DNA of 64,000 bases. Origin: a bacterium CG_4_9_14_3_um_filter_65_15 (GTDB lineage Bacteria > Krumholzibacteriota > Krumholzibacteriia > LZORAL124-64-63). Under the pieces are notes generated by a model. It was not told the origin of the DNA. It saw only the letters and a list, made by a program, of their open reading frames with translations, and ran no database searches. Both the position numbers and the translations under genes were made by a program. Shown one piece after another: positions 1 to 64,000 of the stretch (positions are counted from its first letter, which is position 1; every line of letters begins with the position of its first letter). Location: positions 197,621 through 261,620 of the forward strand of contig PFVX01000079.1 in the NCBI GenBank assembly GCA_002790835.1. Reading direction: 5' to 3'.

Positions 1-123
1 GTATTTGGGCGAGTGGCTGAGGGTGCGAATTCCGTTTTCCCACAGGGCGGCGGCGACGGTCGTGCCGGCCCGGCAGGTCAGGGTCCGGCCCTCGAAGCGA
101 ATCTTCACCAGTTGCTGGTCCAA
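1..123 (-). CDS. (2Fe-2S)-binding protein, N-terminal fragment (runs off window)
   Basis: Only the first 41 codons are inside the window, read on the minus strand from a TTG at 123. The start is chosen because GGAAAGGA lies 7 nt upstream. The peptide (VKIRFEGRTLTCRAG, TVAAALWENGIRTL, SHSPKY) matches the beginning of the Fer2_4 family of 2Fe-2S domains found in small subunits of amine and amino-acid dehydrogenases (sarcosine oxidase alpha, HcnA, proline/hydroxyproline dehydrogenase). The cluster cysteines would lie beyond the window edge, so binding cannot be confirmed. It is transcribed divergently from glnA. It is too short for the ORF track. Confidence 0.55.
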   Translation of the reverse strand, partial: MDQQLVKIRFEGRTLTCRAGTTVAAALWENGIRTLSHSPKY

Positions 124-338
124 CGCGGCGTCCTTTCCGGGTGCGACGGTCGGAAACGGTCCGGAGAGTCCGCCCCGAAAATAGAGCCCAGGGTCCCAGG
201 CGGCAAGCTCGGTGTGGATGCTGAAAACGCTTCTTTTCCCTGCCCGGTCGGGTCATATATTTGGCATTGGGTCATCAACCGGGAGCCGAACGGCGTCGGG
301 TTGTCATCACCGAATTCTTCCAGGCCGCGAGGTGCGCC

Positions 339-1709
339 ATGTCCCAGACCGCTTTCGAAGCCATCGCCAAGGTCATCGCCGGCAAGGACGTCCAGTTCAT
401 CGACCTGAAGATGCTCGATATGACCGGCCGTTTGCATCACCTGTCGTTTCCCGCCACGCGTCTGTCCGAAGCGGTCTGTCGCGACGGGATCGGATTCGAT
501 GGGTCGAGCTACGGTTTCCTCAAGGTGGAAAGCAGCGACATGGTCCTGGTGCCGGACCTCGACACCGCGTGCATCGATCCTTTCCGGAGCCGCCGCACCC
601 TGAGCATGTTCGCCGAGGCCCGGTTGGCCAACAGCGAGCGCACGCCGTTTACCCAGGACGGACGGGTCATCGGACGGAACGCCGAAGCGGCCCTCAAGAA
701 GGCGGGGGTGGCCGACGTTTCCCAGTGGGGGCCCGAATACGAGTTCCATATTTTCGAGGGAGCCGAGTTCCGCATCGGGGACAACGGTTCCTCCTTCCGC
801 CTGGACAGCAGCGAGGGGTTCTACGGCAACGCCTACCACGCCTGCAATCCCTTTGATCGCTACGATGATTTCCGTGACGAGGTTTGCGCCAGCATGGCCG
901 ATTTCGGCATCCCCGTGCGTTACCACCACCACGAGGTGGGCGGGCAGGGCCAGCAGGAGATCGAAGGCTGGTTCTCCGACCTCGTGACCACCGGTGATCA
1001 TGCGGTGCTGGCCAAGTACGTCCTGTTCAACCTCGCCGAGAAGCACGGCCTGAAGGCTACCTTCATGCCCAAGCCCCTGTACGACAACGCCGGCAGCGGT
1101 TGGCACCTGCACCAGTTCCTCATGCAGGGAGGAAAGAACATCTTCCACGACCCCCAGGGCTACGCCGAGCTTTCCCAGACCGCCCTCTACTATATCGGCG
1201 GGATCTTGGCCCACGCCGACTCGCTGTGCGCCTTCACCAACCCTTCCACCAACAGTTTCAAGCGGTTGGTGCCCGGTTTCGAAGCCCCAACGGTGAGGAC
1301 GTTCGGGCGCTCCAACCGCGGAGCCGCCATCCGGGTGCCCAGCTATGTGACCGACCCCCAGTTTCGGCGCATCGAATACCGGCCCCCGGATCTGACCTGC
1401 AACCCCTACCTGTGCTGTGCCGCGGTGCTGATGGCCGGCCTGGACGGCATCGTCAACCGCATCGATCCGGTGGCAGCGGGCTTTGCCCCCGAGGACGCTC
1501 CGTCGGACACGGGCCGTCAGGAGGACTTCCTGCCCCGCAGCCTGGACGACGCCCTGGACGCCATGGAGGCGGATCATGCCTACCTGCTGCGGGACGAGGT
1601 CTTTCCCGAAGCCCTGATCCGCCGCTGGTTGGAGATCAAACGGCTGGAGATCCAGGCCATCAACGGCAGACCCCATCCCTACGAGTTCACCATGTACTTC
1701 GATTTCTGA
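339..1709 (+). CDS. glnA: Glutamine synthetase, type I
   Basis: ATP-dependent ligation of ammonia to glutamate in the cytoplasm; 456 residues, normal for GSI. Conserved blocks are visible: GFDGSSYGF near the N-terminus, the YEFHIF metal-ligand region, HHHEVGGQGQQEIE, the SGWHLHQ block and the NPSTNSFKRLVPGFEAP / SNRGAAIRVP active-site region. The C-terminus lacks the NLYDLPPEE-type adenylylation tyrosine of the GSI-beta subgroup, so GlnE-type control is unlikely (inference). The ORF track opens at 261, but the ATG at 339 follows a GAGG and gives the usual N-terminus. yjbQ follows closely on the same strand. Confidence 0.95.
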   Translation: MSQTAFEAIAKVIAGKDVQFIDLKMLDMTGRLHHLSFPATRLSEAVCRDGIGFDGSSYGFLKVESSDMVLVPDLDTACIDPFRSRRTLSMFAEARLANSERTPFTQDGRVIGRNAEAALKKAGVADVSQWGPEYEFHIFEGAEFRIGDNGSSFRLDSSEGFYGNAYHACNPFDRYDDFRDEVCASMADFGIPVRYHHHEVGGQGQQEIEGWFSDLVTTGDHAVLAKYVLFNLAEKHGLKATFMPKPLYDNAGSGWHLHQFLMQGGKNIFHDPQGYAELSQTALYYIGGILAHADSLCAFTNPSTNSFKRLVPGFEAPTVRTFGRSNRGAAIRVPSYVTDPQFRRIEYRPPDLTCNPYLCCAAVLMAGLDGIVNRIDPVAAGFAPEDAPSDTGRQEDFLPRSLDDALDAMEADHAYLLRDEVFPEALIRRWLEIKRLEIQAINGRPHPYEFTMYFDF

Positions 1710-1723
1710 TGCGGGGAGCCGAG

Positions 1724-2122
1724 ATGATCGAGAAGCCCGTATCCACCTCCGCCCACGCCCAGTTCATGGACGTCACACCCCTGGTCGCCGAAGCGGTGGC
1801 CGAGTTGGGTCTGCGCGAGGGGGCGGTCCTCGTCTTCAACCCCCACACCACCGCGGGGGTGACGATCAACGAAGGCGCCGATCCGGATGTGGTGTCCGAC
1901 CTGCTCAGGGCGCTGGAGCGTCTGGTGCCCTGGCAGGCGGGGTATCGCCATGCCGAAGGCAACGCCGCGGCCCACATGAAGGCTTCCTTGATGGGCACAT
2001 CGGTGCAGGTCATCGTTGCAGGGGGCCGGCTACAGCTCGGCACCTGGCAGAAGATCTGGTTCTGTGAGTTCGACGGGCCCCGTCAGCGGAGGCTATGGAT
2101 CAGCGCGCTGAGCCACGGTTGA
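1724..2122 (+). CDS. yjbQ: YjbQ family protein (UPF0047, secondary thiamine-phosphate synthase type)
   Basis: 132 residues, the normal size for this single-domain family. Diagnostic stretches are VFNPHTTAGVTINEGADP, the HAEGNAAAHMKASLMG block carrying the conserved histidines, and LGTWQKIWFCEFDGPR. The E. coli homologue has weak thiamine phosphate synthase activity; the true role is uncertain. GGGGAG sits 7 nt before the ATG at 1724; an ATG at 1709 overlapping the glnA stop (TGATG) is also possible and adds five residues. The 3' end overlaps the convergent deacetylase gene by 30 nt. Probably co-transcribed with glnA. Confidence 0.9.
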   Translation: MIEKPVSTSAHAQFMDVTPLVAEAVAELGLREGAVLVFNPHTTAGVTINEGADPDVVSDLLRALERLVPWQAGYRHAEGNAAAHMKASLMGTSVQVIVAGGRLQLGTWQKIWFCEFDGPRQRRLWISALSHG

Positions 2123-3157
2123 AGCGGCTGACGAGGTGGCGGGGAACAGGGCGCGGATTCGCTCCCGGGTCGTCTTGGCCGTCACCGTGAAGCGGCCCAC
2201 GTGCCAGGGGCCGGTGGCGGGGGAGAAGGTGCGGGCCATCAGGCTGACGGTGCCGGAAAATCCCGTCCGTGAGGCCACGCTGTCCAGGTCGCCGTTGCCG
2301 TAGCCGTAAGGCCAGGCCAGCCAGCGGCTGACCGCCCCGGTGTGATGCAGGATGCTCGCCCGGCTGGCCAGCAAGTCCCCGGTCACCGGGCGGAAGCGCC
2401 CCTGGTCCAGCTGTTGCCACTGCGGACCGACCAGGGTCTTCACTTCGGGCTGCAGCCGGTTGATGTCCTTCATGTTGGCCACTTTTACCGTCTGGGGCAC
2501 CAACTCCGGGTTCCAGAACACCGGTTCCACACCCCTGCGGGCGCGCACCTTGAAATGTTCCCGGTTGGTATGGGAATCCAGGATGACCAGTCCCGAGTTC
2601 TGCATGGCGCTCAACTCCTCCCAATTGCACATCTCCAGTCCGGCCCAGGACCTTCCGACTTCCGCGGTCGGAACGAAGAGGTGCGCCCGCATGCGGTACT
2701 TGCGCAGCAGGGGGAAGGCGAGGGTGTATGCGCTGTGTTCGGCGTCGTCGATGGTCAGGACCACCGCTCGCCTGGGCAGGGGCACGTCCTGTTTCATGGC
2801 GTCGGCAACCTCGTCGAGAGTCAGGACCTGGATGTCGTTGTCCCGGAAGTACCGCAGGTGGTGCTCGAATTCGGAGATCGGCAGGGTCCAGAACTCCCTC
2901 TCGTTCAGAACGGGCAGGCCGAGGACCACGCTGCCGGCGACCCGGGCCAGATAGCCGGGATCGAAACGCGCGCGAAAATAGTGGTAGCAGATCACCGGCA
3001 CGCCGCCGGTGCCGCCGAAAGATCCCTGGTCCCCCAGATCCATCTGATCCAAGCGGGATGGTTCAGGTATTCCGTCGTTGCGGCACCCGGATAGCGAGAA
3101 GGCGCTCGCCAGGAGCAGGACCCCGCTGACGGTGAGAATTCGGCGGAGTTTCAACAC
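2093..3157 (-). CDS. Polysaccharide deacetylase lipoprotein (PgaB-like)
   Basis: About 354 residues with a lipoprotein signal (VLLLASAFSLSGC lipobox), so probably membrane-anchored. The NodB fold is visible: VVLTIDDAEHSAYTLAFPLL (motif 1, here TIDDA rather than TFDDG), HLFVPT, SHTNREH (motif 2, metal histidines) and WPYGYGN (motif 4). Its place at the end of a PgaD-PgaC-barrel operon suggests partial N-deacetylation of a poly-beta-1,6-GlcNAc-like polymer during export. E. coli PgaB also has a C-terminal glycoside hydrolase domain, which is absent here. The start is GTG 3157, or TTG 3154 with better spacing from AGGA; it begins 3 nt after the preceding stop. Confidence 0.8.
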   Translation of the reverse strand: MLKLRRILTVSGVLLLASAFSLSGCRNDGIPEPSRLDQMDLGDQGSFGGTGGVPVICYHYFRARFDPGYLARVAGSVVLGLPVLNEREFWTLPISEFEHHLRYFRDNDIQVLTLDEVADAMKQDVPLPRRAVVLTIDDAEHSAYTLAFPLLRKYRMRAHLFVPTAEVGRSWAGLEMCNWEELSAMQNSGLVILDSHTNREHFKVRARRGVEPVFWNPELVPQTVKVANMKDINRLQPEVKTLVGPQWQQLDQGRFRPVTGDLLASRASILHHTGAVSRWLAWPYGYGNGDLDSVASRTGFSGTVSLMARTFSPATGPWHVGRFTVTAKTTRERIRALFPATSSAASTVAQRADP

Positions 3158-3160
3158 GTC

Positions 3161-4513
3161 CTAGAACACCCCCCGCACCGACAAGCCGGCGAACGTGCGG
3201 TGATAACCGCTGCTGGTCACGAACGAACTGCGGGAATGCCCGCCCTCGATGGCGATGAGCCAGCTGGGAGCCACACGCAGCCCGATGCGCCCGGAACCAC
3301 CGCCGACCCCGATGCCGTCGGCAGCAGCTTCCTTCTCCTGGCCGGTGCTCCCCTCCAGGGCGAATGTCCAGCGCCGTCCGAAGCGCTTGAGACGCACGGT
3401 CAGGCTTCCGTTGCGCACCCAGTCGGGAGACCAGTAGCCGCCGGGATAGGCCAGGGTGTCGTCCATGTGGGTGAAGGCGGCGATCACATCCAGGTTGACC
3501 GCCCCTTCGTAGTGCCAGCCGGCCTGCAGGCGGCCCTGCAGGCGGCGGTTTCCGTCGCTGAAGGTGGCCCGGGTCCCGGAGGCCCCCACCGACCAGGCCT
3601 TGGCCACCCGCAGTTCACAGGACAGGTTCTCCTGCTCGTAGCCGATTTCGCGGGCGAAGGCCAAATAGGTCTCAACGGGCTGGGATGCGGCGCCTCCGTC
3701 GAAGCGCAGGCGCGAAGTGGGTTGCCAGGTCAGCCAGACATCGGCCCCCGGGCGATTCCAGTCCAGTTTTTCGCTGGCGCCGGCCGGCGGACCATCGCTG
3801 CCGAAGTGCTCGAACCAGCCCGTGGCGTGGCAGGACAGATGCGGAGCCAATCCCGCAGTCAACAGCATCTGCCAGCGCATAGCCGTGACGTCCGGCTGTC
3901 CGGGTTGGGCATAGCGGGACAGGCGCATTCCGACCTGGACCATGGCGCGACCGCCCACCGTGGTGGCGCCCAGGGCCGACAGACGCTGGACGTCCAGGTC
4001 GTCGGAATCCCAACTTCCCTGCCAGGCCAGGGAAGCGTGGGGGGTGTATTCGTCCAGGACGCGCAGGGCGAAATCGCCCGCTTCGGTTCGGGCGGCTGCA
4101 GATAGGCGGGTGTCCGTCTCCACTCCCCGCAGGGTACCCCACCCGGCATGCAGGCGGTTCCCCCAGATCCGGCAGCGTGCCAGGCCGATGCGCGCGTCGG
4201 CGTCCAGGGGGTTTTCTGCGATCAGGTCGCTGTAGATGTCTGCGGCCTGCCGCTGCAATCCGTACCAGCTGAGCGCCAGGGCCAGGCCCCGCCGGGTCGC
4301 CGGATCACGATCTCCGGGGTTCTCCCGTTGCCAGAGGCGAAACTGGTCCACGGCCCGATCGGCGTGTTCGTTCCAGAGGTTGGCGAAGGCGGCGCCGCGC
4401 GGATCGGTGGCGGCGCTCGCGTCGCCACAGACCGCCAGGAGCAGACATAACGCCCCAAAGACGGCGGCCATCCGTCGCGGTTCGGGCCCGATCGTTCTGC
4501 ACGTCCGATTCAT
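3161..4513 (-). CDS. TPR-containing YaiO-type outer-membrane beta-barrel protein
   Basis: 450 residues. An N-terminal signal peptide (FGALCLLLAVCGDASA) is followed by two or three TPR-like units at about residues 40-130 (WNEHADRAVDQFRLWQRENP; ADIYSDLIAENPLDADARIGLARC). The rest is alternating amphipathic strands rich in Trp, Tyr and Gly ending in a terminal Phe (RGVF), as expected for an outer-membrane barrel. The arrangement matches the YaiO family and functionally resembles PgaA, whose TPR domain plus barrel exports PNAG. It overlaps the pgaC stop (ATGA) and is followed by the deacetylase, so an exporter role for the polymer is inferred. Confidence 0.75.
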   Translation of the reverse strand: MNRTCRTIGPEPRRMAAVFGALCLLLAVCGDASAATDPRGAAFANLWNEHADRAVDQFRLWQRENPGDRDPATRRGLALALSWYGLQRQAADIYSDLIAENPLDADARIGLARCRIWGNRLHAGWGTLRGVETDTRLSAAARTEAGDFALRVLDEYTPHASLAWQGSWDSDDLDVQRLSALGATTVGGRAMVQVGMRLSRYAQPGQPDVTAMRWQMLLTAGLAPHLSCHATGWFEHFGSDGPPAGASEKLDWNRPGADVWLTWQPTSRLRFDGGAASQPVETYLAFAREIGYEQENLSCELRVAKAWSVGASGTRATFSDGNRRLQGRLQAGWHYEGAVNLDVIAAFTHMDDTLAYPGGYWSPDWVRNGSLTVRLKRFGRRWTFALEGSTGQEKEAAADGIGVGGGSGRIGLRVAPSWLIAIEGGHSRSSFVTSSGYHRTFAGLSVRGVF

Positions 4514-5781
4514 TATTCACGCACCGTTTTCCATTGGGTGATCCGCGTCTTCTGTCGATTGACCTTCAGTCCCCGGGGGGCCGTCATAACCGTGATCAAG
4601 GCCATCAGGATCCAGTACACCAGGGGATAGAAGACGGCGATGATGTAATAGCGGGGCAGGGTCGGGTCGTAGGACCGGTCCAGCACCACGCCCGTGTAGA
4701 GCTGCGCGAGGCAGATCGTGGCGATGAGCATACCCCAGAAATTGGGCACGGGGGAGGCTCCAACCGGGGGGTACCCCAGGGCGTAACTGGTCAGCCAGAT
4801 CAGCGTCAGCAGGACGTAGGTGTAGGCCCAGCCAACCGAAAGACTCGCTTCGACCAGGACGGGCCACAGGCGCCGGTTTTCCCATTTGCGCACGCTGCGC
4901 CCGTGCCGCCACAACACCTGGCTGAGTCCCAGAGCCCAGCGCCGCCGCTGGATCCACAGGCCGCGCAGGGATTGGGGAACCCGCATCCACATGATGGCCC
5001 GCGATTCATAGCGCACGTCCCAGTGCCTCAGCTGCAGGCGCCAGGTCAGGTCGATGTCCTCGGTGGCCATATCCGGGCTGTACAGGCCCACGTCGAACAG
5101 GGCGGAGCGGCGGAAAATGCCGACCACCCCGCTCATGGTCATGATGCGACCCCAGATGCGTTGGGCCCGGCGCATCAGGGAGATGATGGAGGCGAATTCG
5201 ATGGCCTGCAGCTTGGCCAGGAAACTGTCGCGGTTGACGACGCGGGGGTTGCCCGTCACCGCCGCACAGCGGGGCCAGCGGAAGTGCGGCACCATGCGGT
5301 CGAGGATGTCCGGGGCGGGATTGGCGTCGGCGTCCATGACGAAGATCAGCTCGCCGCGGGTCACGGGGATGGCGTCGTTCAGGGCCATGGCCTTGCCCTC
5401 GTTCACCAGCTTGCGCACCAAACGCACGCGCTCATCGGACAATAATGGTTGGATGAGTTCGCGGGTGCGGTCGGTCGAGCAGTCATCCACGACCACGACT
5501 TCGAAATTGGGGTAGCAGACGTTCAACACCCCGGCCACGGTCTCGGCGATGCTGGATTCCTCGTTGTAGGCGGGGATGACGAAGGAAACCAAAGGTTTTT
5601 CCTCGCTGGTGTAGAAGGCCTCCAGCTCATCCTCGTCGATATCCTCGCGCCGCTTGAAGAAAAGGATCGCGGTGTAGATCCACATCACGCTGGTCACCAT
5701 GGGGTACCACGCGAAGTAGGTCAGCAGCAGGTAATACCACGGAGTGGACTGGAAGGTGACCATGGCACTGTAGATGTCCAT
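4513..5781 (-). CDS. pgaC: Poly-beta-1,6-N-acetylglucosamine synthase-like glycosyltransferase (GT2, PgaC)
   Basis: 422 residues from the ATG at 5781, which overlaps the PgaD-like stop (TGATG). The ORF track extends this frame upstream to 6108, but that part is an overlap shadow. N-terminal membrane segments (residues about 10-45) are followed by a GT2 domain: SFVIPAYNEESS, VVVDDCSTDRT, VMDADANP (DxD metal site), the ATEDIDLTWRL base region and QRRRWALG (QxxRW). Two or three membrane spans close the protein. This is the processive cellulose-synthase-like layout of PgaC/IcaA. It would polymerise UDP-GlcNAc at the inner membrane; the exact sugar cannot be read from sequence. Confidence 0.88.
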   Translation of the reverse strand: MDIYSAMVTFQSTPWYYLLLTYFAWYPMVTSVMWIYTAILFFKRREDIDEDELEAFYTSEEKPLVSFVIPAYNEESSIAETVAGVLNVCYPNFEVVVVDDCSTDRTRELIQPLLSDERVRLVRKLVNEGKAMALNDAIPVTRGELIFVMDADANPAPDILDRMVPHFRWPRCAAVTGNPRVVNRDSFLAKLQAIEFASIISLMRRAQRIWGRIMTMSGVVGIFRRSALFDVGLYSPDMATEDIDLTWRLQLRHWDVRYESRAIMWMRVPQSLRGLWIQRRRWALGLSQVLWRHGRSVRKWENRRLWPVLVEASLSVGWAYTYVLLTLIWLTSYALGYPPVGASPVPNFWGMLIATICLAQLYTGVVLDRSYDPTLPRYYIIAVFYPLVYWILMALITVMTAPRGLKVNRQKTRITQWKTVRE

Positions 5782-6155
5782 CAGGTGGTCACCCTTCCGG
5801 CGGCCGCGTAGACCTTGTTGCCGTCGGCATCGATATCGATGCTGATCACGCCCGCGGCCTGCAACTGGACTTGCGGGGGGCCGAGGACGGGGCGGCCGAG
5901 GTGGTCGTGGTCCATGGATTCGGGGACCTTGGCCCGGCTTCCGGAGCGACGGTTCTGCCGGGCGATGTTCTTGTTGTGCCGGACCCAGAGGACCGTAAGC
6001 AAAAGTCCCAGCAACGAGACGGCCCCGAGCACGAACAGGGCCTGGAAGGTGGCCAGGGTGAGCCGTCGCCCGCTGACGATGTACCAGTAGTATCCGAACA
6101 GGATCCACAGCAGGATCGCGAACAGGTAGTGCAGGTAATTCCTGACCGATTGCAT
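5781..6155 (-). CDS. PgaD-like small membrane protein of the exopolysaccharide synthase
   Basis: 124 residues from the ATG at 6155; the ORF track extends further upstream without support. Two membrane segments are clear (YLHYLFAILLWILFGYYWYI and FQALFVLGAVSLLGLLLTVLWV), followed by a basic cytoplasmic stretch (HNKNIARQNRRSGSR) and a soluble tail. Size, topology and position directly before pgaC match PgaD, the accessory subunit that helps activate PgaC (in E. coli in response to c-di-GMP). Sequence alone is weak because PgaD proteins diverge quickly, so the assignment rests on topology and context. Confidence 0.65.
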   Translation of the reverse strand: MQSVRNYLHYLFAILLWILFGYYWYIVSGRRLTLATFQALFVLGAVSLLGLLLTVLWVRHNKNIARQNRRSGSRAKVPESMDHDHLGRPVLGPPQVQLQAAGVISIDIDADGNKVYAAAGRVTT

Positions 6156-6197
6156 CGGGCGATCTTCTTCCCGGGGCCGGGTCCGTCCGGCGTGAGG

Positions 6198-6225
6198 TTG
6201 ACCGCGGGACCCGACGACCTTAAAC
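6198..6225 (+). promoter_or_regulatory. Putative sigma-70 promoter for alaS
   Basis: TTGACC and TTAAAC hexamers separated by 16 nt, in the divergent gap between the exopolysaccharide operon and alaS, about 118 nt before the chosen alaS start. Confidence 0.45.
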
Positions 6226-6294
6226 TTCCGGATCCGACGGCATGCAGCGGCCGGTTGTCCTCTGCGGTGGCCACGATTTCTATCGACCGAAGGC

Positions 6295-6313
6295 ACAGGG
6301 ACTTGATCCCTGT
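6295..6313 (+). repeat. Inverted repeat in the alaS leader
   Basis: ACAGGGA-CTTGA-TCCCTGT, a perfect 7-bp inverted repeat with a 5-nt loop, 29 nt before the alaS start and downstream of the putative promoter. It could be an operator (E. coli AlaRS represses its own promoter by binding a palindrome) or an RNA hairpin. No U-tract follows, so it is not a terminator. Confidence 0.4.
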
Positions 6314-6342
6314 TTGAACGCCCCTTGCCGAATGGAGCCACC

Positions 6343-9063
6343 TTGAAAGCCCGAGAAATCCGCACCCGTTTTCTGGACTTTTTCGCTCGGCACGGGCACC
6401 AGGTGGTGCCTTCGTCCACGCTGGTGCCGCACGACGATCCCACCCTGTTGTTCACCAATGCGGGTATGAACCAGTTCAAGGGGGTTTTTCTGGGTCTGGA
6501 GCACCGCGACTACAAGCGGGCGGCATCGGTCCAGAAGTGCATGCGCGTCAGCGGCAAGCACAACGATCTGGAAGAGGTCGGCAAGGACGCCCGGCATCAT
6601 ACCTTCTTCGAGATGCTTGGCAACTGGTCATTCGGCGACTACTACAAGCGCGAGTCCATCGTCTGGGGCTGGGAATTCCTGACCGGGGAAATGGGTCTTG
6701 ATCCACAGCGCCTGTGGGTTTCGGTCTACAAGGACGACGACGAATCCTTCGCGATCTGGCGGGACGAAGTCGGAGTTCCCGCCGAGCGTATCGTGCGCCT
6801 CGGTGACATCGAGAAGGGCGACGAGGAGAACTTCTGGTCCATGGCCGACACCGGGCCCTGCGGCCCCTGCACCGAGATCCACATCGACCAGGGTGAAGCC
6901 ATGCGCTGCGACCACCCCGACGGTTGCGCCGTGGGGGTCTGTGATTGCGACCGCTGGCTGGAACTTTGGAACCACGTCTTCATGGAATTCAACCGCCAGG
7001 AGGACGGCACCCTGGATCCGCTGCCCATGCGCAGCGTGGATACCGGCCTGGGCTTCGAACGCCTGGTCGCGGTGATGCAGGGCAAGCAGAGCAACTACGA
7101 GAGCGACCTGTTCACGCCCCTGATCGACCGGATGGTCCGGATTAGCGGGCGCAAGGCCGTGGGCGAGGACCGCATCAGCATGCAGGTCATCGCCGACCAC
7201 GCCCGAGCGTGCACCTTCACGGTGGCCGACGGGGCCACTCCGTCCAACGAGGGCCGCGGTTACGTCGTGCGCCGCATCCTGCGCCGGGCCGCCCGGCACG
7301 GGCACCTGCTGGGCATGGAGGAGCCGTTCCTGTACCGGATCGCCGAAGTGGTCATCGACGAGATGGGCGAGGCCTACCCCGGGTTGGTTGAGCGCCGCGA
7401 GCGCATCCTCGCGACGATCCGGCAGGAGGAAGAACGGTTCGGCCGCACCCTCACGGCGGGCCTGCAAGTCTACCAGGACATCCGCCGCATCATGAAGCAG
7501 GAAGGGCGGACCGAACTGTCGGGCGAGGAGGCTTTCCGGCTGCACGATACCTTCGGCTTTCCCGTCGATCTGACGGCGGTGGTGGCCGAAGAAGACGGCT
7601 TCACCGTCGATCGCGAGGCCTTCAAACAATGCATGGAAGAGCAGCGCATCCGCAGCCGGAAGCAGAACGTTTTCATGGCCGGCATCGGACCCTGGCAGGC
7701 CGTGGATCCGGGCTTCGATCCGGCGACCTTTCGGGGCGAATTCACCGGTTACGATCACCTCGAAGAAAAGGCAAAGGTGGTGGCCGTGCGGGTCGGCGGC
7801 GAGGACACGGACGGCCGTGCGCTGGCCCACATCCTGTGTGAACGCTCGCCTTTCTATGCCGAATCCGGGGGCCAGGTGGCCGATCGGGGCACCATGACGG
7901 TGACCGCTTCAGGGCTTGAGTTGGCCGTTCTCGGCGTGGTCAAGGTTGAGGAGGGTCCGGTGTGTGTGGTTGCCGGAGAGGCCGCGGAACTGGTTTTGGC
8001 CCTGACGGCGGACCCGCGGGTCCGGCTGCAGGTCGATCCCCGGCACCGCGCCGGAGTCATGCGCCATCACACCGCCACCCATCTGCTGCATGCCGCCCTG
8101 CGCCAGGTCCTGGGCGACCACGTGGAGCAGGCCGGCAGCGTGGTGGAAGCGGCCCGCCTGCGTTTCGATTTCCGCCACGACAAGGCGGTCACGGCGGAGG
8201 AGCTGAACCGGGTCGAGGAGCTCGTCAACGAGGAGGTCGTGGCCAATCGCAGCGTCATCCGGCACGACGCCGTGGCGCTCGATGAGGCCAAGCGACGCGG
8301 GGCCATGGCCCTGTTCGGAGAGAAGTACGGCGATACGGTGCGCATGATCGAGATCCACGGCGGGTTTGCCGGCGCAACCCGGGAGAATCCCGAAGAGGGG
8401 CCGGTCTTTTCGCTGGAACTGTGCGGGGGCACCCATTGCCTGCGCACCGGGGACATCGGGCCGGTGCGGGTTACCGCCGAGCAGAGCGTGGCGGCCGGCG
8501 TGCGCCGGATCGAGGCGGTCAGTGGCCCCGAGGCCCTGGCCCTGTATGCCCAGGACCGCGAGACCGTGCGGAGCATCGCCGCCCGTCTGCGGCACGACGG
8601 CCCCCCCCTGGAGGAGCAAACGGCCGAACTGTTGGCCGAGCGCGACGCCCTGCGCAAGGAACTGGCCGCCGTGCAACAAAGCCGGGCCCGAGGCGCCCTG
8701 GACGGCGCCCTGGACTCCCCCCGCACCGTGGGCGACCTGAAGGTGGTCACCGCCCAGGTGGAGGCCGAGGACCGCGATGCCCTGCTCCAGCTTGGTGATC
8801 ATGTCCGCGACCGGCTGGGTGAGGCCGGAGTGGTGGTGCTCGCCGCCGTCCCCCAGGGCAAACCCACCCTGCTGGTGACCGTCACCCCGGACCTGGTCAA
8901 GACCGGACGGGCGCACGCTGGGAATCTGGTCAAAACCCTCGCCGCGAAGGTCGGCGGGCGTGGTGGCGGCAAGCCGGGCACGGCCCAGGCCGGACTGCCG
9001 GATACCGCGGCGCTGGCCGCGGCGCTGGCCGCGGTGGACGAGGTGTTGGCCGAATCGACCTGA
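6343..9063 (+). CDS. alaS: Alanyl-tRNA synthetase
   Basis: 906 residues, the full bacterial length. The N-terminal class II catalytic core (EIRTRFLDFFARHGH, TLLFTNAGMNQFKGVFLG) is followed by the tRNA-recognition domain, the editing domain with HHTATHLLHAALR and CGGTHCLRTGDIG metal-site motifs, and the C-Ala domain with a Gly-rich GGRGGGKPGTAQAG. The start is TTG 6343, preceded by GGAG; it begins (M)KAREIR, the typical AlaRS start. The TTG at 6325 taken by the ORF track adds six unconserved residues. The stop abuts that of the convergent flavoprotein gene. Confidence 0.97.
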   Translation: MKAREIRTRFLDFFARHGHQVVPSSTLVPHDDPTLLFTNAGMNQFKGVFLGLEHRDYKRAASVQKCMRVSGKHNDLEEVGKDARHHTFFEMLGNWSFGDYYKRESIVWGWEFLTGEMGLDPQRLWVSVYKDDDESFAIWRDEVGVPAERIVRLGDIEKGDEENFWSMADTGPCGPCTEIHIDQGEAMRCDHPDGCAVGVCDCDRWLELWNHVFMEFNRQEDGTLDPLPMRSVDTGLGFERLVAVMQGKQSNYESDLFTPLIDRMVRISGRKAVGEDRISMQVIADHARACTFTVADGATPSNEGRGYVVRRILRRAARHGHLLGMEEPFLYRIAEVVIDEMGEAYPGLVERRERILATIRQEEERFGRTLTAGLQVYQDIRRIMKQEGRTELSGEEAFRLHDTFGFPVDLTAVVAEEDGFTVDREAFKQCMEEQRIRSRKQNVFMAGIGPWQAVDPGFDPATFRGEFTGYDHLEEKAKVVAVRVGGEDTDGRALAHILCERSPFYAESGGQVADRGTMTVTASGLELAVLGVVKVEEGPVCVVAGEAAELVLALTADPRVRLQVDPRHRAGVMRHHTATHLLHAALRQVLGDHVEQAGSVVEAARLRFDFRHDKAVTAEELNRVEELVNEEVVANRSVIRHDAVALDEAKRRGAMALFGEKYGDTVRMIEIHGGFAGATRENPEEGPVFSLELCGGTHCLRTGDIGPVRVTAEQSVAAGVRRIEAVSGPEALALYAQDRETVRSIAARLRHDGPPLEEQTAELLAERDALRKELAAVQQSRARGALDGALDSPRTVGDLKVVTAQVEAEDRDALLQLGDHVRDRLGEAGVVVLAAVPQGKPTLLVTVTPDLVKTGRAHAGNLVKTLAAKVGGRGGGKPGTAQAGLPDTAALAAALAAVDEVLAEST

Positions 9064-9735
9064 TCAATCGCGCAGCCGGATGTACTGGTCCGGATCCTTG
9101 CGCCGGATGTTCGGCACCAGGGTCCCCTCGGCGGGGTGGCCGACCACCAGGAGCAGGAACGCCTTCTCCGCGGCCGGCCGGTCGAGGATCTCGCCGAGAA
9201 ACCCCATGGGACTGGGAGTGTGGGTGAGGGTCGCCAGGCCCGCCTGGTGCAGTGCGGCGATGAGAAATCCCGTGGCCAGACCCACCGATTCCTTGGTGTA
9301 GTAGTGCTTCTGCTTGTTCCCCTGCTCGTCTTTCCCGTGCCGCTGTTCGAACACCGCGATCAGCCAGGGCGCCGTTTCCAGAAACGGCTTGTCGGCGTTG
9401 GTGCCCAGGGGCTCGAGGTCGTCCAGCCAGTCTTGCGGAGCGCGGTCCCGGTAGAAACGCCGCTCTTCCTCTTCGGCCGCCAGCCGGATGCGGCGCTTGA
9501 GATCCGCCTCCGCCACCGCCTCGAAATGCCAGGGCTGCTTGTTGGCGCCGCTGGGCGCCTGCCCGGCGCATTCAAGACAGGCGCGGATGATGTTCCACGG
9601 CACGGCGCGGTCGGAGAATTCCCGCACGCTTCGGCGTCGGGTCATGGAGTCGCGGAATGCCTCGGCCCGGGACAGCATCTGCGCAGGCGTCCATGCGGGC
9701 AGCGGGGGCGGGGGGATCATATCGGGTCCGGTCAT
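9064..9735 (-). CDS. Iodotyrosine-deiodinase-like nitroreductase-family flavoprotein
   Basis: 223 residues with an FMN nitroreductase fold. [14 protein letters not shown] (FMN phosphate contact), [15 protein letters not shown], the EEEERRFY lid segment, [30 protein letters not shown] and [15 protein letters not shown] closely follow the iodotyrosine deiodinase subfamily, including the Glu/Tyr/Lys positions that hold the substrate zwitterion in mammalian IYD. Bacterial members can reductively dehalogenate halotyrosines in vitro, but their physiological substrate is unknown. GGAAGG lies 7 nt before the ATG. No membrane anchor is seen. It stands alone between alaS and an acyltransferase. Confidence 0.85.
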
Positions 9736-9890
9736 GGGGCATCCTTCCGGGTTGGCTCAGCGCGGAGCGATCGCCTGAGCGCCGGGGGCTCGCGGCCGCA
9801 GATTGTTGCGATGATAGACCCAACGCACGCGTCGGCGCCACCAATGGCGGCGGAGTTGGCAACGGCGCCTGCAGGGCATATTGTCAGGTT

Positions 9891-10796
9891 ATGAGTATAC
9901 GGGATCGGGCAGAATACGGGGTGTTCCGCACGGGGTTGGCCTTGCTGCGGGCCCTGCCGCGTCGGTGGTCGGCCGGGCTGCTGCATGCCGCGGGCCGTGC
10001 GGCCGTGCGGCACAACTGGTGGCGGGCCGAGGTGGCCCGCCGGCAGATGGCCGCCGCGTTCCCTGAGAGGGAGGCGGCAGACATCGAGACCCTCCTGGCC
10101 AAAATGTACCGTCACCTGGCCGACTCCGTCTGCGAGATCTTCATCGAGCGCGAGTCGCCGCCGTTGGCGAGTGCCCCTGCAGGGGAGGATGCCCTGGGGC
10201 AGGCCCTGCAGCCGGGCAAGGGGCTGATCCTGGCTTCGCTGCATCTGGGGAACTTCGAACTCTGCGGCCGGGTCATTGCCGCCCGTTGCGATCTGCTGGA
10301 CGTGGTCAAGCCGCAGCGCAACCGCGTTTTCGACCGCTACATCGACGCCATGCGCAACCGGCACGGCATCGCCACGGTGCCCATGGACCGGTCCGGTCCG
10401 GCCGTTCTGGCCCAATTGCGCCGGGGCGGGGTGGTGTCCCTGCTGTTGGATCAGGATGCCGGCGACAAGGGAGTCGTTGTGGATTTCCTGGGCCGGCCGG
10501 CCTCGACCTGGCCGGGTGCCGCCCGGCTGTCCCTGCAGACGGGGTGTCCGGTCCTGCCGGTGTGCCTGGTGCGGGGGGAGCACGGCGAGCACGAACTGGT
10601 GTGCGGCCCCCTGCTCGATCCGGCGCAGCTTCCCGAAACGCAGCGCAACCCGACCGCTTTCACGGCGCTGATCACCGCCCACCTGGAAGAATTCGTCCGC
10701 CGCCGGCCGCAGCAGTGGTTCTGGGTCCACCGTCGCTGGAAGGGCGCGGCGCAAAAAGACCGCCGCCCCGGAACAGGGACGGCGGTCGCTCGCTGA
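9891..10796 (+). CDS. Lipid A biosynthesis (LpxL/HtrB-type) acyltransferase
   Basis: 301 residues from the ATG at 9891. The HxxxxE catalytic motif is HLGNFE in LASLHLGNFELCG; downstream PVLPVCLVRGEHGEH and the closing RRPQQWFWVHRRWK are typical of the family. It would transfer an acyl chain to the lipid A precursor, or to another glycolipid, at the inner membrane. Which acyl position is modified cannot be inferred. The last residues (QKDRRPGTGTAVAR) are encoded by an intrinsic terminator belonging to the convergent icd gene, so the C-terminal tail is not conserved-looking sequence. Confidence 0.85.
   Translation: MSIRDRAEYGVFRTGLALLRALPRRWSAGLLHAAGRAAVRHNWWRAEVARRQMAAAFPEREAADIETLLAKMYRHLADSVCEIFIERESPPLASAPAGEDALGQALQPGKGLILASLHLGNFELCGRVIAARCDLLDVVKPQRNRVFDRYIDAMRNRHGIATVPMDRSGPAVLAQLRRGGVVSLLLDQDAGDKGVVVDFLGRPASTWPGAARLSLQTGCPVLPVCLVRGEHGEHELVCGPLLDPAQLPETQRNPTAFTALITAHLEEFVRRRPQQWFWVHRRWKGAAQKDRRPGTGTAVAR
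10753..10787 (-). terminator. Intrinsic terminator of icd, embedded in the acyltransferase 3' end
   Basis: On the minus strand GACCGCCG...CGGCGGTC forms an 8-bp stem extended by a CCC/GGG block, followed directly by TTTTT. It lies 29 nt past the icd stop and inside the last codons of the opposite-strand gene. Confidence 0.8.
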
Positions 10797-10815
10797 CCGG
10801 CCTGGTCGGCCGGGC

Positions 10816-12156
<1,341 letters not shown>

Positions 12157-12338
12157 GCTTCGCCACCTCGGAAGGTAGGTGAGGGTCGGGACACGAGGCC
12201 CCGACGGTGACTAGAGATTACCGCCAGAAGGTAGCCATTTGAGGGGCCGGATTCAAGGCAAGGCGCCTTGTCGCCCGTCCGGACGCGTGATAGCCTGCCC
12301 CGGACAGTTTGCCCGTCGGACTTCGCGCGAGGATCGCC

Positions 12339-14111
12339 ATGGATGCCCTGCACACCCTGGATTGGGTCATCATCGCCGCCTACGCCGCCCTGACCCTGGC
12401 CCTGGGTCTGGGTTTCCGGCGCCGGGCTTCCCGCTCCACCGAGGAGTACTTCCTCTCCGGACGCTCCCTGCCCTGGTGGGTTCTGGGCACCAGCATGGTG
12501 GCCACGACCTTTGCCGCCGACACGCCCCTGGCCGTCACCGGGTTCATCCGCGAGCACGGGATCTGGTACAACTGGTTCGGCTGGCACTACGTGATGAGCC
12601 AGATGCTCGCGGTCGTGCTGTTTTCGCGCTTCTGGCGCCGGGCCGGCGTGCTCACCGACAACGAACTCATCGAAATGCGCTACAGCGGCAAGCCGGCGGC
12701 CTTCCTGCGCGGCTTCAAAGCCGGTTACTTCGCCCTGCTCTACAACTTCATCGTTCTGGGCTGGGTCCTCAAGGGGATGGGCACCGTGGCCGAGGCCGTC
12801 CTGGGCGTCGACCCCGACCTGGCGGTGGTGATCGGAGCCGCGCTGGCGTTGTCCTATGCCCTGCTGGCCGGATTCTGGGGCGTGGTGGTGACCGACGTGG
12901 TCCAGTTCGTCCTGGCCATGACCGGTTCGATCCTGGTGGCGGTGCGCGCGATTCATTACGTGGGCGGGATCGCCGAACTCAAGTCCAGGCTGGTGGCCTC
13001 GCCCCAGTTTTCGGCCAACACCCTGGCTTTCATCCCGGGCGGCGGGTGGAGCTGGGACTCGGATTTCGTGAAGTTCCTGGCCTTCGTCACCCTGATGTGG
13101 TGGGCCAGCCACAACGCCGACGGCGGCGGCTACCTGATCCAGCGCATGGCCGCGGCCAAGGATGAACGCCACGCCCGGGGGGCGACCCTGTGGTTCGTGG
13201 TCGCCAACAACGTCATCCGCTACTGGCCCTGGATCCTGACGGCCCTGGTTTCCATGGTCCTGTTCCCGACCATCCCCGACGGTCGCGGGGACGAAGCGGC
13301 CTACCCCCTGGTGATGCTCGAGGTGCTGGGGCCGGGATTGCTCGGTCTGCTGCTGGTGAGCTTCTTCGCCGCCTTCATGTCCACCATCGACACCCACCTG
13401 AACTGGGGTGCAAGCTACCTGATCAACGACATCTACCGCCGCTTCCTGCGCCGGGACGCGGGTGAGAAGGAAACGGTCCTGGCGGCCAAGGTGTGCGTGC
13501 TGCTGATGATGGCTTGCGCGGTGATCGTCGCCTTCGCGTTGTCGAGCATCGGCAAGGCTTGGCTCTTCGTCTGGGCCATGGGAGCGGGAATCGGTCCGGT
13601 GCTGATCCTGCGCTGGTTCTGGTGGCGCATCAACGCCTGGAGCGAAATCGCGGCCCTGGCGTCTTCGGTGCTGCTGGCGGTCGGTTTCGAGGTGACCGCG
13701 GCGATCCAGTCGGGATCGGACTACAGCCTCTTCGCAACGCCGGTCCGGGTGGGGGACATGGCTTTGCAGACACACCACAAGGCCATGATCCTGGTGCCGG
13801 TGACCATTTTGGTGTGGCTCGTGGTGACCTTTGCCACCCGTCCGGTGGATCCGCAGATCCTGCGGCCCTTCTACCGGCGCGTCCGCCCCTTTGGCCGCTG
13901 GGGCGAGACCGCCCGGCTCGAACCTGGCCTCCATGAGGCGGGGCTTGGCTGGGTCATCGTGCGCCAGTGGTTTGCCGGGTGCCTGGGAGTATTCGGGCTG
14001 CTGTTCGGGATCGGCAACCTGCTGCTGCTGCAGATGCTGCCGGGTCTGGTGTTGCTCGGGCTGGGGGTGACCGCAGGGGTCTACCTGGGACGGTCCCTGG
14101 CGCAGGACTAG
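12339..14111 (+). CDS. Sodium:solute symporter (SSS family)
   Basis: 590 residues from the ATG at 12339 (GAGG upstream), with about 13 to 15 hydrophobic segments. The opening YAALTLALGLGFRRRASRSTEEYFLSGRSLPWW and VATTFAADTPL are the SSS signature; WASHNADGGGYLIQRMAAAKDE and FFAAFMSTIDTHLNWG form the core and sodium-site region. This subgroup resembles bacterial Na+/proline- or sugar-type carriers, but the substrate cannot be stated. It is divergent from icd and convergent, with 2 nt spacing, with the histidine kinase gene. Confidence 0.88.
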   Translation: MDALHTLDWVIIAAYAALTLALGLGFRRRASRSTEEYFLSGRSLPWWVLGTSMVATTFAADTPLAVTGFIREHGIWYNWFGWHYVMSQMLAVVLFSRFWRRAGVLTDNELIEMRYSGKPAAFLRGFKAGYFALLYNFIVLGWVLKGMGTVAEAVLGVDPDLAVVIGAALALSYALLAGFWGVVVTDVVQFVLAMTGSILVAVRAIHYVGGIAELKSRLVASPQFSANTLAFIPGGGWSWDSDFVKFLAFVTLMWWASHNADGGGYLIQRMAAAKDERHARGATLWFVVANNVIRYWPWILTALVSMVLFPTIPDGRGDEAAYPLVMLEVLGPGLLGLLLVSFFAAFMSTIDTHLNWGASYLINDIYRRFLRRDAGEKETVLAAKVCVLLMMACAVIVAFALSSIGKAWLFVWAMGAGIGPVLILRWFWWRINAWSEIAALASSVLLAVGFEVTAAIQSGSDYSLFATPVRVGDMALQTHHKAMILVPVTILVWLVVTFATRPVDPQILRPFYRRVRPFGRWGETARLEPGLHEAGLGWVIVRQWFAGCLGVFGLLFGIGNLLLLQMLPGLVLLGLGVTAGVYLGRSLAQD

Positions 14112-14113
14112 GG

Positions 14114-15676
14114 TCAGGCCCGGGAACTTCGCGTGTCTGCGGTTTGGTCGGCGCGCGGCAACTGGAAGCGGAACACCGTACCCCGTCCCGCTTGGCTGTC
14201 GACCTCGAGGGCGCTGCCGTGCCCGCTGATGATCTTGTGGGTGATGGCCAGGCCGAGGCCGCTGCTCAGGTGCACCGAGCCGGCCTCCTTTTCCCCTCGT
14301 CCGATGGTTGCGCGGGTGCGGCTCTTCTCCCCGACGTAGAAACGGTCGAAGATGTGGGGCAGATCCCCGGCCGGAATGCCGGTCCCCGTATCGGCCACCC
14401 TGATCTCGACCGACTGAGGATCGGCGGAAATGTGGATGGTGACCTTGCCGCCGGGTCGATTGAACTTGATGCCGTTTTCCACCAGGTTCTGCAGGGCCTG
14501 CCCGATCTGCAGGGCGTCGGCGGAAACCTGGGCATCGTCGGCTCCCGTTTCGACTTCCAATCCCAGGGTCACGTTTGACCCCGCCGCCACGGACTCGCAG
14601 CGGGTCAGGACCGAATCGGCCAGCTCGCCGGGGGCGAAGATTTCGCGACGCTGGTGAGCCTGGCCGGACTCGAGCCGAGACAGGATGAGCATGCGTTCGA
14701 TCAGCTGGTCGAGGTAGTCCAGGTTGTTCCCGATGATATCCAGATACCGGGATCGGTCCTCGCGGTCGAGATGGTCCGGGTCCAGACCCAGGGTCTCGAT
14801 GTAGCCGCGCAGGCTGGCCAGGGGAGTGCGCAGGTCGTGGCTCACATTGGCGATGAGCTGACGCTGAAACTGCTCCTTGGCGCCGAGTTCCTCCATCATG
14901 GTCTGCAGGCGCCCGGCCATGGTGTTGAAATGCCGTCCGAGGGTGCCGATTTCGTCCGCGCTGCGGTCGGGGACGCGCCTGTCGAAATCCCCGCCGGCGA
15001 AGGCTTCCACCCCGTGGGTCAGTTTGCCGATGCGCCGGCTGGCCCAGGCCATGATGATCATGGCGGTCAGAATCACGTCGATCAGGACCACCGCGACCGC
15101 GCGGAAGCCGAAGTTGGACCAGTCCGAATTGACCTCGGCCGGAGCGAAGGTCATCGTCCGGAAACTGGCGGCGAGATAGGCCGTCGGCTCGTCGTCGGCG
15201 GCATGCGCGGGAATGGGGACCACGTCGATGATCCGGTTTTCGTAGGCGTCGATGTCCGTATCCAGGGGGTAGGTCGAAAAATCCCAGTCGTCCTCGGACA
15301 TGGCCGACAGCAACTCGGGGTCGACGTGCTTGACCGCCAGGGCCATGCTGTCGCCGGCCGACGAGACCATGTTGTAGCCCTGGGCGTCGAAGAGCACCAC
15401 CTCGGCGCCGTACTGGGCGATCTGGCGCCCGTAATCGCCCAACTGTTCGGCAAGGGTGGGACCCTGGTCCAGCAACGGTCCGATGCGGTCGGCCAGTTCG
15501 GCGAGTTCTTTCTCCTGGGTCTCCTCGTACCAGGCCTCTTCCTCGTCGGAGTTGTAGGCCTTGAACACCGTGGCGTTGATCCAGAAGTAGTACCCGCCGA
15601 CGCTCAGACCCATCATGACCAGGAAGAGGGCGGACATCCGGAAGTGCAGGCTGTGTGTGAAGCGCGGGGTATTCAT
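14114..15676 (-). CDS. Membrane sensor histidine kinase with HAMP domain
   Basis: 520 residues. TM1 at about 12-32 (FRMSALFLVMMGLSVGGYYFW), a periplasmic sensor region of about 160 residues, TM2 near 195-215 and HAMP (GKLTHGVEAFAGGDFDRRVP). HisKA contains NVSHDLRTPLASLRGY with the phosphoacceptor His; HATPase_c shows NLVENGIKFN (N box), DTGTGIP and GLGLAITHKI. The phosphodonor partner is the response regulator 7 nt upstream in the same operon. The periplasmic domain is acidic and not recognised, so the stimulus is unknown. Confidence 0.93.
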   Translation of the reverse strand: MNTPRFTHSLHFRMSALFLVMMGLSVGGYYFWINATVFKAYNSDEEEAWYEETQEKELAELADRIGPLLDQGPTLAEQLGDYGRQIAQYGAEVVLFDAQGYNMVSSAGDSMALAVKHVDPELLSAMSEDDWDFSTYPLDTDIDAYENRIIDVVPIPAHAADDEPTAYLAASFRTMTFAPAEVNSDWSNFGFRAVAVVLIDVILTAMIIMAWASRRIGKLTHGVEAFAGGDFDRRVPDRSADEIGTLGRHFNTMAGRLQTMMEELGAKEQFQRQLIANVSHDLRTPLASLRGYIETLGLDPDHLDREDRSRYLDIIGNNLDYLDQLIERMLILSRLESGQAHQRREIFAPGELADSVLTRCESVAAGSNVTLGLEVETGADDAQVSADALQIGQALQNLVENGIKFNRPGGKVTIHISADPQSVEIRVADTGTGIPAGDLPHIFDRFYVGEKSRTRATIGRGEKEAGSVHLSSGLGLAITHKIISGHGSALEVDSQAGRGTVFRFQLPRADQTADTRSSRA

Positions 15677-15683
15677 GACCGGA

Positions 15684-16412
15684 TCAAACGAACTCCTCGG
15701 TGAAGCGGTAGCCGATTCCCCAGACCGTGAGGATCAGGCGGGGCCGGTTGGGATTCTCCTCGACCTTGTTGCGCAGCCGGTTGACGTGGGAGTTCACCGT
15801 GTGCTCGTAGACTTCGGCGTCCTGGTCCCAGACGATTTCCAGCAATTGGCGCCGGCTGAAGGTGCGCCCCGGGCGCGAGGCCAGGGTGTACAGCAGGTCG
15901 TATTCCTTGACCGTCAGCTGGACCGTTTTCTCCCCGACCATGACCTTGCGTTTGCCGTGGTCGATCTTCAGGGGTCCGAGGTCCAGGATCCGATCTCCGG
16001 CCGCAACCCGGGCCAACTCCTCGGCCCGTTCGATGCGCCGGCGCAGCACCTTGATCCGCGCGGCCAGCTCGCGCATGCTGAAGGGTTTGGTCAGGTAGTC
16101 GTCACACCCGAGTTCCAGGCCCAGCACCTTGTCCGTTTCCTCGCTCCGGGCCGTGAGCATGAGCACGGGTGTGCGCGTGTCCAGGGCTCGGATCTCCCGC
16201 AAGACGTCGATGCCGCTCAGTGAGGGGAGCATCCAGTCCAGCAGGACCATGCCGTAGCTGCCGGCCTGGAAGGCGCGCAGTCCCGCCACGCCGTCCGCAG
16301 CGGCATCCACCTGGTACCCTTCGGCGGTCAGGTGCATGGTGAGCAGATCGATCATTTCCCGGTCGTCTTCGATGACGAGGATTTTGCGCGCGGTGCTGCT
16401 TGCAACGTTCAT
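15684..16412 (-). CDS. OmpR/PhoB-family response regulator
   Basis: 242 residues from the ATG at 16412; the ORF track extends to 16490, but a strong promoter lies in that extension. Receiver domain: ILVIEDDREM (acidic pocket), VLLDWMLPSLSG (phosphoacceptor Asp), LTARSE and TKPFSMRELAARI. C-terminal winged-helix DNA-binding domain: TVKEYDLLYTLASRPGRTFSRRQLL and HTVNSHVNRLRNKVEENP...WGIGYRF. It forms an operon with the histidine kinase downstream. Confidence 0.95.
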   Translation of the reverse strand: MNVASSTARKILVIEDDREMIDLLTMHLTAEGYQVDAAADGVAGLRAFQAGSYGMVLLDWMLPSLSGIDVLREIRALDTRTPVLMLTARSEETDKVLGLELGCDDYLTKPFSMRELAARIKVLRRRIERAEELARVAAGDRILDLGPLKIDHGKRKVMVGEKTVQLTVKEYDLLYTLASRPGRTFSRRQLLEIVWDQDAEVYEHTVNSHVNRLRNKVEENPNRPRLILTVWGIGYRFTEEFV

Positions 16413-16461
16413 AGCCGAGTTGCCTTTTTCGCTGAACCGAAGGGGCAGTTTTGTAACTACA

Positions 16462-16490
16462 ATTATAACAAAATGATAGCGGTCGAACAA
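16462..16490 (-). promoter_or_regulatory. Sigma-70 promoter of the response regulator/kinase operon
   Basis: On the minus strand TTGTTC, 17 nt, then TATAAT preceded by TG at the extended -10 position (TGTTATAAT). The predicted transcript start leaves a leader of about 40 nt before the ATG at 16412. Confidence 0.7.
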
Positions 16491-16594
16491 TCCCGATAAA
16501 GCGAGATTTTCTCGCGGTCATGCGCCAGATGGCAGGGTTTTTTGGGGAAAAGTCTCCACTCTCACGGATTTACAATCTGGTCGTGATACTTGTG

Positions 16595-16619
16595 TGAAAA
16601 TTGTGGGGCATGATTTTCA
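16595..16619. repeat. Inverted repeat in the regulator/ABC intergenic region
   Basis: TGAAAAT and ATTTTCA flank an 11-nt spacer. It lies about 105 nt upstream of the minus-strand promoter -35 hexamer of the two-component operon and upstream of the ABC promoter. It could be an operator for the neighbouring response regulator or the 5' stem of a small RNA. Confidence 0.35.
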
Positions 16620-16688
16620 TTCTACCCCTTCCGTTCGAGTTGCTGGATTGGGCCTCCGGAGGGGAAAGCCCGTCACCCAGTAAACCGG

Positions 16689-16715
16689 AGCCGCCCTGTG
16701 CGGCTTCGGCTTTTT
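16689..16715 (+). terminator. Orphan intrinsic terminator-like hairpin upstream of the ABC exporter
   Basis: AGCCGC-CCTGT-GCGGCT then TCGGC and TTTTT; an alternative AGCCG/CGGCT pairing abuts the T run directly. It lies on the plus strand with no coding sequence upstream for about 275 nt and before the exporter promoter, so it may end a small RNA. A second pairing, CTCCGG (16654-16659) with CCGGAG (16685-16690), would compete with it. Confidence 0.5.
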
Positions 16716-16764
16716 GCTGAATAAATTCGCATCCCCGTCGGTACGGAATGCTCCAACACCTTTC

Positions 16765-16793
16765 TTGATGGGCCGCAGGGGCGCGCGCATAAT
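16765..16793 (+). promoter_or_regulatory. Sigma-70 promoter for the ABC exporter operon
   Basis: TTGATG, 17 nt, CATAAT, about 50 nt upstream of the ATPase start. Confidence 0.6.
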
Positions 16794-16842
16794 GGGTGCG
16801 AACCATCAGGCCCGCCTCAAGAGAACAAAGATGGGAGTGGTG

Positions 16843-17793
16843 ATGAACCTTGCCGATAAAGATCTTCCCCCCCTCGGGGAGACCCTGCTGAGCCTGCGCC
16901 ATGTTTCCAAGACCTACGGGGACAAGCACGCCGCGCGGGATGTGAATCTCTCCATACCCCGCGGGAGCATCTACGGTTTTCTGGGACCCAACGGCGCCGG
17001 GAAGACGACGACAATCCGCAGCATCATGCGCATCATCCTGCCCGATACCGGCGAGATCACCATGGCCGGTCGGGCGCTGCAGGGGGATCTGCTGGACCGC
17101 ATCGGCTACCTGCCCGAAGAGCGCGGCCTTTACCGGAAGATGAAGTGCCGGGACCAGCTCGCCTATCTGGCCGAACTCAAGAGCGTGCCGCGTGGCGAGG
17201 CCCTGACCAGGGCGGACAGCTGGCTCGACCGCATGGGCCTCGGGGACTACCGCGACAAGAAAGTCGACAGCCTGAGCAAGGGCATGCAGCAGAAGATCCA
17301 GTTTGCGGCGACCTTCATCGCCGAACCGGTCCTCGTCATCCTGGACGAGGTCTTCAGCGGGCTGGATCCCCTGAACATCGAACTGCTCCGCGAGATGATC
17401 CTGGCCCAACGGGACCGCGGGGTGACCATCCTGTTCTCGACCCACATGTTGGCCGAGGCCGAGAAGATCTGCGACAGCATCTGCCTGATCGAGGACGGCC
17501 GGGTGATCGTGGACGGGTCCATGGACCAGGTTCGCGACGAATTCGCCCTGCACTCGATCAAAGTCGCCTGGGCGGACCGCAGCTCGCCGCCCGACGACCT
17601 CCCGGGAGTCATCGCCCGCCAGCCCATTGAAGGAGTCTGGCGCCTGACCCTGGCCGAGGGATCCGATCCTGCCGCCCTGCTGTCCGCGTTGACGGCCGCC
17701 GGTCGGCTGACCTTCTACTCCGCCAATCGTCCTTCCTTGGGCGAGATCTTCCTCGCCGCCGTGGCGCGCAGCCGTCAGGAGGTCTCCGCATGA
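16843..17793 (+). CDS. ABC transporter ATP-binding protein (NatA-like)
   Basis: 316 residues from the ATG at 16843, which has GGGAGTGG just upstream. Walker A is GPNGAGKTTT, the Q-loop region GYLPEERGLY, the signature VDSLSKGMQQKIQ, Walker B VLVILDEVFSGLDP and the H-loop STHMLAEAE. The C-terminal extension after about residue 225 matches the DUF4162 domain of NatA/CcmA-type exporters. It overlaps the permease gene by ATGA, so the pair forms one export system. Its substrate is unknown; NatAB-type pumps extrude sodium. Confidence 0.92.
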   Translation: MNLADKDLPPLGETLLSLRHVSKTYGDKHAARDVNLSIPRGSIYGFLGPNGAGKTTTIRSIMRIILPDTGEITMAGRALQGDLLDRIGYLPEERGLYRKMKCRDQLAYLAELKSVPRGEALTRADSWLDRMGLGDYRDKKVDSLSKGMQQKIQFAATFIAEPVLVILDEVFSGLDPLNIELLREMILAQRDRGVTILFSTHMLAEAEKICDSICLIEDGRVIVDGSMDQVRDEFALHSIKVAWADRSSPPDDLPGVIARQPIEGVWRLTLAEGSDPAALLSALTAAGRLTFYSANRPSLGEIFLAAVARSRQEVSA

Positions 17794-19046
17794 GAAAGGT
17801 GATGACCATCATCCGCAAGGAATACCTCGAACGCGTGCGTTCCAAGAGCTTCCTCATCGGGACCCTGCTGGGGCCCGCCCTCATGTCCATGTTCATCGTG
17901 TTGCCGGTGCTGCTGAGCAACACCGACAACGACAATGCCCGCACCGTGGGGGTGGTGGACGCCGACGGCGGCATCCTGACCCTCCTGGAGGCCGAATTGT
18001 CCGACATGGGGCGGGAGAACCTCACCCTGGTTCCCTACGAACTGGGGCCGGGAGGCAAGGAAGCGGCCATCACCGAATTGAAGGATGCGGTGGGCAAGGA
18101 GAAACTGGATGCCGGCCTGGTGATCGAGGAGGACTTTGTCAAAACCGGGGAGGCCACGTTCTTCAACCGCTCGGTCAGCGCCATGGTCATGCGCGATGAG
18201 GTCTTCCGGCCGGCGCTCGACCGCATCCTGAGGGAAGGACGCTTCGCCTCCGCCGCGATCCCCGATTCCATGTTCACCTACCTGTCCGCCCGCACCGACT
18301 GGTCCACCTTCAGCGTCTCCACTTCGGGTGTGCAGGAGAAGCAGAACGAGGAGGCCACTTTCGTCATGGCCGTGGCCCTGATCATGATCATCTACATCAT
18401 GGTGCTGATTTACGGCAACCACACCCTGACCGCCGTCATCGAGGAAAAGAGCAGCCGCATGGTGGAAGTGCTTTTGGCCAGCGTTTCCCCGGGGAATCTC
18501 ATGCTCGGAAAGGTCATGGGCATCGGTCTGGCCGGCCTGACCCAGTTCGGGGTGTGGGCCGTGGCGTTCATGGCCATGTCGCAGCAGGGGGTTTCGGTGG
18601 GAGGTTTCTCGCTGGACGTCCACTTCCTGACGCCCTTGGTCCTGGTGTCCTTCGTGATGTTCTTCCTGCTGGGATTCTTCCTCTACGCCACGCTGTACGC
18701 CGGGATCGGCGCCATGTGCAACAATGTCCAGGACAGCCAGCAGTTCAATGGCCCCCTGACCATGGGCTTGGTGTTGCCCATGATGCTGCTGAGCCTTGTG
18801 CTGCGCGCTCCGGACTCGACCCTCTCGACGGTCCTGAGCCTGGTGCCCTTGTTCGCGCCCGTGCTGATGTTCATGCGCGTGTGCATCGAGACGCCGCCGT
18901 TGTGGCAGATCCTGCTGTCGTGGGGGCTGCTGGCGGTCTCGATCTGGCTGGCGGCCCGCATGGCGGGCAAGCTGTTCCGTATGGGCATCCTGATGTACGG
19001 ATCCTCGCCCACCTGGGCCAGCTTGATGAAGGTTTTGCGCGACTGA
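17790..19046 (+). CDS. ABC-2 type permease (NatB-like)
   Basis: 418 residues. One N-terminal membrane helix (SFLIGTLLGPALMSMFIVLPVLL), a large extracytoplasmic domain up to about residue 180 (VGVVDADGGILTLLEAEL...) and then five or six C-terminal helices, including FVMAVALIMIIYIMVLIYG. The EEKSSRMVEVLLASVSPGNLMLGKVMG stretch is the ABC-2 coupling region. Translation is coupled to the ATPase gene by the ATGA overlap. Convergent with the HEAT/cyclophilin gene. Confidence 0.9.
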   Translation: MRKVMTIIRKEYLERVRSKSFLIGTLLGPALMSMFIVLPVLLSNTDNDNARTVGVVDADGGILTLLEAELSDMGRENLTLVPYELGPGGKEAAITELKDAVGKEKLDAGLVIEEDFVKTGEATFFNRSVSAMVMRDEVFRPALDRILREGRFASAAIPDSMFTYLSARTDWSTFSVSTSGVQEKQNEEATFVMAVALIMIIYIMVLIYGNHTLTAVIEEKSSRMVEVLLASVSPGNLMLGKVMGIGLAGLTQFGVWAVAFMAMSQQGVSVGGFSLDVHFLTPLVLVSFVMFFLLGFFLYATLYAGIGAMCNNVQDSQQFNGPLTMGLVLPMMLLSLVLRAPDSTLSTVLSLVPLFAPVLMFMRVCIETPPLWQILLSWGLLAVSIWLAARMAGKLFRMGILMYGSSPTWASLMKVLRD

Positions 19047-19061
19047 TCCTTGTGCCCACGA

Positions 19062-21302
19062 TCAGGGGGCCGCTTCCAGGGTGAAGCGGTCCCCTTCCTC
19101 CATCCGGTCCACCACATCCATGCCGTCGACCACTTTGCCGAACACCGTGTAGCGGCCCACGAGATGGGGCTGCTCCGACAGCGTCACGAAGAACTGGCTA
19201 CCGCCGGTGTCCTTGCCGTCGTGGGCGATGCCGACGGTTCCGCGCACGGAGGGGGTGGGGGACCACTCGCTGCGGATGGTGTAGCCGGGGCCGCCCCAGC
19301 CGTCGCCGCGCGGGTCCCCGCCCTGGACCACGAAATCCGGCACCACGCGGTGGAAGGTCAACTCGTCGTAGAAGCCGCGGTCGATCAGGTCCAGGAAGGC
19401 GGCGCAGGTGTTGGGAGCCAGTTCGCCGTCCAGGGCGATGGTGAATCGTCCCCGTTCGGTGGTGCAGACCACGCGGGGTGCGGCGAAGGGGAGGGTGACC
19501 GGCGGTTGCCGGGGGTCCCGCGACACCGCGGGCAGGGTCAGGCGCAGGCTGGCTTCGTCGGGAATCAGCCGGCGCGGGAGCAGCCCCGTGGACAGGGCGG
19601 CTTCCCGGGATTCCAGGCGGATGCGCAGGTCGTCGGCGTCGAAGCCGCTTTGCAGGATGGCGGCGGCCCGCTCACGGGCGGCCGCCGGAAGGGAATCCAG
19701 ACTCGTGCTGTCCATACCCGCCAGGCCCTGGATCACGCCGCGCCCCACTTCGTTGCGTTCGGGCCCGGCCGGTCGCTTCCAGGCCGATCCCAGGGCGACG
19801 ACCGAGGCGCTGTCGGGAAACTGGGCCAGCAGGGCGGCGGCGGTACCGGCCACCACGAAATCCTTCGCGCCGCTGGCGGCCCGCAGGGCGCCCGCCACCG
19901 CCGACCGGGCCTGGGCCTTGGCAAGGCCCGCCGGCAGGGCGTCGGGTCGTTCCCGCAGGGCGTCGGCGAGGGTGGTCAGGGCGGCGGAGCGGACCAGGGG
20001 AGACGCCGCCGTGCGGGCGGCGGAACCCGGAGCGGGGAAAGCACCCCCGGCGTCGGCGTACCGCATGAGCAGGGGCAGGGGATCCGGATGGACTCGCCCC
20101 GCCGCGGTCAGTGCGGCTGCTTGGATGGACGGCTCCCGGGCGGTGTCGACCAGGCGGGCGAGGTCGGCGGCGCATCCGGCCCCCCGCAGCGTGGACCACG
20201 CGCCCACCGCTTCGCGCAGAACACCGCGGTGCCCGCTTTCCAGGGCCTCGCGGGCGGCGCGGTGCATGCGGATGCGCCAGGCAGGCAAGAGGCTTTCCCG
20301 CGCGGCGGCTTCGGGAGGCAGGGGCAGTTCGGCGGCACAGGAAGCCATGGCGGCGAGGGCCGTCGCGGCCACGTGCGGATCGTCGCCGGCGGAAAAGCCC
20401 GTCAGCAGATCGGTCAGGAGTTCGGCGCCGGGGCCGACCTCGCCGTTTCCGGCCGGCGCGACGGCGAAGTGACCCAGCCGTCCCAGGGCCCGGCACAATG
20501 CGATGTCCACCCGTTGGCGATCCCGCCCCCGCAGCCGGTCGCGATCATCCGCCGCGGCGAGCACCGCAGCCAGGGCGTCGGGACGCTCCTGCCGGGCCAG
20601 GGCCCGCAGGGCGTGGACGCGGACCTGGACGTGGCCGTCGGTCGCATAACGGGCGAGCGCGCCGACCAGGCTGGAATCGGGAACCACTTCGGCGCAGCGC
20701 AGGATGCGCCAGCGGACATCCGGTGCGGCTCCGGCCAGGGAACTGTCCATGGCGGCAACCAGGGCGGCGTGATCCACCTCGTCGGTTCGGTTGTGCAGGC
20801 CGTCCCAGGCGGCCGCAGCTTCCTTGGGGTGGGGGGCCGAGGTGGCCTGCAACAGGGCACCGCCGCCGCCTGCGGCCTGGGCCAGGCCGCGCAGGGCCGC
20901 CATGCGCACGGCCGGGCGCGGGTCGACGGCAGCCCGCGATAGTGCGGCCACCGCCTGATCTCCCCCCAACAAACCCAGACTGAAAATGGCCCGGGAGCGC
21001 ACCGTCACGCTGGGGTCTTCGAGCACTTCCAGCAGATCGCTCACCGCCGAGCGGCGACCGATGAGGCCGGCGGTGCGGGCGGCCGCCAGTCGCACATGGG
21101 CGTCCGGGTCGCGGAGCATGAGTCCCAGGCTGTCCGCCGGGGCGAGGCGGCGGTCCTCCCAGCGGGCGAGATCCTGCAACATCTGCCGGCGCCGGGGATG
21201 TTCCGGGCGGCATCCCGTCACCGAAATGAGGCAAATCGCCGCCAGGATCCCGATTGCGGTGATCCGCCGACCCGACCCGATTCCCATTTTCCCGGTTATC
21301 AT
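19062..21302 (-). CDS. HEAT-repeat lipoprotein with C-terminal cyclophilin-type peptidyl-prolyl isomerase
   Basis: About 746 residues. A lipoprotein signal (ILAAICLISVTGC) is followed by some 500 residues of Ala/Leu-rich HEAT-type helical repeats (AAARTAGLIGRRSAVSDLLEVLEDP; VRVHALRALARQERPDALAAVL). The last 150 residues are a cyclophilin domain: FLDLIDRGFYDELTFHRVVPDFVVQGGDP, SRGTVGIAHDG-like, GGSQFFVTLSEQPHLVGRYTVFG. The catalytic FHRV and QFF elements are intact. It is probably an envelope folding factor with a protein-docking solenoid. Start is 21302 or the ATG at 21287; the 21368 start in the track lies over the asd promoter. Confidence 0.85.
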   Translation of the reverse strand: MITGKMGIGSGRRITAIGILAAICLISVTGCRPEHPRRRQMLQDLARWEDRRLAPADSLGLMLRDPDAHVRLAAARTAGLIGRRSAVSDLLEVLEDPSVTVRSRAIFSLGLLGGDQAVAALSRAAVDPRPAVRMAALRGLAQAAGGGGALLQATSAPHPKEAAAAWDGLHNRTDEVDHAALVAAMDSSLAGAAPDVRWRILRCAEVVPDSSLVGALARYATDGHVQVRVHALRALARQERPDALAAVLAAADDRDRLRGRDRQRVDIALCRALGRLGHFAVAPAGNGEVGPGAELLTDLLTGFSAGDDPHVAATALAAMASCAAELPLPPEAAARESLLPAWRIRMHRAAREALESGHRGVLREAVGAWSTLRGAGCAADLARLVDTAREPSIQAAALTAAGRVHPDPLPLLMRYADAGGAFPAPGSAARTAASPLVRSAALTTLADALRERPDALPAGLAKAQARSAVAGALRAASGAKDFVVAGTAAALLAQFPDSASVVALGSAWKRPAGPERNEVGRGVIQGLAGMDSTSLDSLPAAARERAAAILQSGFDADDLRIRLESREAALSTGLLPRRLIPDEASLRLTLPAVSRDPRQPPVTLPFAAPRVVCTTERGRFTIALDGELAPNTCAAFLDLIDRGFYDELTFHRVVPDFVVQGGDPRGDGWGGPGYTIRSEWSPTPSVRGTVGIAHDGKDTGGSQFFVTLSEQPHLVGRYTVFGKVVDGMDVVDRMEEGDRFTLEAAP

Positions 21303-21339
21303 GTCCGCACCGTCCCCTGCTCCAAGATCGATGGTGGTT

Positions 21340-21368
21340 TTGACCCCCGTGCATGCGGATGCTACCAT
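21340..21368 (+). promoter_or_regulatory. Sigma-70 promoter for asd operon
   Basis: TTGACC, 17 nt, TACCAT, about 47 nt before the asd ATG and between divergent genes. Confidence 0.6.
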
Positions 21369-21414
21369 GCCTGCGGCCGGGAGGTGAACAGATACCCTTC
21401 AGCGGGAGACAACC

Positions 21415-22428
21415 ATGAAAATCGCCGTGTTGGGTGCCAGCGGGCTGGTGGGACGGACCATGCTGGACGTTCTGTCCTCCTGCCCGTGGGTGGATGAACC
21501 GCCCCGGCTGCTGGTATCCGAACGATCGGCCGGTCGGCGCTTGGCTTTCCGGGATCGGGAACTGGTCTGCGAGGAGGTATCCGACAAGGCCTTGGCGGAC
21601 CTGGACGTGCTGCTGTGCAGCGCCGGTCGGGTGGCAGCAGCCCGCTGGGCGCCCGTGGCCGCCCAGGCCGGCGCCCTGGTGGTGGACAACAGCAGTTGCT
21701 TCCGCATGGATCCGGACGTGCCCCTGGTGGTTCCGGAAGTCAATCCCTGCCCCGCCTGGGCCCCGGGTTCGGGCGGGCGCCTCATCGCCAACCCCAACTG
21801 CTCCACCATCCAGATCGCCGCCTTCGCCGCCGTCCTGCAGGAGACATGCGGACTGGATGAATTGCACGCGGTGACGCTGCAGGCGGTTTCGGGCGCCGGT
21901 CAGCGGGCCCTGGATGCCTGGCGCGACCAGCGGACGGGGCGCGACGGGGCGGGGGCGGAGGTCTTTCCGCGTCCCATCGTCGATAACGTCTTGCCGGCCA
22001 TCGGTCCGGCCCAGCGCGACGGCAGCTTCGAGGAGGAGGCCAAGGTGGTGCGCGAACTGCGCCGCATCCTGGGTCGAAGCGACGACCTGCGGGTTTCCTG
22101 CACCGCCGTGCGGGTGCCGGTCCACACGGGCCACTGCGCCGCGTTGCGGTGCCTGCTGCCGCAGCCGGTCGATCGGCAACGGATCCTCAAAGCCCTGGCG
22201 GCGCGGCCGCACATGGTTCCGGCGCCCGACGCCCACGCCTTCACCACCCCGAGGGAGATCCAGGGCTCCCGTGATGTCCATGTCGGGCGCCTGCGGGTCG
22301 ACCCGGGGAATCCGCACGCTCTGCTGGCCTGGGTCGTGGCGGACAACCTGCTCAAGGGTGCCGCCTGGAATGCGGTTCAGATCGTGGAATCCTGTCTTGG
22401 AGTCGGGCCAACCGGAGCAGCGGGCTGA
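21415..22428 (+). CDS. asd: Aspartate-semialdehyde dehydrogenase
   Basis: 337 residues, the usual size. The NADP-binding GASGLVGRTMLDVL opens the protein; NSSCFRMDPDVPLVVPEVN, the catalytic Cys in NPNCSTIQ, the substrate region SGAGQRALD and the catalytic-base region VPVHTGHC are all present. It reduces aspartyl phosphate on the way to lysine, threonine, methionine and diaminopimelate. GGGAG lies 6 nt upstream of the ATG. The stop overlaps the ecfT start (TGATG), making asd the first gene of a tightly packed five-gene run. Confidence 0.95.
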   Translation: MKIAVLGASGLVGRTMLDVLSSCPWVDEPPRLLVSERSAGRRLAFRDRELVCEEVSDKALADLDVLLCSAGRVAAARWAPVAAQAGALVVDNSSCFRMDPDVPLVVPEVNPCPAWAPGSGGRLIANPNCSTIQIAAFAAVLQETCGLDELHAVTLQAVSGAGQRALDAWRDQRTGRDGAGAEVFPRPIVDNVLPAIGPAQRDGSFEEEAKVVRELRRILGRSDDLRVSCTAVRVPVHTGHCAALRCLLPQPVDRQRILKALAARPHMVPAPDAHAFTTPREIQGSRDVHVGRLRVDPGNPHALLAWVVADNLLKGAAWNAVQIVESCLGVGPTGAAG

Positions 22429-23198
22429 TGCTGTCCGCGGCCCGACCCGGCCCCGCATCCCTGCGGCCATCCCCCCTGGATCACCTCCACCCGGCCGTGT
22501 TGCTGGGGGGATTCATCGCCGCCTGCGCGGTCCTGGTTGCGGGCAACTGGCCGATGGCGGTGGGTCTGACCCTGCTGGCGGCCGCCTTGCTGACGGCGAC
22601 CGGATGGCGCCCGATCCATCTGGCGCAACTGATGCGGCCGTGGCTTTCGGTGGCAATCCTGGTGATGGCGATCCATGTTTTGACCACGACCTCGGCGGCG
22701 CCTCTGGGACACCCTTCTGGGGAGGGAGTCTGGCGGGGGCTGGTGGCCTGGGTGAGACTGGCCGGCCTGTTCATGGGGCTGGCCGCGATCCAGGGGGCCC
22801 TGGAGATCGACGCCTTGATCGTCGGGTGGTCCTGGTGGTTGCGCCCTCTGGACGGCTGGCTGTTGCCTACCGGCGACCTGGCCCTGGTCCTCGCTGTGGC
22901 CCTGGGGACGGCACCGCGGGTGCTGGACGACGGCCGCAGGCTGCAGCAGGTGGTGCGCTTGCGGAGGGGTGGGCGCGAGGGAAGATTCTCCTGGCGTCGC
23001 ATCGGGTACCGCCTGCTGGTGGTGGCGCCCCTGCTCGAGGGAATGGCCCGCCGCGCCGAGACCCTGGGCCTGACCCTGCGTTCGCGCTCCGGCGGAACGG
23101 ATCGGCCCCGCAGCCCGGGCCCGCTCCAGATGGTCCTGCTGCTGGGGTGGGTGGCCACCCTGGCTGTGCTCACGGTTCTGGCCGGGAGGGTGGGATGA
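22428..23198 (+). CDS. Energy-coupling factor transporter transmembrane protein (EcfT/CbiQ-like)
   Basis: 256 residues with about five hydrophobic helices and an amphipathic cytoplasmic region containing the family's two Arg motifs (VVRLRRGG and APLLEGMARRAETLGLTLRSR). EcfT couples ECF ATPases to a vitamin- or metal-binding S component. Neither the ATPases nor an S component are in this window, so it would have to share them from elsewhere. The ecfT-truA adjacency is also seen in Firmicutes. It overlaps asd by 1 nt and truA by 4 nt. Family assignment is from topology and motifs and is moderately sure. Confidence 0.7.
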   Translation: MLSAARPGPASLRPSPLDHLHPAVLLGGFIAACAVLVAGNWPMAVGLTLLAAALLTATGWRPIHLAQLMRPWLSVAILVMAIHVLTTTSAAPLGHPSGEGVWRGLVAWVRLAGLFMGLAAIQGALEIDALIVGWSWWLRPLDGWLLPTGDLALVLAVALGTAPRVLDDGRRLQQVVRLRRGGREGRFSWRRIGYRLLVVAPLLEGMARRAETLGLTLRSRSGGTDRPRSPGPLQMVLLLGWVATLAVLTVLAGRVG

Positions 23199-23980
23199 AG
23201 CTCCCCGTCAGGGTGCGCCTGGACATCGCCTACCACGGCGCGCGATTTCACGGCTGGCAGATCCAGCCGGAACACCGGACCGTCCAGGGCGTTCTTCGTC
23301 ACGAATTGTCGCGGCTGCTGGGACGTGAGGTCACGCCCGTCGGGGCAGGTCGGACCGACACCGGGGTGCATGCCCGAGGTCAGGTGGCCCATTTGGACGT
23401 GGCGACGGTCGAGGAATTCGTACGCCTCCACAGGGCGCTGGCGCGGACCATGCCCGAGGATATCGAGATTCGGGATGTCCACCTCGTGTCCCCCGAATTC
23501 AACGCGCGGCGCAGCGCCCTGAGCCGTCGCTACAGTTACCGGATCCTGCGGGGCCGGGATATTTTCGCTCCCGACTGCTGGCAGATCTACTTCGCCCTGG
23601 ACCGCGGGGCCATGGAGCAGGCGGCGGCGGTGCTGATGGGTCGGCATGATTTCGCCAGCTTCTGCAAGACCTCGTCGCTGCGGAACGACGGGAACCTCTG
23701 CAACGTCGACCTTTGCCGCTTTGCTTGGTCCGAGGACGGGGCTATGTTTGAGATTCGGGCCAACCGGTTCCTGCACCACATGGTGCGGACGATCGTCGGC
23801 ACCCTGGTGGATATCGGCCGCGGGATGCGGCCGGCCCAGGACATGGCCGCGGTGCTGGCGGCCCGTGACCGCCGCGCCGCCGGACGCATGGCCCCGGCCC
23901 GGGGGCTCTTTCTGGAAGAAGTGACCTATCCGTCCCATTTGATGACGCCCCCTGATCCCGAACAAGGAGATCGTCCATGA
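23195..23980 (+). CDS. truA: tRNA pseudouridine(38-40) synthase TruA
   Basis: 261 residues from the ATG at 23195; the 688-residue ORF in the track is this gene plus an upstream shadow. DIAYHGARFHGWQIQPEHRTVQG, the catalytic Asp in AGRTDTGVHARGQ, FNARRSALSRRYSYRI, GRHDFASFCK and NRFLHHMVRTIVGTLVDIGRG are all TruA motifs. It modifies the anticodon stem-loop of many tRNAs. Both ends overlap neighbouring genes by ATGA. Confidence 0.96.
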   Translation: MKLPVRVRLDIAYHGARFHGWQIQPEHRTVQGVLRHELSRLLGREVTPVGAGRTDTGVHARGQVAHLDVATVEEFVRLHRALARTMPEDIEIRDVHLVSPEFNARRSALSRRYSYRILRGRDIFAPDCWQIYFALDRGAMEQAAAVLMGRHDFASFCKTSSLRNDGNLCNVDLCRFAWSEDGAMFEIRANRFLHHMVRTIVGTLVDIGRGMRPAQDMAAVLAARDRRAAGRMAPARGLFLEEVTYPSHLMTPPDPEQGDRP

Positions 23981-24633
23981 AGTTCTTCATCGATTCCGCC
24001 GACATCGAGGCCATCCGTGAGATCAAGGCCATGGGCATGTGCGACGGCGTGACGACCAACCCCAGCCTCATGGCCAAGGCCGGCCGCAAGGATACCGACG
24101 CCCTGCTCAAGGAGATCTGCGCGGTGGTGCAGGGACCGGTCAGCGGCGAGGTGACCGCGCTGGATGCCGAGGGCATGGTGGCCGAGGGGCGCCGCCTGGC
24201 CGCCCTCGACCCGCACCTGGTGGTCAAGATTCCCACGACCTACGCGGGGCTGCAGGCCATCGCCACCCTCAGCGGCGAGAACATCCGCGTCAACGCCACC
24301 CTGGTTTTCTCGCTGAACCAGGCCCTTCTGGTGGCGAAGGCCGGCGCGGCCTACGTGTCCCCGTTCGTCGGTCGTCTGGACGACGTCGGCGAGGACGGGA
24401 TGCAACTGATCAGCGACATCGTCGAGGTTTACGAGAACTATGAATACGACACCGAGGTGATCGTGGCCTCGGTGCGCCATCCTATGCACGTGGTGGATTC
24501 GGCCCTGCTGGGCGCGCACATCGCCACCATCCCGCCCGAGGTGATCCGCAAGCTGGTTGCCCATCCGCTGACGGACAAGGGGTTGGCCGCCTTCATGGCC
24601 GATTGGGAAACACTGCAGGGGAGCGGATCGTGA
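23977..24633 (+). CDS. Transaldolase / fructose-6-phosphate aldolase family protein (TalC/FsaA type)
   Basis: 218 residues, the short single-barrel form. MKFFIDSADIEAIREI, GVTTNPSLMAK, the Schiff-base Lys in HLVVKIPTT, NATLVFSLNQALLVAKAGAAYVSPFVGRLDD and VIVASVRHPMHV define the family. Members act either as transaldolases in the pentose phosphate pathway or as fructose-6-phosphate aldolases; the two cannot be separated reliably here. It overlaps truA and htrA (ATGA; GTGA), implying coupled translation. Confidence 0.92.
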   Translation: MKFFIDSADIEAIREIKAMGMCDGVTTNPSLMAKAGRKDTDALLKEICAVVQGPVSGEVTALDAEGMVAEGRRLAALDPHLVVKIPTTYAGLQAIATLSGENIRVNATLVFSLNQALLVAKAGAAYVSPFVGRLDDVGEDGMQLISDIVEVYENYEYDTEVIVASVRHPMHVVDSALLGAHIATIPPEVIRKLVAHPLTDKGLAAFMADWETLQGSGS

Positions 24634-25859
24634 CCAGAGGCCGGATATGGCTCGTTGCAGCCGTCGGATTCCTGATCGGGGCCACGGCTGGACTGGTGAT
24701 CTGGCAGGCCGCCACCGGTCGCTTCGGCCGGTCTTCCGGCGATGAATCGCGCGGAGGGGTCGATACCGCAACGGTGGCCGTTGTCGATAGCGGTGAAGCG
24801 GATGCCTCCGCCGCGACCCTCGATACCATGGCCTTGTCTGCCGACGATTCCGGCGGCCGCCCCGGTATGGGAGCTGCGGCCTCGGAAAACCCCATCGTCC
24901 TGGCAACCCGCCAGGTGGCTCCGGCGGTGGTCAGCATCAGCGTGGTTCTGCCCCAGGGCGCCCAGGGTGCGAGCGCGCTGCTCATGGAACGAATGGGACG
25001 CAGTTACTACCGCAACGTCCAGAGCATGGGCTCGGGGGTGATCATCTCCTCCGACGGGCTGGTCATCACGAACTACCACGTCGTCGAGGGGGCCACCGGC
25101 ATCACCGTGACCCTCTCCGACGGCCAGCAGCTCGACGCCCAGTTGCTGGAGGGGGTTTCGCGCTACGATCTGGCCGTGCTCCAGATCTCCGGCCAGAACC
25201 TGCCGACGGCCCAGTTGGCCCCGGAAACGGGCCTGCAGATCGGCGAGTGGGTCATCGCCATCGGCTCGCCCTTCGGCTACCTCCTGGCCGACACCCAGCC
25301 CTCGGTGACGGTGGGCGTGATCAGCGCCCTGAACCGCGACATCAAGCTCACCACGGGAGAGCAGCGAGCCTACCTGGGCATGATCCAGACCGATGCCGCC
25401 ATCAACCCCGGCAACAGCGGCGGCCCCCTGGTCAACTCCCGCGGTGAGGTCGTGGGCATCAACACCTTCATATTCTCAGAATCCGGCGGCAGCGTGGGGA
25501 TCGGGTTCGCCGTTCCGGCCTCGCGCGTCCTGCGGGTGGTGGACGAGGTGCGCCGCTTCGGCCATTACCGGGAGGCGAGCCTGGGCTTCGGGCTCAAGCA
25601 ACTGTTCCCGGCCCTGGCGCGTTACCTGGGGCTGGATGATCCGGTCGGAGCCCTGGTGGCCTATGTGGAACAGGATTCTCCCGCCTGGAAGGGCGGCTTG
25701 CGGGTCTACGATGTCCTGCGCACGATCAACGGCCAGCCGGTGGACAACCTGGATAACCTGCGTCGTTTGATGTACAACGCCAAGGTGGGTGACCATATTC
25801 CCTTCACCGCCGAACGGGACGGCCAGCTCTGGGACGGGGAAATCGTCCTGACCGAATAA
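24630..25859 (+). CDS. DegS/HtrA-type trypsin-like serine protease with one PDZ domain
   Basis: 409 residues from the GTG at 24630, overlapping the talC stop. An N-terminal membrane anchor (IWLVAAVGFLIGATAGLVIW) and a Ser/Asp/Ala-rich linker lead to the S1C protease domain. The catalytic triad is His in VITNYHVVEG, Asp in RYDLAVLQI and Ser in NPGNSGGPLVN. A single C-terminal PDZ domain (DSPAWKGGLRVYDVLRTINGQPV) makes it DegS-like rather than two-PDZ DegP-like. It probably acts in the periplasm on misfolded proteins or anti-sigma factors. Confidence 0.92.
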   Translation: MTRGRIWLVAAVGFLIGATAGLVIWQAATGRFGRSSGDESRGGVDTATVAVVDSGEADASAATLDTMALSADDSGGRPGMGAAASENPIVLATRQVAPAVVSISVVLPQGAQGASALLMERMGRSYYRNVQSMGSGVIISSDGLVITNYHVVEGATGITVTLSDGQQLDAQLLEGVSRYDLAVLQISGQNLPTAQLAPETGLQIGEWVIAIGSPFGYLLADTQPSVTVGVISALNRDIKLTTGEQRAYLGMIQTDAAINPGNSGGPLVNSRGEVVGINTFIFSESGGSVGIGFAVPASRVLRVVDEVRRFGHYREASLGFGLKQLFPALARYLGLDDPVGALVAYVEQDSPAWKGGLRVYDVLRTINGQPVDNLDNLRRLMYNAKVGDHIPFTAERDGQLWDGEIVLTE

Positions 25860-25903
25860 GTGACAAACTCTTAAGTTACAGTAAGTATTGGAGGAAAGTG
25901 GAA

Positions 25904-26980
25904 GTGAATGATCAAGCTGTGTCCGCGGCGGGGTTTCAGCCCCGGAAAATCCTGGTTACCGGCGGTTCGGGGTTCACGGGCATCAACCTTATCCGATTCC
26001 TGCTGGAAAAGGGGGTCGCGATCCGCTCCCTGGATGTGGCCCCATTCACCTACGACGATTGTCGGGAACGCATCGAGGTCATGGAGGGGGACATCCGGGA
26101 TCCGCAGGCCGTGTCCGCCGCCATGAAGGGCATCGACCTCGTGATCCACACGGCCATGGCCCTGCCCCTGTATCCGGAGAAAGACATTTTGACCACCGGG
26201 ATTGACGGGACGCGGCTGCTGCTCGAGCAGGCCCGTGACCACGGGGTGCGACGGTTCGTGCATATCTCGTCCACCGCGGTTTACGGTATTCCCGACCACC
26301 ACCCCCTTGCCGAGGATGACCGGTTGGACGGTGTGGGCCCTTACGGTCATGCCAAGGTCGAGGCCGAGAGCGTCTGCGCCGAGTTTCGGGAGCAGGGCAT
26401 GGTGGTTCCGGTGATCCGCCCCAAGAGTTTCATCGGGCCGGAGAGGCTGGGAGTCTTTGCCCTCCTGTACGACTGGGCCCGGGACGGCCGGGATTTCCCC
26501 ATGATCGGCAGCGGAAACAACCGCTACCAGCTCCTGGACATTGCGGACCTGTGCCAGGCGATCTGGTTGTGCAGCACCCTGCCTGACGAGACCATCAACG
26601 ACGTGTTCAACGTCGGGGCCCAGGAGTACATGACCATGAAGCAGGATTGGCAGGCGGTTCTGGACTACGCCGGATTCGGCAAGAAGGTCCGCGGCTTTCC
26701 GGCCGCCCCGGTGATCTGGGCCCTGCGCATCCTCGACCGGCTGGGGCTGTCCCCGCTCTACAGGTGGGTGTACGAAACCGCCGCCACCGATTCCTTCGTC
26801 AGCATCGACAAGGCGCAGCGCATTCTCGGCTATCGGCCGCAGTACTCCAACCAGGACGCCCTGATCCGCAACTTCCAGTGGTATCTCCAGCACCGGGACG
26901 AATTCGCCAACGCCTCCGGCGTTTCCCACCGCGTCCCCTGGAAACAGGGCGCGCTGGGGCTGGCCAAGAAGTTCTTCTGA
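25904..26980 (+). CDS. NAD-dependent epimerase/dehydratase (extended SDR)
   Basis: 358 residues from the GTG at 25904, nine nt after GGAGG; the GTG at 25898 in the track sits too close to it. Rossmann motif ILVTGGSGFTGINLIRFL, HISSTAVYGIP, catalytic YGHAK and IRPKSFIGPERLGVF identify an extended SDR acting on nucleotide sugars or a similar substrate. It precedes hldD by 33 nt, so it may serve in envelope sugar synthesis. The C-terminal half (DRLGLSPLYRWVYETAATDSF) gives no clear subfamily. Confidence 0.8.
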   Translation: MNDQAVSAAGFQPRKILVTGGSGFTGINLIRFLLEKGVAIRSLDVAPFTYDDCRERIEVMEGDIRDPQAVSAAMKGIDLVIHTAMALPLYPEKDILTTGIDGTRLLLEQARDHGVRRFVHISSTAVYGIPDHHPLAEDDRLDGVGPYGHAKVEAESVCAEFREQGMVVPVIRPKSFIGPERLGVFALLYDWARDGRDFPMIGSGNNRYQLLDIADLCQAIWLCSTLPDETINDVFNVGAQEYMTMKQDWQAVLDYAGFGKKVRGFPAAPVIWALRILDRLGLSPLYRWVYETAATDSFVSIDKAQRILGYRPQYSNQDALIRNFQWYLQHRDEFANASGVSHRVPWKQGALGLAKKFF

Positions 26981-27013
26981 CCGGGCCCGGCCCGGCGAAC
27001 GAAAGGCCCCTTC

Positions 27014-27988
27014 GTGATTGCTGTGACCGGAGCAGCCGGATTCATCGGTAGCAACATCGTGTACGAGCTGAACCGGCGCGGCCACGAGGACCTCCTGGTG
27101 GTGGACCTGGATCCCGCTGGCGACCAGGCGGCAAACCTGGCCCCCCTGCGCTTCGCCCGCTACCTGGACAAGGAGGGCTTCCGGACCTGGTTGGCCGATC
27201 CCGTCAACGCCCGCAGCCTCGATACGCTTTACCACATGGGGGCGTGCAGCAGCACCACCGAGACCGACTGGTCCTACCTGGCGGAGAACAACCTGGGTTA
27301 CACCCGTGAACTGTGCCTGCGCTGCCTGGACGCCGATGTGCGTTTCGTCAACGCCAGCAGCGCCGCGACCTATGGGGACGGCAGTCGGGGATACCGGGAC
27401 GATCACGCCGGACTGAGGGATCTCAAGCCATTGAATCTGTACGGTAAGTCAAAACATGATTTTGACTTGTGGGCATTGTCTGAAAAATTGCTCGAATCGA
27501 TCGTTTGCCTGAAGTACTTCAACGTCTACGGGCCGAACGAGTGGCACAAGGGCGATATGCGGTCCATGGTCTGCAAGGGTTTCGAGCAGATCCGGGATAA
27601 CGGGCTGGTGCGTCTTTTCCAGTCCGACCGGCCGGAATATCCCGACGGCGGTCAACAGCGGGACTTCGTTTTTGTCCGGGACGCCGTGGACATGACCCTG
27701 TGGTTCGGCGAGCGGAAGGATGTGGGCGGGGTGTTCAACGTGGGCACCGGCGAGGCGAACACCTGGAACCGCCTGATTACCGCGATCTTCACGGCCATGG
27801 GCCGGGAGGCGGCCATCGAATACGTGCCCATGCCCGATCACCTCAAGGGCAAGTACCAGTATCACACCCGGGCCGAAATGACCAAGCTGGGTGACGCCGG
27901 CTACGGGCGTCCGGTGACCCTGCTGGAGGACGCGGTCGCCGATTACGTCCAGAACCACCTGGACGGCAAAAGGCATCTGGGCACATGA
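27014..27988 (+). CDS. hldD: ADP-L-glycero-D-manno-heptose-6-epimerase
   Basis: 324 residues, starting at GTG 27014. VTGAAGFIGSNIVYELNRRG, the HldD signature YHMGACSSTTETDW, SSAATYGDG, catalytic YGKSK, LKYFNVYGPNEWHKGDMRSM and QQRDFVFVRDAVD all fit. It makes the L,D-heptose precursor of the LPS inner core, which supports a Gram-negative envelope. The stop overlaps the next gene start (ATGA). Confidence 0.95.
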   Translation: MIAVTGAAGFIGSNIVYELNRRGHEDLLVVDLDPAGDQAANLAPLRFARYLDKEGFRTWLADPVNARSLDTLYHMGACSSTTETDWSYLAENNLGYTRELCLRCLDADVRFVNASSAATYGDGSRGYRDDHAGLRDLKPLNLYGKSKHDFDLWALSEKLLESIVCLKYFNVYGPNEWHKGDMRSMVCKGFEQIRDNGLVRLFQSDRPEYPDGGQQRDFVFVRDAVDMTLWFGERKDVGGVFNVGTGEANTWNRLITAIFTAMGREAAIEYVPMPDHLKGKYQYHTRAEMTKLGDAGYGRPVTLLEDAVADYVQNHLDGKRHLGT

Positions 27989-29190
27989 AATCCAGCATGC
28001 TCTTTCCCGACCCCTCCGGGGATCTCTGCGATTTTCTGGATCGGCTGCCCGGGCTTCTGGAGCGGGCCCGGCCCCAGAAATCCCGCCACCGCGACCGGCT
28101 TCCCCAGGGCGTGGAAGAACTCTCCAATCTTCTGACCATCGACCGGGATCACCTCCCGCCCGACTACATGGCCCGGCCCCCCCTGCTGGCGGCCTACCTC
28201 CACTACTTCCTGCCCTGGAACCTGGTGCGCCAGGTCCGGCTCCTGGGGGGGCTGGCGGCTCACCTGGATCTGAAACCCGACGCGAGCATCGTGGACGTGG
28301 GCGCCGGACCCCTGACCTTTGCCCTGGCGATGTGGCTGGCCTTGCCACAGCTGCGCACGCGCCGGCTGGACATCACCGCCGAGGACCGGACCGATGCTCC
28401 CATGCGGGTCGGGCGGGACCTGCTGCGGTCCCTGGATTCCGCGGGGTCCTGGCGGGTGGCGTTGTCGCGGCCCGCGGGAATGGGGGGCAGGCAGGGGAGT
28501 TCCGGGACCCCCCGCAGGAAAGCCGATCTGCTGGTGGCGGCCAACGTCATGAATGAGATTCCCCGGGGTGCACACCGCACCGCCGGGAACCCCGGCGCTT
28601 CCCTTCAGGCGCTGTTGCGCAGCTGGGAGCGGAGGTTGACCCCGCACGGCCGGATCCTCGTGATCGAGCCCGGGGTGCGCGATGCGTGCCGCATGCTGAC
28701 GGATCTGCGGGGGCTGGCGCTGGAACGCGGTTGGCGGGTGGTGTCCCCCTGCCCGCATCAACTGGAGTGTCCGCAACCGGGGATCGGCCGGCGGCCATGG
28801 TGTCATTTCGCCTTCGCGACCGGCAAGGTTCCCCACTGGCTGGAGGAGCTGGGCCTCCAGGCTGGCCTGCCCAAGGAGAGGGCGAGCCTGGGCTTTTTGC
28901 TGCTGGAACGGGCCGACGCCGTCACGGCGGACCAGCCTGCCGGCGGCCTCCTGCCCATGCGCGTCGTATCCGACCCCTTCGATCTCCCGGAGGCCCGGCG
29001 GGGAGTTTACGGCTGCACGGCCCGGGGCATGGTCCTGCTGGAGCTGGGGGCGGGGTCCACGCCGCCCCAGGGCGACCTGCTGGAAGTGCGCGAACCGTCC
29101 GGGAAGCGGAAGGACAAAAAATCCGGGGCGCTCATCATCGGCGCCCCGGAAGCGAATTCTCCCCCGTCCCGCGGGCCTAGAAAGCGCTGA
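27985..29190 (+). CDS. Rsm22/METTL17-like methyltransferase-fold protein with Fe-S cysteine motif
   Basis: 401 residues. A SAM-binding motif IVDVGAGPLTFALAMWLAL, AANVMNEIPRG and the segment CPHQLECP...PWCHF match the Rsm22 family (mitochondrial small-subunit assembly factors), whose four-cysteine site holds an Fe-S cluster in METTL17. It probably binds ribosomal RNA or the small subunit; methyl transfer is unproven in the family. The last 25 residues are low-quality, and part of them (KSGALIIGAPEA) is encoded by the terminator of the convergent porin gene. It overlaps hldD by 4 nt and the porin stop by 14 nt. Confidence 0.75.
   Translation: MKSSMLFPDPSGDLCDFLDRLPGLLERARPQKSRHRDRLPQGVEELSNLLTIDRDHLPPDYMARPPLLAAYLHYFLPWNLVRQVRLLGGLAAHLDLKPDASIVDVGAGPLTFALAMWLALPQLRTRRLDITAEDRTDAPMRVGRDLLRSLDSAGSWRVALSRPAGMGGRQGSSGTPRRKADLLVAANVMNEIPRGAHRTAGNPGASLQALLRSWERRLTPHGRILVIEPGVRDACRMLTDLRGLALERGWRVVSPCPHQLECPQPGIGRRPWCHFAFATGKVPHWLEELGLQAGLPKERASLGFLLLERADAVTADQPAGGLLPMRVVSDPFDLPEARRGVYGCTARGMVLLELGAGSTPPQGDLLEVREPSGKRKDKKSGALIIGAPEANSPPSRGPRKR
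29116..29150 (-). terminator. Intrinsic terminator of the cytochrome-porin operon, embedded in the Rsm22-like gene
   Basis: On the minus strand TCCGGGGCGC / GCGCCCCGGA form a perfect 10-bp stem with a 9-nt loop followed by TTTTTT. It lies 27 nt past the porin stop and inside the coding 3' end of the opposite gene. Confidence 0.85.
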
Positions 29191-30379
29191 CGATGCCGAC
29201 CGCTCCGCGGCTCGCTCCATGCTCGACGTCGTAGGTGAATTCCACCGTCAACCTCAGATTGCGCCGATGCAGCCGGGTCACCGCCGCGGTGTAGGTCTCG
29301 TAGTCCGCCGCATCCAGACCCGAATCGATCCGGTTGTACAGCAGGGTCACATAGTGGCGCGAGCGATCCTGTTGCGGGCTGATCACCACTTCGCCCACCA
29401 GGCCCGTCGTTTCGGCATCGATGGAACCGGGCAGGAACAGCGGATTGGTATCCCGGCGCCGGAGATATTGGAAGGAGCCGTCCAGGGTTCCGTTGCCGGC
29501 CTTGAGGTCGAGTCCGTGGAAGAGCAGGCTGTTGCGGAAGACCGTGCCCGCTGAAGCGAGCTTGGGATTCTGCCCGAGCTCGTCCCCGTAGTACCCGAAG
29601 AGACCCACGCTCACGTTGTCGGTGACTCCCTGGCCCACCCTCAGGAAGAAGTTCTTGTACTTGTCGCTGTCGAAACCGGTGGCCTCGGCGGGGTCCTTGC
29701 CGTTGCCGTTGAGAACCATGGCGGTCAGCAGCGTGCCGCTGCGCTCGAGGTCATAATTGACGATGACGCCGCGGTCGTAGGCCAGGTTGGTGTTGGACAG
29801 GCCGATCTTCGACTTGTAGATCAGGTAGTCCTCGTAGGTCAGCCGCAGTTCCCGCTTCATCAACGGGTCGCAGGCCTGGAATTGTCCCACCAGGATGTCG
29901 AGGGGACGGCCGCCGAGGTCGTTGAAGTGGATGTAGGCGTCCTCGACGCCCGCGACCTCGCCCTTCTCCGACATGTAGAAGTAGAAGTAGTAGCCGATGC
30001 CCCGGGACAGGGCTCCGCCCGAAAGGAGTTTCAACCCGAAGGGCATCTGCATGTCGGCCTGCAGCTCGTCTTCCTCGTTCTTCTGCAGGGTCGCGAAGGC
30101 GTCGAACCGTACGGCCACCGGGAAATCCTTGTTCAAGTGCAGCAGGTCGTCACCCGCGCTGATGTAGTCGCGGTCCTTTTCCTCCTCCGGGATGATGAAT
30201 CCGTTGGCTGCGAACTCGTCCCCGAAGGGCTTGAGGCGCGGGAAGGGGGTGTGGCAGGTGGTGCAGCTCAGCTTGTAGCGCCGCGCGAAGGCGGGGATGG
30301 CGCCGGCTGCGTCGGGCAACAGCATGACCGCGGTGGTGACCGCGAGCAGGAACAAACTAAGATTGTTGCGAGTCTTCAT
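29177..30379 (-). CDS. Outer-membrane porin with N-terminal c-type heme (fused cytochrome-porin)
   Basis: 400 residues from the ATG at 30379 (AAGGGAG upstream). A signal peptide ending near AAGAIPAFA is followed by a single heme site CTTCH within RRYKLSCTTCHTPFPRLKPFG. The remainder consists of alternating amphipathic strands (YYFYFYMSEKG, VAVRFDAFATL, RHYVTLLYNRI) and ends in VGIVSAF with a terminal Phe, as in outer-membrane barrels. This is the architecture of fused cytochrome-porins such as the iron oxidase Cyc2, though similar heme-porins of unknown role occur widely. The pentaheme cytochrome gene precedes it in the same operon. Confidence 0.75.
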   Translation of the reverse strand: MKTRNNLSLFLLAVTTAVMLLPDAAGAIPAFARRYKLSCTTCHTPFPRLKPFGDEFAANGFIIPEEEKDRDYISAGDDLLHLNKDFPVAVRFDAFATLQKNEEDELQADMQMPFGLKLLSGGALSRGIGYYFYFYMSEKGEVAGVEDAYIHFNDLGGRPLDILVGQFQACDPLMKRELRLTYEDYLIYKSKIGLSNTNLAYDRGVIVNYDLERSGTLLTAMVLNGNGKDPAEATGFDSDKYKNFFLRVGQGVTDNVSVGLFGYYGDELGQNPKLASAGTVFRNSLLFHGLDLKAGNGTLDGSFQYLRRRDTNPLFLPGSIDAETTGLVGEVVISPQQDRSRHYVTLLYNRIDSGLDAADYETYTAAVTRLHRRNLRLTVEFTYDVEHGASRGAVGIVSAF

Positions 30380-30393
30380 GACGGAACTCCCTT

Positions 30394-31737
30394 TCAATCG
30401 TAGACCTCGACCCAGGTGACGGCTTCGTTGACCAGCTGCGGTGCGGCTTCCTCGGCCGGAACCTGGAGGAATTCGGCCACCGGGCCGACCAGCTTGCTGT
30501 AGTAGAGCGCGGCCCGGAATGAGACACGGCCCGGAGCGAGGTCATCGGGGAGGTTCCAGGTGTAGGTCTCCACCTTGGTCTCGCGGGGCCCGATGCGGTA
30601 GTCGACGCCCTGGGAGGCGGTGTTCCACTGCTGGATGGTCATGCGTCCCTGGGAATCGAAATAGGGCATGCGGAAGATGCGGTCGCCCACGGGCACGCCG
30701 TCGCGCTGGACGCCGGCAAATCCCGGCCGGTCCAGGGGGATGCCCATATCATGGTAGGCCAGCACGTCGGCGGCGATGGTGTACTCCTCGCCGTCGAAGC
30801 CCTTCTTGTCCACCGGCAGATCCCAGGTCTTGCCCTCGCTGTCGGTGGCGGTCACGTGCAACCAGACGATGCGGTCCTCGACCGATCCGGTGGGGACCTT
30901 GTGCCCGCACTTGCCGTTGAACAGCTGGACGTTGACCACGGCGGTGCCGTCGTACTCCACCTCACGCTCCAGGGGGTTCATCCGCAGCTCGATGGCGCCG
31001 TTCACCTTGCCCGGGTCGTGCGCCCCGTGGAAGAGGTGCTGGGCGATCTTGCCCTCGGCGCCCATCTTGGCCGAAGTACCCTTGGCCTTGGGCATGTGGC
31101 AGTCCTGGCATTGGACGCCCTGCGCGAAATATGGTCCCTCTTTCCATTCGAGGTGGGTGCTCTTGACCCATACCCCGTAGGGGCTCATCTCGTTGTGACA
31201 GATGCCGCAGAAGTCTCCGGTCTTGAGGAAGTCGTTCTCGACCGTGTCGTGGTGGGGCGATGCCACGCCGGGCTTGGGTCCCTGCTTGAGTCGTCCCGGT
31301 TCGCTGATGCCGTTGAAGTTGTGGGGCACGTCCCCGGCGAACCCCGTGATGGTGTGGCAGTGGTCGCAGTGAACCGACTCGTTGGCGCGGCTGCCCTCCT
31401 CGGGCAGCGGGGGGGGCGTGTCGCCGGCCAGGAATGCGGTCGGGGCATGGCACCCGTTGCACCCGGCCTTGACCCCGGCCACCTTCGCGTCCTTCTCGGC
31501 GTGGGGAACCGCCAGCTTGAAGTACTCGATCTCGTCCCAGTGGTGGGTGTAGGCTCGGCTCATCATCGATTGGGTCCACTGCTGGTAGATGTTGTCGTGG
31601 CAGCTCGCGCACACCCCCGGCTTTTCGTAGTCAGCGTAGGACCTGGTGCCATAGGCGTCTTCGCCCGCCGGGATCGCGGCCGCCATACCCGGAAGCAGGA
31701 GCACGACGAGGCACACCAACGTCTTCCTTGATATCAT
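30394..31737 (-). CDS. Pentaheme cytochrome c (cytochrome c554-like)
   Basis: 447 residues with signal peptide (TLVCLVVLLLPGMAAA). Five CxxCH sites: CASCH (about residue 43), CNGCH, CDHCH, CGICH and CQDCH, all in the first half, with extra His for axial ligation (HPDH-like, HNF, SPHHD, HLFHGAH). The C-terminal 200 residues are beta-rich without hemes (NVQLFNGKCGHKVPTGS...). It resembles c554-type multiheme proteins that carry electrons in the periplasm. AGGAG lies 6 nt before the ATG. Co-transcribed with the heme-porin 14 nt downstream, implying electron transfer across the outer membrane. Confidence 0.85.
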   Translation of the reverse strand: MISRKTLVCLVVLLLPGMAAAIPAGEDAYGTRSYADYEKPGVCASCHDNIYQQWTQSMMSRAYTHHWDEIEYFKLAVPHAEKDAKVAGVKAGCNGCHAPTAFLAGDTPPPLPEEGSRANESVHCDHCHTITGFAGDVPHNFNGISEPGRLKQGPKPGVASPHHDTVENDFLKTGDFCGICHNEMSPYGVWVKSTHLEWKEGPYFAQGVQCQDCHMPKAKGTSAKMGAEGKIAQHLFHGAHDPGKVNGAIELRMNPLEREVEYDGTAVVNVQLFNGKCGHKVPTGSVEDRIVWLHVTATDSEGKTWDLPVDKKGFDGEEYTIAADVLAYHDMGIPLDRPGFAGVQRDGVPVGDRIFRMPYFDSQGRMTIQQWNTASQGVDYRIGPRETKVETYTWNLPDDLAPGRVSFRAALYYSKLVGPVAEFLQVPAEEAAPQLVNEAVTWVEVYD

Positions 31738-31788
31738 ACTAAGCTCCTATGAAATAAACAGTTAACCCCTCCCTCGCAGGTGAACCCT

Positions 31789-31801
31789 AGGAAATATTCC
31801 T
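31789..31801. repeat. Short palindrome upstream of the cytochrome operon
   Basis: AGGAA-ATA-TTCCT, a perfect palindrome in the AT-rich gap about 50 nt before the pentaheme cytochrome start. A possible operator; no family consensus is recognised. Confidence 0.25.
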
Positions 31802-31838
31802 GGAACAAACCAGAGAAATTCTTTGAATTCGAGAATGG

Positions 31839-32732
31839 TCAATCGCGGTTCTGGAAGATTCCCGCTACGCCGGCCACGACCAGGGCGGCGCCGGCCAGGG
31901 TGTAGACGGTGACGGCCTCGTCGAGGATCAACCAGCCCAAGAGAACGGCGATGACGGGGTTGGCGTAGGCGTAGGTGGAGACGATGGCCGTCGGCAACAG
32001 CCGGAGGGTGGACATATAGGAGGTGAAGGCGATCACCGACCCGAACACGACGAGGTAACCCCAGGCCAGCCAGGCTTGTCCGGTGGGCGAGGGCAGGGGC
32101 TCGCCGCGCAGCAGGATCACCACGAGAAAACCGACGGCGCCGAAGGCCTGCTGCCAACCGCTGATTGCGCGGATGGACAAGTCGGGTTTGCGTCGTTGAA
32201 ACCACATCGATCCCAGCGCCCAGCAGAAGGGTGCGGCCAGGAGGCCGACCACGGCCATGATATCCGCCCGGACGCCCGTGCGCAGGATCGGCCAGGTGAG
32301 CAGGCCCACCCCGGCGAACCCCAGGAGGATGGCCCCGACCATCTTGGCCCGCGGGCGGCGCCGGTCGGCGACGATGGCGATCAATTCGAACCAGATGGGC
32401 ATGGAGGCGACGAGCAGGGCGGCCAGGCCGCTGCTGGCCCGCATCTCGGCCCAGGTCACCAGCCCGTTGCCGCCCACCCACAGGAGGATGCCGCTGCCCG
32501 CGAAGACGCCGATCTCGTCCCGGCGCAAACGCAGCCGCTCTCCGCGCAGACGGGCCCAGCCGAGGAGGAAAGCCGAGGCCGCAACCACCCGCATGAAGGC
32601 CATGGTGAAGGGAGGAAATCCCGAACCATCGCGAACCGCCAAGCGAATGGCCAGGTAGGTGCTGCCCCAGACGACGTACACCACCAGCAGGTGGAGCAGA
32701 CCGCGACGGTCCAGTTCCTGGCGTTGGGTCAA
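31839..32732 (-). CDS. EamA/DMT-family membrane transporter
   Basis: 297 residues from a TTG at 32732, preceded by GAGGAG at 5 nt; the 501-residue ORF in the track extends into the divergent purB. Ten hydrophobic helices in two EamA repeats: LLHLLVVYVVWGSTYLAIRLA starts the first and AVVGLLAAPFCWALGSMWFQRR the second, with the typical SYMSTLRLLPTAIVSTYAYANPVIAVLLGWLILDE near the end. The family exports amino acids and other metabolites; the substrate is unknown. Confidence 0.88.
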   Translation of the reverse strand: MTQRQELDRRGLLHLLVVYVVWGSTYLAIRLAVRDGSGFPPFTMAFMRVVAASAFLLGWARLRGERLRLRRDEIGVFAGSGILLWVGGNGLVTWAEMRASSGLAALLVASMPIWFELIAIVADRRRPRAKMVGAILLGFAGVGLLTWPILRTGVRADIMAVVGLLAAPFCWALGSMWFQRRKPDLSIRAISGWQQAFGAVGFLVVILLRGEPLPSPTGQAWLAWGYLVVFGSVIAFTSYMSTLRLLPTAIVSTYAYANPVIAVLLGWLILDEAVTVYTLAGAALVVAGVAGIFQNRD

Positions 32733-32834
32733 GGCTGCTCCTCGGCACGAGTGGCGTGTGGGGGGTTGTCGCAATATAACCTGCGGGCGGCTCCTCCCCA
32801 AACCCAGCCTGCGGGCCGGTGGGGGCGGCGCCCC

Positions 32835-32863
32835 TTGACCCCGGTGCGGACGGCGCGTTAGGT
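32835..32863 (+). promoter_or_regulatory. Sigma-70 promoter for purB
   Basis: TTGACC, 17 nt, TTAGGT, about 38 nt before the purB ATG. Confidence 0.5.
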
Positions 32864-32901
32864 TTCGGCGGTCGATTCTTCCGCAACCAAGGCAGGGAAA
32901 G

Positions 32902-34212
32902 ATGATTGAACGGTACGCAAGCGCCGCAATGACCCGGATCTGGTCCGACGAGAACCGTTTTCGGATCTGGCAGGAAGTGGAAACCACCGTCTGTGAGGTG
33001 CGGGCTGAGTTGGGGCAAATCCCCGCCGAGGCGGCCGGGGAGATCCGCGCCAAGGGTGGATTCGACACCGCGCGGGTCCTGGAGATCGAGAAAACGGTCC
33101 AGCACGACGTGATCGCGTTCTTGACCAGCATGGCCGAACACATCGGGCCGGCCAGTCGTTTCGTGCACCAGGGCATGACCAGCAGCGACCTGCTGGACAC
33201 GTCCTTCGCCCTGCAGATCCACGAGGCCGGCGGAGTCCTGCGCGCGGCATTGGTGGACCTGCTCGCGGCGGTGGAAAAGCGGGCCGTCGAACACCGGGAC
33301 ACCGTCATGATGGGCCGCAGCCATGGGATCCACGCCGAGCCCACGACCTTCGGTCTGAAACTGCTGGTCTACTGGAGCGCGCTGGAGCGGGGCTTGCGCC
33401 GCCTCGACGCCGCCCAGGAGCAGATCGCCTACGGCCAGATGTCCGGGGCCGTCGGCACCATCGCCCATCTGGATCCCGAAGTGGAAAAGCGGGTCATGGC
33501 GAGGCTGGGTTTGCAGGTGGATCCGGCGTCCACCCAGATCGTCCAGCGCGACCGTCACGCAACCTGGCTGTCGGCGGTCGCCGTGCTGGGCGCGACCATC
33601 GAGCAGATGGCCGTGGAGATCCGCAACCTGCAGCGCACCGACGTGCACGAGGTGGAAGAACCCTTCGGCAAGGGTCAGAAGGGCAGCTCGGCCATGCCCC
33701 ACAAGAAGAACCCCATCGTCTCGGAAAAGCTCACGGGCATGGCCCGGCTGCTGCGGGGATTCGCCCACACCGGCATGGAGAACGTGGCGCTGTGGCACGA
33801 GCGGGACATCTCGCACAGCTCCGTCGAACGCATCATTTTTCCCGACGCCTGCCACGTGCTGCACCACATGCTCACGCGCATGACCTGGCTCATCGACGGT
33901 CTGGTCGTGTATCCCCAGAACATGCGGGACAACATGGCCAAGGTGCGCCAGATGTACTTCAGCCAGGCGGTCCTGCTGGCCCTGACCGAGGCCGGGGTGA
34001 GCCGGGAAGAGGCCTACGCCTGGGTGCAGGCCGCTGCCATGAAGGTGTGGGACGAGGGCCGGGCCTTCCGGGAGACCCTGGGCGAGGATGAACGCATCAC
34101 CGGTCGGGTTTCCGCAACCCTCCTGGATCGCTGCTTCGACCTGGATCACCAGCTGAGGAATATCCCGCATATCTTCGAACGGACACTGGCCTTGAATGAT
34201 TGGTCGGCATAG
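32902..34212 (+). CDS. purB: Adenylosuccinate lyase
   Basis: 436 residues. MIERYASAAMTRIWSDENRF, HQGMTSSDLLDTSFALQ, GRSHGIHAEPTTFG and the fumarase/aspartase superfamily signature GSSAMPHKKNPIVSE with the catalytic Ser loop show PurB. It acts twice in purine synthesis: SAICAR to AICAR and adenylosuccinate to AMP. The clustering with purLQ and purF 700 nt further on supports the assignment. AGGGAAAG precedes the ATG. Confidence 0.96.
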   Translation: MIERYASAAMTRIWSDENRFRIWQEVETTVCEVRAELGQIPAEAAGEIRAKGGFDTARVLEIEKTVQHDVIAFLTSMAEHIGPASRFVHQGMTSSDLLDTSFALQIHEAGGVLRAALVDLLAAVEKRAVEHRDTVMMGRSHGIHAEPTTFGLKLLVYWSALERGLRRLDAAQEQIAYGQMSGAVGTIAHLDPEVEKRVMARLGLQVDPASTQIVQRDRHATWLSAVAVLGATIEQMAVEIRNLQRTDVHEVEEPFGKGQKGSSAMPHKKNPIVSEKLTGMARLLRGFAHTGMENVALWHERDISHSSVERIIFPDACHVLHHMLTRMTWLIDGLVVYPQNMRDNMAKVRQMYFSQAVLLALTEAGVSREEAYAWVQAAAMKVWDEGRAFRETLGEDERITGRVSATLLDRCFDLDHQLRNIPHIFERTLALNDWSA

Positions 34213-34282
34213 CCTATTTTATGGTATTGGAATTGCAAATTCGACCACGGACGGCATTTGTGACAATTCCGTGGCAGAGTGG

Positions 34283-34310
34283 TTGACTGGACCCGATTGC
34301 CCGTTATAGA
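34283..34310 (+). promoter_or_regulatory. Sigma-70 promoter for the tetraheme cytochrome
   Basis: TTGACT, 16 nt, TATAGA, about 65 nt upstream of the cytochrome ATG. Confidence 0.5.
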
Positions 34311-34375
34311 TTTGGCAGCGTCTGGGGAGTCCAACCGTCCATGGCAATCAACACCCGATTTGGGGAGGATGCGAA

Positions 34376-34783
34376 ATGCGGAAGTTCAACCTGCTGGTAC
34401 TCTTCGTTTTGGTGGCCGGCCTGGCGGCCTATGCCTATGCTGAGGGCATTCCCGAGAAGATCACCATCGACGATTGCGCCAAGAAGAAGTCGGCTGTGGA
34501 ATTTCCCCACAAGGCCCACTTTGAGCGTACCAAGTGTGAAATCTGCCACCACGTCAACGAGGGTCTGACCGCCGAGAACTTCGCGGAAATGGAAGTCAAG
34601 GCTTGCGGGACCTGCCACGTGGAGCCCGAGAAGGCCGAAACGCCTATCTGCAGCAGCAGCAGCACGAAGAAGAATCCTTTCCACATTCTTTGCATCAGCT
34701 GTCACAAGGACGCCGTGGCGGAGAATGCGGAATCCAAGGCACCGACCAAGTGCACCGCGTGCCATCTCAAGCCTGCGGAGTAA
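34376..34783 (+). CDS. Tetraheme cytochrome c (class III / c3-like)
   Basis: 135 residues. A signal peptide (LLVLFVLVAGLAAYAYA) precedes four CxxCH sites: CEICHH, CGTCH, CISCH and CTACH, with upstream His (FPHKAHF, PFHILC) for bis-His ligation as in cytochrome c3/c7 proteins. It would be a small periplasmic electron carrier. A strong ribosome site (GGGGAGG) and dedicated promoter and terminator make it a single-gene unit. It may shuttle electrons to the pentaheme cytochrome/porin pair 3 kb away (inference). Confidence 0.88.
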   Translation: MRKFNLLVLFVLVAGLAAYAYAEGIPEKITIDDCAKKKSAVEFPHKAHFERTKCEICHHVNEGLTAENFAEMEVKACGTCHVEPEKAETPICSSSSTKKNPFHILCISCHKDAVAENAESKAPTKCTACHLKPAE

Positions 34784-34815
34784 CCAGGCGACGGTTCGTC
34801 CTGGAGTGAGGACAC

Positions 34816-34843
34816 CGCCCCGGCCCATCGGCCGGGGCGTTTT
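34816..34843 (+). terminator. Intrinsic terminator of the tetraheme cytochrome gene
   Basis: CGCCCCGGCC-CATC-GGCCGGGGCG, a perfect 10-bp stem followed by TTTT, 32 nt after the stop codon. Confidence 0.9.
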
Positions 34844-34870
34844 CATTTGGCGACCGATTTCATTGCATCT

Positions 34871-34898
34871 TTGCTCCGGCGGTTCCCGGTGCTAGATT
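34871..34898 (+). promoter_or_regulatory. Sigma-70 promoter for the purLQ operon
   Basis: TTGCTC, 16 nt, TAGATT, about 46 nt before the GTG start of purLQ. Confidence 0.5.
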
Positions 34899-34944
34899 GT
34901 GGGCTCACGATCGATCTGCGCACCTTCGGCAAGGGAGCGACGCG

Positions 34945-37900
34945 GTGGCCCAGGCGCACCCCCTCGACGAGAGTTTTTCGACCATTCCCGTTGCCCAGTA
35001 TGATGACTCCGGCTTGCGCTCCTACCTCAAGGAGCACGGCCTGACTTTGGCGCCGGGCGAAGCCCGCAAGATCTCCGATCTCCTGGGACGTGATCCCACC
35101 CTCACCGAACTGACCCTGTTCGACACCATGTGGAGCGAGCACTGTTCCTACAAGAGCAGCCGTCCGCACCTGAAGGCCAACCTGCCCACGACCGGAAGCA
35201 ACGTGGTGGTCGGCCCGGTGGAGGATGCGGGCATCGTCGAGTTCGGGGAATTCCAGGGCACGCGATACGGCATCATCCTGGCCCACGAGTCCCACAACCA
35301 CCCCAGCCAGGTCATGCCCGTGGAGGGCGCGGCCACGGGCATCGGCGGTATCGTGCGCGACGTGTATTGCATGGGGGGAAGGGTCATCGCGTCCCTGGAT
35401 CCGCTGCGATTCGGCTGGCCCGTGGCCGAGGACGAGGCGAATGCCGCCCATCACCTGGACATCGCCCGCGACGTGGTGCGCGGGATCTGGGAATACGGCA
35501 ACGCCATCGGCGTACCCAACCTGGGCGGGGACGTCTACTTCCATCCCAGCTTCAACGAGAACTGCCTGGTCAACGTGGTGGCCGTGGGGTTGGTCGAGAC
35601 CGACCACATCACCCACAGCCGGGTGCCGGCAGCCGCAAAGGACGAGCCCTACGATCTGATCCTGGTGGGCAAGCCCACCGACTGGTCGGGCATGGGGGGC
35701 GCAGCCTTCGCTTCGGCGACGCTGGACGCAGCCGCGGCCACCGAGAACAAGGGCAGCGTGCAGACTCCCGACCCGTTTCTCAAACGCATTCTGTCGGTGG
35801 CCAACCAGGCCATGCTCGAGTTCGCCCGCAGCGAGGGCGTGGAGATCGGCTTCAAGGATCTGGGCGCCGGAGGTGTGGCCTGCGTGACCAGCGAATTGGC
35901 CGACGCGGGGGGCTTCGGTTGTGATGTGGACCTGGCGAAGGTCCACCGCATCGCCGGCCTGCCGGCGCGGGTCTGTGCCTGCAGCGAGACCCAGGAGCGC
36001 TACGGGATCGCGGTGCCTGCCCGGCTCACCGAAAATATCCTGAAGATCTACAACGAGGATTTCGCCTTGCCGACGCTCTACCAGGGGGCTTGTGCGGCTC
36101 GCATCGGACGGGTGGCCACCGACGGGAACTACGTGCTGCGCCTGGGCGGGGATATCCTCTGCCACGCGCCCATCCGCACCATCACCGAAGGCATACGATA
36201 CGACCGGCTCGCCCAGGCCCCTGAGGTGGAAGCCGTGCCCGCTGACGCCCGGCTGCACGAGGCCCCCCGGGACCGGATCGCCGAGGAGTGGCTGGCTTTG
36301 ATGTGCCATCCCAACCTGTGCAGTCGGGAGTACGTCTACCGTCATTACGACAGCGAGGTCCAGGCGGGCACCATCCTGCGGCCGGGTGAAGCCGACGCGG
36401 GAGTTGTGGCCCCTGTGCCGGGATGGATGCGGGCCATTGCGGTGTCGGCCGACGGCAACCCCCTGCTGGGACTCGCCGACCCCTACCTGGCCGGCGTGGC
36501 GGCTGTGGTGGAGGCCTGCCGCAACGTGGCTTGCGTGGGCGGCGAACCCGCAGCCGTGACCGACTGCCTGAACTTCGGCAATCCGGAACAACCGGAAGCC
36601 TTCTGGCAATTCACCGAGGCGGTGCGCGGGGTGGGTGACGCCTGCCGGGGCATCGGCCTGTACGCCCGGCCGGACGCCCCTCTGCCGGTCATCAGCGGCA
36701 ATGTGAGCTTCTACAACCAGAGCAGCAGCGGCCGCAGCGTGGCTCCTTCGCCCATCGTGGCCTGTGTCGGGATGGTCGAGGACTACAGCCGGTGCCGCTC
36801 CCAGCGTTTCAAGCAGGCCGGGGACAAGGTGATCCTCGTGGGTAGGCGCAGGCCCGAGACCGCCGGTTCGGTCTATCGGGATGCGGGATTCCAGGCCGGC
36901 CGTCCGGCGGTACCGCCGCTTGACCTGGAAGCCGCGCGCCGGGAAATCCGCGCGGTCATCGATCTGGTCCAGGCCGGTTTGGCCACCGCGGTCCACGACA
37001 TCGGAGACGGCGGGTTGGCCGCTTGTCTCAGTGAAATGGCCATGGGCCTGGAGGGTGCGGCGATCCGCGGCGCCGCCATCACCCTGCCCGATGACGGGGA
37101 ATTGACCGCCCGCGAAATCCTGTTCGCGGAAGCGGGCGGTTTCGTACTGACGATTTCCCCCACGGTCATGGCCCCGGTTTCCGAGGTCCTGACCAAGGCC
37201 CAGGTGTTCTGGGCGGTCCTGGGCGAGGTGACCGACGAGGGCAGCTTGACCGTGACGGACACCGATGGGACCCAGGTCGCGGCGCTGGATGTTTCGGTCA
37301 TGACCCGCGCCTGGCAAAGTGCGCTGCCCCGGTTGTTGGGCGGTGAGGCCGCCGCCGCAGCCGTGCCGGACCTCGCCGCACTCGATCCGGACCCCGTTAC
37401 CGACGCCCAGGCGAGCCCCGCCGCCGTAGCGGTCGGGAGGCGACCCCGCATCGCCGTGGTCCAGTTGCCGGGAGTCAACTGCGAGATGGAATCGGCCCTG
37501 CTTCTGGATCGCTTCGGCGCCGAGGCGGAGATCTTCCGCTGGACACGGCCCGCCGCCGAGCTGGAGAAGTTCGACGGCTACCTGATCCCCGGTGGGTTCT
37601 CCTACCAGGACCGGGTGCGCGCCGGCGCCATCGCGGCCAAGGATCCGCTCCTGCGCATCCTGCTGGAAGCCGCGGAAAAGGGTCGGCCCATCCTGGGCAT
37701 CTGCAACGGGTGTCAGGTTCTGGTGGAGGCGGGGCTGGTGCCCGGCCGCGAGCCCGGAGCCGTGGAAATCGCCCTGGGACCCAATCGTTTCCCGGGTCGC
37801 CAGGGATACTACGCCAACTGGGTGGCGGTGGAGCGGCATCCCGACGCCGTTTCCCCCTTCGTGGAGGGGCTGCAGGAATCCCTGCCCTTGCCGGTGGCCC

Positions 37901-38229
37901 ACGCCGAAGGCCGGTTTACCCACGAGGATCCCGCCTGGTTCGCCCAATTGGCCGTCGCAGGTCACGTGGCCCTGCGGTATTGCGCGCTGGGGGGGCGCGG
38001 GGACGGCAACCCCAACGGATCCCTGCTGGCCGCGGCTGCACTGACCAACTCCCGCGGCAATGTGCTGGCGATGATGCCCCATCCCGAGCGTGCCGCGCTG
38101 TTGCGCATGGTTCCTGAAGACCTGCCCCACGCGTGGGCGCGCCGCCGCCGCGCCGCCGGTGACGGGGCGGCCCTGGAGCAACCCGGCCCGGGCGCTTTCC
38201 TCCTGCGTCGCCTCGTGGAGATGTGCTGA
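34945..38229 (+). CDS. purL: Phosphoribosylformylglycinamidine synthase, short PurL fused to PurQ
   Basis: 1094 residues from the GTG at 34945 (AAGGGAG 7 nt upstream); the track start at 34897 overlaps the promoter. Residues 1 to about 800 are short-type PurL: LTLFDTMWSEHCSYKSSRPHLK, AHESHNHPSQVMPVEGAATGIGG, LGGDVYFHPSF and GDGGLAACLSEM. After a linker near 840, a PurQ glutaminase follows: IAVVQLPGVNCEMES, PGGFSYQDRVRAGAI, nucleophile Cys in GICNGCQVL and PHPERA. It converts FGAR to FGAM with ammonia channelled from glutamine. It lacks the N-terminal PurS-like domain of the 1300-residue E. coli enzyme, so a separate PurS is expected. Confidence 0.95.
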   Translation: MAQAHPLDESFSTIPVAQYDDSGLRSYLKEHGLTLAPGEARKISDLLGRDPTLTELTLFDTMWSEHCSYKSSRPHLKANLPTTGSNVVVGPVEDAGIVEFGEFQGTRYGIILAHESHNHPSQVMPVEGAATGIGGIVRDVYCMGGRVIASLDPLRFGWPVAEDEANAAHHLDIARDVVRGIWEYGNAIGVPNLGGDVYFHPSFNENCLVNVVAVGLVETDHITHSRVPAAAKDEPYDLILVGKPTDWSGMGGAAFASATLDAAAATENKGSVQTPDPFLKRILSVANQAMLEFARSEGVEIGFKDLGAGGVACVTSELADAGGFGCDVDLAKVHRIAGLPARVCACSETQERYGIAVPARLTENILKIYNEDFALPTLYQGACAARIGRVATDGNYVLRLGGDILCHAPIRTITEGIRYDRLAQAPEVEAVPADARLHEAPRDRIAEEWLALMCHPNLCSREYVYRHYDSEVQAGTILRPGEADAGVVAPVPGWMRAIAVSADGNPLLGLADPYLAGVAAVVEACRNVACVGGEPAAVTDCLNFGNPEQPEAFWQFTEAVRGVGDACRGIGLYARPDAPLPVISGNVSFYNQSSSGRSVAPSPIVACVGMVEDYSRCRSQRFKQAGDKVILVGRRRPETAGSVYRDAGFQAGRPAVPPLDLEAARREIRAVIDLVQAGLATAVHDIGDGGLAACLSEMAMGLEGAAIRGAAITLPDDGELTAREILFAEAGGFVLTISPTVMAPVSEVLTKAQVFWAVLGEVTDEGSLTVTDTDGTQVAALDVSVMTRAWQSALPRLLGGEAAAAAVPDLAALDPDPVTDAQASPAAVAVGRRPRIAVVQLPGVNCEMESALLLDRFGAEAEIFRWTRPAAELEKFDGYLIPGGFSYQDRVRAGAIAAKDPLLRILLEAAEKGRPILGICNGCQVLVEAGLVPGREPGAVEIALGPNRFPGRQGYYANWVAVERHPDAVSPFVEGLQESLPLPVAHAEGRFTHEDPAWFAQLAVAGHVALRYCALGGRGDGNPNGSLLAAAALTNSRGNVLAMMPHPERAALLRMVPEDLPHAWARRRRAAGDGAALEQPGPGAFLLRRLVEMC

Positions 38230-38837
38230 TGAACCAAGCCGCTGAATCCGTCCAGATCATCCTGCTGACCGCCCACAAGGGGGTCGATCTGCATGCGGCC
38301 ACCGCCCTGCAGGTCATGCGAGACCGCCTGGAGGGTGGGTCGCAGTTGTCCGGCCTGTTCCGATGCCAGTGGCACAGTTTCGCTGCCGACCGGGTCGCCG
38401 GCGAGGTGGACTCCTTGTTGGCCACCGGACGCTACTTCAACCCCAACAAGCACCACTACGGGGTTTTCCAACTGGCGGACCGCACCGATCCCTGGTATGC
38501 AGGGGGTAACGATCTTCCCGGCGCCTGGCCGGGAACACCCGTCGCCGGCGATTTGGCTGTGGACGAACAATTGTACGGGAACCTGTTGGGCGGGCCGCCG
38601 GGTGAGGATCAGTCGGCTGTGGACGTGGCGTCCCTGGTGCGGGAGCAGCCGGGTCCGATTGTTTCGGGCGTGCTGTGGCGTCTGGCCCTGGAAGCGGCCC
38701 CGGGTGCGGCCGCGGAGCTTGCGGTCACCCTGGCGGTGGCCAGGCGGCGCAAGGAAGGATTGCTGGTGAATCCCCATCTCGAGGATTGGCTCATGGGCGC
38801 GCCGCAGGCCGGTCTGCGGATGAAGGAGACAGGATGA
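38229..38837 (+). CDS. Unrecognised protein in pur operon, possible divergent PurS
   Basis: 202 residues, starting 1 nt inside the purLQ stop (TGATG) and overlapping purF by ATGA. I do not recognise the family. The first 80 residues can be laid over PurS: a strand VQIILLTAHKGVD, a helix AATALQVMRDRL, a strand with FRCQWHSF, a helix VAGEVDSLLATG and a final NPNKHHYGVFQL comparable to the PurS ending LLANxVIEDY. The remaining 120 residues are Ala/Leu-rich helical. Short PurL plus PurQ needs PurS in other bacteria and none is otherwise visible here, so a PurS role is inferred from position, not shown. Confidence 0.6.
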   Translation: MNQAAESVQIILLTAHKGVDLHAATALQVMRDRLEGGSQLSGLFRCQWHSFAADRVAGEVDSLLATGRYFNPNKHHYGVFQLADRTDPWYAGGNDLPGAWPGTPVAGDLAVDEQLYGNLLGGPPGEDQSAVDVASLVREQPGPIVSGVLWRLALEAAPGAAAELAVTLAVARRRKEGLLVNPHLEDWLMGAPQAGLRMKETG

Positions 38838-40291
38838 CCCGCAGGCATTGGGCAGAGGAATGCGGCGTGGTCGGTATCGCTGCGGTGCCGGGAGCCTCGG
38901 AGTTGGCCAGCCTGGCGCTGCACGCCCTCCAGCATCGCGGTCAGGAAAGCGCCGGCATCACCGTGGCTGACGGCCACCGCCTGCAGACTTTCAAGAAAAT
39001 GGGCCTGGTTGCCGACGTGTTCGACGAGGCGGTCACCCGCGGTCTCGGCGGAAATTACGCCATCGGCCACGTGCGCTACAGCACCTCCGGGTCCAGCAAC
39101 CTCCTCAATGCCCAGCCTCTTCAGGTTGCTTCCCACCGCGGCACCGTAAGCCTGGCCCACAACGGCAATCTGGTCAACGCGCCCGAGCTGAGACGCGACA
39201 TGGAAATCGACGGGTCCATCTTCTCGACCACCAGCGATACCGAGGTCATCCTGCACATGCTGGCCCGCAGCGGCGAACCTGCCTGGGAAGACGCCCTGGC
39301 CGAGATTCTGCCCCGGGTCAAGGGAGCCTATTCCCTGGTCATGTTGACCCGCGACAAGCTGATCGCCGCGCGGGATCCCTACGGATTCCGGCCCCTGTGT
39401 CTCGGTCGCTATCGGGACAGCTACGTGACCGCCAGCGAGAGCTGCGCCTTCGATATCATCGGCGCGGAGTACCTGCGCGACATCGAGCCGGGGGAGATGG
39501 TGATCCTCGGCCCGGGTGAGCTGACCAGCCGCCGGGTGGGCGACACGGCGCCGGAAAAACGCTGTGTCTTCGAGCACGTCTACTTTTCCCGTCCCGATAG
39601 CCGGGTGTTCGGGATCAACGTGGAGCAGGCCCGCAGGCGCAGCGGCGAGATCCTGGGTCGGGAGGCTCCGGCCGAAGCGGACCTGGTATGCGCCGTTCCC
39701 GATTCGAGCAACACCGCCGCCCTGGGGTATGCCACCGCCACCGGTCTGCCCTTCGAATTGGCCCTGATCCGCAATCATTATGTCGGGCGCACCTTCATTT
39801 CTCCGGCCCAGAAGGTGCGGGACATGTCCGTCCGCATTAAATTCAATCCGGTGGCCGCAGTGATCACTGGTAAGCGCATCGTGGTCGTCGACGACTCCAT
39901 CGTGCGGGGCACGACCATGCGCAAGCTGGTCAAGATCATTCGGGCCGCGGGCGCCAAAGAGGTGCATCTGCGCATCGCATCGCCCCCGGTAACCAATCCC
40001 TGCTACTACGGAATCGATACGCCGGTGCGGAACGAACTCATCGCCTCCAGCCACACCGTGGAGGAGATCGCCACCTACCTGAGGGTGGATTCCCTGGCTT
40101 ACCTGTCCCTGTCCGGTCTCCTGGAGGCGACCGGCGAGGGTGACCGGTATTGCGACGCGTGTTTCACCGGGAATTATCCCGTATCTTTCGCGGAAATGTC
40201 CGGCAAGCTGGTTTTCGACGACCATGTTGCCGGGGCGGAGATCAAGGTCATGCCCCTGGCTCCGGGTGACGAATCCGGCGTGGGAAAATAG
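38834..40291 (+). CDS. purF: Amidophosphoribosyltransferase, Fe-S type
   Basis: 485 residues from the ATG at 38834. After a nine-residue propeptide comes the Ntn nucleophile Cys in ECGVVGI; HALQHRGQESAGI, HVRYSTSG and HNGNLVN form the glutaminase site. The PRPP loop is VVVDDSIVRGTT. Cysteines in KRCVFEHVYF, NPCYYGID and YCDACFTGNYP match the four 4Fe-4S ligands of the B. subtilis enzyme. It makes phosphoribosylamine, the first committed step of purine synthesis. Last gene of the pur overlap chain. Confidence 0.97.
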   Translation: MTRRHWAEECGVVGIAAVPGASELASLALHALQHRGQESAGITVADGHRLQTFKKMGLVADVFDEAVTRGLGGNYAIGHVRYSTSGSSNLLNAQPLQVASHRGTVSLAHNGNLVNAPELRRDMEIDGSIFSTTSDTEVILHMLARSGEPAWEDALAEILPRVKGAYSLVMLTRDKLIAARDPYGFRPLCLGRYRDSYVTASESCAFDIIGAEYLRDIEPGEMVILGPGELTSRRVGDTAPEKRCVFEHVYFSRPDSRVFGINVEQARRRSGEILGREAPAEADLVCAVPDSSNTAALGYATATGLPFELALIRNHYVGRTFISPAQKVRDMSVRIKFNPVAAVITGKRIVVVDDSIVRGTTMRKLVKIIRAAGAKEVHLRIASPPVTNPCYYGIDTPVRNELIASSHTVEEIATYLRVDSLAYLSLSGLLEATGEGDRYCDACFTGNYPVSFAEMSGKLVFDDHVAGAEIKVMPLAPGDESGVGK

Positions 40292-40311
40292 AACGCAACG
40301 AGGTTGGAAAA

Positions 40312-43044
40312 TTGGCCATGGAACTGCAGGCCGCCGCCCCCTGGCGGCCGCGCCCTTGTTATGAAGACCCTTCGGCGCTGTCCCGTGCGCTGACCCGCCG
40401 GGTGCTGCCCCTGGTGGGGGCGCCCGGACGCTATGTGGGCGGCGAACTCGGTGCAGAGCGCAACGGTTTCAGCGGGACCGGCGCCAACATCCTGCTGACT
40501 TTTCCCGACGCCTACGAAGTGGGAATGTCCCACCAGGGTCTGCGGATCCTCTACACCCTGCTCCAGCGCACCGAGGGCGTGTTCTGCGACATCGCGTTCG
40601 CGCCTTGGCCCGACATGGAAGAACGGATGCGCGCCGAAGGGCTGCCCCTGTTCGGCCTCGAGTCACGCCGAGCGGCCGCGTCCTTCGACCTGGTGGGATT
40701 CTCCCTGGGCTACGAGCTGGCCTATACCAACATGCTCACCATGATCGACCTGGCCGGCTCCCCGCTGGCGTCCGACCAGCGAGGCGAGGAGGATCCGATC
40801 TTCCTGGCCGGGGGCTCCTGCGCCATCAATCCGGCCGTGGTCGGCCCATTCCTGGATGTGGTCTTTCTGGGAGACGGCGAGGAGATGCTGCCCGAAGCGG
40901 CGGTCCTGGTCAGACAGGCCAAAAGTGAAGGCCTGGGAAGGACCGGGATCCTGGCACGGCTGCGGGAATTGCCGGGTGCGTGGTGGACCGGCTGCCCGGG
41001 TCCGGTGCTGTCACGAGCCATCACCGACATGAATGCCTATCCGCCACCGGCCAAGCTGGTTCCGGTCATCGAACCGGTCCACGATCGACTGTCCCTGGAG
41101 GTTATGCGCGGGTGCGTGCGGGGGTGCCGCTTCTGTCAGGCGGGCATGATCACGCGACCGGTGCGGGAAAGGGACGCGGACAAGCTGGTGGCCGCCGCAC
41201 GGGAGGGCGTGGCCGCCGCCGGCTATGCCGAGGTCTCGTTGCTGAGCCTGTCCACCGCCGACTACTCCGGGCTGGGAGATACGGTGGCCGGAATCCAGGC
41301 CGAACTGGCGGGTACCCGCACCAATCTGGTTCTGCCCAGTCTCCGGGTGGACTCGGTGGATGCGGACCTGTACGAGCGGATCGGACGCGAGCGGCCGCGC
41401 AGCTTCACCTTCGCTCCCGAAGCGGGCAGCCAGCGGTTGCGCGACGTCATCAACAAGAACATCACCGAGCAGCAGATCCTGGACACCGCGCGCGAAGTCT
41501 TCGCCGCGGGGGTCAAGAGCGTCAAACTCTACTTCATGATCGGCCTGCCCACCGAGACGAATGAGGACCTCGACGCCCTGGTTGCCCTGGTGGGGCAGGT
41601 CGTGGGTCTGGCGCCCCGGGGTGGAGACCAGGTGCACGTCTCCCTTTCCCCGTTCGCGCCCAAGGCCCACACCGCCTTTCAGTGGGCCGGTCAGATCTCC
41701 CGCGAGGAAATCCGGCGCCGCAACAACTACCTGGCACGGCCCCTGCGCAGGATGAAGGTCAAGGTGAGCCTGCGTGAACCCGAGGTCTCCTTCCTGGAGG
41801 CCTTGTTGGGATTGGGGGATGAGCGACTGGCTCCCGTGGTTGCCGAGGCATGGAACCGGGGTGCGCGTTTCGATGGCTGGGACGAGAGCTTCGATTTCTC
41901 CCGCTGGGAAGCCGCCCTGCAGAGTTGTGGCATCGACCCCGAACCATATCTTGCGCCTCGTGACCCCGGATCTCCCTTGCCCTGGGACAATGTCGACGTG
42001 GGTGTGACCAGGAGCTTTCTGCAGCGGGATTGGGAACGGGCCCGGCGGGAACAAACCCTGGCGGATTGCCGGCTGGAAATCGGGTGCTACGACTGCGGGT
42101 CCTGCAGTCCGCAGCTCCAGCACCTGTTCTCCCTACCCTCCGGGAAGGTCACCCCGGCCGCCGGGGTCGAGCCGGAGGGGATCTCCCCGGACGAGCCCCC
42201 GGAGTTCGACCCGCGCAACCGGGACCCACGCGATCCGGGCCGGGAACAGAAGAAGTGGACGATCTGGCGGCAGCAGGCGGCAACCAAGTGCTGGTACCGC
42301 ATGGAGTACGCCAAGACCGAGGACATGGCCTTTCTCGGTCACCTGGATTTCCAGCGGCAGCTGCACCTGGCGTTGCGGCGATCCAACTTGCCTGTGGCCT
42401 ATAGCAAGGGCTATCATCCTCATCCCCTGCTGAAGTTCGGCCCCCCGTTGCCGCTGGGACACGAGGGCCTGCGCGAGTGCATGGATCTGGCCTTGACCCA
42501 TGCCTGCCCGGGCTGGGACGATGACCTCAATCGAACCCTGCCCGCCGGTTTGCGCATCGGCCGGACCTTGATGGTGGGTAGCCAGAACCCCGCCTCCATC
42601 GACCAGGTGGTGGTGAGGTTCTCCTATCGGGTGGAAATTCCCGGGGGCGACGAGGGTCCCGACCGTGGGCAGATCGCCGCCAAGGTGGGGGAATTCCTCG
42701 ACGCGCCGACCTGGCCCTATGTCAGGCACCGGCCCAAGGGGGATGTGAACATGGATATCCGCGCACTGGTTCCTGCCGGTGCGCTGGTTTTGGAAGATGA
42801 CCCCGGAGCGAACGGAAGCGCCGTGTTGCGCTTGTCGTTGCTCCGGACTCGCACCGGCGCGGTGTTGCCGGTAAACGAATTCCTGGCCGCCCTGCTGGGC
42901 GACCTGCTGCCGGAGTCCCGGTTTTGCAGGGTCGTGCGCACGGGATACCACGGCCGGCACCATGAGGGGCGATGGTATTCGCCCCTCGAGGAAGTGGGTG
43001 AATCCAACCTCCGCTACTGGCTGGGACGGCACATCAACGGATAG
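40312..43044 (+). CDS. TIGR03960-type radical SAM protein with C-terminal TIGR03936/DUF2344 domain
   Basis: About 910 residues. The N-terminal third is B12-binding-like (NILLTFPDAYEVGMSHQGLRILYTLL, FLAGGSCAINP), followed by the radical SAM core with VMRGCVRGCRFCQAGMITRP (Cx3Cx2C) and FTFAPEAGSQRLRDVINKNI. After about residue 650, WYRMEYAKTEDMAFLGHLDFQRQL and YSKGYHPHPLLKFGPPLPLG are the DUF2344 domain. A further Cys group (CYDCGSC) lies between the two. The function is unknown; the gene is often next to rng, as here. Start is TTG 40312, or the ATG at 40318. Confidence 0.88.
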   Translation: MAMELQAAAPWRPRPCYEDPSALSRALTRRVLPLVGAPGRYVGGELGAERNGFSGTGANILLTFPDAYEVGMSHQGLRILYTLLQRTEGVFCDIAFAPWPDMEERMRAEGLPLFGLESRRAAASFDLVGFSLGYELAYTNMLTMIDLAGSPLASDQRGEEDPIFLAGGSCAINPAVVGPFLDVVFLGDGEEMLPEAAVLVRQAKSEGLGRTGILARLRELPGAWWTGCPGPVLSRAITDMNAYPPPAKLVPVIEPVHDRLSLEVMRGCVRGCRFCQAGMITRPVRERDADKLVAAAREGVAAAGYAEVSLLSLSTADYSGLGDTVAGIQAELAGTRTNLVLPSLRVDSVDADLYERIGRERPRSFTFAPEAGSQRLRDVINKNITEQQILDTAREVFAAGVKSVKLYFMIGLPTETNEDLDALVALVGQVVGLAPRGGDQVHVSLSPFAPKAHTAFQWAGQISREEIRRRNNYLARPLRRMKVKVSLREPEVSFLEALLGLGDERLAPVVAEAWNRGARFDGWDESFDFSRWEAALQSCGIDPEPYLAPRDPGSPLPWDNVDVGVTRSFLQRDWERARREQTLADCRLEIGCYDCGSCSPQLQHLFSLPSGKVTPAAGVEPEGISPDEPPEFDPRNRDPRDPGREQKKWTIWRQQAATKCWYRMEYAKTEDMAFLGHLDFQRQLHLALRRSNLPVAYSKGYHPHPLLKFGPPLPLGHEGLRECMDLALTHACPGWDDDLNRTLPAGLRIGRTLMVGSQNPASIDQVVVRFSYRVEIPGGDEGPDRGQIAAKVGEFLDAPTWPYVRHRPKGDVNMDIRALVPAGALVLEDDPGANGSAVLRLSLLRTRTGAVLPVNEFLAALLGDLLPESRFCRVVRTGYHGRHHEGRWYSPLEEVGESNLRYWLGRHING

Positions 43045-43089
43045 TGCCGGGGCTTTCTGGGCCCACCGTCGGCTGCGGCAAGGCCTTCT

Positions 43090-44634
43090 ATGAAAAAAGA
43101 AATTGTCATCAACTCTTCTCCCCACGAAGTCCGCATTGCGATGCTCGAAGACGGCGAAGTGGTGGAACTGCTGCTGGAGAACGCCGATTCCAAGCGCATC
43201 GTGGGCAACGTCTATCTGGGCAAGGTCAGTTCGGTCAAACCCGGTCTGCAGGCGGCCTTCATCGACATCGGGCTGGAACGAGCCGGATTCCTGCACGCTT
43301 CGGACCTTGATCACGACGACTCCCAGACCAACGAAGGCGGGAGCGCGACCCGCGGACGGCGCAGCCGTTTCGTGCCGAACATCCAGGATGTCCTGAAGGT
43401 CGGCGACCCGATCCTGGTGCAGGTCACCAAGGAACCCATCAGCACCAAGGGGCCCCGGCTGACGGCGGATATCAGCCTGCCCGGGCGCTACCTGGTGATG
43501 ATGCCGAAGGGACGGCACATCGGGGTCTCGCGCAAGATCGAGGACCGACAGGAACGGGTGAGACTCAAGCAGATCCTGCAGACGCACCGCTCCGATGAGG
43601 GCGCCTTCATCATCCGGACCGCCGCCGAGCATGTGGACGAGAACGGCATCCGGCAGGATGTCGAGTATCTCAGCGGCCTGGTCCGCAAGATCATGGCGGC
43701 GCGGGACGAGGTGCAGGCCCCGGCCCTGGTCCACGAGGACGTGGGGATGGTCGTGGGCCTGATCCGCGACATCTTCAAGGAAGACACCGACCGCCTGGTC
43801 ATCGACGACAAGGACGACTTCCAGCGGCTGGTGGGCTATGTGAAGGATTTCGCCCCCGAGCTCAAGGGACGCATCCAGCTCTACAAGGGCGATCTGCCGA
43901 TCTTCGACCAGTTCAACATCGAACCGGAGATCCGCAAGACCCTGGACAAGCGCGTCTGGATGAAGAAGGGCGGCTACCTGATCATCGAGCCGACCGAGGC
44001 CCTGGTCTCCATCGACGTGAACACCGGCCGTTTCACCGGCCGGCGCAACCAGGAAGAGACCATCCTGCAGACCAACATGCTGGCGGCCCGCGAGGTCGCG
44101 CGGCAACTGCGTCTGAGGGACGTGGGCGGGATCATCGTCATCGACTTCATCGACATGGAGAACGAGGGCAACAAGAAGCGCGTCTTCAACGAACTCAAGC
44201 AACACCTGAAACGGGACCGCGCCCGGCACAAGGTCTTCCAGGTCAGCGGCCTCGGCCTGGTGGAGATGAGCCGCCAGCGCGTGCGGCCCAGCCTGCTGAG
44301 CCAGGTCTCCGATCCCTGCCCCTATTGCCACGAGACCGGCAAAGTCCTCTCGATGGAGACGATGAGCAACCGCATCGAGCGGCTGGTGCACCGGATCGCC
44401 ATCGTCTTCCGCGAAAAGCGCCTGCAGATCCAGGCCAGCCCCGTTCTGGCGCTCTACATGCTCGAAGAGAGGCCCGGACAATTCCGCGAACTGAGCCGGA
44501 ATTTCGACCTCGAGCTCAACGTGATGGACGACGCCTCCCTGCACGTGGAGGAATTCCGCATCATCTCCCTGGGGTCGGGCAAGGACCTGATCGCCGAGTT
44601 CGAGAAGAAGACCCGGGGGGCGGGCGGCCGTTAA
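43090..44634 (+). CDS. rng: Ribonuclease G (RNase E/G family)
   Basis: 514 residues. The S1 domain has NVYLGKVSSVKPGLQAAFIDIGLERAGFLH; the catalytic DNase I-like domain has SIDVNTGRFTG and VIDFIDMENEGNKK with the two metal-binding Asp residues. The zinc-link CPYC follows in SDPCPYCHETGKV. It lacks the long disordered C-terminal scaffold of RNase E, so it is the G form, acting in rRNA maturation and mRNA decay. It lies 45 nt after the radical SAM gene. Confidence 0.95.
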   Translation: MKKEIVINSSPHEVRIAMLEDGEVVELLLENADSKRIVGNVYLGKVSSVKPGLQAAFIDIGLERAGFLHASDLDHDDSQTNEGGSATRGRRSRFVPNIQDVLKVGDPILVQVTKEPISTKGPRLTADISLPGRYLVMMPKGRHIGVSRKIEDRQERVRLKQILQTHRSDEGAFIIRTAAEHVDENGIRQDVEYLSGLVRKIMAARDEVQAPALVHEDVGMVVGLIRDIFKEDTDRLVIDDKDDFQRLVGYVKDFAPELKGRIQLYKGDLPIFDQFNIEPEIRKTLDKRVWMKKGGYLIIEPTEALVSIDVNTGRFTGRRNQEETILQTNMLAAREVARQLRLRDVGGIIVIDFIDMENEGNKKRVFNELKQHLKRDRARHKVFQVSGLGLVEMSRQRVRPSLLSQVSDPCPYCHETGKVLSMETMSNRIERLVHRIAIVFREKRLQIQASPVLALYMLEERPGQFRELSRNFDLELNVMDDASLHVEEFRIISLGSGKDLIAEFEKKTRGAGGR

Positions 44635-44660
44635 CTGCGGGCCTTTCGCCTAGGACAACA

Positions 44661-44708
44661 AAACGGCTGGCTGTCTGCGGCCCAGGGTCTGCAGGGTGCC
44701 GGCCGTTT
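44661..44708. terminator. Bidirectional terminator between rng and the glycosyltransferase
   Basis: AAACGGCTGGC (44661-44671) pairs with GCCGGCCGTTT (44698-44708) with one G-T wobble; A/T ends on both flanks allow a U-run on either strand. It lies in the 94-nt gap between convergent genes. The large loop can pair internally (CTGC/GCAG). Confidence 0.65.
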
Positions 44709-44728
44709 CGGTTTCCGTCGGAGCGGTG

Positions 44729-45670
44729 TCAGCGTCCGCTTGTCCGCTCGAAAAGGCGACCGGACAGTCCGAGCATGCCGGCGGCCAGCAGGCCTCCCAG
44801 ACTCACCCGATAGCGCCGTCCCTGGCCCAGAACCAGGCCGAGGGCCTTGCCCAGCCCGGCGCCTCCCGGATCCAGGAGCACCCGATAGCGCATGCGCTCC
44901 AATCTCCGGGGCATTTCGGCCCTGATCGCGGCGATCCGGGTGGGTGTCGCTCCGGACGCCTGCTGGCGGTCGAGAAAGGCGGTCACCCAATCCTCGTATT
45001 GGGCGATGGCCTGGAGCTTGCGCGGTGCCGCCGCGGTGCTGGTCAGGTTATCCGGGGATTCCCGGTAGGTGAAGCAGGGGTCGGGGCTGCAGGCCACGCC
45101 ACCGCGGGCGGCGTGGCGCACCGCCGTCGCTTCATCGGTGAACCAGGCGTCGGGAAAAGCGACGAAACCGCCTTCCCGGCGCAAGGCCTCGGTCGGCCAG
45201 CAGAAATCGCTGATGAAGTGCTCGCGCAGCCGAGCCATGCGGTGCCAGAGAAAATCGAGCCCGTCCTCGAATTCGGGGCAAGCGGGGGCCAAACGCCGCA
45301 AGTTCCCGTTCTCGTCCACGATGCGGGCACGGGCGTGGTAGAGGCCGGCGTCCGGATAGCGGGCGATCAAACGGGCCATCTCGGCCAGGAATGGGGGTTC
45401 GTGGCGGTCGTCGTCGGAGGCGAGAACGAAATAGGGCCGGGTGGCATACGCCAGGCACCGCATCCAGTTCTCGATGATCGGCAGACGCGGATGGTGGCGC
45501 TGATAGCTGATGCGACGGTCGGCCTTGGAATCGACCAGGGCGCGCACGTCTCCGTCGGCGGCGTTGTCCACGACGATCAGTTCGAAGTCACGATGGGTCT
45601 GGGCGAGGATCCCGTCGATGGCCTCAGCGAGGAAACGGGTCTTGACCACCGGAAGGACGACGCTGAACAC
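44729..45670 (-). CDS. Glycosyltransferase family 2 protein
   Basis: 313 residues starting at GTG 45670. SVVLPVVKTRFLAEAIDGILAQTHRDFELIVVDN is the GT2 nucleotide-binding start and ASDDDRHEPPFLAEM provides the DxD metal site. The C-terminus has a moderately hydrophobic helix (VSLGGLLAAGMLGL). Probably adds a sugar to a surface glycan, since it is divergent from the CDP-dideoxyhexose operon; donor and acceptor are unknown. Confidence 0.85.
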   Translation of the reverse strand: MFSVVLPVVKTRFLAEAIDGILAQTHRDFELIVVDNAADGDVRALVDSKADRRISYQRHHPRLPIIENWMRCLAYATRPYFVLASDDDRHEPPFLAEMARLIARYPDAGLYHARARIVDENGNLRRLAPACPEFEDGLDFLWHRMARLREHFISDFCWPTEALRREGGFVAFPDAWFTDEATAVRHAARGGVACSPDPCFTYRESPDNLTSTAAAPRKLQAIAQYEDWVTAFLDRQQASGATPTRIAAIRAEMPRRLERMRYRVLLDPGGAGLGKALGLVLGQGRRYRVSLGGLLAAGMLGLSGRLFERTSGR

Positions 45671-45724
45671 CCTGGGTACCCCTTTTTCGCCGCACCAACC
45701 CCATTTTCCGGGGCGGGGGCCGTG

Positions 45725-45753
45725 TTGATTTTATCAGAGGGGGAAGGTATCAT
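45725..45753 (+). promoter_or_regulatory. Sigma-70 promoter of the CDP-sugar operon
   Basis: TTGATT, 17 nt, TATCAT, about 40 nt before the rfbF ATG. One of the best matches in the window. Confidence 0.7.
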
Positions 45754-45793
45754 AGGCTCCCGATCCTGTTCACCCAAATCTCGGGGGACTTCG

Positions 45794-46606
45794 ATGCTTG
45801 GCAATGAAAAGATGCCTGCGGCCATGATCCTATGCGGAGGTCAGGGTACCCGGATCCGGGACCTGACCGATCTGGTGCCCAAACCCATGATCCAGATCGG
45901 CCCGCGGCCCATGATCTGGCACATCATGAAGATCTATGCCAGCTTCGGCGTGAAGCACTTCATCCTCTGCCTGGGCTACAAGCGAGAGGCCTTCGTCGAC
46001 TACTTCCTGAATTTCCGCGAGCACAACAGCGACCTGACCATCAATCTGGGTGGGGAGCGCGACGTGACCTATCACGGAGACAACGGCGGTGAGGACTGGA
46101 CGGTAACCCTGGTTGATACGGGCGAAGCGGCCATGACCGGGGCGCGCATCGCCCGTGCTGCGAAATATCTTGGTGACGGCAGCACGGACTTCTTCATGAC
46201 CTATGGGGATGCCGTCGCCAATGTCGACATCGCGAAGTTGTACCGCGCCCACCGCGCTGGGGGCCGCGCGCTGACCGTTACCGCCGTCCACCCGGTCGGC
46301 CGCTTCGGCGAGATGCAGATCGCCGGGTCCGAAGTCACCAGCTTCCACGAGAAACCCCAGACCGCGGAAGGGTTCATCAACGGCGGATTCATGGTCATGA
46401 CCCGGGATTTCGTCAGCCGCTATTTGCGGGACGAGACCGACCTGATCCTGGAGCAGGAGCCCCTGATGACCGCCTGCCGGGATGGGCAGATGCTGGCCTG
46501 GAAGCACCCGGGATTTTGGCAGTGCATGGACACCGCCCGCGAATACGACCAGTTGAACCGCCAGTGGGCGGCGGGCGATGCTCCGTGGACGGAGGCCTGG
46601 AAGTGA
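45794..46606 (+). CDS. rfbF: Glucose-1-phosphate cytidylyltransferase
   Basis: 270 residues from the ATG at 45794 (GGGGGA upstream). MILCGGQGTRIRDLTDLVPKPMIQIG is the nucleotidyltransferase motif; HIMKIYASFGVKHFILCLGYKREAFVDYF, MTYGDAVANVDI, FINGGFMVM and ILEQEPL are family-typical. It makes CDP-glucose from CTP and glucose-1-phosphate, the entry to 3,6-dideoxyhexoses. The 636-residue ORF in the track is this gene plus upstream shadow. The stop overlaps rfbG. Confidence 0.94.
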   Translation: MLGNEKMPAAMILCGGQGTRIRDLTDLVPKPMIQIGPRPMIWHIMKIYASFGVKHFILCLGYKREAFVDYFLNFREHNSDLTINLGGERDVTYHGDNGGEDWTVTLVDTGEAAMTGARIARAAKYLGDGSTDFFMTYGDAVANVDIAKLYRAHRAGGRALTVTAVHPVGRFGEMQIAGSEVTSFHEKPQTAEGFINGGFMVMTRDFVSRYLRDETDLILEQEPLMTACRDGQMLAWKHPGFWQCMDTAREYDQLNRQWAAGDAPWTEAWK

Positions 46607-47706
46607 GCGAATTCTTCGCGGGCGCTTTTCGCGACCGCCGCGTCCTGGTCACCGGTCACACCGGCTTCAAGGGCTCCTGGCTCTGTCTTTGGCTCCAGCG
46701 CCTGGGCGCCGAGGTGGCGGGTTACGCCCTGGCTCCGCAGACCCAACCGAACCACTCCGAGCTGCTCGGTCTGGAAGTCCGCTCGGTCATCGCCGACCTG
46801 GGCGACCGGAATGCCTTTGCGGACCTGGTGGCCAATTTCCGGCCCGAGATCGTCCTGCATCTGGCCGCCCAGGCCATCGTGCGGGAGGGCTATCGCGAAC
46901 CCGTGGCGACCTTCGCGACCAATGTGATGGGCACGGTCAACCTCCTGGATGTCTGCGGATCCGCTCCCTCGGTGCGGGCGATCGTCAACGTGACCAGCGA
47001 CAAGTGCTACGAGAATAGGGAGCGCAACCGGGGTTACCGCGAAACCGACGCCATGGGAGGCCATGACCCCTACAGCGCATCCAAGGGGTGCTCCGAACTG
47101 GTCACCGCCTGCTGGCGCCGCTCCTTCTTCGCGGCCGCAAGCGGTGCGGGGCAGGATCACGTCCTGCTGGCGAGTTGCCGGGCCGGTAACGTGATCGGCG
47201 GTGGAGATTGGGGCCGGGATCGCCTGCTGCCCGATATCATGCGTGCGGCCGGCGAGGGCCGGCCCACACCGATCCGCAACCCCGGCGCGACGCGCCCCTG
47301 GCAGCATGTCCTGGAGCCGTTGAGCGGCTATCTCGAGATCGGGCGCCGCCTCCTGAGCGGAGAGGCCGACTGCGCCGAGGCCTGGAATTTCGGGCCGGAC
47401 GACGAACACCCGCTGACCGTTGCGGAGGTCGCGGCGGCCAGCAAACGGGTTTGGGACCGGGTGGAAATCGTCCCGGATGGGGATACGCTCGAGCATCCTC
47501 ACGAAGCGAAATTGCTCCAACTGGACTGCGCCAAGGCCCGGCAACGGCTCGGCTGGCGGCCGGTCTGGGACACGACGACGGCCATCGAACGGGCCGTCGC
47601 CTGGTACCGGAATTTCGCCGAGCAGGGCGTCGTCGGCAGCGAGGCCGACCTTGACCACTATCTGGAAGCGGCAACGGCGGCCGGGCTGCCCTGGGCTTCC
47701 CGGTGA
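46603..47706 (+). CDS. rfbG: CDP-glucose 4,6-dehydratase
   Basis: 367 residues from a GTG overlapping the rfbF stop. VLVTGHTGFKGSWLCLWLQRLGAEVAGYAL is the family-specific NAD motif; HLAAQAIVREGYREP, VNVTSDKCYENRE and catalytic YSASKGCSE are present, with RAGNVIGGGDWGRDRLLPD further on. It converts CDP-glucose to CDP-4-keto-6-deoxyglucose, the substrate for RfbH. Confidence 0.94.
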   Translation: MSEFFAGAFRDRRVLVTGHTGFKGSWLCLWLQRLGAEVAGYALAPQTQPNHSELLGLEVRSVIADLGDRNAFADLVANFRPEIVLHLAAQAIVREGYREPVATFATNVMGTVNLLDVCGSAPSVRAIVNVTSDKCYENRERNRGYRETDAMGGHDPYSASKGCSELVTACWRRSFFAAASGAGQDHVLLASCRAGNVIGGGDWGRDRLLPDIMRAAGEGRPTPIRNPGATRPWQHVLEPLSGYLEIGRRLLSGEADCAEAWNFGPDDEHPLTVAEVAAASKRVWDRVEIVPDGDTLEHPHEAKLLQLDCAKARQRLGWRPVWDTTTAIERAVAWYRNFAEQGVVGSEADLDHYLEAATAAGLPWASR

Positions 47707-47742
47707 AAGTCCGAACTGACCTGACAAATGCGGGATCCAATC

Positions 47743-48309
47743 ATGCGTATTGATCGTGCCGGCCTGCCGGGAGTCTATTTGATCGGGAACGACCGCTTCA
47801 CCGACGAGCGCGGCCTGTTCGTCAAGGTCTTCGCCGAGGCCGCCTTCACGGACGCCGGCCTGCGGACCGATTTTCGGGAATCGTTCTTCAGCGAATCCGT
47901 GGCTGGAGTCGTGCGCGGCATGCACTTCCAGGTCCCCCCGCATGAGCACGCCAAGCTGGTCACTCCGGTCAGCGGGCGCATCGTCGACGTGGTGGTGGAC
48001 CTGCGCTCCGATTCTCCGACCTTCGGCCGGCATCTCGGGCTTGAGCTGGATGCCGCCGCCTCCGTCTCGGTCTACATCCCCGCCGGTTTCGCCCACGGCT
48101 TCACGCCCCTCGGTGACCGGGCCACCGTGCTTTACCACGTCACGTCGGCCCATTCGGCGCGGCACGACCTCGGTATACGGTGGGACAGTTTCGGCTACAC
48201 GTGGCCCCTGGACGATCCGCTCGTTTCGGATCGCGACCGAGCCTTTCCTGCCTTGGCGGACTTCCCCTCGCCGTTCCTGTCGGCCGGCCCGGGCAGGGAG
48301 CACCCATGA
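47743..48309 (+). CDS. dTDP-4-dehydrorhamnose 3,5-epimerase family protein
   Basis: 188 residues from the ATG at 47743 (GGGA 8 nt upstream). Cupin-fold RmlC features: FTDERGLFVKVF, ESFFSESVAGVVRGMHFQVPPHEHAKLV and YIPAGFAHGFTPLGDRATVLYHVT. The neighbours all work on CDP sugars, so it probably epimerises a CDP-keto-deoxyhexose, as AscE does in the CDP-ascarylose pathway, rather than making dTDP-rhamnose. The active-site His (HFQ) and Tyr (LYHVT) regions look intact. Overlaps the next gene by ATGA. Confidence 0.85.
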   Translation: MRIDRAGLPGVYLIGNDRFTDERGLFVKVFAEAAFTDAGLRTDFRESFFSESVAGVVRGMHFQVPPHEHAKLVTPVSGRIVDVVVDLRSDSPTFGRHLGLELDAAASVSVYIPAGFAHGFTPLGDRATVLYHVTSAHSARHDLGIRWDSFGYTWPLDDPLVSDRDRAFPALADFPSPFLSAGPGREHP

Positions 48310-49190
48310 GGATTCTCGTGAGCGGAGCCACCGGGTTTATCGGGGGTCACCTCTGTCCCGCATTGGCCGTGGCGGGGCACGAGGTCAGCGCCCTGGTGCG
48401 GCCTCAGGCCGACACCTCGCGTCTGCAGGCCGCCGGGGTCACGATTCACCCCTGCGCCGGTCCGGACGCCGTGGCGCAAATCGTGGCGGGACTGCAGCCC
48501 GACGGAATCGTCCACCTGGCCACGCATTTCGTCGCCCAACATGGGCCGGACGACCTGGCCGCCCTGGTCGGGGCCAATCTGCACCTGGGCTTGGCCCTGC
48601 TCGATTCCGCCGCCGCGAACTCGGTGCCCTGGCTGATCGACACCGGCACCTTCTGGCAACACCACGGGGGCCGGGACTATTGTCCGACCAACCTTTATGC
48701 CGCCACCAAACAGGCCTTCGGCGATCTGGCCCGCTACTACCATGAGACGGGTCCCACGGCGATCGTGACCCTCGAGCTGAACGATACCTACGGGCTGAGG
48801 GACGAGCGCGGCAAGCTGCTGTCGGTCCTGCTCGATGTTGCCCGCTCCGGGGATAGATTGGCCATGTCACCGGGGGAACAGCTCCTCGACATCCTGCACG
48901 TCGACGATGTGGTGGCGGCCTTCGCCTTGCTGGTCGACCTTGTTTCACGCGACCCGCAGGGCCAGCGGGGGCGGCGGTATTTCATCTCCAGCGGCGACAG
49001 GATCACGCTGCGTGAATTCGCCGAGCTCGTCGCGCAGACCGTCGGAAGGAAACTGGACATCGACTGGGGTGGTCGACCCTACCGGGGGCGCGAGGTCATG
49101 CGGCCGACGCCCGGCGGCGATCCCTTGCCCGGTTGGGCGCCGAAAATGTCCCTCGCCGCGGGGATCAGGGAAATCTGGGCCGAAGACTGA
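48306..49190 (+). CDS. NAD(P)-dependent SDR, probable CDP-3,6-dideoxyhexose 4-reductase
   Basis: 294 residues from the ATG at 48306, overlapping the previous stop. ILVSGATGFIGGHLCPAL, HLATHFVAQHG, DTGTFWQHHGG and catalytic YAATK mark an extended SDR. DTGTFWQH resembles abequose/paratose-type synthases (RfbJ/RfbS). The last step of CDP-3,6-dideoxyhexose synthesis is a C4 keto reduction by such an SDR, so this role fits; which stereoisomer is made cannot be read. Confidence 0.75.
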   Translation: MRILVSGATGFIGGHLCPALAVAGHEVSALVRPQADTSRLQAAGVTIHPCAGPDAVAQIVAGLQPDGIVHLATHFVAQHGPDDLAALVGANLHLGLALLDSAAANSVPWLIDTGTFWQHHGGRDYCPTNLYAATKQAFGDLARYYHETGPTAIVTLELNDTYGLRDERGKLLSVLLDVARSGDRLAMSPGEQLLDILHVDDVVAAFALLVDLVSRDPQGQRGRRYFISSGDRITLREFAELVAQTVGRKLDIDWGGRPYRGREVMRPTPGGDPLPGWAPKMSLAAGIREIWAED

Positions 49191-49209
49191 GGAAAGGAAT
49201 CGCCTCCCA

Positions 49210-50514
49210 ATGGACAGCAAACGACTGCGCGAGGAAATCGCCGCGAAGGTCCGCGAGTACCATGCCGCCGCCTTCGCCGAGGCTGCATTCGAACCGGGCC
49301 AGACGAAGGTCAACTATGCCGGGCGCGTCTTCGACGAACGCGAACTGGTCAATCTCGTGGACGCCTCGCTCGATTTCTGGCTGACCGCCGGCCGGTTCAG
49401 CCGCAAGTTCGAACGCGGACTGTGCGACCTGCTCGGGGTCAAGGAGGCGATCCTGGTCAACTCGGGGTCCTCGGCGAATCTTTGCGCCCTGGGTGCGTTG
49501 ACCTCGCCGGAGCTGGGGGAGCGCCGGTTGCGGCCCGGCGACGAGGTCATCACCGTCGCCTGCTGCTTTCCCTCGACCGTGGCGCCGATCGTCCAGTACG
49601 GGCTGGTTCCGGTCTTCCTGGACGTCGATCCGGCGACCTGCAACATCCTGGCCGACCGCATCGAGGCGGCGATCTCGCCCCGCACCCGTGCGATCTTCAT
49701 CGCCCACACCCTCGGTAACCCGTTCGATCTGGGCACGGTGACCCGCGTGGCGCGGGAACATGATCTGTGGCTGGTCGAGGACAACTGCGACGCCCTCGGC
49801 AGCCGTTACGACGGCAAGTTGACCGGCACCTTCGGCCACCTGGCCACCCACTCTTTCTATCCGGCCCACCACATCACGACGGGCGAGGGAGGATGCGTGG
49901 TGACCAACGATCCCCAGCTCGGGCGCATCGTCCGCTCCCTGCGGGACTGGGGCCGGGATTGCTACTGCGAGGGTGGTCGCAGCAATACCTGCGGCCGGCG
50001 CTTCGCCGGGCAGTACGGTACGCTCCCGGCCGGCTACGACCACAAGTATGTCTATTCGCATCTGGGCTACAACCTGAAGATGACCGACCTGCAGGCGGCC
50101 ATCGGCTGTGCGCAACTGGAGAAACTGCCGGGCTTCATCGAGAAGCGCCGCGGAAACTACGAGCGGTTGCGCGCCGGCCTCGAGCCTTACTCCGACCGCC
50201 TGATCCTGTGCGAGGCCACCCCCGGCAGCGATCCCGCCTGGTTCGCCTTCGTCATCACGGTCCGGCCGGAGTCCGGGATTTCCCGCAACGACCTCACCGG
50301 TTTCCTCGAGGACCGGAAGATCGAGACGCGGAATCTTTTCTCGGGGAATATTCTGCGGCATCCGGCCTTCATGGATATCGAACACCGCGTCAGCGGTGAC
50401 CTTGCCAACACCGACCTCATCATGAACAACACCATGTTCATCGGTCTTTACCCGGGCATCGATGACCAGCGCATCGACTACATGCTTGAGGTGTTCGGGG
50501 AGTTCTTCGCTTGA
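49210..50514 (+). CDS. rfbH: CDP-4-dehydro-6-deoxyglucose 3-dehydrase (E1)
   Basis: 434 residues from the ATG at 49210. It belongs to the PLP DegT/DnrJ/EryC1 fold, but the Schiff-base Lys is replaced by His in SFYPAHHITTGEGG, the hallmark of E1. The 2Fe-2S ligands follow the C-x57-C-x-C-x7-C pattern: VEDNCDAL, then CYCEGGRSNTC. The enzyme removes the C3 hydroxyl with PMP and the iron-sulphur cluster, and needs the reductase E3 (RfbI/AscD), which is not in the window. Last gene of the operon. Confidence 0.95.
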   Translation: MDSKRLREEIAAKVREYHAAAFAEAAFEPGQTKVNYAGRVFDERELVNLVDASLDFWLTAGRFSRKFERGLCDLLGVKEAILVNSGSSANLCALGALTSPELGERRLRPGDEVITVACCFPSTVAPIVQYGLVPVFLDVDPATCNILADRIEAAISPRTRAIFIAHTLGNPFDLGTVTRVAREHDLWLVEDNCDALGSRYDGKLTGTFGHLATHSFYPAHHITTGEGGCVVTNDPQLGRIVRSLRDWGRDCYCEGGRSNTCGRRFAGQYGTLPAGYDHKYVYSHLGYNLKMTDLQAAIGCAQLEKLPGFIEKRRGNYERLRAGLEPYSDRLILCEATPGSDPAWFAFVITVRPESGISRNDLTGFLEDRKIETRNLFSGNILRHPAFMDIEHRVSGDLANTDLIMNNTMFIGLYPGIDDQRIDYMLEVFGEFFA

Positions 50515-50540
50515 GGGTCGATCGCCCGCTTGGGTGAGGT

Positions 50541-50574
50541 CAAGTAAGGGCGGCCTGGGCGCCGCCCTTACTTG
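50541..50574. repeat. Perfect 14-bp inverted repeat between rfbH and the rhomboid gene
   Basis: CAAGTAAGGGCGGC-CTGGGC-GCCGCCCTTACTTG. The right arm contains the rhomboid stop and last codon. A very stable hairpin on both strands, but with no adjacent T run, so it is either a weak bidirectional terminator or a 3'-end stabiliser. Confidence 0.7.
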
Positions 50575-51383
50575 CGTCCGGCCCGGCGCAGGATTCCCTG
50601 TTCCTGCTCGCTCAGACTCTGCAGTCCCTGCCGGGAGATCTTTTCCAGGATCCTGTCGATCTCGGCCTGGTCCGGATTCTTGCCGTTGCCGCCCGGGCTT
50701 TCCGATTTCCCGCGATGGTCCTGTGGACGCACCACGCGCATCCGTCGCTTGGTCTGGAAGCGGCGCCAGAGCCCGCCGAGGTTGGTCGCTCCGCCCAGGG
50801 CGGGAATCGTGCTGCGCAGGAAGATGAACCCGGCCAACATGCCGCCGAGGTGGGCCACGTGGGCAACGGCATCGCCGCTGCGGATCGAGAGCAACTCGAT
50901 GACCCCGTACAAGGCCACGAAGTATTTGGCCTTCATCGGAAAGATCATCCCCGCGAGGACGATGGCCTCGGGGAAGCTCAGACCGAAGGCCAGCAGGAGG
51001 CCGTAGACGGCGCCGGAGGCACCCATCATGGGACTGAAGGCGTTCATGCCGACCAGGTTGAACACCCCGTAAACGGCGGCGCCGCCCAGTCCGCAGACGA
51101 AGTAGTAGATCAAGAAGGTCCGGCTGCCCCACAGCCGCTCGACCTGGGTGCCGAACATCCACAGGCCGAACATGTTGAAGGCGATGTGGCTGAAGCCCAC
51201 GTGCAGGAACATGTAGGTCACGAAACGCCAGACCTGCAGACCAGGCACGGCGTCGCGGGGGATGAAGGCGAACCAGCGCACCATGGGCTCGAAGGCGAAG
51301 GCCTGCAGGAAGTAGACCGCAAAATTGGCGATGAGCAGCCATTTGATGGCCGGGGTCATCAATCTGCCGAATCCGAAATTCAT
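50568..51383 (-). CDS. Rhomboid family intramembrane serine protease
   Basis: 271 residues from the ATG at 51383, which follows GGAAGG; the track start at 51410 lacks a good site. Six helices with RFVTYMFLHVGFSHIAFNMFGLWMFG, the catalytic Ser in MGASGAVYG and the partner His in VAHVAHLGGMLAG. The C-terminal 70 residues are a charged cytoplasmic tail (RRFQTKRRMRVV...KISRQGLQSLSEQEQGILR) like the DUF6576 tail of some bacterial rhomboids. It cleaves membrane proteins within the bilayer; substrates are unknown. Confidence 0.92.
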   Translation of the reverse strand: MNFGFGRLMTPAIKWLLIANFAVYFLQAFAFEPMVRWFAFIPRDAVPGLQVWRFVTYMFLHVGFSHIAFNMFGLWMFGTQVERLWGSRTFLIYYFVCGLGGAAVYGVFNLVGMNAFSPMMGASGAVYGLLLAFGLSFPEAIVLAGMIFPMKAKYFVALYGVIELLSIRSGDAVAHVAHLGGMLAGFIFLRSTIPALGGATNLGGLWRRFQTKRRMRVVRPQDHRGKSESPGGNGKNPDQAEIDRILEKISRQGLQSLSEQEQGILRRAGRK

Positions 51384-51489
51384 GTTCCTTCCGGAACCAT
51401 AAGTGCGCATGGAGGGGAGTCCTTTCCCGGGTGTCGGAATCAGGCTGCGGTCCCGGTCAAAATAACACCGGCACGGGGCAGGCGGCAGG

Positions 51490-51525
51490 AAAAAACACGG
51501 GGGGAACCTTCCGGTTCCCCCCGTG
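51490..51525 (-). terminator. Intrinsic terminator of the FadL-GDSL operon
   Basis: On the minus strand CACGGGGGGAACC / GGTTCCCCCCGTG form a perfect 13-bp stem with a TTCC-type tetraloop followed by TTTTTT, 21 nt after the GDSL lipoprotein stop. Confidence 0.92.
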
Positions 51526-51545
51526 GGTCGCTTCGGCGCCCCGGG

Positions 51546-53090
51546 TCAGCGGAAGATGGCTCCCATGCGGGCGGCGGCCTCCGGACTCAGGTGCACCTTG
51601 TCCACGGTGGTCTTGGTCTGGATTCCCGTGCCGTAGGTCGGATCCCACGACAGCGCACCGACGTTCACCAGGGGCACCGAGGTATCCAGGATGTCGTTCA
51701 GCACGGTGAGGAATTCGTTGGCGACCACACCGTAACCCTTGTTGTTGGGGTGGACCCCGTCGAGGGAGAACAGGGTGGCCGCGGCCGCGGCCACAATGTC
51801 TCCTTCGAACTGGGGCAGCAGCAACATGAAGTTGACCGCGGCGGTGGGGCCGTAGGCGCTGGTCCCGCCGGAGATCTCCGCCATCAGGGCGTTCATGTCG
51901 ACCACTTCCACCTGGGCATATCCGCTGGCGGTGACGCTGGCGGCCACGCCGGCGATGATCTGGTTGTATCCTCCGACGGCTCCGGCCACCGTAGTCACTT
52001 CGTCACCGGTCAGGGTGTAATTGGACGGCACTGCGTCGGTCAGGGGGTTGGCGGTGGCGGCCCAGCTCAGCACCGGGAAGGTGAAGAGCTCGACGTCGTC
52101 TTCCGCGTACCCCGCGGGCCAGGCGGGCGCGCCGACCGCGGCCAGGAACGTGGTCTCGTCGATGAAGTAGGGAATGCTCGTGATGCTGGGGATGTTGGCC
52201 GCCAGGATCAACGGCGCCCAGCCCGTGGACTGCACCATGCCGCCGGCCAGCAGCTGCATCATCTCGCTGTACTGCGCCTGGAAGGTGCCGGTGGTGGTGA
52301 TGTTCTCACCGAGCAGGGGGTTGTCGCCGACCACCGGGTTGCCGCCCAATGCGCCACCCAGGACGTCGTTGTTGCCGATCCAGACCGTGGCCAGAGAGGG
52401 ACCCTTGGCGATGGCCTGGCGGGCCATGGATGCGGTCTGATAGGTGATGGTCTTGGGTTGCCCGGTCAGGTCGGACACCACGGCCTCGGTTTCGGTGTTG
52501 CCGAAGAAGGTGGCGCGGTTGATGAAGTCGAAGAACGGGTTCGGGGATCCGTAGGGCGCGCCGTAGCTGGAAGCGCTGTCGGACGTGTTCAGGACTTCCC
52601 ACAATCGGGCACCCGGGACGCCCAGGTTGTGGTAGGGCGTGGGCACGGTGGCGGCCAGCAGCAGGCTCGGCACACTCACCAATGGTGTGTTCTCCCAGTT
52701 CAACCCACCGGTGTCGGTGTCGAAGTACATCACCCCGGCGGCGTTGGCCGGGCTGTCGGGTGTGGAACTGCCCACCCCCGGCCAGGCGATGTAGGGCTCG
52801 CTGAATTCCGAATTCCCGATGCTGTTGTCGAGACCCAGTTGTCCGGCGATCAGGCGGGGATAGCTGTAGTATTGCCCCGTCGGCATCCCGAAGCTGGTGA
52901 ACCCCACCAGGCCGGCGTCCTGGTAGCCCGCGGTCAGGCTGTTGCCCAAGGCGACGTACTTTCCGAAGACTTCCTCGCCCTGCGGTGCACGCAAGGTTGT
53001 GGGATGGCTGGGGTCGTCAGGTGAACATCCGGCCAGCACGAAGGCCAGCAGGAGGGTGATCGCAACGGTCAGAATCTGATTCTTCTTCAT
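51546..53090 (-). CDS. SGNH/GDSL-type hydrolase lipoprotein
   Basis: 514 residues from the ATG at 53090, 9 nt after GGAGG. Lipobox VLAGC. The GDSL block is YVALGNSLTAGY with the nucleophile Ser; block III Asn is in WIGNNDVLGG, and the Asp-x-x-His pair is LDGVHPNNKGY near residue 430. Much longer than typical 200-residue esterases, with an insertion between blocks I and III. Probably an outer-membrane-attached esterase or lipase. It lies 15 nt behind a FadL-type porin, suggesting hydrolysis and uptake of lipid substrates as a pair. Confidence 0.8.
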   Translation of the reverse strand: MKKNQILTVAITLLLAFVLAGCSPDDPSHPTTLRAPQGEEVFGKYVALGNSLTAGYQDAGLVGFTSFGMPTGQYYSYPRLIAGQLGLDNSIGNSEFSEPYIAWPGVGSSTPDSPANAAGVMYFDTDTGGLNWENTPLVSVPSLLLAATVPTPYHNLGVPGARLWEVLNTSDSASSYGAPYGSPNPFFDFINRATFFGNTETEAVVSDLTGQPKTITYQTASMARQAIAKGPSLATVWIGNNDVLGGALGGNPVVGDNPLLGENITTTGTFQAQYSEMMQLLAGGMVQSTGWAPLILAANIPSITSIPYFIDETTFLAAVGAPAWPAGYAEDDVELFTFPVLSWAATANPLTDAVPSNYTLTGDEVTTVAGAVGGYNQIIAGVAASVTASGYAQVEVVDMNALMAEISGGTSAYGPTAAVNFMLLLPQFEGDIVAAAAATLFSLDGVHPNNKGYGVVANEFLTVLNDILDTSVPLVNVGALSWDPTYGTGIQTKTTVDKVHLSPEAAARMGAIFR

Positions 53091-53105
53091 TTCCTGCACC
53101 TCCTT

Positions 53106-54416
53106 CTAGAAGTGATAGCCGAAGCCCACGCCAAGGATGTTGGCCACGGATGAGTAGGTCCCCACGGGGTAGGCGGGGTCGGGATTGGCACGGTTGCCGT
53201 TTTCGATGTTGGTGCGTTCGTCGCCGATCACGGCCATGTAACTCACGGTCACGTCGTAGTTGCCGGATTTGTAGGCGAACCCCAGCGAGTAGTCCTGACG
53301 GTCGCTGTCCGGGAGCAGGGGGCTGACCGCGGCCAGGGGCTGCGGAGTTGTGTCGTAAACGTAGCCGGCCATGAGCTTGATCTGGTCCGGTTTCCAGTCG
53401 TATTCCACACCGCAGCGGAGTTGCCAGGCGTCTTCGTAGTTGAATTCGATCGCCTGGTCCAGGTCGTCGTTGGTGAAATCCAGCCTGAGCTCGTCGAAGT
53501 GGTCCCAGCCGAAATAGACGTAATCCACTTCGCCCCGGAGCTTCTCGCTGAAGCGGTAGGAGACGGCGGCGGATTTGATGGAGGGCAGCTTGAACTGGGA
53601 CGAAATCGTCTGGTCCGATCCGCCCAGGCCGGCCAGCAGCTGGCTGGACCATGCATAACCGTCCTGGCCGGGAGCGATGACGTTGGCCAGGGTGGCGTCC
53701 TTGTTCTCGTAGTTCATGGTCTTGGCCATGTGGTACATGAGTCCGAAGGAGAGCTTGTCGTTGGGCCTGAACATCACGCCCATGGAGGGGGTGATGTCCG
53801 GTTCGCTGGTACCGCTGATCTCGGTGTCCAGGGCGTTGATGCCCAAGGTGGGGTGCAGGGTGTTGCGGTGAAGCTCCAGCTTCTGCACGGCCACGTCCAG
53901 ACCCACGGCCACGGCCAGGACTTCGTCGCACATGGCGAAGGACAGGGCCGGTGTCACGTAGATGGTCTGGATCTGCACGTCGTAACTGACCTGGCGGCCG
54001 ATCCAGGTCTCGGGATCCTGCCATTTGACACCCAGGCCGAAGGGCGCGTAGACCCCGACGCCGAAGGCCGTGTCGTTTGTCAAATGCGTGGTGTAGTAGG
54101 TCCCCGGAGAAATGTAGGTCTTGCTCTTGGTTTCGCCGGTGGCAGTTCCGCCCGAAAGGTCGGTCGCCTCGGAAAACTTGATTTTGGGGGCGATACCGAA
54201 AATGTTGACGTCGAGGTTGGACCCGGACAGGAAGCTGATACCGGCCGGGTTGTAGAACATGGCCGAGCCGTCGTCGGCTGTGGCGGTAAAGGCACAGCCC
54301 ATGGCGGTGGCCCGCGAACCGGCCTCGTAGATGCTGAAGCCGGCGGCAGCGGCCAACTGGGGCAGGACCATGGCAAGTCCCAACACCAGCAGCACGAAGG
54401 TCATGTTTCTGCGCAT
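53106..54416 (-). CDS. OmpP1/FadL family outer-membrane transporter
   Basis: 436 residues from the ATG at 54416 (AGGAGG at 4-5 nt); the track's 652-residue ORF runs into the divergent gene. Signal peptide FVLLVLGLAMVLPQLAAAA, then the FadL plug motif GFSIYEAGSRATAMGCAFTATADDGSAMFYNPAGIS. Repeated barrel strands with tall loops end in VGFGYHF with terminal Phe. It imports hydrophobic compounds (fatty acids, aromatics). First gene of a two-gene operon with the GDSL lipoprotein. Confidence 0.92.
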   Translation of the reverse strand: MRRNMTFVLLVLGLAMVLPQLAAAAGFSIYEAGSRATAMGCAFTATADDGSAMFYNPAGISFLSGSNLDVNIFGIAPKIKFSEATDLSGGTATGETKSKTYISPGTYYTTHLTNDTAFGVGVYAPFGLGVKWQDPETWIGRQVSYDVQIQTIYVTPALSFAMCDEVLAVAVGLDVAVQKLELHRNTLHPTLGINALDTEISGTSEPDITPSMGVMFRPNDKLSFGLMYHMAKTMNYENKDATLANVIAPGQDGYAWSSQLLAGLGGSDQTISSQFKLPSIKSAAVSYRFSEKLRGEVDYVYFGWDHFDELRLDFTNDDLDQAIEFNYEDAWQLRCGVEYDWKPDQIKLMAGYVYDTTPQPLAAVSPLLPDSDRQDYSLGFAYKSGNYDVTVSYMAVIGDERTNIENGNRANPDPAYPVGTYSSVANILGVGFGYHF

Positions 54417-54588
54417 AACGCCTCCTCTGACAGGGGAATGATATCGCCTTGCAGGATCGCTTGCGATTTGGTCATAAAGGTGGACGAACCCTACCACATC
54501 CGTTCGGTGGTGCAACGGGAATTTCAATTCCCACGGTCCCTCGTCCCGTTGGGCGGGAACCATCCTGTCGCAGGAGAGTTTGAGGGAC

Positions 54589-55200
54589 ATGCGCCCCGCC
54601 GACCCCTGGAGATGGCCCTCCTGCTTCACCGCCGCCCTCCTGGTCCTCGGGGTTCTTTTCCTGCTGCCCCGCTCCTGGATTTTCCTGTTGCCCGGGACTC
54701 CCCACCTCATTCCGATCAGCCCCCGATCCGGCGGTGGCCGCTGGCTGGTCCTGCAGCCTGCGCCCGAGATCGAAGTCGTTCCCTTGCACACCCCTGCGAA
54801 GGAGACAGCGACCCCGCGCCCGCGGGAGAATCTCTTCGAGGCGGCGGACTGGTGGCGATCCGGTGTGGTGGTCGGGATCACCGCCGAAGGTGCGGCCCCG
54901 GTAGCGGGGTCAGCTCCGACCACGAAGCTCGACAGCCTCCAGGTGGCCCTGGATCTGCTGGGGTTCACCCCCGGTCTGCCGGCTGGCGCGCGGCCCGAAA
55001 GTCTCCTGGCCTCCCTGCTCAGGCTGCTGCGACTTGAGGACGGGTTGCGCTTCGACGAACTCAAACCCTACCTGCACGCCCTGTCCCGTTCCGCAGCGTA
55101 CGCCGACATCATGTCCCGGTCCGCGGATATGTTCGGGGATTTCCTGGACCAGGAGATCATGGTCACGCCCCGGGCCGAGAAACGGGGCGAATCGCCTTGA
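54589..55200 (+). CDS. Unrecognised membrane-anchored protein
   Basis: 203 residues; start is ATG 54589 (GAGGG upstream) or TTG 54580. One N-terminal hydrophobic segment (FTAALLVLGVLFLLPRSWIFLLPG) and a Pro-rich linker lead to an alpha-helical domain (LDSLQVALDLLGFTPGL, SLLASLLRLLRLEDGLRF, SAAYADIMSRSADMFGDFLDQ). No known family is recognised. It lies 64 nt before the STAS gene on the same strand and diverges from the FadL gene, so it may belong to the STAS-PrsW unit. Confidence 0.6.
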   Translation: MRPADPWRWPSCFTAALLVLGVLFLLPRSWIFLLPGTPHLIPISPRSGGGRWLVLQPAPEIEVVPLHTPAKETATPRPRENLFEAADWWRSGVVVGITAEGAAPVAGSAPTTKLDSLQVALDLLGFTPGLPAGARPESLLASLLRLLRLEDGLRFDELKPYLHALSRSAAYADIMSRSADMFGDFLDQEIMVTPRAEKRGESP

Positions 55201-55264
55201 ATTCCCCGAAGTGGTGACTCAGAATGCCCCGACATGGCCCTGCAGGGGGGCGAAAGGGGTGTGC

Positions 55265-55549
55265 ATGTTCGCAATGACAAACCGGCCGGACGGCTCATGG
55301 CTCATGTCGGGCCGTCTCGACGCCGGCGCCGCCGAACAGGCCCGCTCCACCCTGGGTGCGATATCCGATACCTGCCGCCTCGATTGCTCCGAACTCGACT
55401 ACATCGCCAGCGTCGGCCTGGGACTGCTGGCCGCCACCCAGAAACGGCTGCTGGACCGGGGCTCGGAGCTCATCCTGACCAACCTGAGTCCCCACCTGCG
55501 CGAGGTGTTCCAGCTTTCCGGCTTCGAAAGCGTCTTCCGCCTTGAATGA
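55265..55549 (+). CDS. STAS-domain protein (anti-sigma factor antagonist type)
   Basis: 94 residues, a complete single STAS domain. LMSGRLDAGAAEQARSTL, DCSELDYIASVGLGLLAATQKRL and LILTNLSPHLREVFQLSGFESVFRL follow the SpoIIAA pattern. The phosphorylation position (usually DSSG) reads ASVG here; the Ser lies one position earlier. It could control an anti-sigma factor or a similar kinase not seen in the window. It overlaps the PrsW gene by 8 nt. Confidence 0.82.
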   Translation: MFAMTNRPDGSWLMSGRLDAGAAEQARSTLGAISDTCRLDCSELDYIASVGLGLLAATQKRLLDRGSELILTNLSPHLREVFQLSGFESVFRLE

Positions 55550-56588
55550 CCTGTTGGCAATCGGGCTCGATCCCGTCACCCGGATTCTGATTGCCCTGGG
55601 TCCCATCCTGTTGCTGGTCGGTGCGTTCTATCTCCTGGACTCCCACCGCCTGGTCAGCCCGCGCCAGTTGCTTCAGGCCCTGCTGGCTGGAGGGGTGTGC
55701 GCCGGTGCAGGATTTGTCCTCAACAACCTCCTGCTGCGGCTTTCCGGACTGTCGCTGCTGGCATTTGCCATCATGGTCGCTCCGGTGGTCGAGGAACTTC
55801 TCAAGGCCGCATTCGGAGCCTGGCTGGTGCGGACAGGCCGGGTCGGATTCCTCATCGACGCAGCTCTGCTGGGCTTCGCTACCGGGGCCGGATTCGCCCT
55901 GGTGGAAAACATCTACTACCTGAATATGCTGGCGCGGTCGGACCTGCTGGTGTGGTCGGTGCGCGGTCTGGGCACCGCGGTCATGCACGGCGGCACCACG
56001 GCCATCTTCACGGTGATCTACTTCGGGATAACCCGCGGCAGGGGTGACCGCAGGCCCGGGGTGGCGGCGTTGGCGGTGGCCATCCTGCTGCACGGTCTGT
56101 TCAACCGGTTCCTGGTCCATCCGCTCTGGACCACCGCCGTGGCGATCCTTGTTGTGCCGCCTCTGCTCGCTGTTGCGTACAGGGTCGGCGAGCATCGCCT
56201 GCAGAACTGGTTGGGCACGGGCATGGACCGGGACCTGAAACTCCTGAGGCTGATCCGCAGCGGGGAGGTCGGCAGCTCTCCTCTCGGCCGGTACCTGCAG
56301 GAATTGCGGTCGCGCCTGGGTCCCGCCCGCGCGGTGGATGCTTTCTGTCTCCTGCGCCTGCAGGCCGAGTTGAACCTGGTTGTGCAGGGGGGGCTGTTGC
56401 TGCGGCAGAACGGACTGAAGGCGGAGTTGCCGGCGGAGGTGGGGGAGAAAATGGTCGAGTCCAGCCGGTTGCAACGCAGCCTGGGTCCGACCGGCCGTTT
56501 GGCCCTGCGCCAGGTCAGCCCATGGGACGGCGGCCACCCTTGGCAGTTGCGCAAGCTGGAACAATGGCGGCAGGAAATCCCCTCATAG
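55542..56588 (+). CDS. PrsW-type intramembrane metalloprotease with C-terminal cytoplasmic extension
   Basis: 348 residues starting at TTG 55542, within the STAS gene end. About eight hydrophobic helices carry the CAAX/PrsW motifs: VAPVVEELLKAAFG (EExxK), GFATGAGFALVENIYYL, TAVMHGGTTA and VAILLHGLFNRF. The last 120 residues are a soluble domain (LQNWLGTGMDRDLKLLRLI...VEKMVESSRLQR-like) not present in B. subtilis PrsW, which cleaves the anti-sigma factor RsiW. Coupling with a STAS protein suggests a regulatory proteolysis role (inference). Its stop overlaps the convergent gene by 6 nt. Confidence 0.82.
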   Translation: MNDLLAIGLDPVTRILIALGPILLLVGAFYLLDSHRLVSPRQLLQALLAGGVCAGAGFVLNNLLLRLSGLSLLAFAIMVAPVVEELLKAAFGAWLVRTGRVGFLIDAALLGFATGAGFALVENIYYLNMLARSDLLVWSVRGLGTAVMHGGTTAIFTVIYFGITRGRGDRRPGVAALAVAILLHGLFNRFLVHPLWTTAVAILVVPPLLAVAYRVGEHRLQNWLGTGMDRDLKLLRLIRSGEVGSSPLGRYLQELRSRLGPARAVDAFCLLRLQAELNLVVQGGLLLRQNGLKAELPAEVGEKMVESSRLQRSLGPTGRLALRQVSPWDGGHPWQLRKLEQWRQEIPS

Positions 56589-59500
56589 GTGTCGCACGAG
56601 GCCGCCCCCGGTCGGATCCACCCGGAATCCGTGCTTTTCATAAAACCGGCGCAGGAAGAACTGGGTGCGGATCGTCCGCACTCCCGCCGCCTTCATGCGG
56701 ATGGAGAATTCGTCCATGATGCCGGCGGCTATCCCGCGCTCGGCAAGGGCCCGATTCACGACCACCCCGTCCAGGAACACCGTCTCCTCGTCCAGGGGCC
56801 GGAACAGGGCTCCGGCGACGATCTGTTCGGACTGGTCCAGGACCACCAGGTGACGATCCTGCGGGCTGACGGTTTTGGGGAATCCGGCCTGCAGAAAGAG
56901 CCGGTAGAGGAAACCCACCTCGGAGGGAGAGGTCGGCTCGCCCACCGTGTAGACGATCCCCTTGCGGTCGGTCATGGTCGAGTGCACCACGACCTTGCTG
57001 TGACCCGCCTCGCCGAGTGTCTTGATCTCCACCCGTTGATCCCTGGTCCAGTGGGGGAACGCCATGCGTGTGAAGGCCAGACGCTCGTCGGGACCGGTCA
57101 ACTCGGATTGGAGTTCCGACAGTTCCACCATGCTCGAGGCGCGACGGTCCGGCGTCCGGTGCATGTGCTCCAGCAGGCGGCCGAACAGGGTCTCCGCCTT
57201 GCCCCCCAACCGGTGGAAGATGGTGCGCCGGTAGAGGGTGAACCGGGCGATCTCGGGCAGGCGGTCCAACCGGTAGAGGCTGAGGAGTTCCTGCACGATC
57301 TCCAGCCGGGCCTGGATCGGGGCTTCGGGGTTGATCCGATCCCACTCGTCATATCGCTCGATGGCGCCCTCGATGGCCAGGGGCGGGTGGTACCCGGCCT
57401 CGAGTCGCTCCAGGAACGCGGTCAGATCCTGGGTGAATTCCGGCCACATGGCGGTCGCGACAGCAGCGGAATCGGCCTGCAAAGAGGCGGAAAATTCGCC
57501 CAGCCAACGACCGGCCTCATCCATGCCCAGGGCTTCCACCACGGCGTCGAACAGCCAGGTTTTGTCGATGTAGAAATCCGTCCAGGGGTAGTGGCAGAGG
57601 GTGTGGTGGAGCATGTTGCGCCACAGGGGACGCAACAGGCTCAAGGGCCCGTCGTAGGGTTGCCATCCGGTCAGATTGTTCAGAAGCGCCCCGGTGCGGA
57701 AGTCGGGTTCGGGAACCACGATATTGTAGGGGCTGATGCGACCGGGAATGATGCGACGGCCGCTGTGCTGCCAGCCCCGGATCACGACGCTCATGGCCCG
57801 CACCAGAAGCTGGCGCCAGCGCATGCGCGACGGCAGGCGCGTGCCGGGACCGCGCGTGCTGCTGAACTCCCGGATCTTTTCCCATACCGTCAGGTCGCTG
57901 GTGTAGGCCATGGTCAGCGCGCCCAGGTCGGTACGGCTGCTGCCGAAGACCGGGACGACAGGGCGCTCCTCCGTGCAGCCGCTCAAGGTCAGGTACCAGT
58001 TGACGGTCTCTTCGATCGATTCCTCTTCGAGGTTGTGGAAAAGGATCAACTGCAGATCGAAGTGCTTGCCGGTCTGGGTGTTGATGCTGACCCGGAACCG
58101 CGAGTCCTCGAACCGCGAGATGATGCGCGAGACCCAGATCCCACCCGGCCCGATCTCGTCCAGCAGGCTGGCCTCGCCCTCGAAGGCGAGGTAGAGCGAT
58201 TCCCTCAGGAAGGTGGTCCCCACGAGAACGTCCTCCAGCCGGGAGGATTCCCGGGCGTTCAACCCTTCCTGGAAGGCGATCTTCCCCTCCCAGAGGGCAG
58301 GGTCCAGGCCGGCATATCCGGCATGCATACGGGTTTCGAACCATGCCCCGAGTTCCGCCATGATTGTGTCGGCGAGACGGGACAGTTCGGCATCCTCGTG
58401 GTGCCTGATCCAACTGAACAGCTCGGCGCGGATGGCGCTGTAGAATTCGAGATGATAGCGCCCGAAGTCGGCCAGCATGCGCAACAGATCACCGAAAATG
58501 GTGCGGGTCCTGTCGTCGGCGGGCCAGTCCAGCCGGTGCCGGTAATAGGCGAGCCGCTTGCGCAGGGCCGTCAGGTCATGCGGATGCAAACTGGCGTGGC
58601 TGATGGCCTTGAAACTCTCCTGATCCAGGAACGGCAGTCCGGATTCGATGAATACCGGCAGGTGGCGCTGGTAGTCCGGGTGGGGGTCGTCCAGCATCAG
58701 GATCTGGAAGGCCCGGCACCGGACTTCCTGCACCGGATGTTCCGCCAGGGTCTGCAACCGCGACCGGATGACCTCCACCAGCGGGCCATGGGCTCGTTTC
58801 AGCGCCGCATCCAGTTGAAAGATGGCGACGATGGCCGCCTCTGCAGCGCCGAACAGGGCCTGCGTGCACTGGTGGTTGACCTCGGCCAGGGTCGGCTCGA
58901 CGGTGACCGGTACGAGGCATTCCGGGTCGGTTTCTTCGGGACGCACGGGGAGGTGGACGTGGGGGGCTATTCCCTGCAGATCGGTATTCCATCCGGTGCG
59001 GCAGGGACTGAAACGAATCAGGGACGGGTTCGCGATCCACAGCAGAGGGTGCCGCACGAAGAGGCCCAGATCGATGAGCGGTGGAGTGCCGCCGTCCCCG
59101 CCCAGGTCATAACCCAGGTCCCCGATGCGGACCCGGGTCCCGCCCGCCTGGGCGATGGGCAGGGTCTGCCCGTTCCCGGTGTTGATCAGCCGTGGTCCGT
59201 CCGTGGTGATGGCATCCTCGAGCAGGCCGAGATCCCGAAAGAACCACCGGGGAATGCGGACACGTAAACCGTTGCACTCGAGTATCCGGTCGTTGCTGCG
59301 GTACATGTCACCGATGGCGGAAGCGAAATTGGTCTCGATGGTCTTGCGGCGCAAGGACCCTTTGGGAGTCAATTCGCCGTGGTCGGCGCTGAAATCGCGG
59401 TCCAGGATGGCGAAATTCACCACGCGTTCCCAGGGTGAGAGGGCGGAGTTCGACGCGGCGATGATGTGCTGGAAATAATGCCGCCGGCCCTCCTCGTCCT

Positions 59501-61223
59501 GGAGCGATTGCAGGATGTCGTCCGCGGGTTCGGGCACGATGAGCAGGGTGTTGTAGGCCCGGCCGTCTCCGGCCAGGAAAGTGCGCCGGATGCCGGGCAC
59601 CTGCTCGAACAGGCTTTCGACGGCCCGCGGGGCGATGGTCTGCCCCTTGTTGTTCTTGTAGATGTCCTTGATGCGGTCGACGATCTCCAGATGGTTGTCG
59701 CCGGTGCTGCGGAACAGGTCGCCGGTGGCCAACCACCAGTCGTCACTGCGGGGGCGGGGCACCTCGAGCGAACCGTTGGGGGCGGCCGGTTCCAGGTAAC
59801 GGGCGATGTAACAGCCGCTGACCTGAAGCTCTCCGGATTGGGCCAACCGGATCCGGGTGCCGGGCAGGGGAATCCCCACCGAGTCGGGCACGTAATCGTC
59901 GGGCGGGGTCATGGTCAGCCCGCCGGTGCCCTCGGTCATCCCGAATCCGCTGCACAGCTTGATGTCGTGGCGGTGGAAAAACCGGAACACCTTGGGGTCG
60001 AGATAACCGGCGGCCGAAATTCCCCAGCGAAGCCGTGCTCCCACCAGATTCCGCAGGTGGACGCCGAGGTCCTGGTCGGCATCCTCACCACGGGTGATTT
60101 CCCACACCCGTTCGGCGATCTGTTGCCAGCGCACCGGTACGCTGATCAGGCCCGTGGGCGCGACCTTGCCCAGCATGTCGAGCAGGGAGTCGGCGGAGGG
60201 ATTGTCGGCGAAGATGTAGGTGCCTCCCCAGAAGATGCTGCCCAGCATCTCCAGGAAGCGGCCGAAGGTGTGGAACAGCGGCAGATAGCAGAGCAGCACC
60301 TCGTCCCTGCCGACGGTGGGCAGGGCGGCGGCGCGGGCGAAGCGCTTGCTGACCAGGTTGCGCTGGGTGAAGGCCACGCCCTTGGGCAGACCCGTGCTGC
60401 CGGAGGTGAACATCACCGTGGCGGGATCCCTGAGGTTTCGTCGCGGTCGATCACTCAGGATCCCGTCGATTTCCGCGGCGCCCAGCGGGGACCGTTCGGC
60501 CTCCAGCCGCTTGATTCCCGGCCGGCCCACGCGAGGATCCGACATGAGGGTATAAATGACGAAGGGGCGCTTGACCTTGTCCCGCAGGGCGATCAACTGA
60601 TCGAGCCTGTCGGCGTTGTCGCAGATCGCCACGGTCAGCACAAGGCGGTCGAAGATCCACCCCAGGTGCTCTTCCTTGAAGTGGATGTTCAACGGCGCAA
60701 CCAGGATGCCCTCGGTCAGGCAGGCCAGGTCGCATACCGCCGACGCGAGTCCGTTGTTGCACAGGATTCCCACCCGTGGGCCGGGCACGGGGTTGGCGAC
60801 GTCGTCGGCCAGCCGGGGCGGGGGACCGTCCCGCCACAACACCGCTGCGGTGGCGCGGGCCAGTTCCCTGACCCGCAGGAAGCTCCAGTCATCCCGGTCG
60901 GCTCCGATGTGGGTCCGGAAGAGAATGTGGTCGGGAGCCTCGTCGGCTCGCTGTTCCAGGAGATCGCCGAGATCGAACCCGATGGCGTCGACCACCGCCA
61001 GGCACGTTTCGAACCATTCTTCGCGGGCGTCGGCGTCGGGCAGGGCACAAAGGAAGTCGGGCTTGCGGGTAACCCCGAGGAAGCGGCGCAGGGCGGAGGC
61101 CGGCTGGGGCAGCGCGGCGTCGGGAAGGGTGGCGGCGGCCGCAGAGACCAGGTTATGCGCGGCCTCGGCCGTAGCGGGCCCTTGCTCCCAGCCGGCCAGC
61201 AACCGTTCCAGATCCGTGTTCAT
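56583..61223 (-). CDS. Giant fusion: acyl-adenylating (ANL) enzyme - unknown helical region - GNAT acetyltransferase
   Basis: 1546 residues. Residues about 85-660 are an ANL domain of the long-chain acyl-CoA synthetase type: VMFTSGSTGLPKGV (A3, about 270), LLCYLPLFHTFGRFLE, GFGMTEGTGG (A5), TGDLFRS, DRIKDIYKNNKGQTIAP (A8) and TPKGSLRRKTIE (A10). Residues about 680-1380 are unassigned, mostly helical, with conserved-looking patches (RGWQHSGRRIIPGRISPYNIVV; LRPLWRNMLHHTLCHYPWTDFYIDKTWLFDAV). The last 160 residues are GNAT-like (VVNRALAERGIAAGIMDEF, FLRRFYEKHGFRV). The ATG overlaps the response regulator stop (ATGA), so it is in the operon of its own two-component system. Substrates are unknown. 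Confidence 0.8.
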   Translation of the reverse strand: MNTDLERLLAGWEQGPATAEAAHNLVSAAAATLPDAALPQPASALRRFLGVTRKPDFLCALPDADAREEWFETCLAVVDAIGFDLGDLLEQRADEAPDHILFRTHIGADRDDWSFLRVRELARATAAVLWRDGPPPRLADDVANPVPGPRVGILCNNGLASAVCDLACLTEGILVAPLNIHFKEEHLGWIFDRLVLTVAICDNADRLDQLIALRDKVKRPFVIYTLMSDPRVGRPGIKRLEAERSPLGAAEIDGILSDRPRRNLRDPATVMFTSGSTGLPKGVAFTQRNLVSKRFARAAALPTVGRDEVLLCYLPLFHTFGRFLEMLGSIFWGGTYIFADNPSADSLLDMLGKVAPTGLISVPVRWQQIAERVWEITRGEDADQDLGVHLRNLVGARLRWGISAAGYLDPKVFRFFHRHDIKLCSGFGMTEGTGGLTMTPPDDYVPDSVGIPLPGTRIRLAQSGELQVSGCYIARYLEPAAPNGSLEVPRPRSDDWWLATGDLFRSTGDNHLEIVDRIKDIYKNNKGQTIAPRAVESLFEQVPGIRRTFLAGDGRAYNTLLIVPEPADDILQSLQDEEGRRHYFQHIIAASNSALSPWERVVNFAILDRDFSADHGELTPKGSLRRKTIETNFASAIGDMYRSNDRILECNGLRVRIPRWFFRDLGLLEDAITTDGPRLINTGNGQTLPIAQAGGTRVRIGDLGYDLGGDGGTPPLIDLGLFVRHPLLWIANPSLIRFSPCRTGWNTDLQGIAPHVHLPVRPEETDPECLVPVTVEPTLAEVNHQCTQALFGAAEAAIVAIFQLDAALKRAHGPLVEVIRSRLQTLAEHPVQEVRCRAFQILMLDDPHPDYQRHLPVFIESGLPFLDQESFKAISHASLHPHDLTALRKRLAYYRHRLDWPADDRTRTIFGDLLRMLADFGRYHLEFYSAIRAELFSWIRHHEDAELSRLADTIMAELGAWFETRMHAGYAGLDPALWEGKIAFQEGLNARESSRLEDVLVGTTFLRESLYLAFEGEASLLDEIGPGGIWVSRIISRFEDSRFRVSINTQTGKHFDLQLILFHNLEEESIEETVNWYLTLSGCTEERPVVPVFGSSRTDLGALTMAYTSDLTVWEKIREFSSTRGPGTRLPSRMRWRQLLVRAMSVVIRGWQHSGRRIIPGRISPYNIVVPEPDFRTGALLNNLTGWQPYDGPLSLLRPLWRNMLHHTLCHYPWTDFYIDKTWLFDAVVEALGMDEAGRWLGEFSASLQADSAAVATAMWPEFTQDLTAFLERLEAGYHPPLAIEGAIERYDEWDRINPEAPIQARLEIVQELLSLYRLDRLPEIARFTLYRRTIFHRLGGKAETLFGRLLEHMHRTPDRRASSMVELSELQSELTGPDERLAFTRMAFPHWTRDQRVEIKTLGEAGHSKVVVHSTMTDRKGIVYTVGEPTSPSEVGFLYRLFLQAGFPKTVSPQDRHLVVLDQSEQIVAGALFRPLDEETVFLDGVVVNRALAERGIAAGIMDEFSIRMKAAGVRTIRTQFFLRRFYEKHGFRVDPTGGGLVRHL

Positions 61224-61939
61224 GAAGACGGATTCCCGGCGCCGGCGTCGTCGAGCACCAGCCGGTAGCCGACACCGTGGACGGTCTGGATGTGGCGGGG
61301 ATTGTGATGGTCGTCTTCGACCAGCTTGCGCAGGGCCAGGATGAAATTGTCCACGGTGCGGGTGGTGGGGTAGGCGCCGAAGCCCCAGACCCGGTCCAGG
61401 ATCGTCTGGCGGTCGACGGCTTCACCCCGGTGCTCGCTGAGCAGGCGGATGATCATGGCCTCCTTCTCCTTCAGGGTCACGGTCCCGTCGGGGGTGTGGG
61501 CCTTGTAGCCGCGCAGGTCGATGACGGCGCGTCCGATCTTCAGTTCCGGCGTGACGTCCCGGGTCCGGAACCAGTCCTGGCGCCGGAAGATGGATTTGAT
61601 GCGCGCCAGGAGTTCCTGCAGCTCGAAGGGTTTGGTGATGTAGTCATCCCCGCCTTCGTCCAGGCCGCGGATCCGGTCCTGTCCCGCGCTGCGGGCGGTA
61701 ACGAAGAGCACGGGAACGCGGTCACCTTCGTGGCGGATCAGCCGACAGAAGGTGAAGCCGTCCATCCCGGGCAGCATGACGTCCAGGAGGATGAGGTCGC
61801 AGCCCCCGTCCCGCCAGAGGACTTCGCCTTCCTCGGCGCTCCCGGCCAGCAGCACCTCGTAGCCCTCGAGTTCGAGGTTGATCTGCAGGCCCTCGGCCAG
61901 GTGGGCGTCGTCTTCGACGACCAGGATGCGTCTCTTCAT
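61220..61939 (-). CDS. OmpR/PhoB-family response regulator
   Basis: 239 residues with GGGAG 6 nt before the ATG. Receiver: ILVVEDDAHLAEGLQ, LILLDVMLPGMDGFTF (phosphoacceptor Asp), VTARSAG and TKPFELQELLARIKS. Winged helix: LKEKEAMIIRLLSEHRGEAVDRQTIL and TRTVDNFILALRKLVEDD...VHGVGYRL. It sits between its histidine kinase and the giant acyl-adenylate/GNAT gene, which it may control. Confidence 0.94.
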   Translation of the reverse strand: MKRRILVVEDDAHLAEGLQINLELEGYEVLLAGSAEEGEVLWRDGGCDLILLDVMLPGMDGFTFCRLIRHEGDRVPVLFVTARSAGQDRIRGLDEGGDDYITKPFELQELLARIKSIFRRQDWFRTRDVTPELKIGRAVIDLRGYKAHTPDGTVTLKEKEAMIIRLLSEHRGEAVDRQTILDRVWGFGAYPTTRTVDNFILALRKLVEDDHHNPRHIQTVHGVGYRLVLDDAGAGNPSS

Positions 61940-61963
61940 GGGCGACTCCCGTGGCGCAGCAGG

Positions 61964-63046
61964 TCAATCAGCCTGCCGCGCAGGAAAACTCAGCGTGAAG
62001 ACTGCGCCTTGGTCCGGTTCGCTGGTGAGTTCCACTTCACCGCCCAGCATCTCCATGTTTCGGCGCACCAGGTAGAGGCCAAGACCGGTTCCGGAGAATC
62101 GCCCGTCCAGCCTGCCGGTATAGAAACATTCGAAGACCCGATCCTGCAAGCGTCGGGGTATTCCGGGTCCGTCGTCCATCACCACCACCCGGTGACGATC
62201 TTTCCCGGGAATGACCTTCACGGTGACGTTCACGGGCCGGGGGCTGTGCTGGACGGCGTTGACCAGGAGATTGCGCAGGACCAGGGCCAGGGGAAGTCGA
62301 TGCCCACGGATATTGGTCCCGGATTCGGCCTCCAGGTTCATCACGGCCCGGTTCTCGGCGGCGAAGGCGGCCAGGTCGTCCAGGACCAGTCGGCATTCCT
62401 CCTCCAGGTCGAGGACTCCTCCGTGGCCGGAGGCGAACATGTCCGCGGCGCTCACCGAGAGGATGTCGTTGACGAGGTCCTCCAGCCGGATGACGTCCTC
62501 GATCATGCGGTCCTGGATGCGGATGCGGTCGGAGTCCTTCAGCTCGCGACGCGCCAGGGTCTCGGCGTAGAGCCGCAGGCTGGCCAGCGGGGTCTTGAAT
62601 TCGTGGGTGGCCGCGGTCATGAACAATTCCCGCGCCTGTTTGTAGCTGACTTCGCTGCGCCAGGCATGGATCAGAATGAAGGTGCCGGCGATCAGCAGCA
62701 GGATGAAGAACAGACCCTCGGAGAGGAACATCCGGCGGGTGTGCCGGTCGCGCTCCAGGATGGCGGCCTTCACCTCGGGATCGACCTGCGCGTTGAGGGA
62801 ACCCTCGGGGCCGCGGACGAAGATCAGGTCGGGGAAGGGTTCGGCCAGCCAGCGTTCCGGTTCCGCCCGGACCTGGGGTTCGGTCTGAATGAGGAAGGCC
62901 GCGTGCAGGCGGTCGTTGGTCAGCTTCTGCAGCTCCGATTCGGTGCGCGCCTTGGTTTCGGAGGTCAGGTAGTACACCCACCAGGTTCCCATGATCATCA
63001 GCAAGGCGACCAGGATACCATAGAGCAGGCCCAGCCAGATTTTCAC
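61964..63046 (-). CDS. Membrane histidine kinase without HAMP domain
   Basis: 360 residues from a GTG at 63046 placed 6 nt after GGGAGG; the ORF track adds 50 upstream residues without support. TM1 (IWLGLLYGILVALLMIMGTWWVYYL), a periplasmic region of about 100 residues, TM2 (FFILLLIAGTFILIHAW), then directly HisKA with MTAATHEFKTPLASLRLY. HATPase_c: LRNLLVNAVQHSP, VMDDGPGIP and SGTGLGLYLVRRN. Gap to the response regulator gene is 24 nt; the three-gene minus-strand operon ends with the giant fusion gene. Confidence 0.92.
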   Translation of the reverse strand: MKIWLGLLYGILVALLMIMGTWWVYYLTSETKARTESELQKLTNDRLHAAFLIQTEPQVRAEPERWLAEPFPDLIFVRGPEGSLNAQVDPEVKAAILERDRHTRRMFLSEGLFFILLLIAGTFILIHAWRSEVSYKQARELFMTAATHEFKTPLASLRLYAETLARRELKDSDRIRIQDRMIEDVIRLEDLVNDILSVSAADMFASGHGGVLDLEEECRLVLDDLAAFAAENRAVMNLEAESGTNIRGHRLPLALVLRNLLVNAVQHSPRPVNVTVKVIPGKDRHRVVVMDDGPGIPRRLQDRVFECFYTGRLDGRFSGTGLGLYLVRRNMEMLGGEVELTSEPDQGAVFTLSFPARQAD

Positions 63047-63531
63047 GTCGACCCTCCCGCAAGGGGAAACGGGGCGTGCAGGTCGGAGGCCGTTCGAGAT
63101 CCGGTAGCGGGATCCCGTTGCGAAGTCCAACAGGGAGACGGGGTGCGGGAGGTCGAGATCAGTCGGTTCATCTTCGGCAAGCTCACCCTCGAACAAGGTC
63201 TATCGTCGGTTGCATGGGTACCCATTCCAGCATCTTTCCGGTGGCCGGTCAATACCGTCGGCGACAGGTGCGTCGCCATTCCGGGTTTCGCCGGGACCCG
63301 CTGGGAATCAGCTCGGCCACCGTCTTGCCGGCATCGGACCGACGGGCGAGCCGGGCGTGCAGATCGCCGATAATGCCACTCCAGATTCCTCTAGCTGTCA
63401 CGACCGCCGACCTCTCCAAGTTTAGGGTTCATAACCCGGTTTGATCTCCCGGAACGCGACCCGAACTCGGAAGTTGGCGTGCGGTTCTCCGATTACCTTT
63501 CACCGACGGCGGGAAATCCCGGGAAGGGCAT
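63047..63531. other. Non-coding stretch between the histidine kinase and the sigma factor remnant
   Basis: About 485 nt with no supported gene. ORFs here (63076-63444 plus; 63043-63279 minus) give low-complexity Arg/Ser-rich peptides without ribosome sites. It holds a perfect palindrome ATGGGTACCCAT (63214-63225) and a short GGGTT-CAT-AACCC repeat near 63425. It should contain the promoter of the kinase operon, but no convincing hexamers were found. Confidence 0.5.
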
Positions 63532-64000
63532 GTGAAGGGCGGGGAAGACCAGACAACGTTCTCCGATCCTGTATTCGTGGCGCGACTACGAGACGAGAAG
63601 CGGCAGCTCTCGATGCCGTCGTCCATGCCTACCTGCCCCAGGTCCTGCGCGCCGCCCGTGGGGCGGGCCTCGCTGCGCAGCGGGCGCAGGACGTCACCCA
63701 GTCGGTGTTCCTGACCTTCATCCAGTCCCTCGGCCGCTTCGAGGGCCGGTCGCACGTCCGGACCTGGTTGTTCGGCATCCTCTAGCGGAAGTTGTCGGAG
63801 ACCTGGCGCACGGTGAAGCGCGAGAACCAGGCCGACGACGTCATGGATAAACGGTTCGCCCCCGACGGGACCTGGGCGCGTCCGCCCCGGCCGCGGCCGA
63901 GGAGACCTTGGACGCCGAGATCCGGGCGCACCTGGGTGAATGCCTGGAAGAGGTGAGTTGTGCCCCTAAGAATGTTTCCGGCCAGCTGCTTGCAATTGAC
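63532..64000 (+). pseudogene. Broken ECF-type RNA polymerase sigma factor (runs off window)
   Basis: Begins at GTG 63532 after GGGAAGGG (KGGEDQTTFSDPVFVARLR), then must shift frame near 63595 to give REAAALDAVVHAYLPQVLRA, AEDVTQ-like AQDVTQSVFLTF and GRSHVRTWLFGIL. A TAG at 63783 stands where a Tyr codon is expected; reading on gives RKLSETWRTVKRENQADDV and RFAPDGTWARPP. A second frameshift near 63880 continues as EIRAHLGECLEEV. Region 2 of an ECF sigma factor is recognisable, but three lesions within 350 nt mean it cannot make a full protein unless they are sequencing errors. Region 4 would lie beyond the window. Confidence 0.75.

Follow-up and report, generated by a model that had tools for sequence, protein, structure and literature searches.

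Fused cytochrome-porins of the Cyc2/Cyt572 type (PMC8406198; PMC7029218) carry a signal peptide, a single N-terminal CxxCH, an AxPxFAR motif, a PxL after the heme, and an OprO-like barrel of about 16 strands, all within about 400 residues. Homologues of Cyc2 have already been reported in metagenome-assembled genomes of Krumholzibacteriota, KSB1 and Calditrichota (PMC9769843). In MtrCAB, MtoAB and porin-cytochrome complexes, a porin gene lies beside a gene for a periplasmic multiheme cytochrome, the porin being a 26-strand one that sheathes a decaheme wire. Five hemes, an Ig-like C-terminal part and a common fold characterize the pentaheme cytochrome c552 of Thermochromatium tepidum (PDB 5ze8) and its sPHC/ExtKL family (PMC11976967). 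The Geobacter ExtHIJKL locus, a large multi-cytochrome cluster, encodes the pentaheme selenoprotein ExtKL near the porin ExtI, which is described as heme-free and is required for selenite/tellurite reduction (PMC5877670).

The locus considered here, a two-gene unit on the minus strand (29177-31737) of a 64,000-nucleotide stretch (the window) from a Krumholzibacteriota genome, resembles each of these in part: a pentaheme cytochrome gene of the c552/ExtKL type is followed by the gene for a Cyc2-like porin. It differs from MtrCAB, MtoAB and the porin-cytochrome complexes in having a small barrel that itself carries a heme, from T. tepidum c552 in that its cytochrome is genetically tied to a heme porin, from ExtHIJKL in being a two-gene unit with Cys, Ala or Thr at the probable place of the selenocysteine, and from Cyc2/Cyt572 in that the constant partner of the porin is a pentaheme cytochrome, not Cyc1.

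The gene pair and its pentaheme cytochrome

The original prediction of a pentaheme and heme-porin gene pair was borne out, with both reading frames, five CxxCH motifs and one CTTCH confirmed (Table 1). It had also proposed that the genes are co-transcribed with a shared terminator. The gap between them contains no terminator, and the porin gene is followed by a strong hairpin (9-bp all-GC stem, 9-nt loop, T6 tail; -31.2 kcal/mol, z -2.9) within the 3' end of a convergent Rsm22-family gene, overlooked by the automatic scan because its loop limit is 8; co-transcription itself we infer from the spacing. The preferred porin start is the ATG at 30379, and a TTG at 30397 is less likely since the former sits behind the ribosome site in the gap.

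Table 1. Features of the pentaheme cytochrome-porin locus, in window coordinates
Feature	Position	Strand	Basis or remark
Pentaheme c-type cytochrome gene	30394..31737	(-)	447 aa, signal peptide, five CxxCH, c552/ExtKL ("sPHC") family
Heme 1, CASCH	31597..31611	(-)	CX3CH in Zixibacteria/Ignavibacteria relatives
Heme 2, CNGCH	31447..31461	(-)	Invariant in 70 homologues
Heme 3, CDHCH	31354..31368	(-)	Motif positions and homologue alignment
Heme 4, CGICH	31195..31209	(-)	Motif positions and homologue alignment
Heme 5, CQDCH	31096..31110	(-)	Motif positions and homologue alignment
Cys277 (NGKCGHKVP), next to invariant His279	30907..30909	(-)	Homologue and MccSep alignments
Intergenic gap with ribosome-binding site AAAGGGAGTT ahead of the porin ATG	30380..30393	(-)	14 bp, from sequence
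Monoheme porin gene	29177..30379	(-)	400 aa; signal peptide, heme domain at the N terminus, barrel of 16-17 strands
Porin heme motif CTTCH, inside AIPAFARRYKLSCTTCHTPFPRL	30251..30265	(-)	Motif positions, homologue alignment
Porin His151, in barrel strand	29927..29929	(-)	Sole conserved His/Met outside CxxCH
Most conserved barrel stretch GQFQACDPLMKRELRLTYEDYLIY, residues 165-188	29816..29887	(-)	Conservation and model
Intrinsic terminator common to the pair	about 29114-29153	(-)	Sequence and fold

The cytochrome is a member of the pentaheme family of Thermochromatium c552 and ExtKL and not of the MtrA type, a kinship that the original prediction had missed, as it had the fixed association of the two genes across phyla. 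It has the five c-hemes and the fold of c552/sPHC proteins, and 5ze8 matches it both by sequence and by fold (E 2.5e-15; TM 0.56/0.64; 22% identity in the structural alignment). The NCBIfam ExtKL model (NF040886) scores it at 49.8 bits, under the curated cut-off of 250 bits. Where ExtKL and MccSep have a selenocysteine before GH..P, the window protein probably has Cys277, and most homologues have Ala, Thr or Val (A36, T17, C15 and V2 in 70). As this position is not conserved, thiol or selenol catalysis appears unlikely, and we rejected a reading of the cytochrome as an enzyme of the selenoprotein kind. All 70 homologues retain five hemes and six invariant non-motif histidines, features that, together with the unconserved Cys277, seem to fit electron transfer better than thiol catalysis. 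The predicted periplasmic placement relies on a signal peptide, judged by eye, that lacks a lipobox. In two further copies of the cytochrome, apparent frameshifts away from the place of residue 277 interrupt the gene.

The porin and its relation to Cyc2

The porin has a signal peptide (also judged by eye) and a single N-terminal CxxCH with PRL at +4, in keeping with the PXL and the length of at least 365 residues expected of Cyc2. AlphaFold models a barrel of 16-17 strands (pTM 0.73; 16 in Cyc2), and Foldseek matches the model to OmpU and OprO (4rjw, E 8.6e-12); the heme domain is modelled poorly, with residues 20-85 mostly at pLDDT below 50. Sequence searches of PDB and Pfam with the porin returned no match, and profile comparison by hhalign identified its N-terminal heme region as homologous to that of Cyc2-type porins (probability 97.9%, E 3e-13, 103 columns). 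The barrel and the Cyc2-type heme region of the original prediction are thus upheld, and neither of the outcomes that it named as refuting was seen, for the barrel was modelled and every intact homologue keeps the heme motif (110/110 rows, overlapping sets).

The signature AIPAFARRY...CTTCH...PRL is almost exactly that of Cyc2, with R in place of Q/K. Since it departs from AXPXFAR[Q/K][T/Y] at this position, we file the window porin, on its motif, as Cyc2-like and not as Cyc2 proper; the Q/K and Y positions are occupied as in Cyc2 in 38 of 108 homologous rows, as K-Y (32) or Q-Y (6), and vary in the others. The porins of the pair form a clade separate from the Cyc2-like proteins of Pseudomonadota plasmids, in a tree whose Cyc2 side consists only of these plasmid proteins and where monophyly of the pair porins is partly by construction, as they were collected by similarity. 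The part shared with plasmid Cyc2s is the heme region and first strands only, the barrel not being alignable beyond about 100 columns. Position 151 is H in 72, M in 7 and F in 2 of 81 homologues, which makes His151 a candidate distal heme ligand. A short modelled helix (182-188), falling within the most conserved barrel stretch, may belong to a loop that folds inward and lines the pore.

Linkage across phyla

Among homologues with enough flanking sequence, the porin gene immediately follows the pentaheme gene in 29/29 from the phylum and in 78/78 (a set overlapping the former) from about ten FCB phyla; the contig scan for pairing covered the best 80 of 282 relatives. Other neighbours of the pair vary between genomes. 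Of 80 genomes, 41 have both genes, a co-occurrence with a Fisher p of about 5e-17, and the divergence of the two is correlated (r=0.77, 0/1000 permutations). Sequence comparison indicates that the two genes are inherited as a unit in about ten phyla of bacteria, some of whose members are strict anaerobes. We found no published account of a Cyc2-like porin paired with a pentaheme cytochrome, and the pair has probably not been described before as a unit, the Cyc2 homologues of these phyla being known already. Related monoheme porins elsewhere likewise adjoin a c-type cytochrome gene, which follows the Cyc2-like gene on most Pseudomonadota plasmids looked at and encodes a diheme peroxidase in one genus of Krumholzibacteriota.

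No co-conserved inner-membrane or third partner was found among the 80 genomes. Two candidates were rejected: the window genome does have a CbcL-like cytochrome b fusion with 11 hemes, but this protein is independent of the pair (p=1), and a tetraheme c3 gene 2.6 kb from the pair occurs in 17/80 genomes and does not track it.

A proposed role and its alternatives

With moderate confidence, we read the pair as a minimal module that exchanges electrons at the outer membrane with a small, soluble redox partner. Sequence or model supplies its putative components, a secreted cytochrome with five hemes and, co-inherited with it, a barrel of the porin superfamily that bears a c-heme domain at its N terminus; heme insertion, outer-membrane location and electron flow are predicted. 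In favour of this reading are the fixed pairing amid varying flanks, the co-occurrence and correlated divergence of the two genes, the invariant heme motif, the barrel fold, the Cyc2 homology of the heme region, the cytochrome neighbours of related porins, the features of the cytochrome that suit electron transfer and the independence of the pair from O2 reductases. The porin heme would plug the barrel at its periplasmic mouth, where a small soluble partner entering the pore from outside (Fe2+/Fe3+ complexes, for example, or a small redox-active molecule) would exchange electrons with it, and the pentaheme cytochrome would dock on the periplasmic face and connect the barrel with the inner-membrane chain, carrying electrons one way or the other. 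The original prediction of a compact extracellular electron conduit unlike MtrCAB holds as regards distinctness, there being no MtrB/PioB porin (PF11854) in the window genome, for which reason we rejected an MtrCAB/PioAB homologue; a membrane-spanning conduit is not established, as a barrel of 16 strands with one heme cannot by that heme alone bridge the outer membrane. Such a module would not be bound to one respiratory chain: electron export would be more likely in hosts without any oxygen reductase, and either direction is conceivable in the window genome, which has oxidases. Cytochromes of the window host were judged from CxxCH motif counts and seven chosen stretches. Counting against the module are the poorly modelled heme domain, the failure to find a co-conserved third partner and the fact that some pair-bearing anaerobes (G014, G015) have no CxxCH excess over control and so few obvious relay cytochromes.

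Alternatively, the cytochrome may be a terminal reductase, NrfA- or ExtKL-like, that acts on a small molecule in solution or on an oxyanion, with the porin as dedicated substrate channel and its heme as relay or sensor, so that electrons come from the periplasm and only substrate crosses the membrane. Its relatives ExtKL and MccSep are selenoproteins, ExtI of the Geobacter cluster offers a precedent for the channel, and paralogous monoheme porins in one genus of Krumholzibacteriota adjoin the gene for an enzyme, a diheme peroxidase. We nevertheless consider this reading rather unlikely: the residue equivalent to selenocysteine is Ala, Thr or Val in 55/70 homologues, all heme motifs end in CH with no CxxCK and the five hemes have six further invariant histidines available, so that no open site is evident, and a pure channel needs no heme, yet that of the porin is invariant.

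Quite unlikely, in our view, is a Cyc2-type Fe(II) oxidase passing electrons inward through the pentaheme cytochrome to oxygen or nitrate, for all that the near-exact motif (PMC8406198), the barrel, the Cyc2 homologues of these phyla and the four COX1 hits and one bd oxidase of the window genome speak for it. Neither heme-copper nor bd oxidase is present in 16 of the 41 pair-bearing genomes, for which reason we rejected aerobic Fe(II) oxidation as a role that could hold for the pair in general. The pair shows no association with oxidases (p=0.35), in the family with most oxidase-free hosts NarG never reaches the cut-off, DsrA is absent and NrfA occurs in just 5/20, and the partner is not the usual Cyc1-type cytochrome. 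That an ordinary porin with a chance CxxCH merely adjoins an unrelated cytochrome gene is hardly credible, common as porin folds are and though single CxxCH motifs do arise by chance, because the motif is conserved in all intact homologues and gene order is kept wherever flanks suffice, despite varying neighbours.

A broader proposal, which we regard as doubtful, is that the pair represents a class of its own among trans-outer-membrane electron devices, with six hemes in two genes, and is a core trait of the FCB group. It would serve strict anaerobes that possess hardly any c-type cytochromes besides, passing electrons outward via the one heme of the barrel to a small acceptor outside the cell, as an anaerobic counterpart of Cyc2 in reverse.

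Cyc2 serves as a marker gene for iron oxidation, and a Cyc2-like hit in these phyla is not readable as aerobic iron oxidation, because a large group of such porins is locked to a pentaheme cytochrome and is common in genomes without oxygen reductases. A six-heme unit would also escape surveys that demand at least 15 hemes per locus (PMC11475568). The pair is small enough for reconstitution, which would make electron exchange by one barrel heme across the outer membrane directly testable.

Layout and distribution of the gene pair

The pentaheme cytochrome gene and the monoheme porin gene form a real unit that is widespread within the FCB group. In the window genome (3.39 Mb in 94 contigs, of which the window covers 64 kb; records of its genus and family relatives are labelled Candidatus Krumholzibacteriia), the porin gene starts 14 bp past the end of the cytochrome gene, preceded by a ribosome-binding site, and the terminator, overlooked by the automatic scan owing to its loop limit, sits within the coding tail of a convergent Rsm22-family gene. 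The original prediction of a five-heme cytochrome gene and a one-heme porin gene with a terminator after them was right, and co-transcription is very likely given the shared strand, tight spacing and single terminator. The last 14 bp of the porin gene (window 29177-29190) also belong to that Rsm22-family gene. On the opposite strand, 2.6 kb away, lies a tetraheme cytochrome c3 gene (window 34376-34783), which is close to the pair in two more genomes as well (loci L047, L055); overall it is not co-conserved.

Features of the cytochrome-porin locus (window positions)
Feature	Position	Strand or location	Description
Pentaheme cytochrome gene	30394-31737	minus	447 aa, signal peptide, five CxxCH
Monoheme porin gene	29177-30379	minus	400 aa, signal peptide, one CTTCH, C-terminal Phe
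Terminator	~29114-29153	downstream of porin gene	9-bp GC stem + six T; -31.2 kcal/mol, z -2.9

Of 80 genomes from the phylum, 42 carry the full porin, 45 the cytochrome and 41 both (Fisher p ~5e-17), the lone porin without a cytochrome (genome G029) being 155 bp from a contig end; at all 29 loci with flank, the porin gene immediately follows the cytochrome gene. A scan of named genomes yielded 282 related stretches, and in 78 of the best 80 of these, a set that partly includes the 29 loci so that the counts overlap, the cytochrome lies upstream of the porin, the other two being contig-end cuts. Record labels of these best 80 are Krumholzibacteriota, KSB1, Calditrichota, Neomarinimicrobiota, Latescibacterota, Zixibacteria, Ignavibacteria, Eisenbacteria, Glassbacteria, Gemmatimonadetes and Kiritimatiellae. 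Flanking genes other than the pair differ between loci, and porin and cytochrome divergences are correlated (r 0.77, 0/1000 permutations), as shared descent alone would yield likewise. The cytochrome occurs without the porin in two genomes, G041 and G075; the G075 locus (L065) shares flanking genes with that of G079 (L050) but lacks the porin gene, a case of natural loss confined to the porin. A cytochrome paralogue, 52% identical, stands alone in six loci.

Relation of the porin to Cyc2

Sequence searches of Pfam, NCBIfam and PDB gave no family match for the porin. Its AlphaFold2 model (29 homologues; mean pLDDT 70.5, pTM 0.73) is a 16-17-strand barrel whose top structural matches include OmpU and OprO (E 4e-13 to 9e-12), OprO being a published fold match for Cyc2 too (PMC8406198). 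The N terminus, AIPAFARRYKLSCTTCHTPFPRL, differs from the Cyc2 signature of Keffer et al., AXPXFAR[Q/K][T/Y], CXXCH and PXL (PMC8406198), in having R in place of Q/K, and since the two residues past FAR vary among homologues (R-Y, K-Y, R-H, T-H, Q-Y and others), the family falls partly inside and partly outside the strict pattern. A profile comparison against four Cyc2-like proteins encoded on Pseudomonadota plasmids gave 97.9% probability (E 3.4e-13) over only 103 columns, namely the heme domain and first strands, and in a tree with long branches and a sample gathered by similarity the paired porins stand apart from these plasmid proteins (SH-aLRT 94 and 99). The proposed Cyc2-type porin thus stands as to its modelled barrel and homologous heme domain, but the altered signature, short homology and tree separation argue that it is Cyc2-like rather than Cyc2.

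The sole conserved His or Met beyond the CxxCH motif is residue 151, within a barrel strand: of 81 porins, 72 have His there, 7 Met and 2 Phe, and His and Met are both common heme ligands. We take this residue as a candidate distal heme ligand. Essentially invariant are the stretch GQFQACDPLMKRELRLTYEDYLIY and residues K117, E138, E146 and D147, which probably line the pore.

Cyc2 homologues were noted in Krumholzibacteriota, KSB1, Calditrichota and Eisenbacteria MAGs, and taken as possible heterotrophic iron oxidation (PMC9769843), and Cyc2-like genes in Ignavibacteriaceae MAGs (PMC6344600); several Dive96 MAGs of the former study are among our scan matches. In neither that study nor the other Cyc2 and porin-cytochrome literature searched, chiefly outside subscription journals, did we find a pentaheme neighbour mentioned. 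A large survey that set a minimum of 15 hemes for a locus (PMC11475568) would miss the six-heme pair for that reason.

Other single-heme porins also occur. The window genome has a second, stand-alone one (L039:3224-4390, contig C86; GVPTFARAEQMSCNECH), ~37% alike to the paired porin in the heme region only, and L042 holds a similar one. In two genomes of one genus, a related porin (AIPAFARKYGFNCMMCH; L041:164-2600 and L040) lies directly 3′ of a diheme cytochrome c peroxidase gene and perhaps feeds electrons at the outer membrane to peroxide reduction. Another single-CxxCH family of ~360 aa (LPRYSAQYGQSCVLCHTNPTGGG; L043:5339-6439, L044:4870-5952), whose neighbours include an apparently T9SS-tailed CxxCH protein, may be a further heme-barrel type.

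The pentaheme cytochrome

The cytochrome matches Thermochromatium tepidum pentaheme cytochrome c552 (PDB 5ze8) by sequence (E 5.7e-12) and profile (1e-14), and 5ze8 is the only strong structural match of its AlphaFold2 model (E 2.5e-15, TM 0.56/0.64). It resembles the selenoprotein MccSep and the ExtKL (seleno)protein model weakly, the latter at 49.8 bits (cut-off 250), and on these matches we place it in the ExtKL/sPHC family, as Geobacter and cable-bacteria workers call this cytochrome family (PMC5877670, PMC11976967). Cys277, in NGKCGHKVP, probably occupies the selenocysteine place of the ExtKL/MccSep relatives; across 70 homologues this position is Ala in 36, Thr in 17, Cys in 15 and Val in 2, beside an invariant His279. 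All five heme motifs are kept, and with His65, 79, 163, 234 and 240 also invariant, there are histidines enough for each heme to be bis-His ligated, which would favour electron transfer over catalysis. One group of Zixibacteria, Ignavibacteria and Glassbacteria cytochromes has CX3CH at heme 1. At loci L141, L150, L151, L152, L155 and L156 this motif is CGTSCH, not CxxCH, and most of these loci have Met for His at porin position 151.

Hosts and a possible electron route

COX1 is present in 51 and cytochrome bd in 26 of the 80 genomes, and neither predicts the pair (p 0.35). Both are absent from 16 of the 41 pair-bearing genomes, mostly of one family (f5), in which a screen confined to DsrA, NarG and NrfA found no DsrA, no NarG above cut-off, and NrfA in 5 of 20. 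Some oxidase-free hosts show no CxxCH excess over a reversed control (294 vs 307 in G014, 65 vs 132 in G015), so in such a host the pair can be one of a small number of loci for c-type cytochromes.

The window genome has 396 CxxCH on both strands vs 122 in the control, and the search for further cytochrome genes found an octaheme protein and two others. A 638-aa protein (L166:5108-7024, contig C2) joins an 11-heme c-type part to a cytochrome b561-like membrane part and resembles Geobacter CbcL; such fusions occur in all host-family genomes but one, are absent from oxidase-free families, and are independent of the pair across the 80 genomes. A 926-aa protein (L170:1464-4244, contig C23) carries six CxxCH motifs, is weakly similar to ExtKL and ends in a T9SS type A sorting tail; it is probably a surface-exposed pentaheme-family cytochrome and a possible extracellular partner of the pair. 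Other genomes of the phylum have roughly 900-aa frames with weak pentaheme matches.

The first reading is partly right: a Cyc2-like heme barrel does lie beside a five-heme cytochrome, but the lone heme in this small barrel cannot by itself take electrons across the outer membrane. On the reasoning already applied to Cyc2 (PMC8406198), the heme plug would be reached through the pore by a small soluble partner, and the pentaheme cytochrome would connect the porin heme to the periplasm. As a module, the pair varies the Cyc2 theme in a new way, its partner being a cytochrome of the c552/ExtKL type. The function of the pair is inferred: electron export is the more plausible role in oxidase-free hosts, and in the window genome electron flow through the pair in either direction is plausible.
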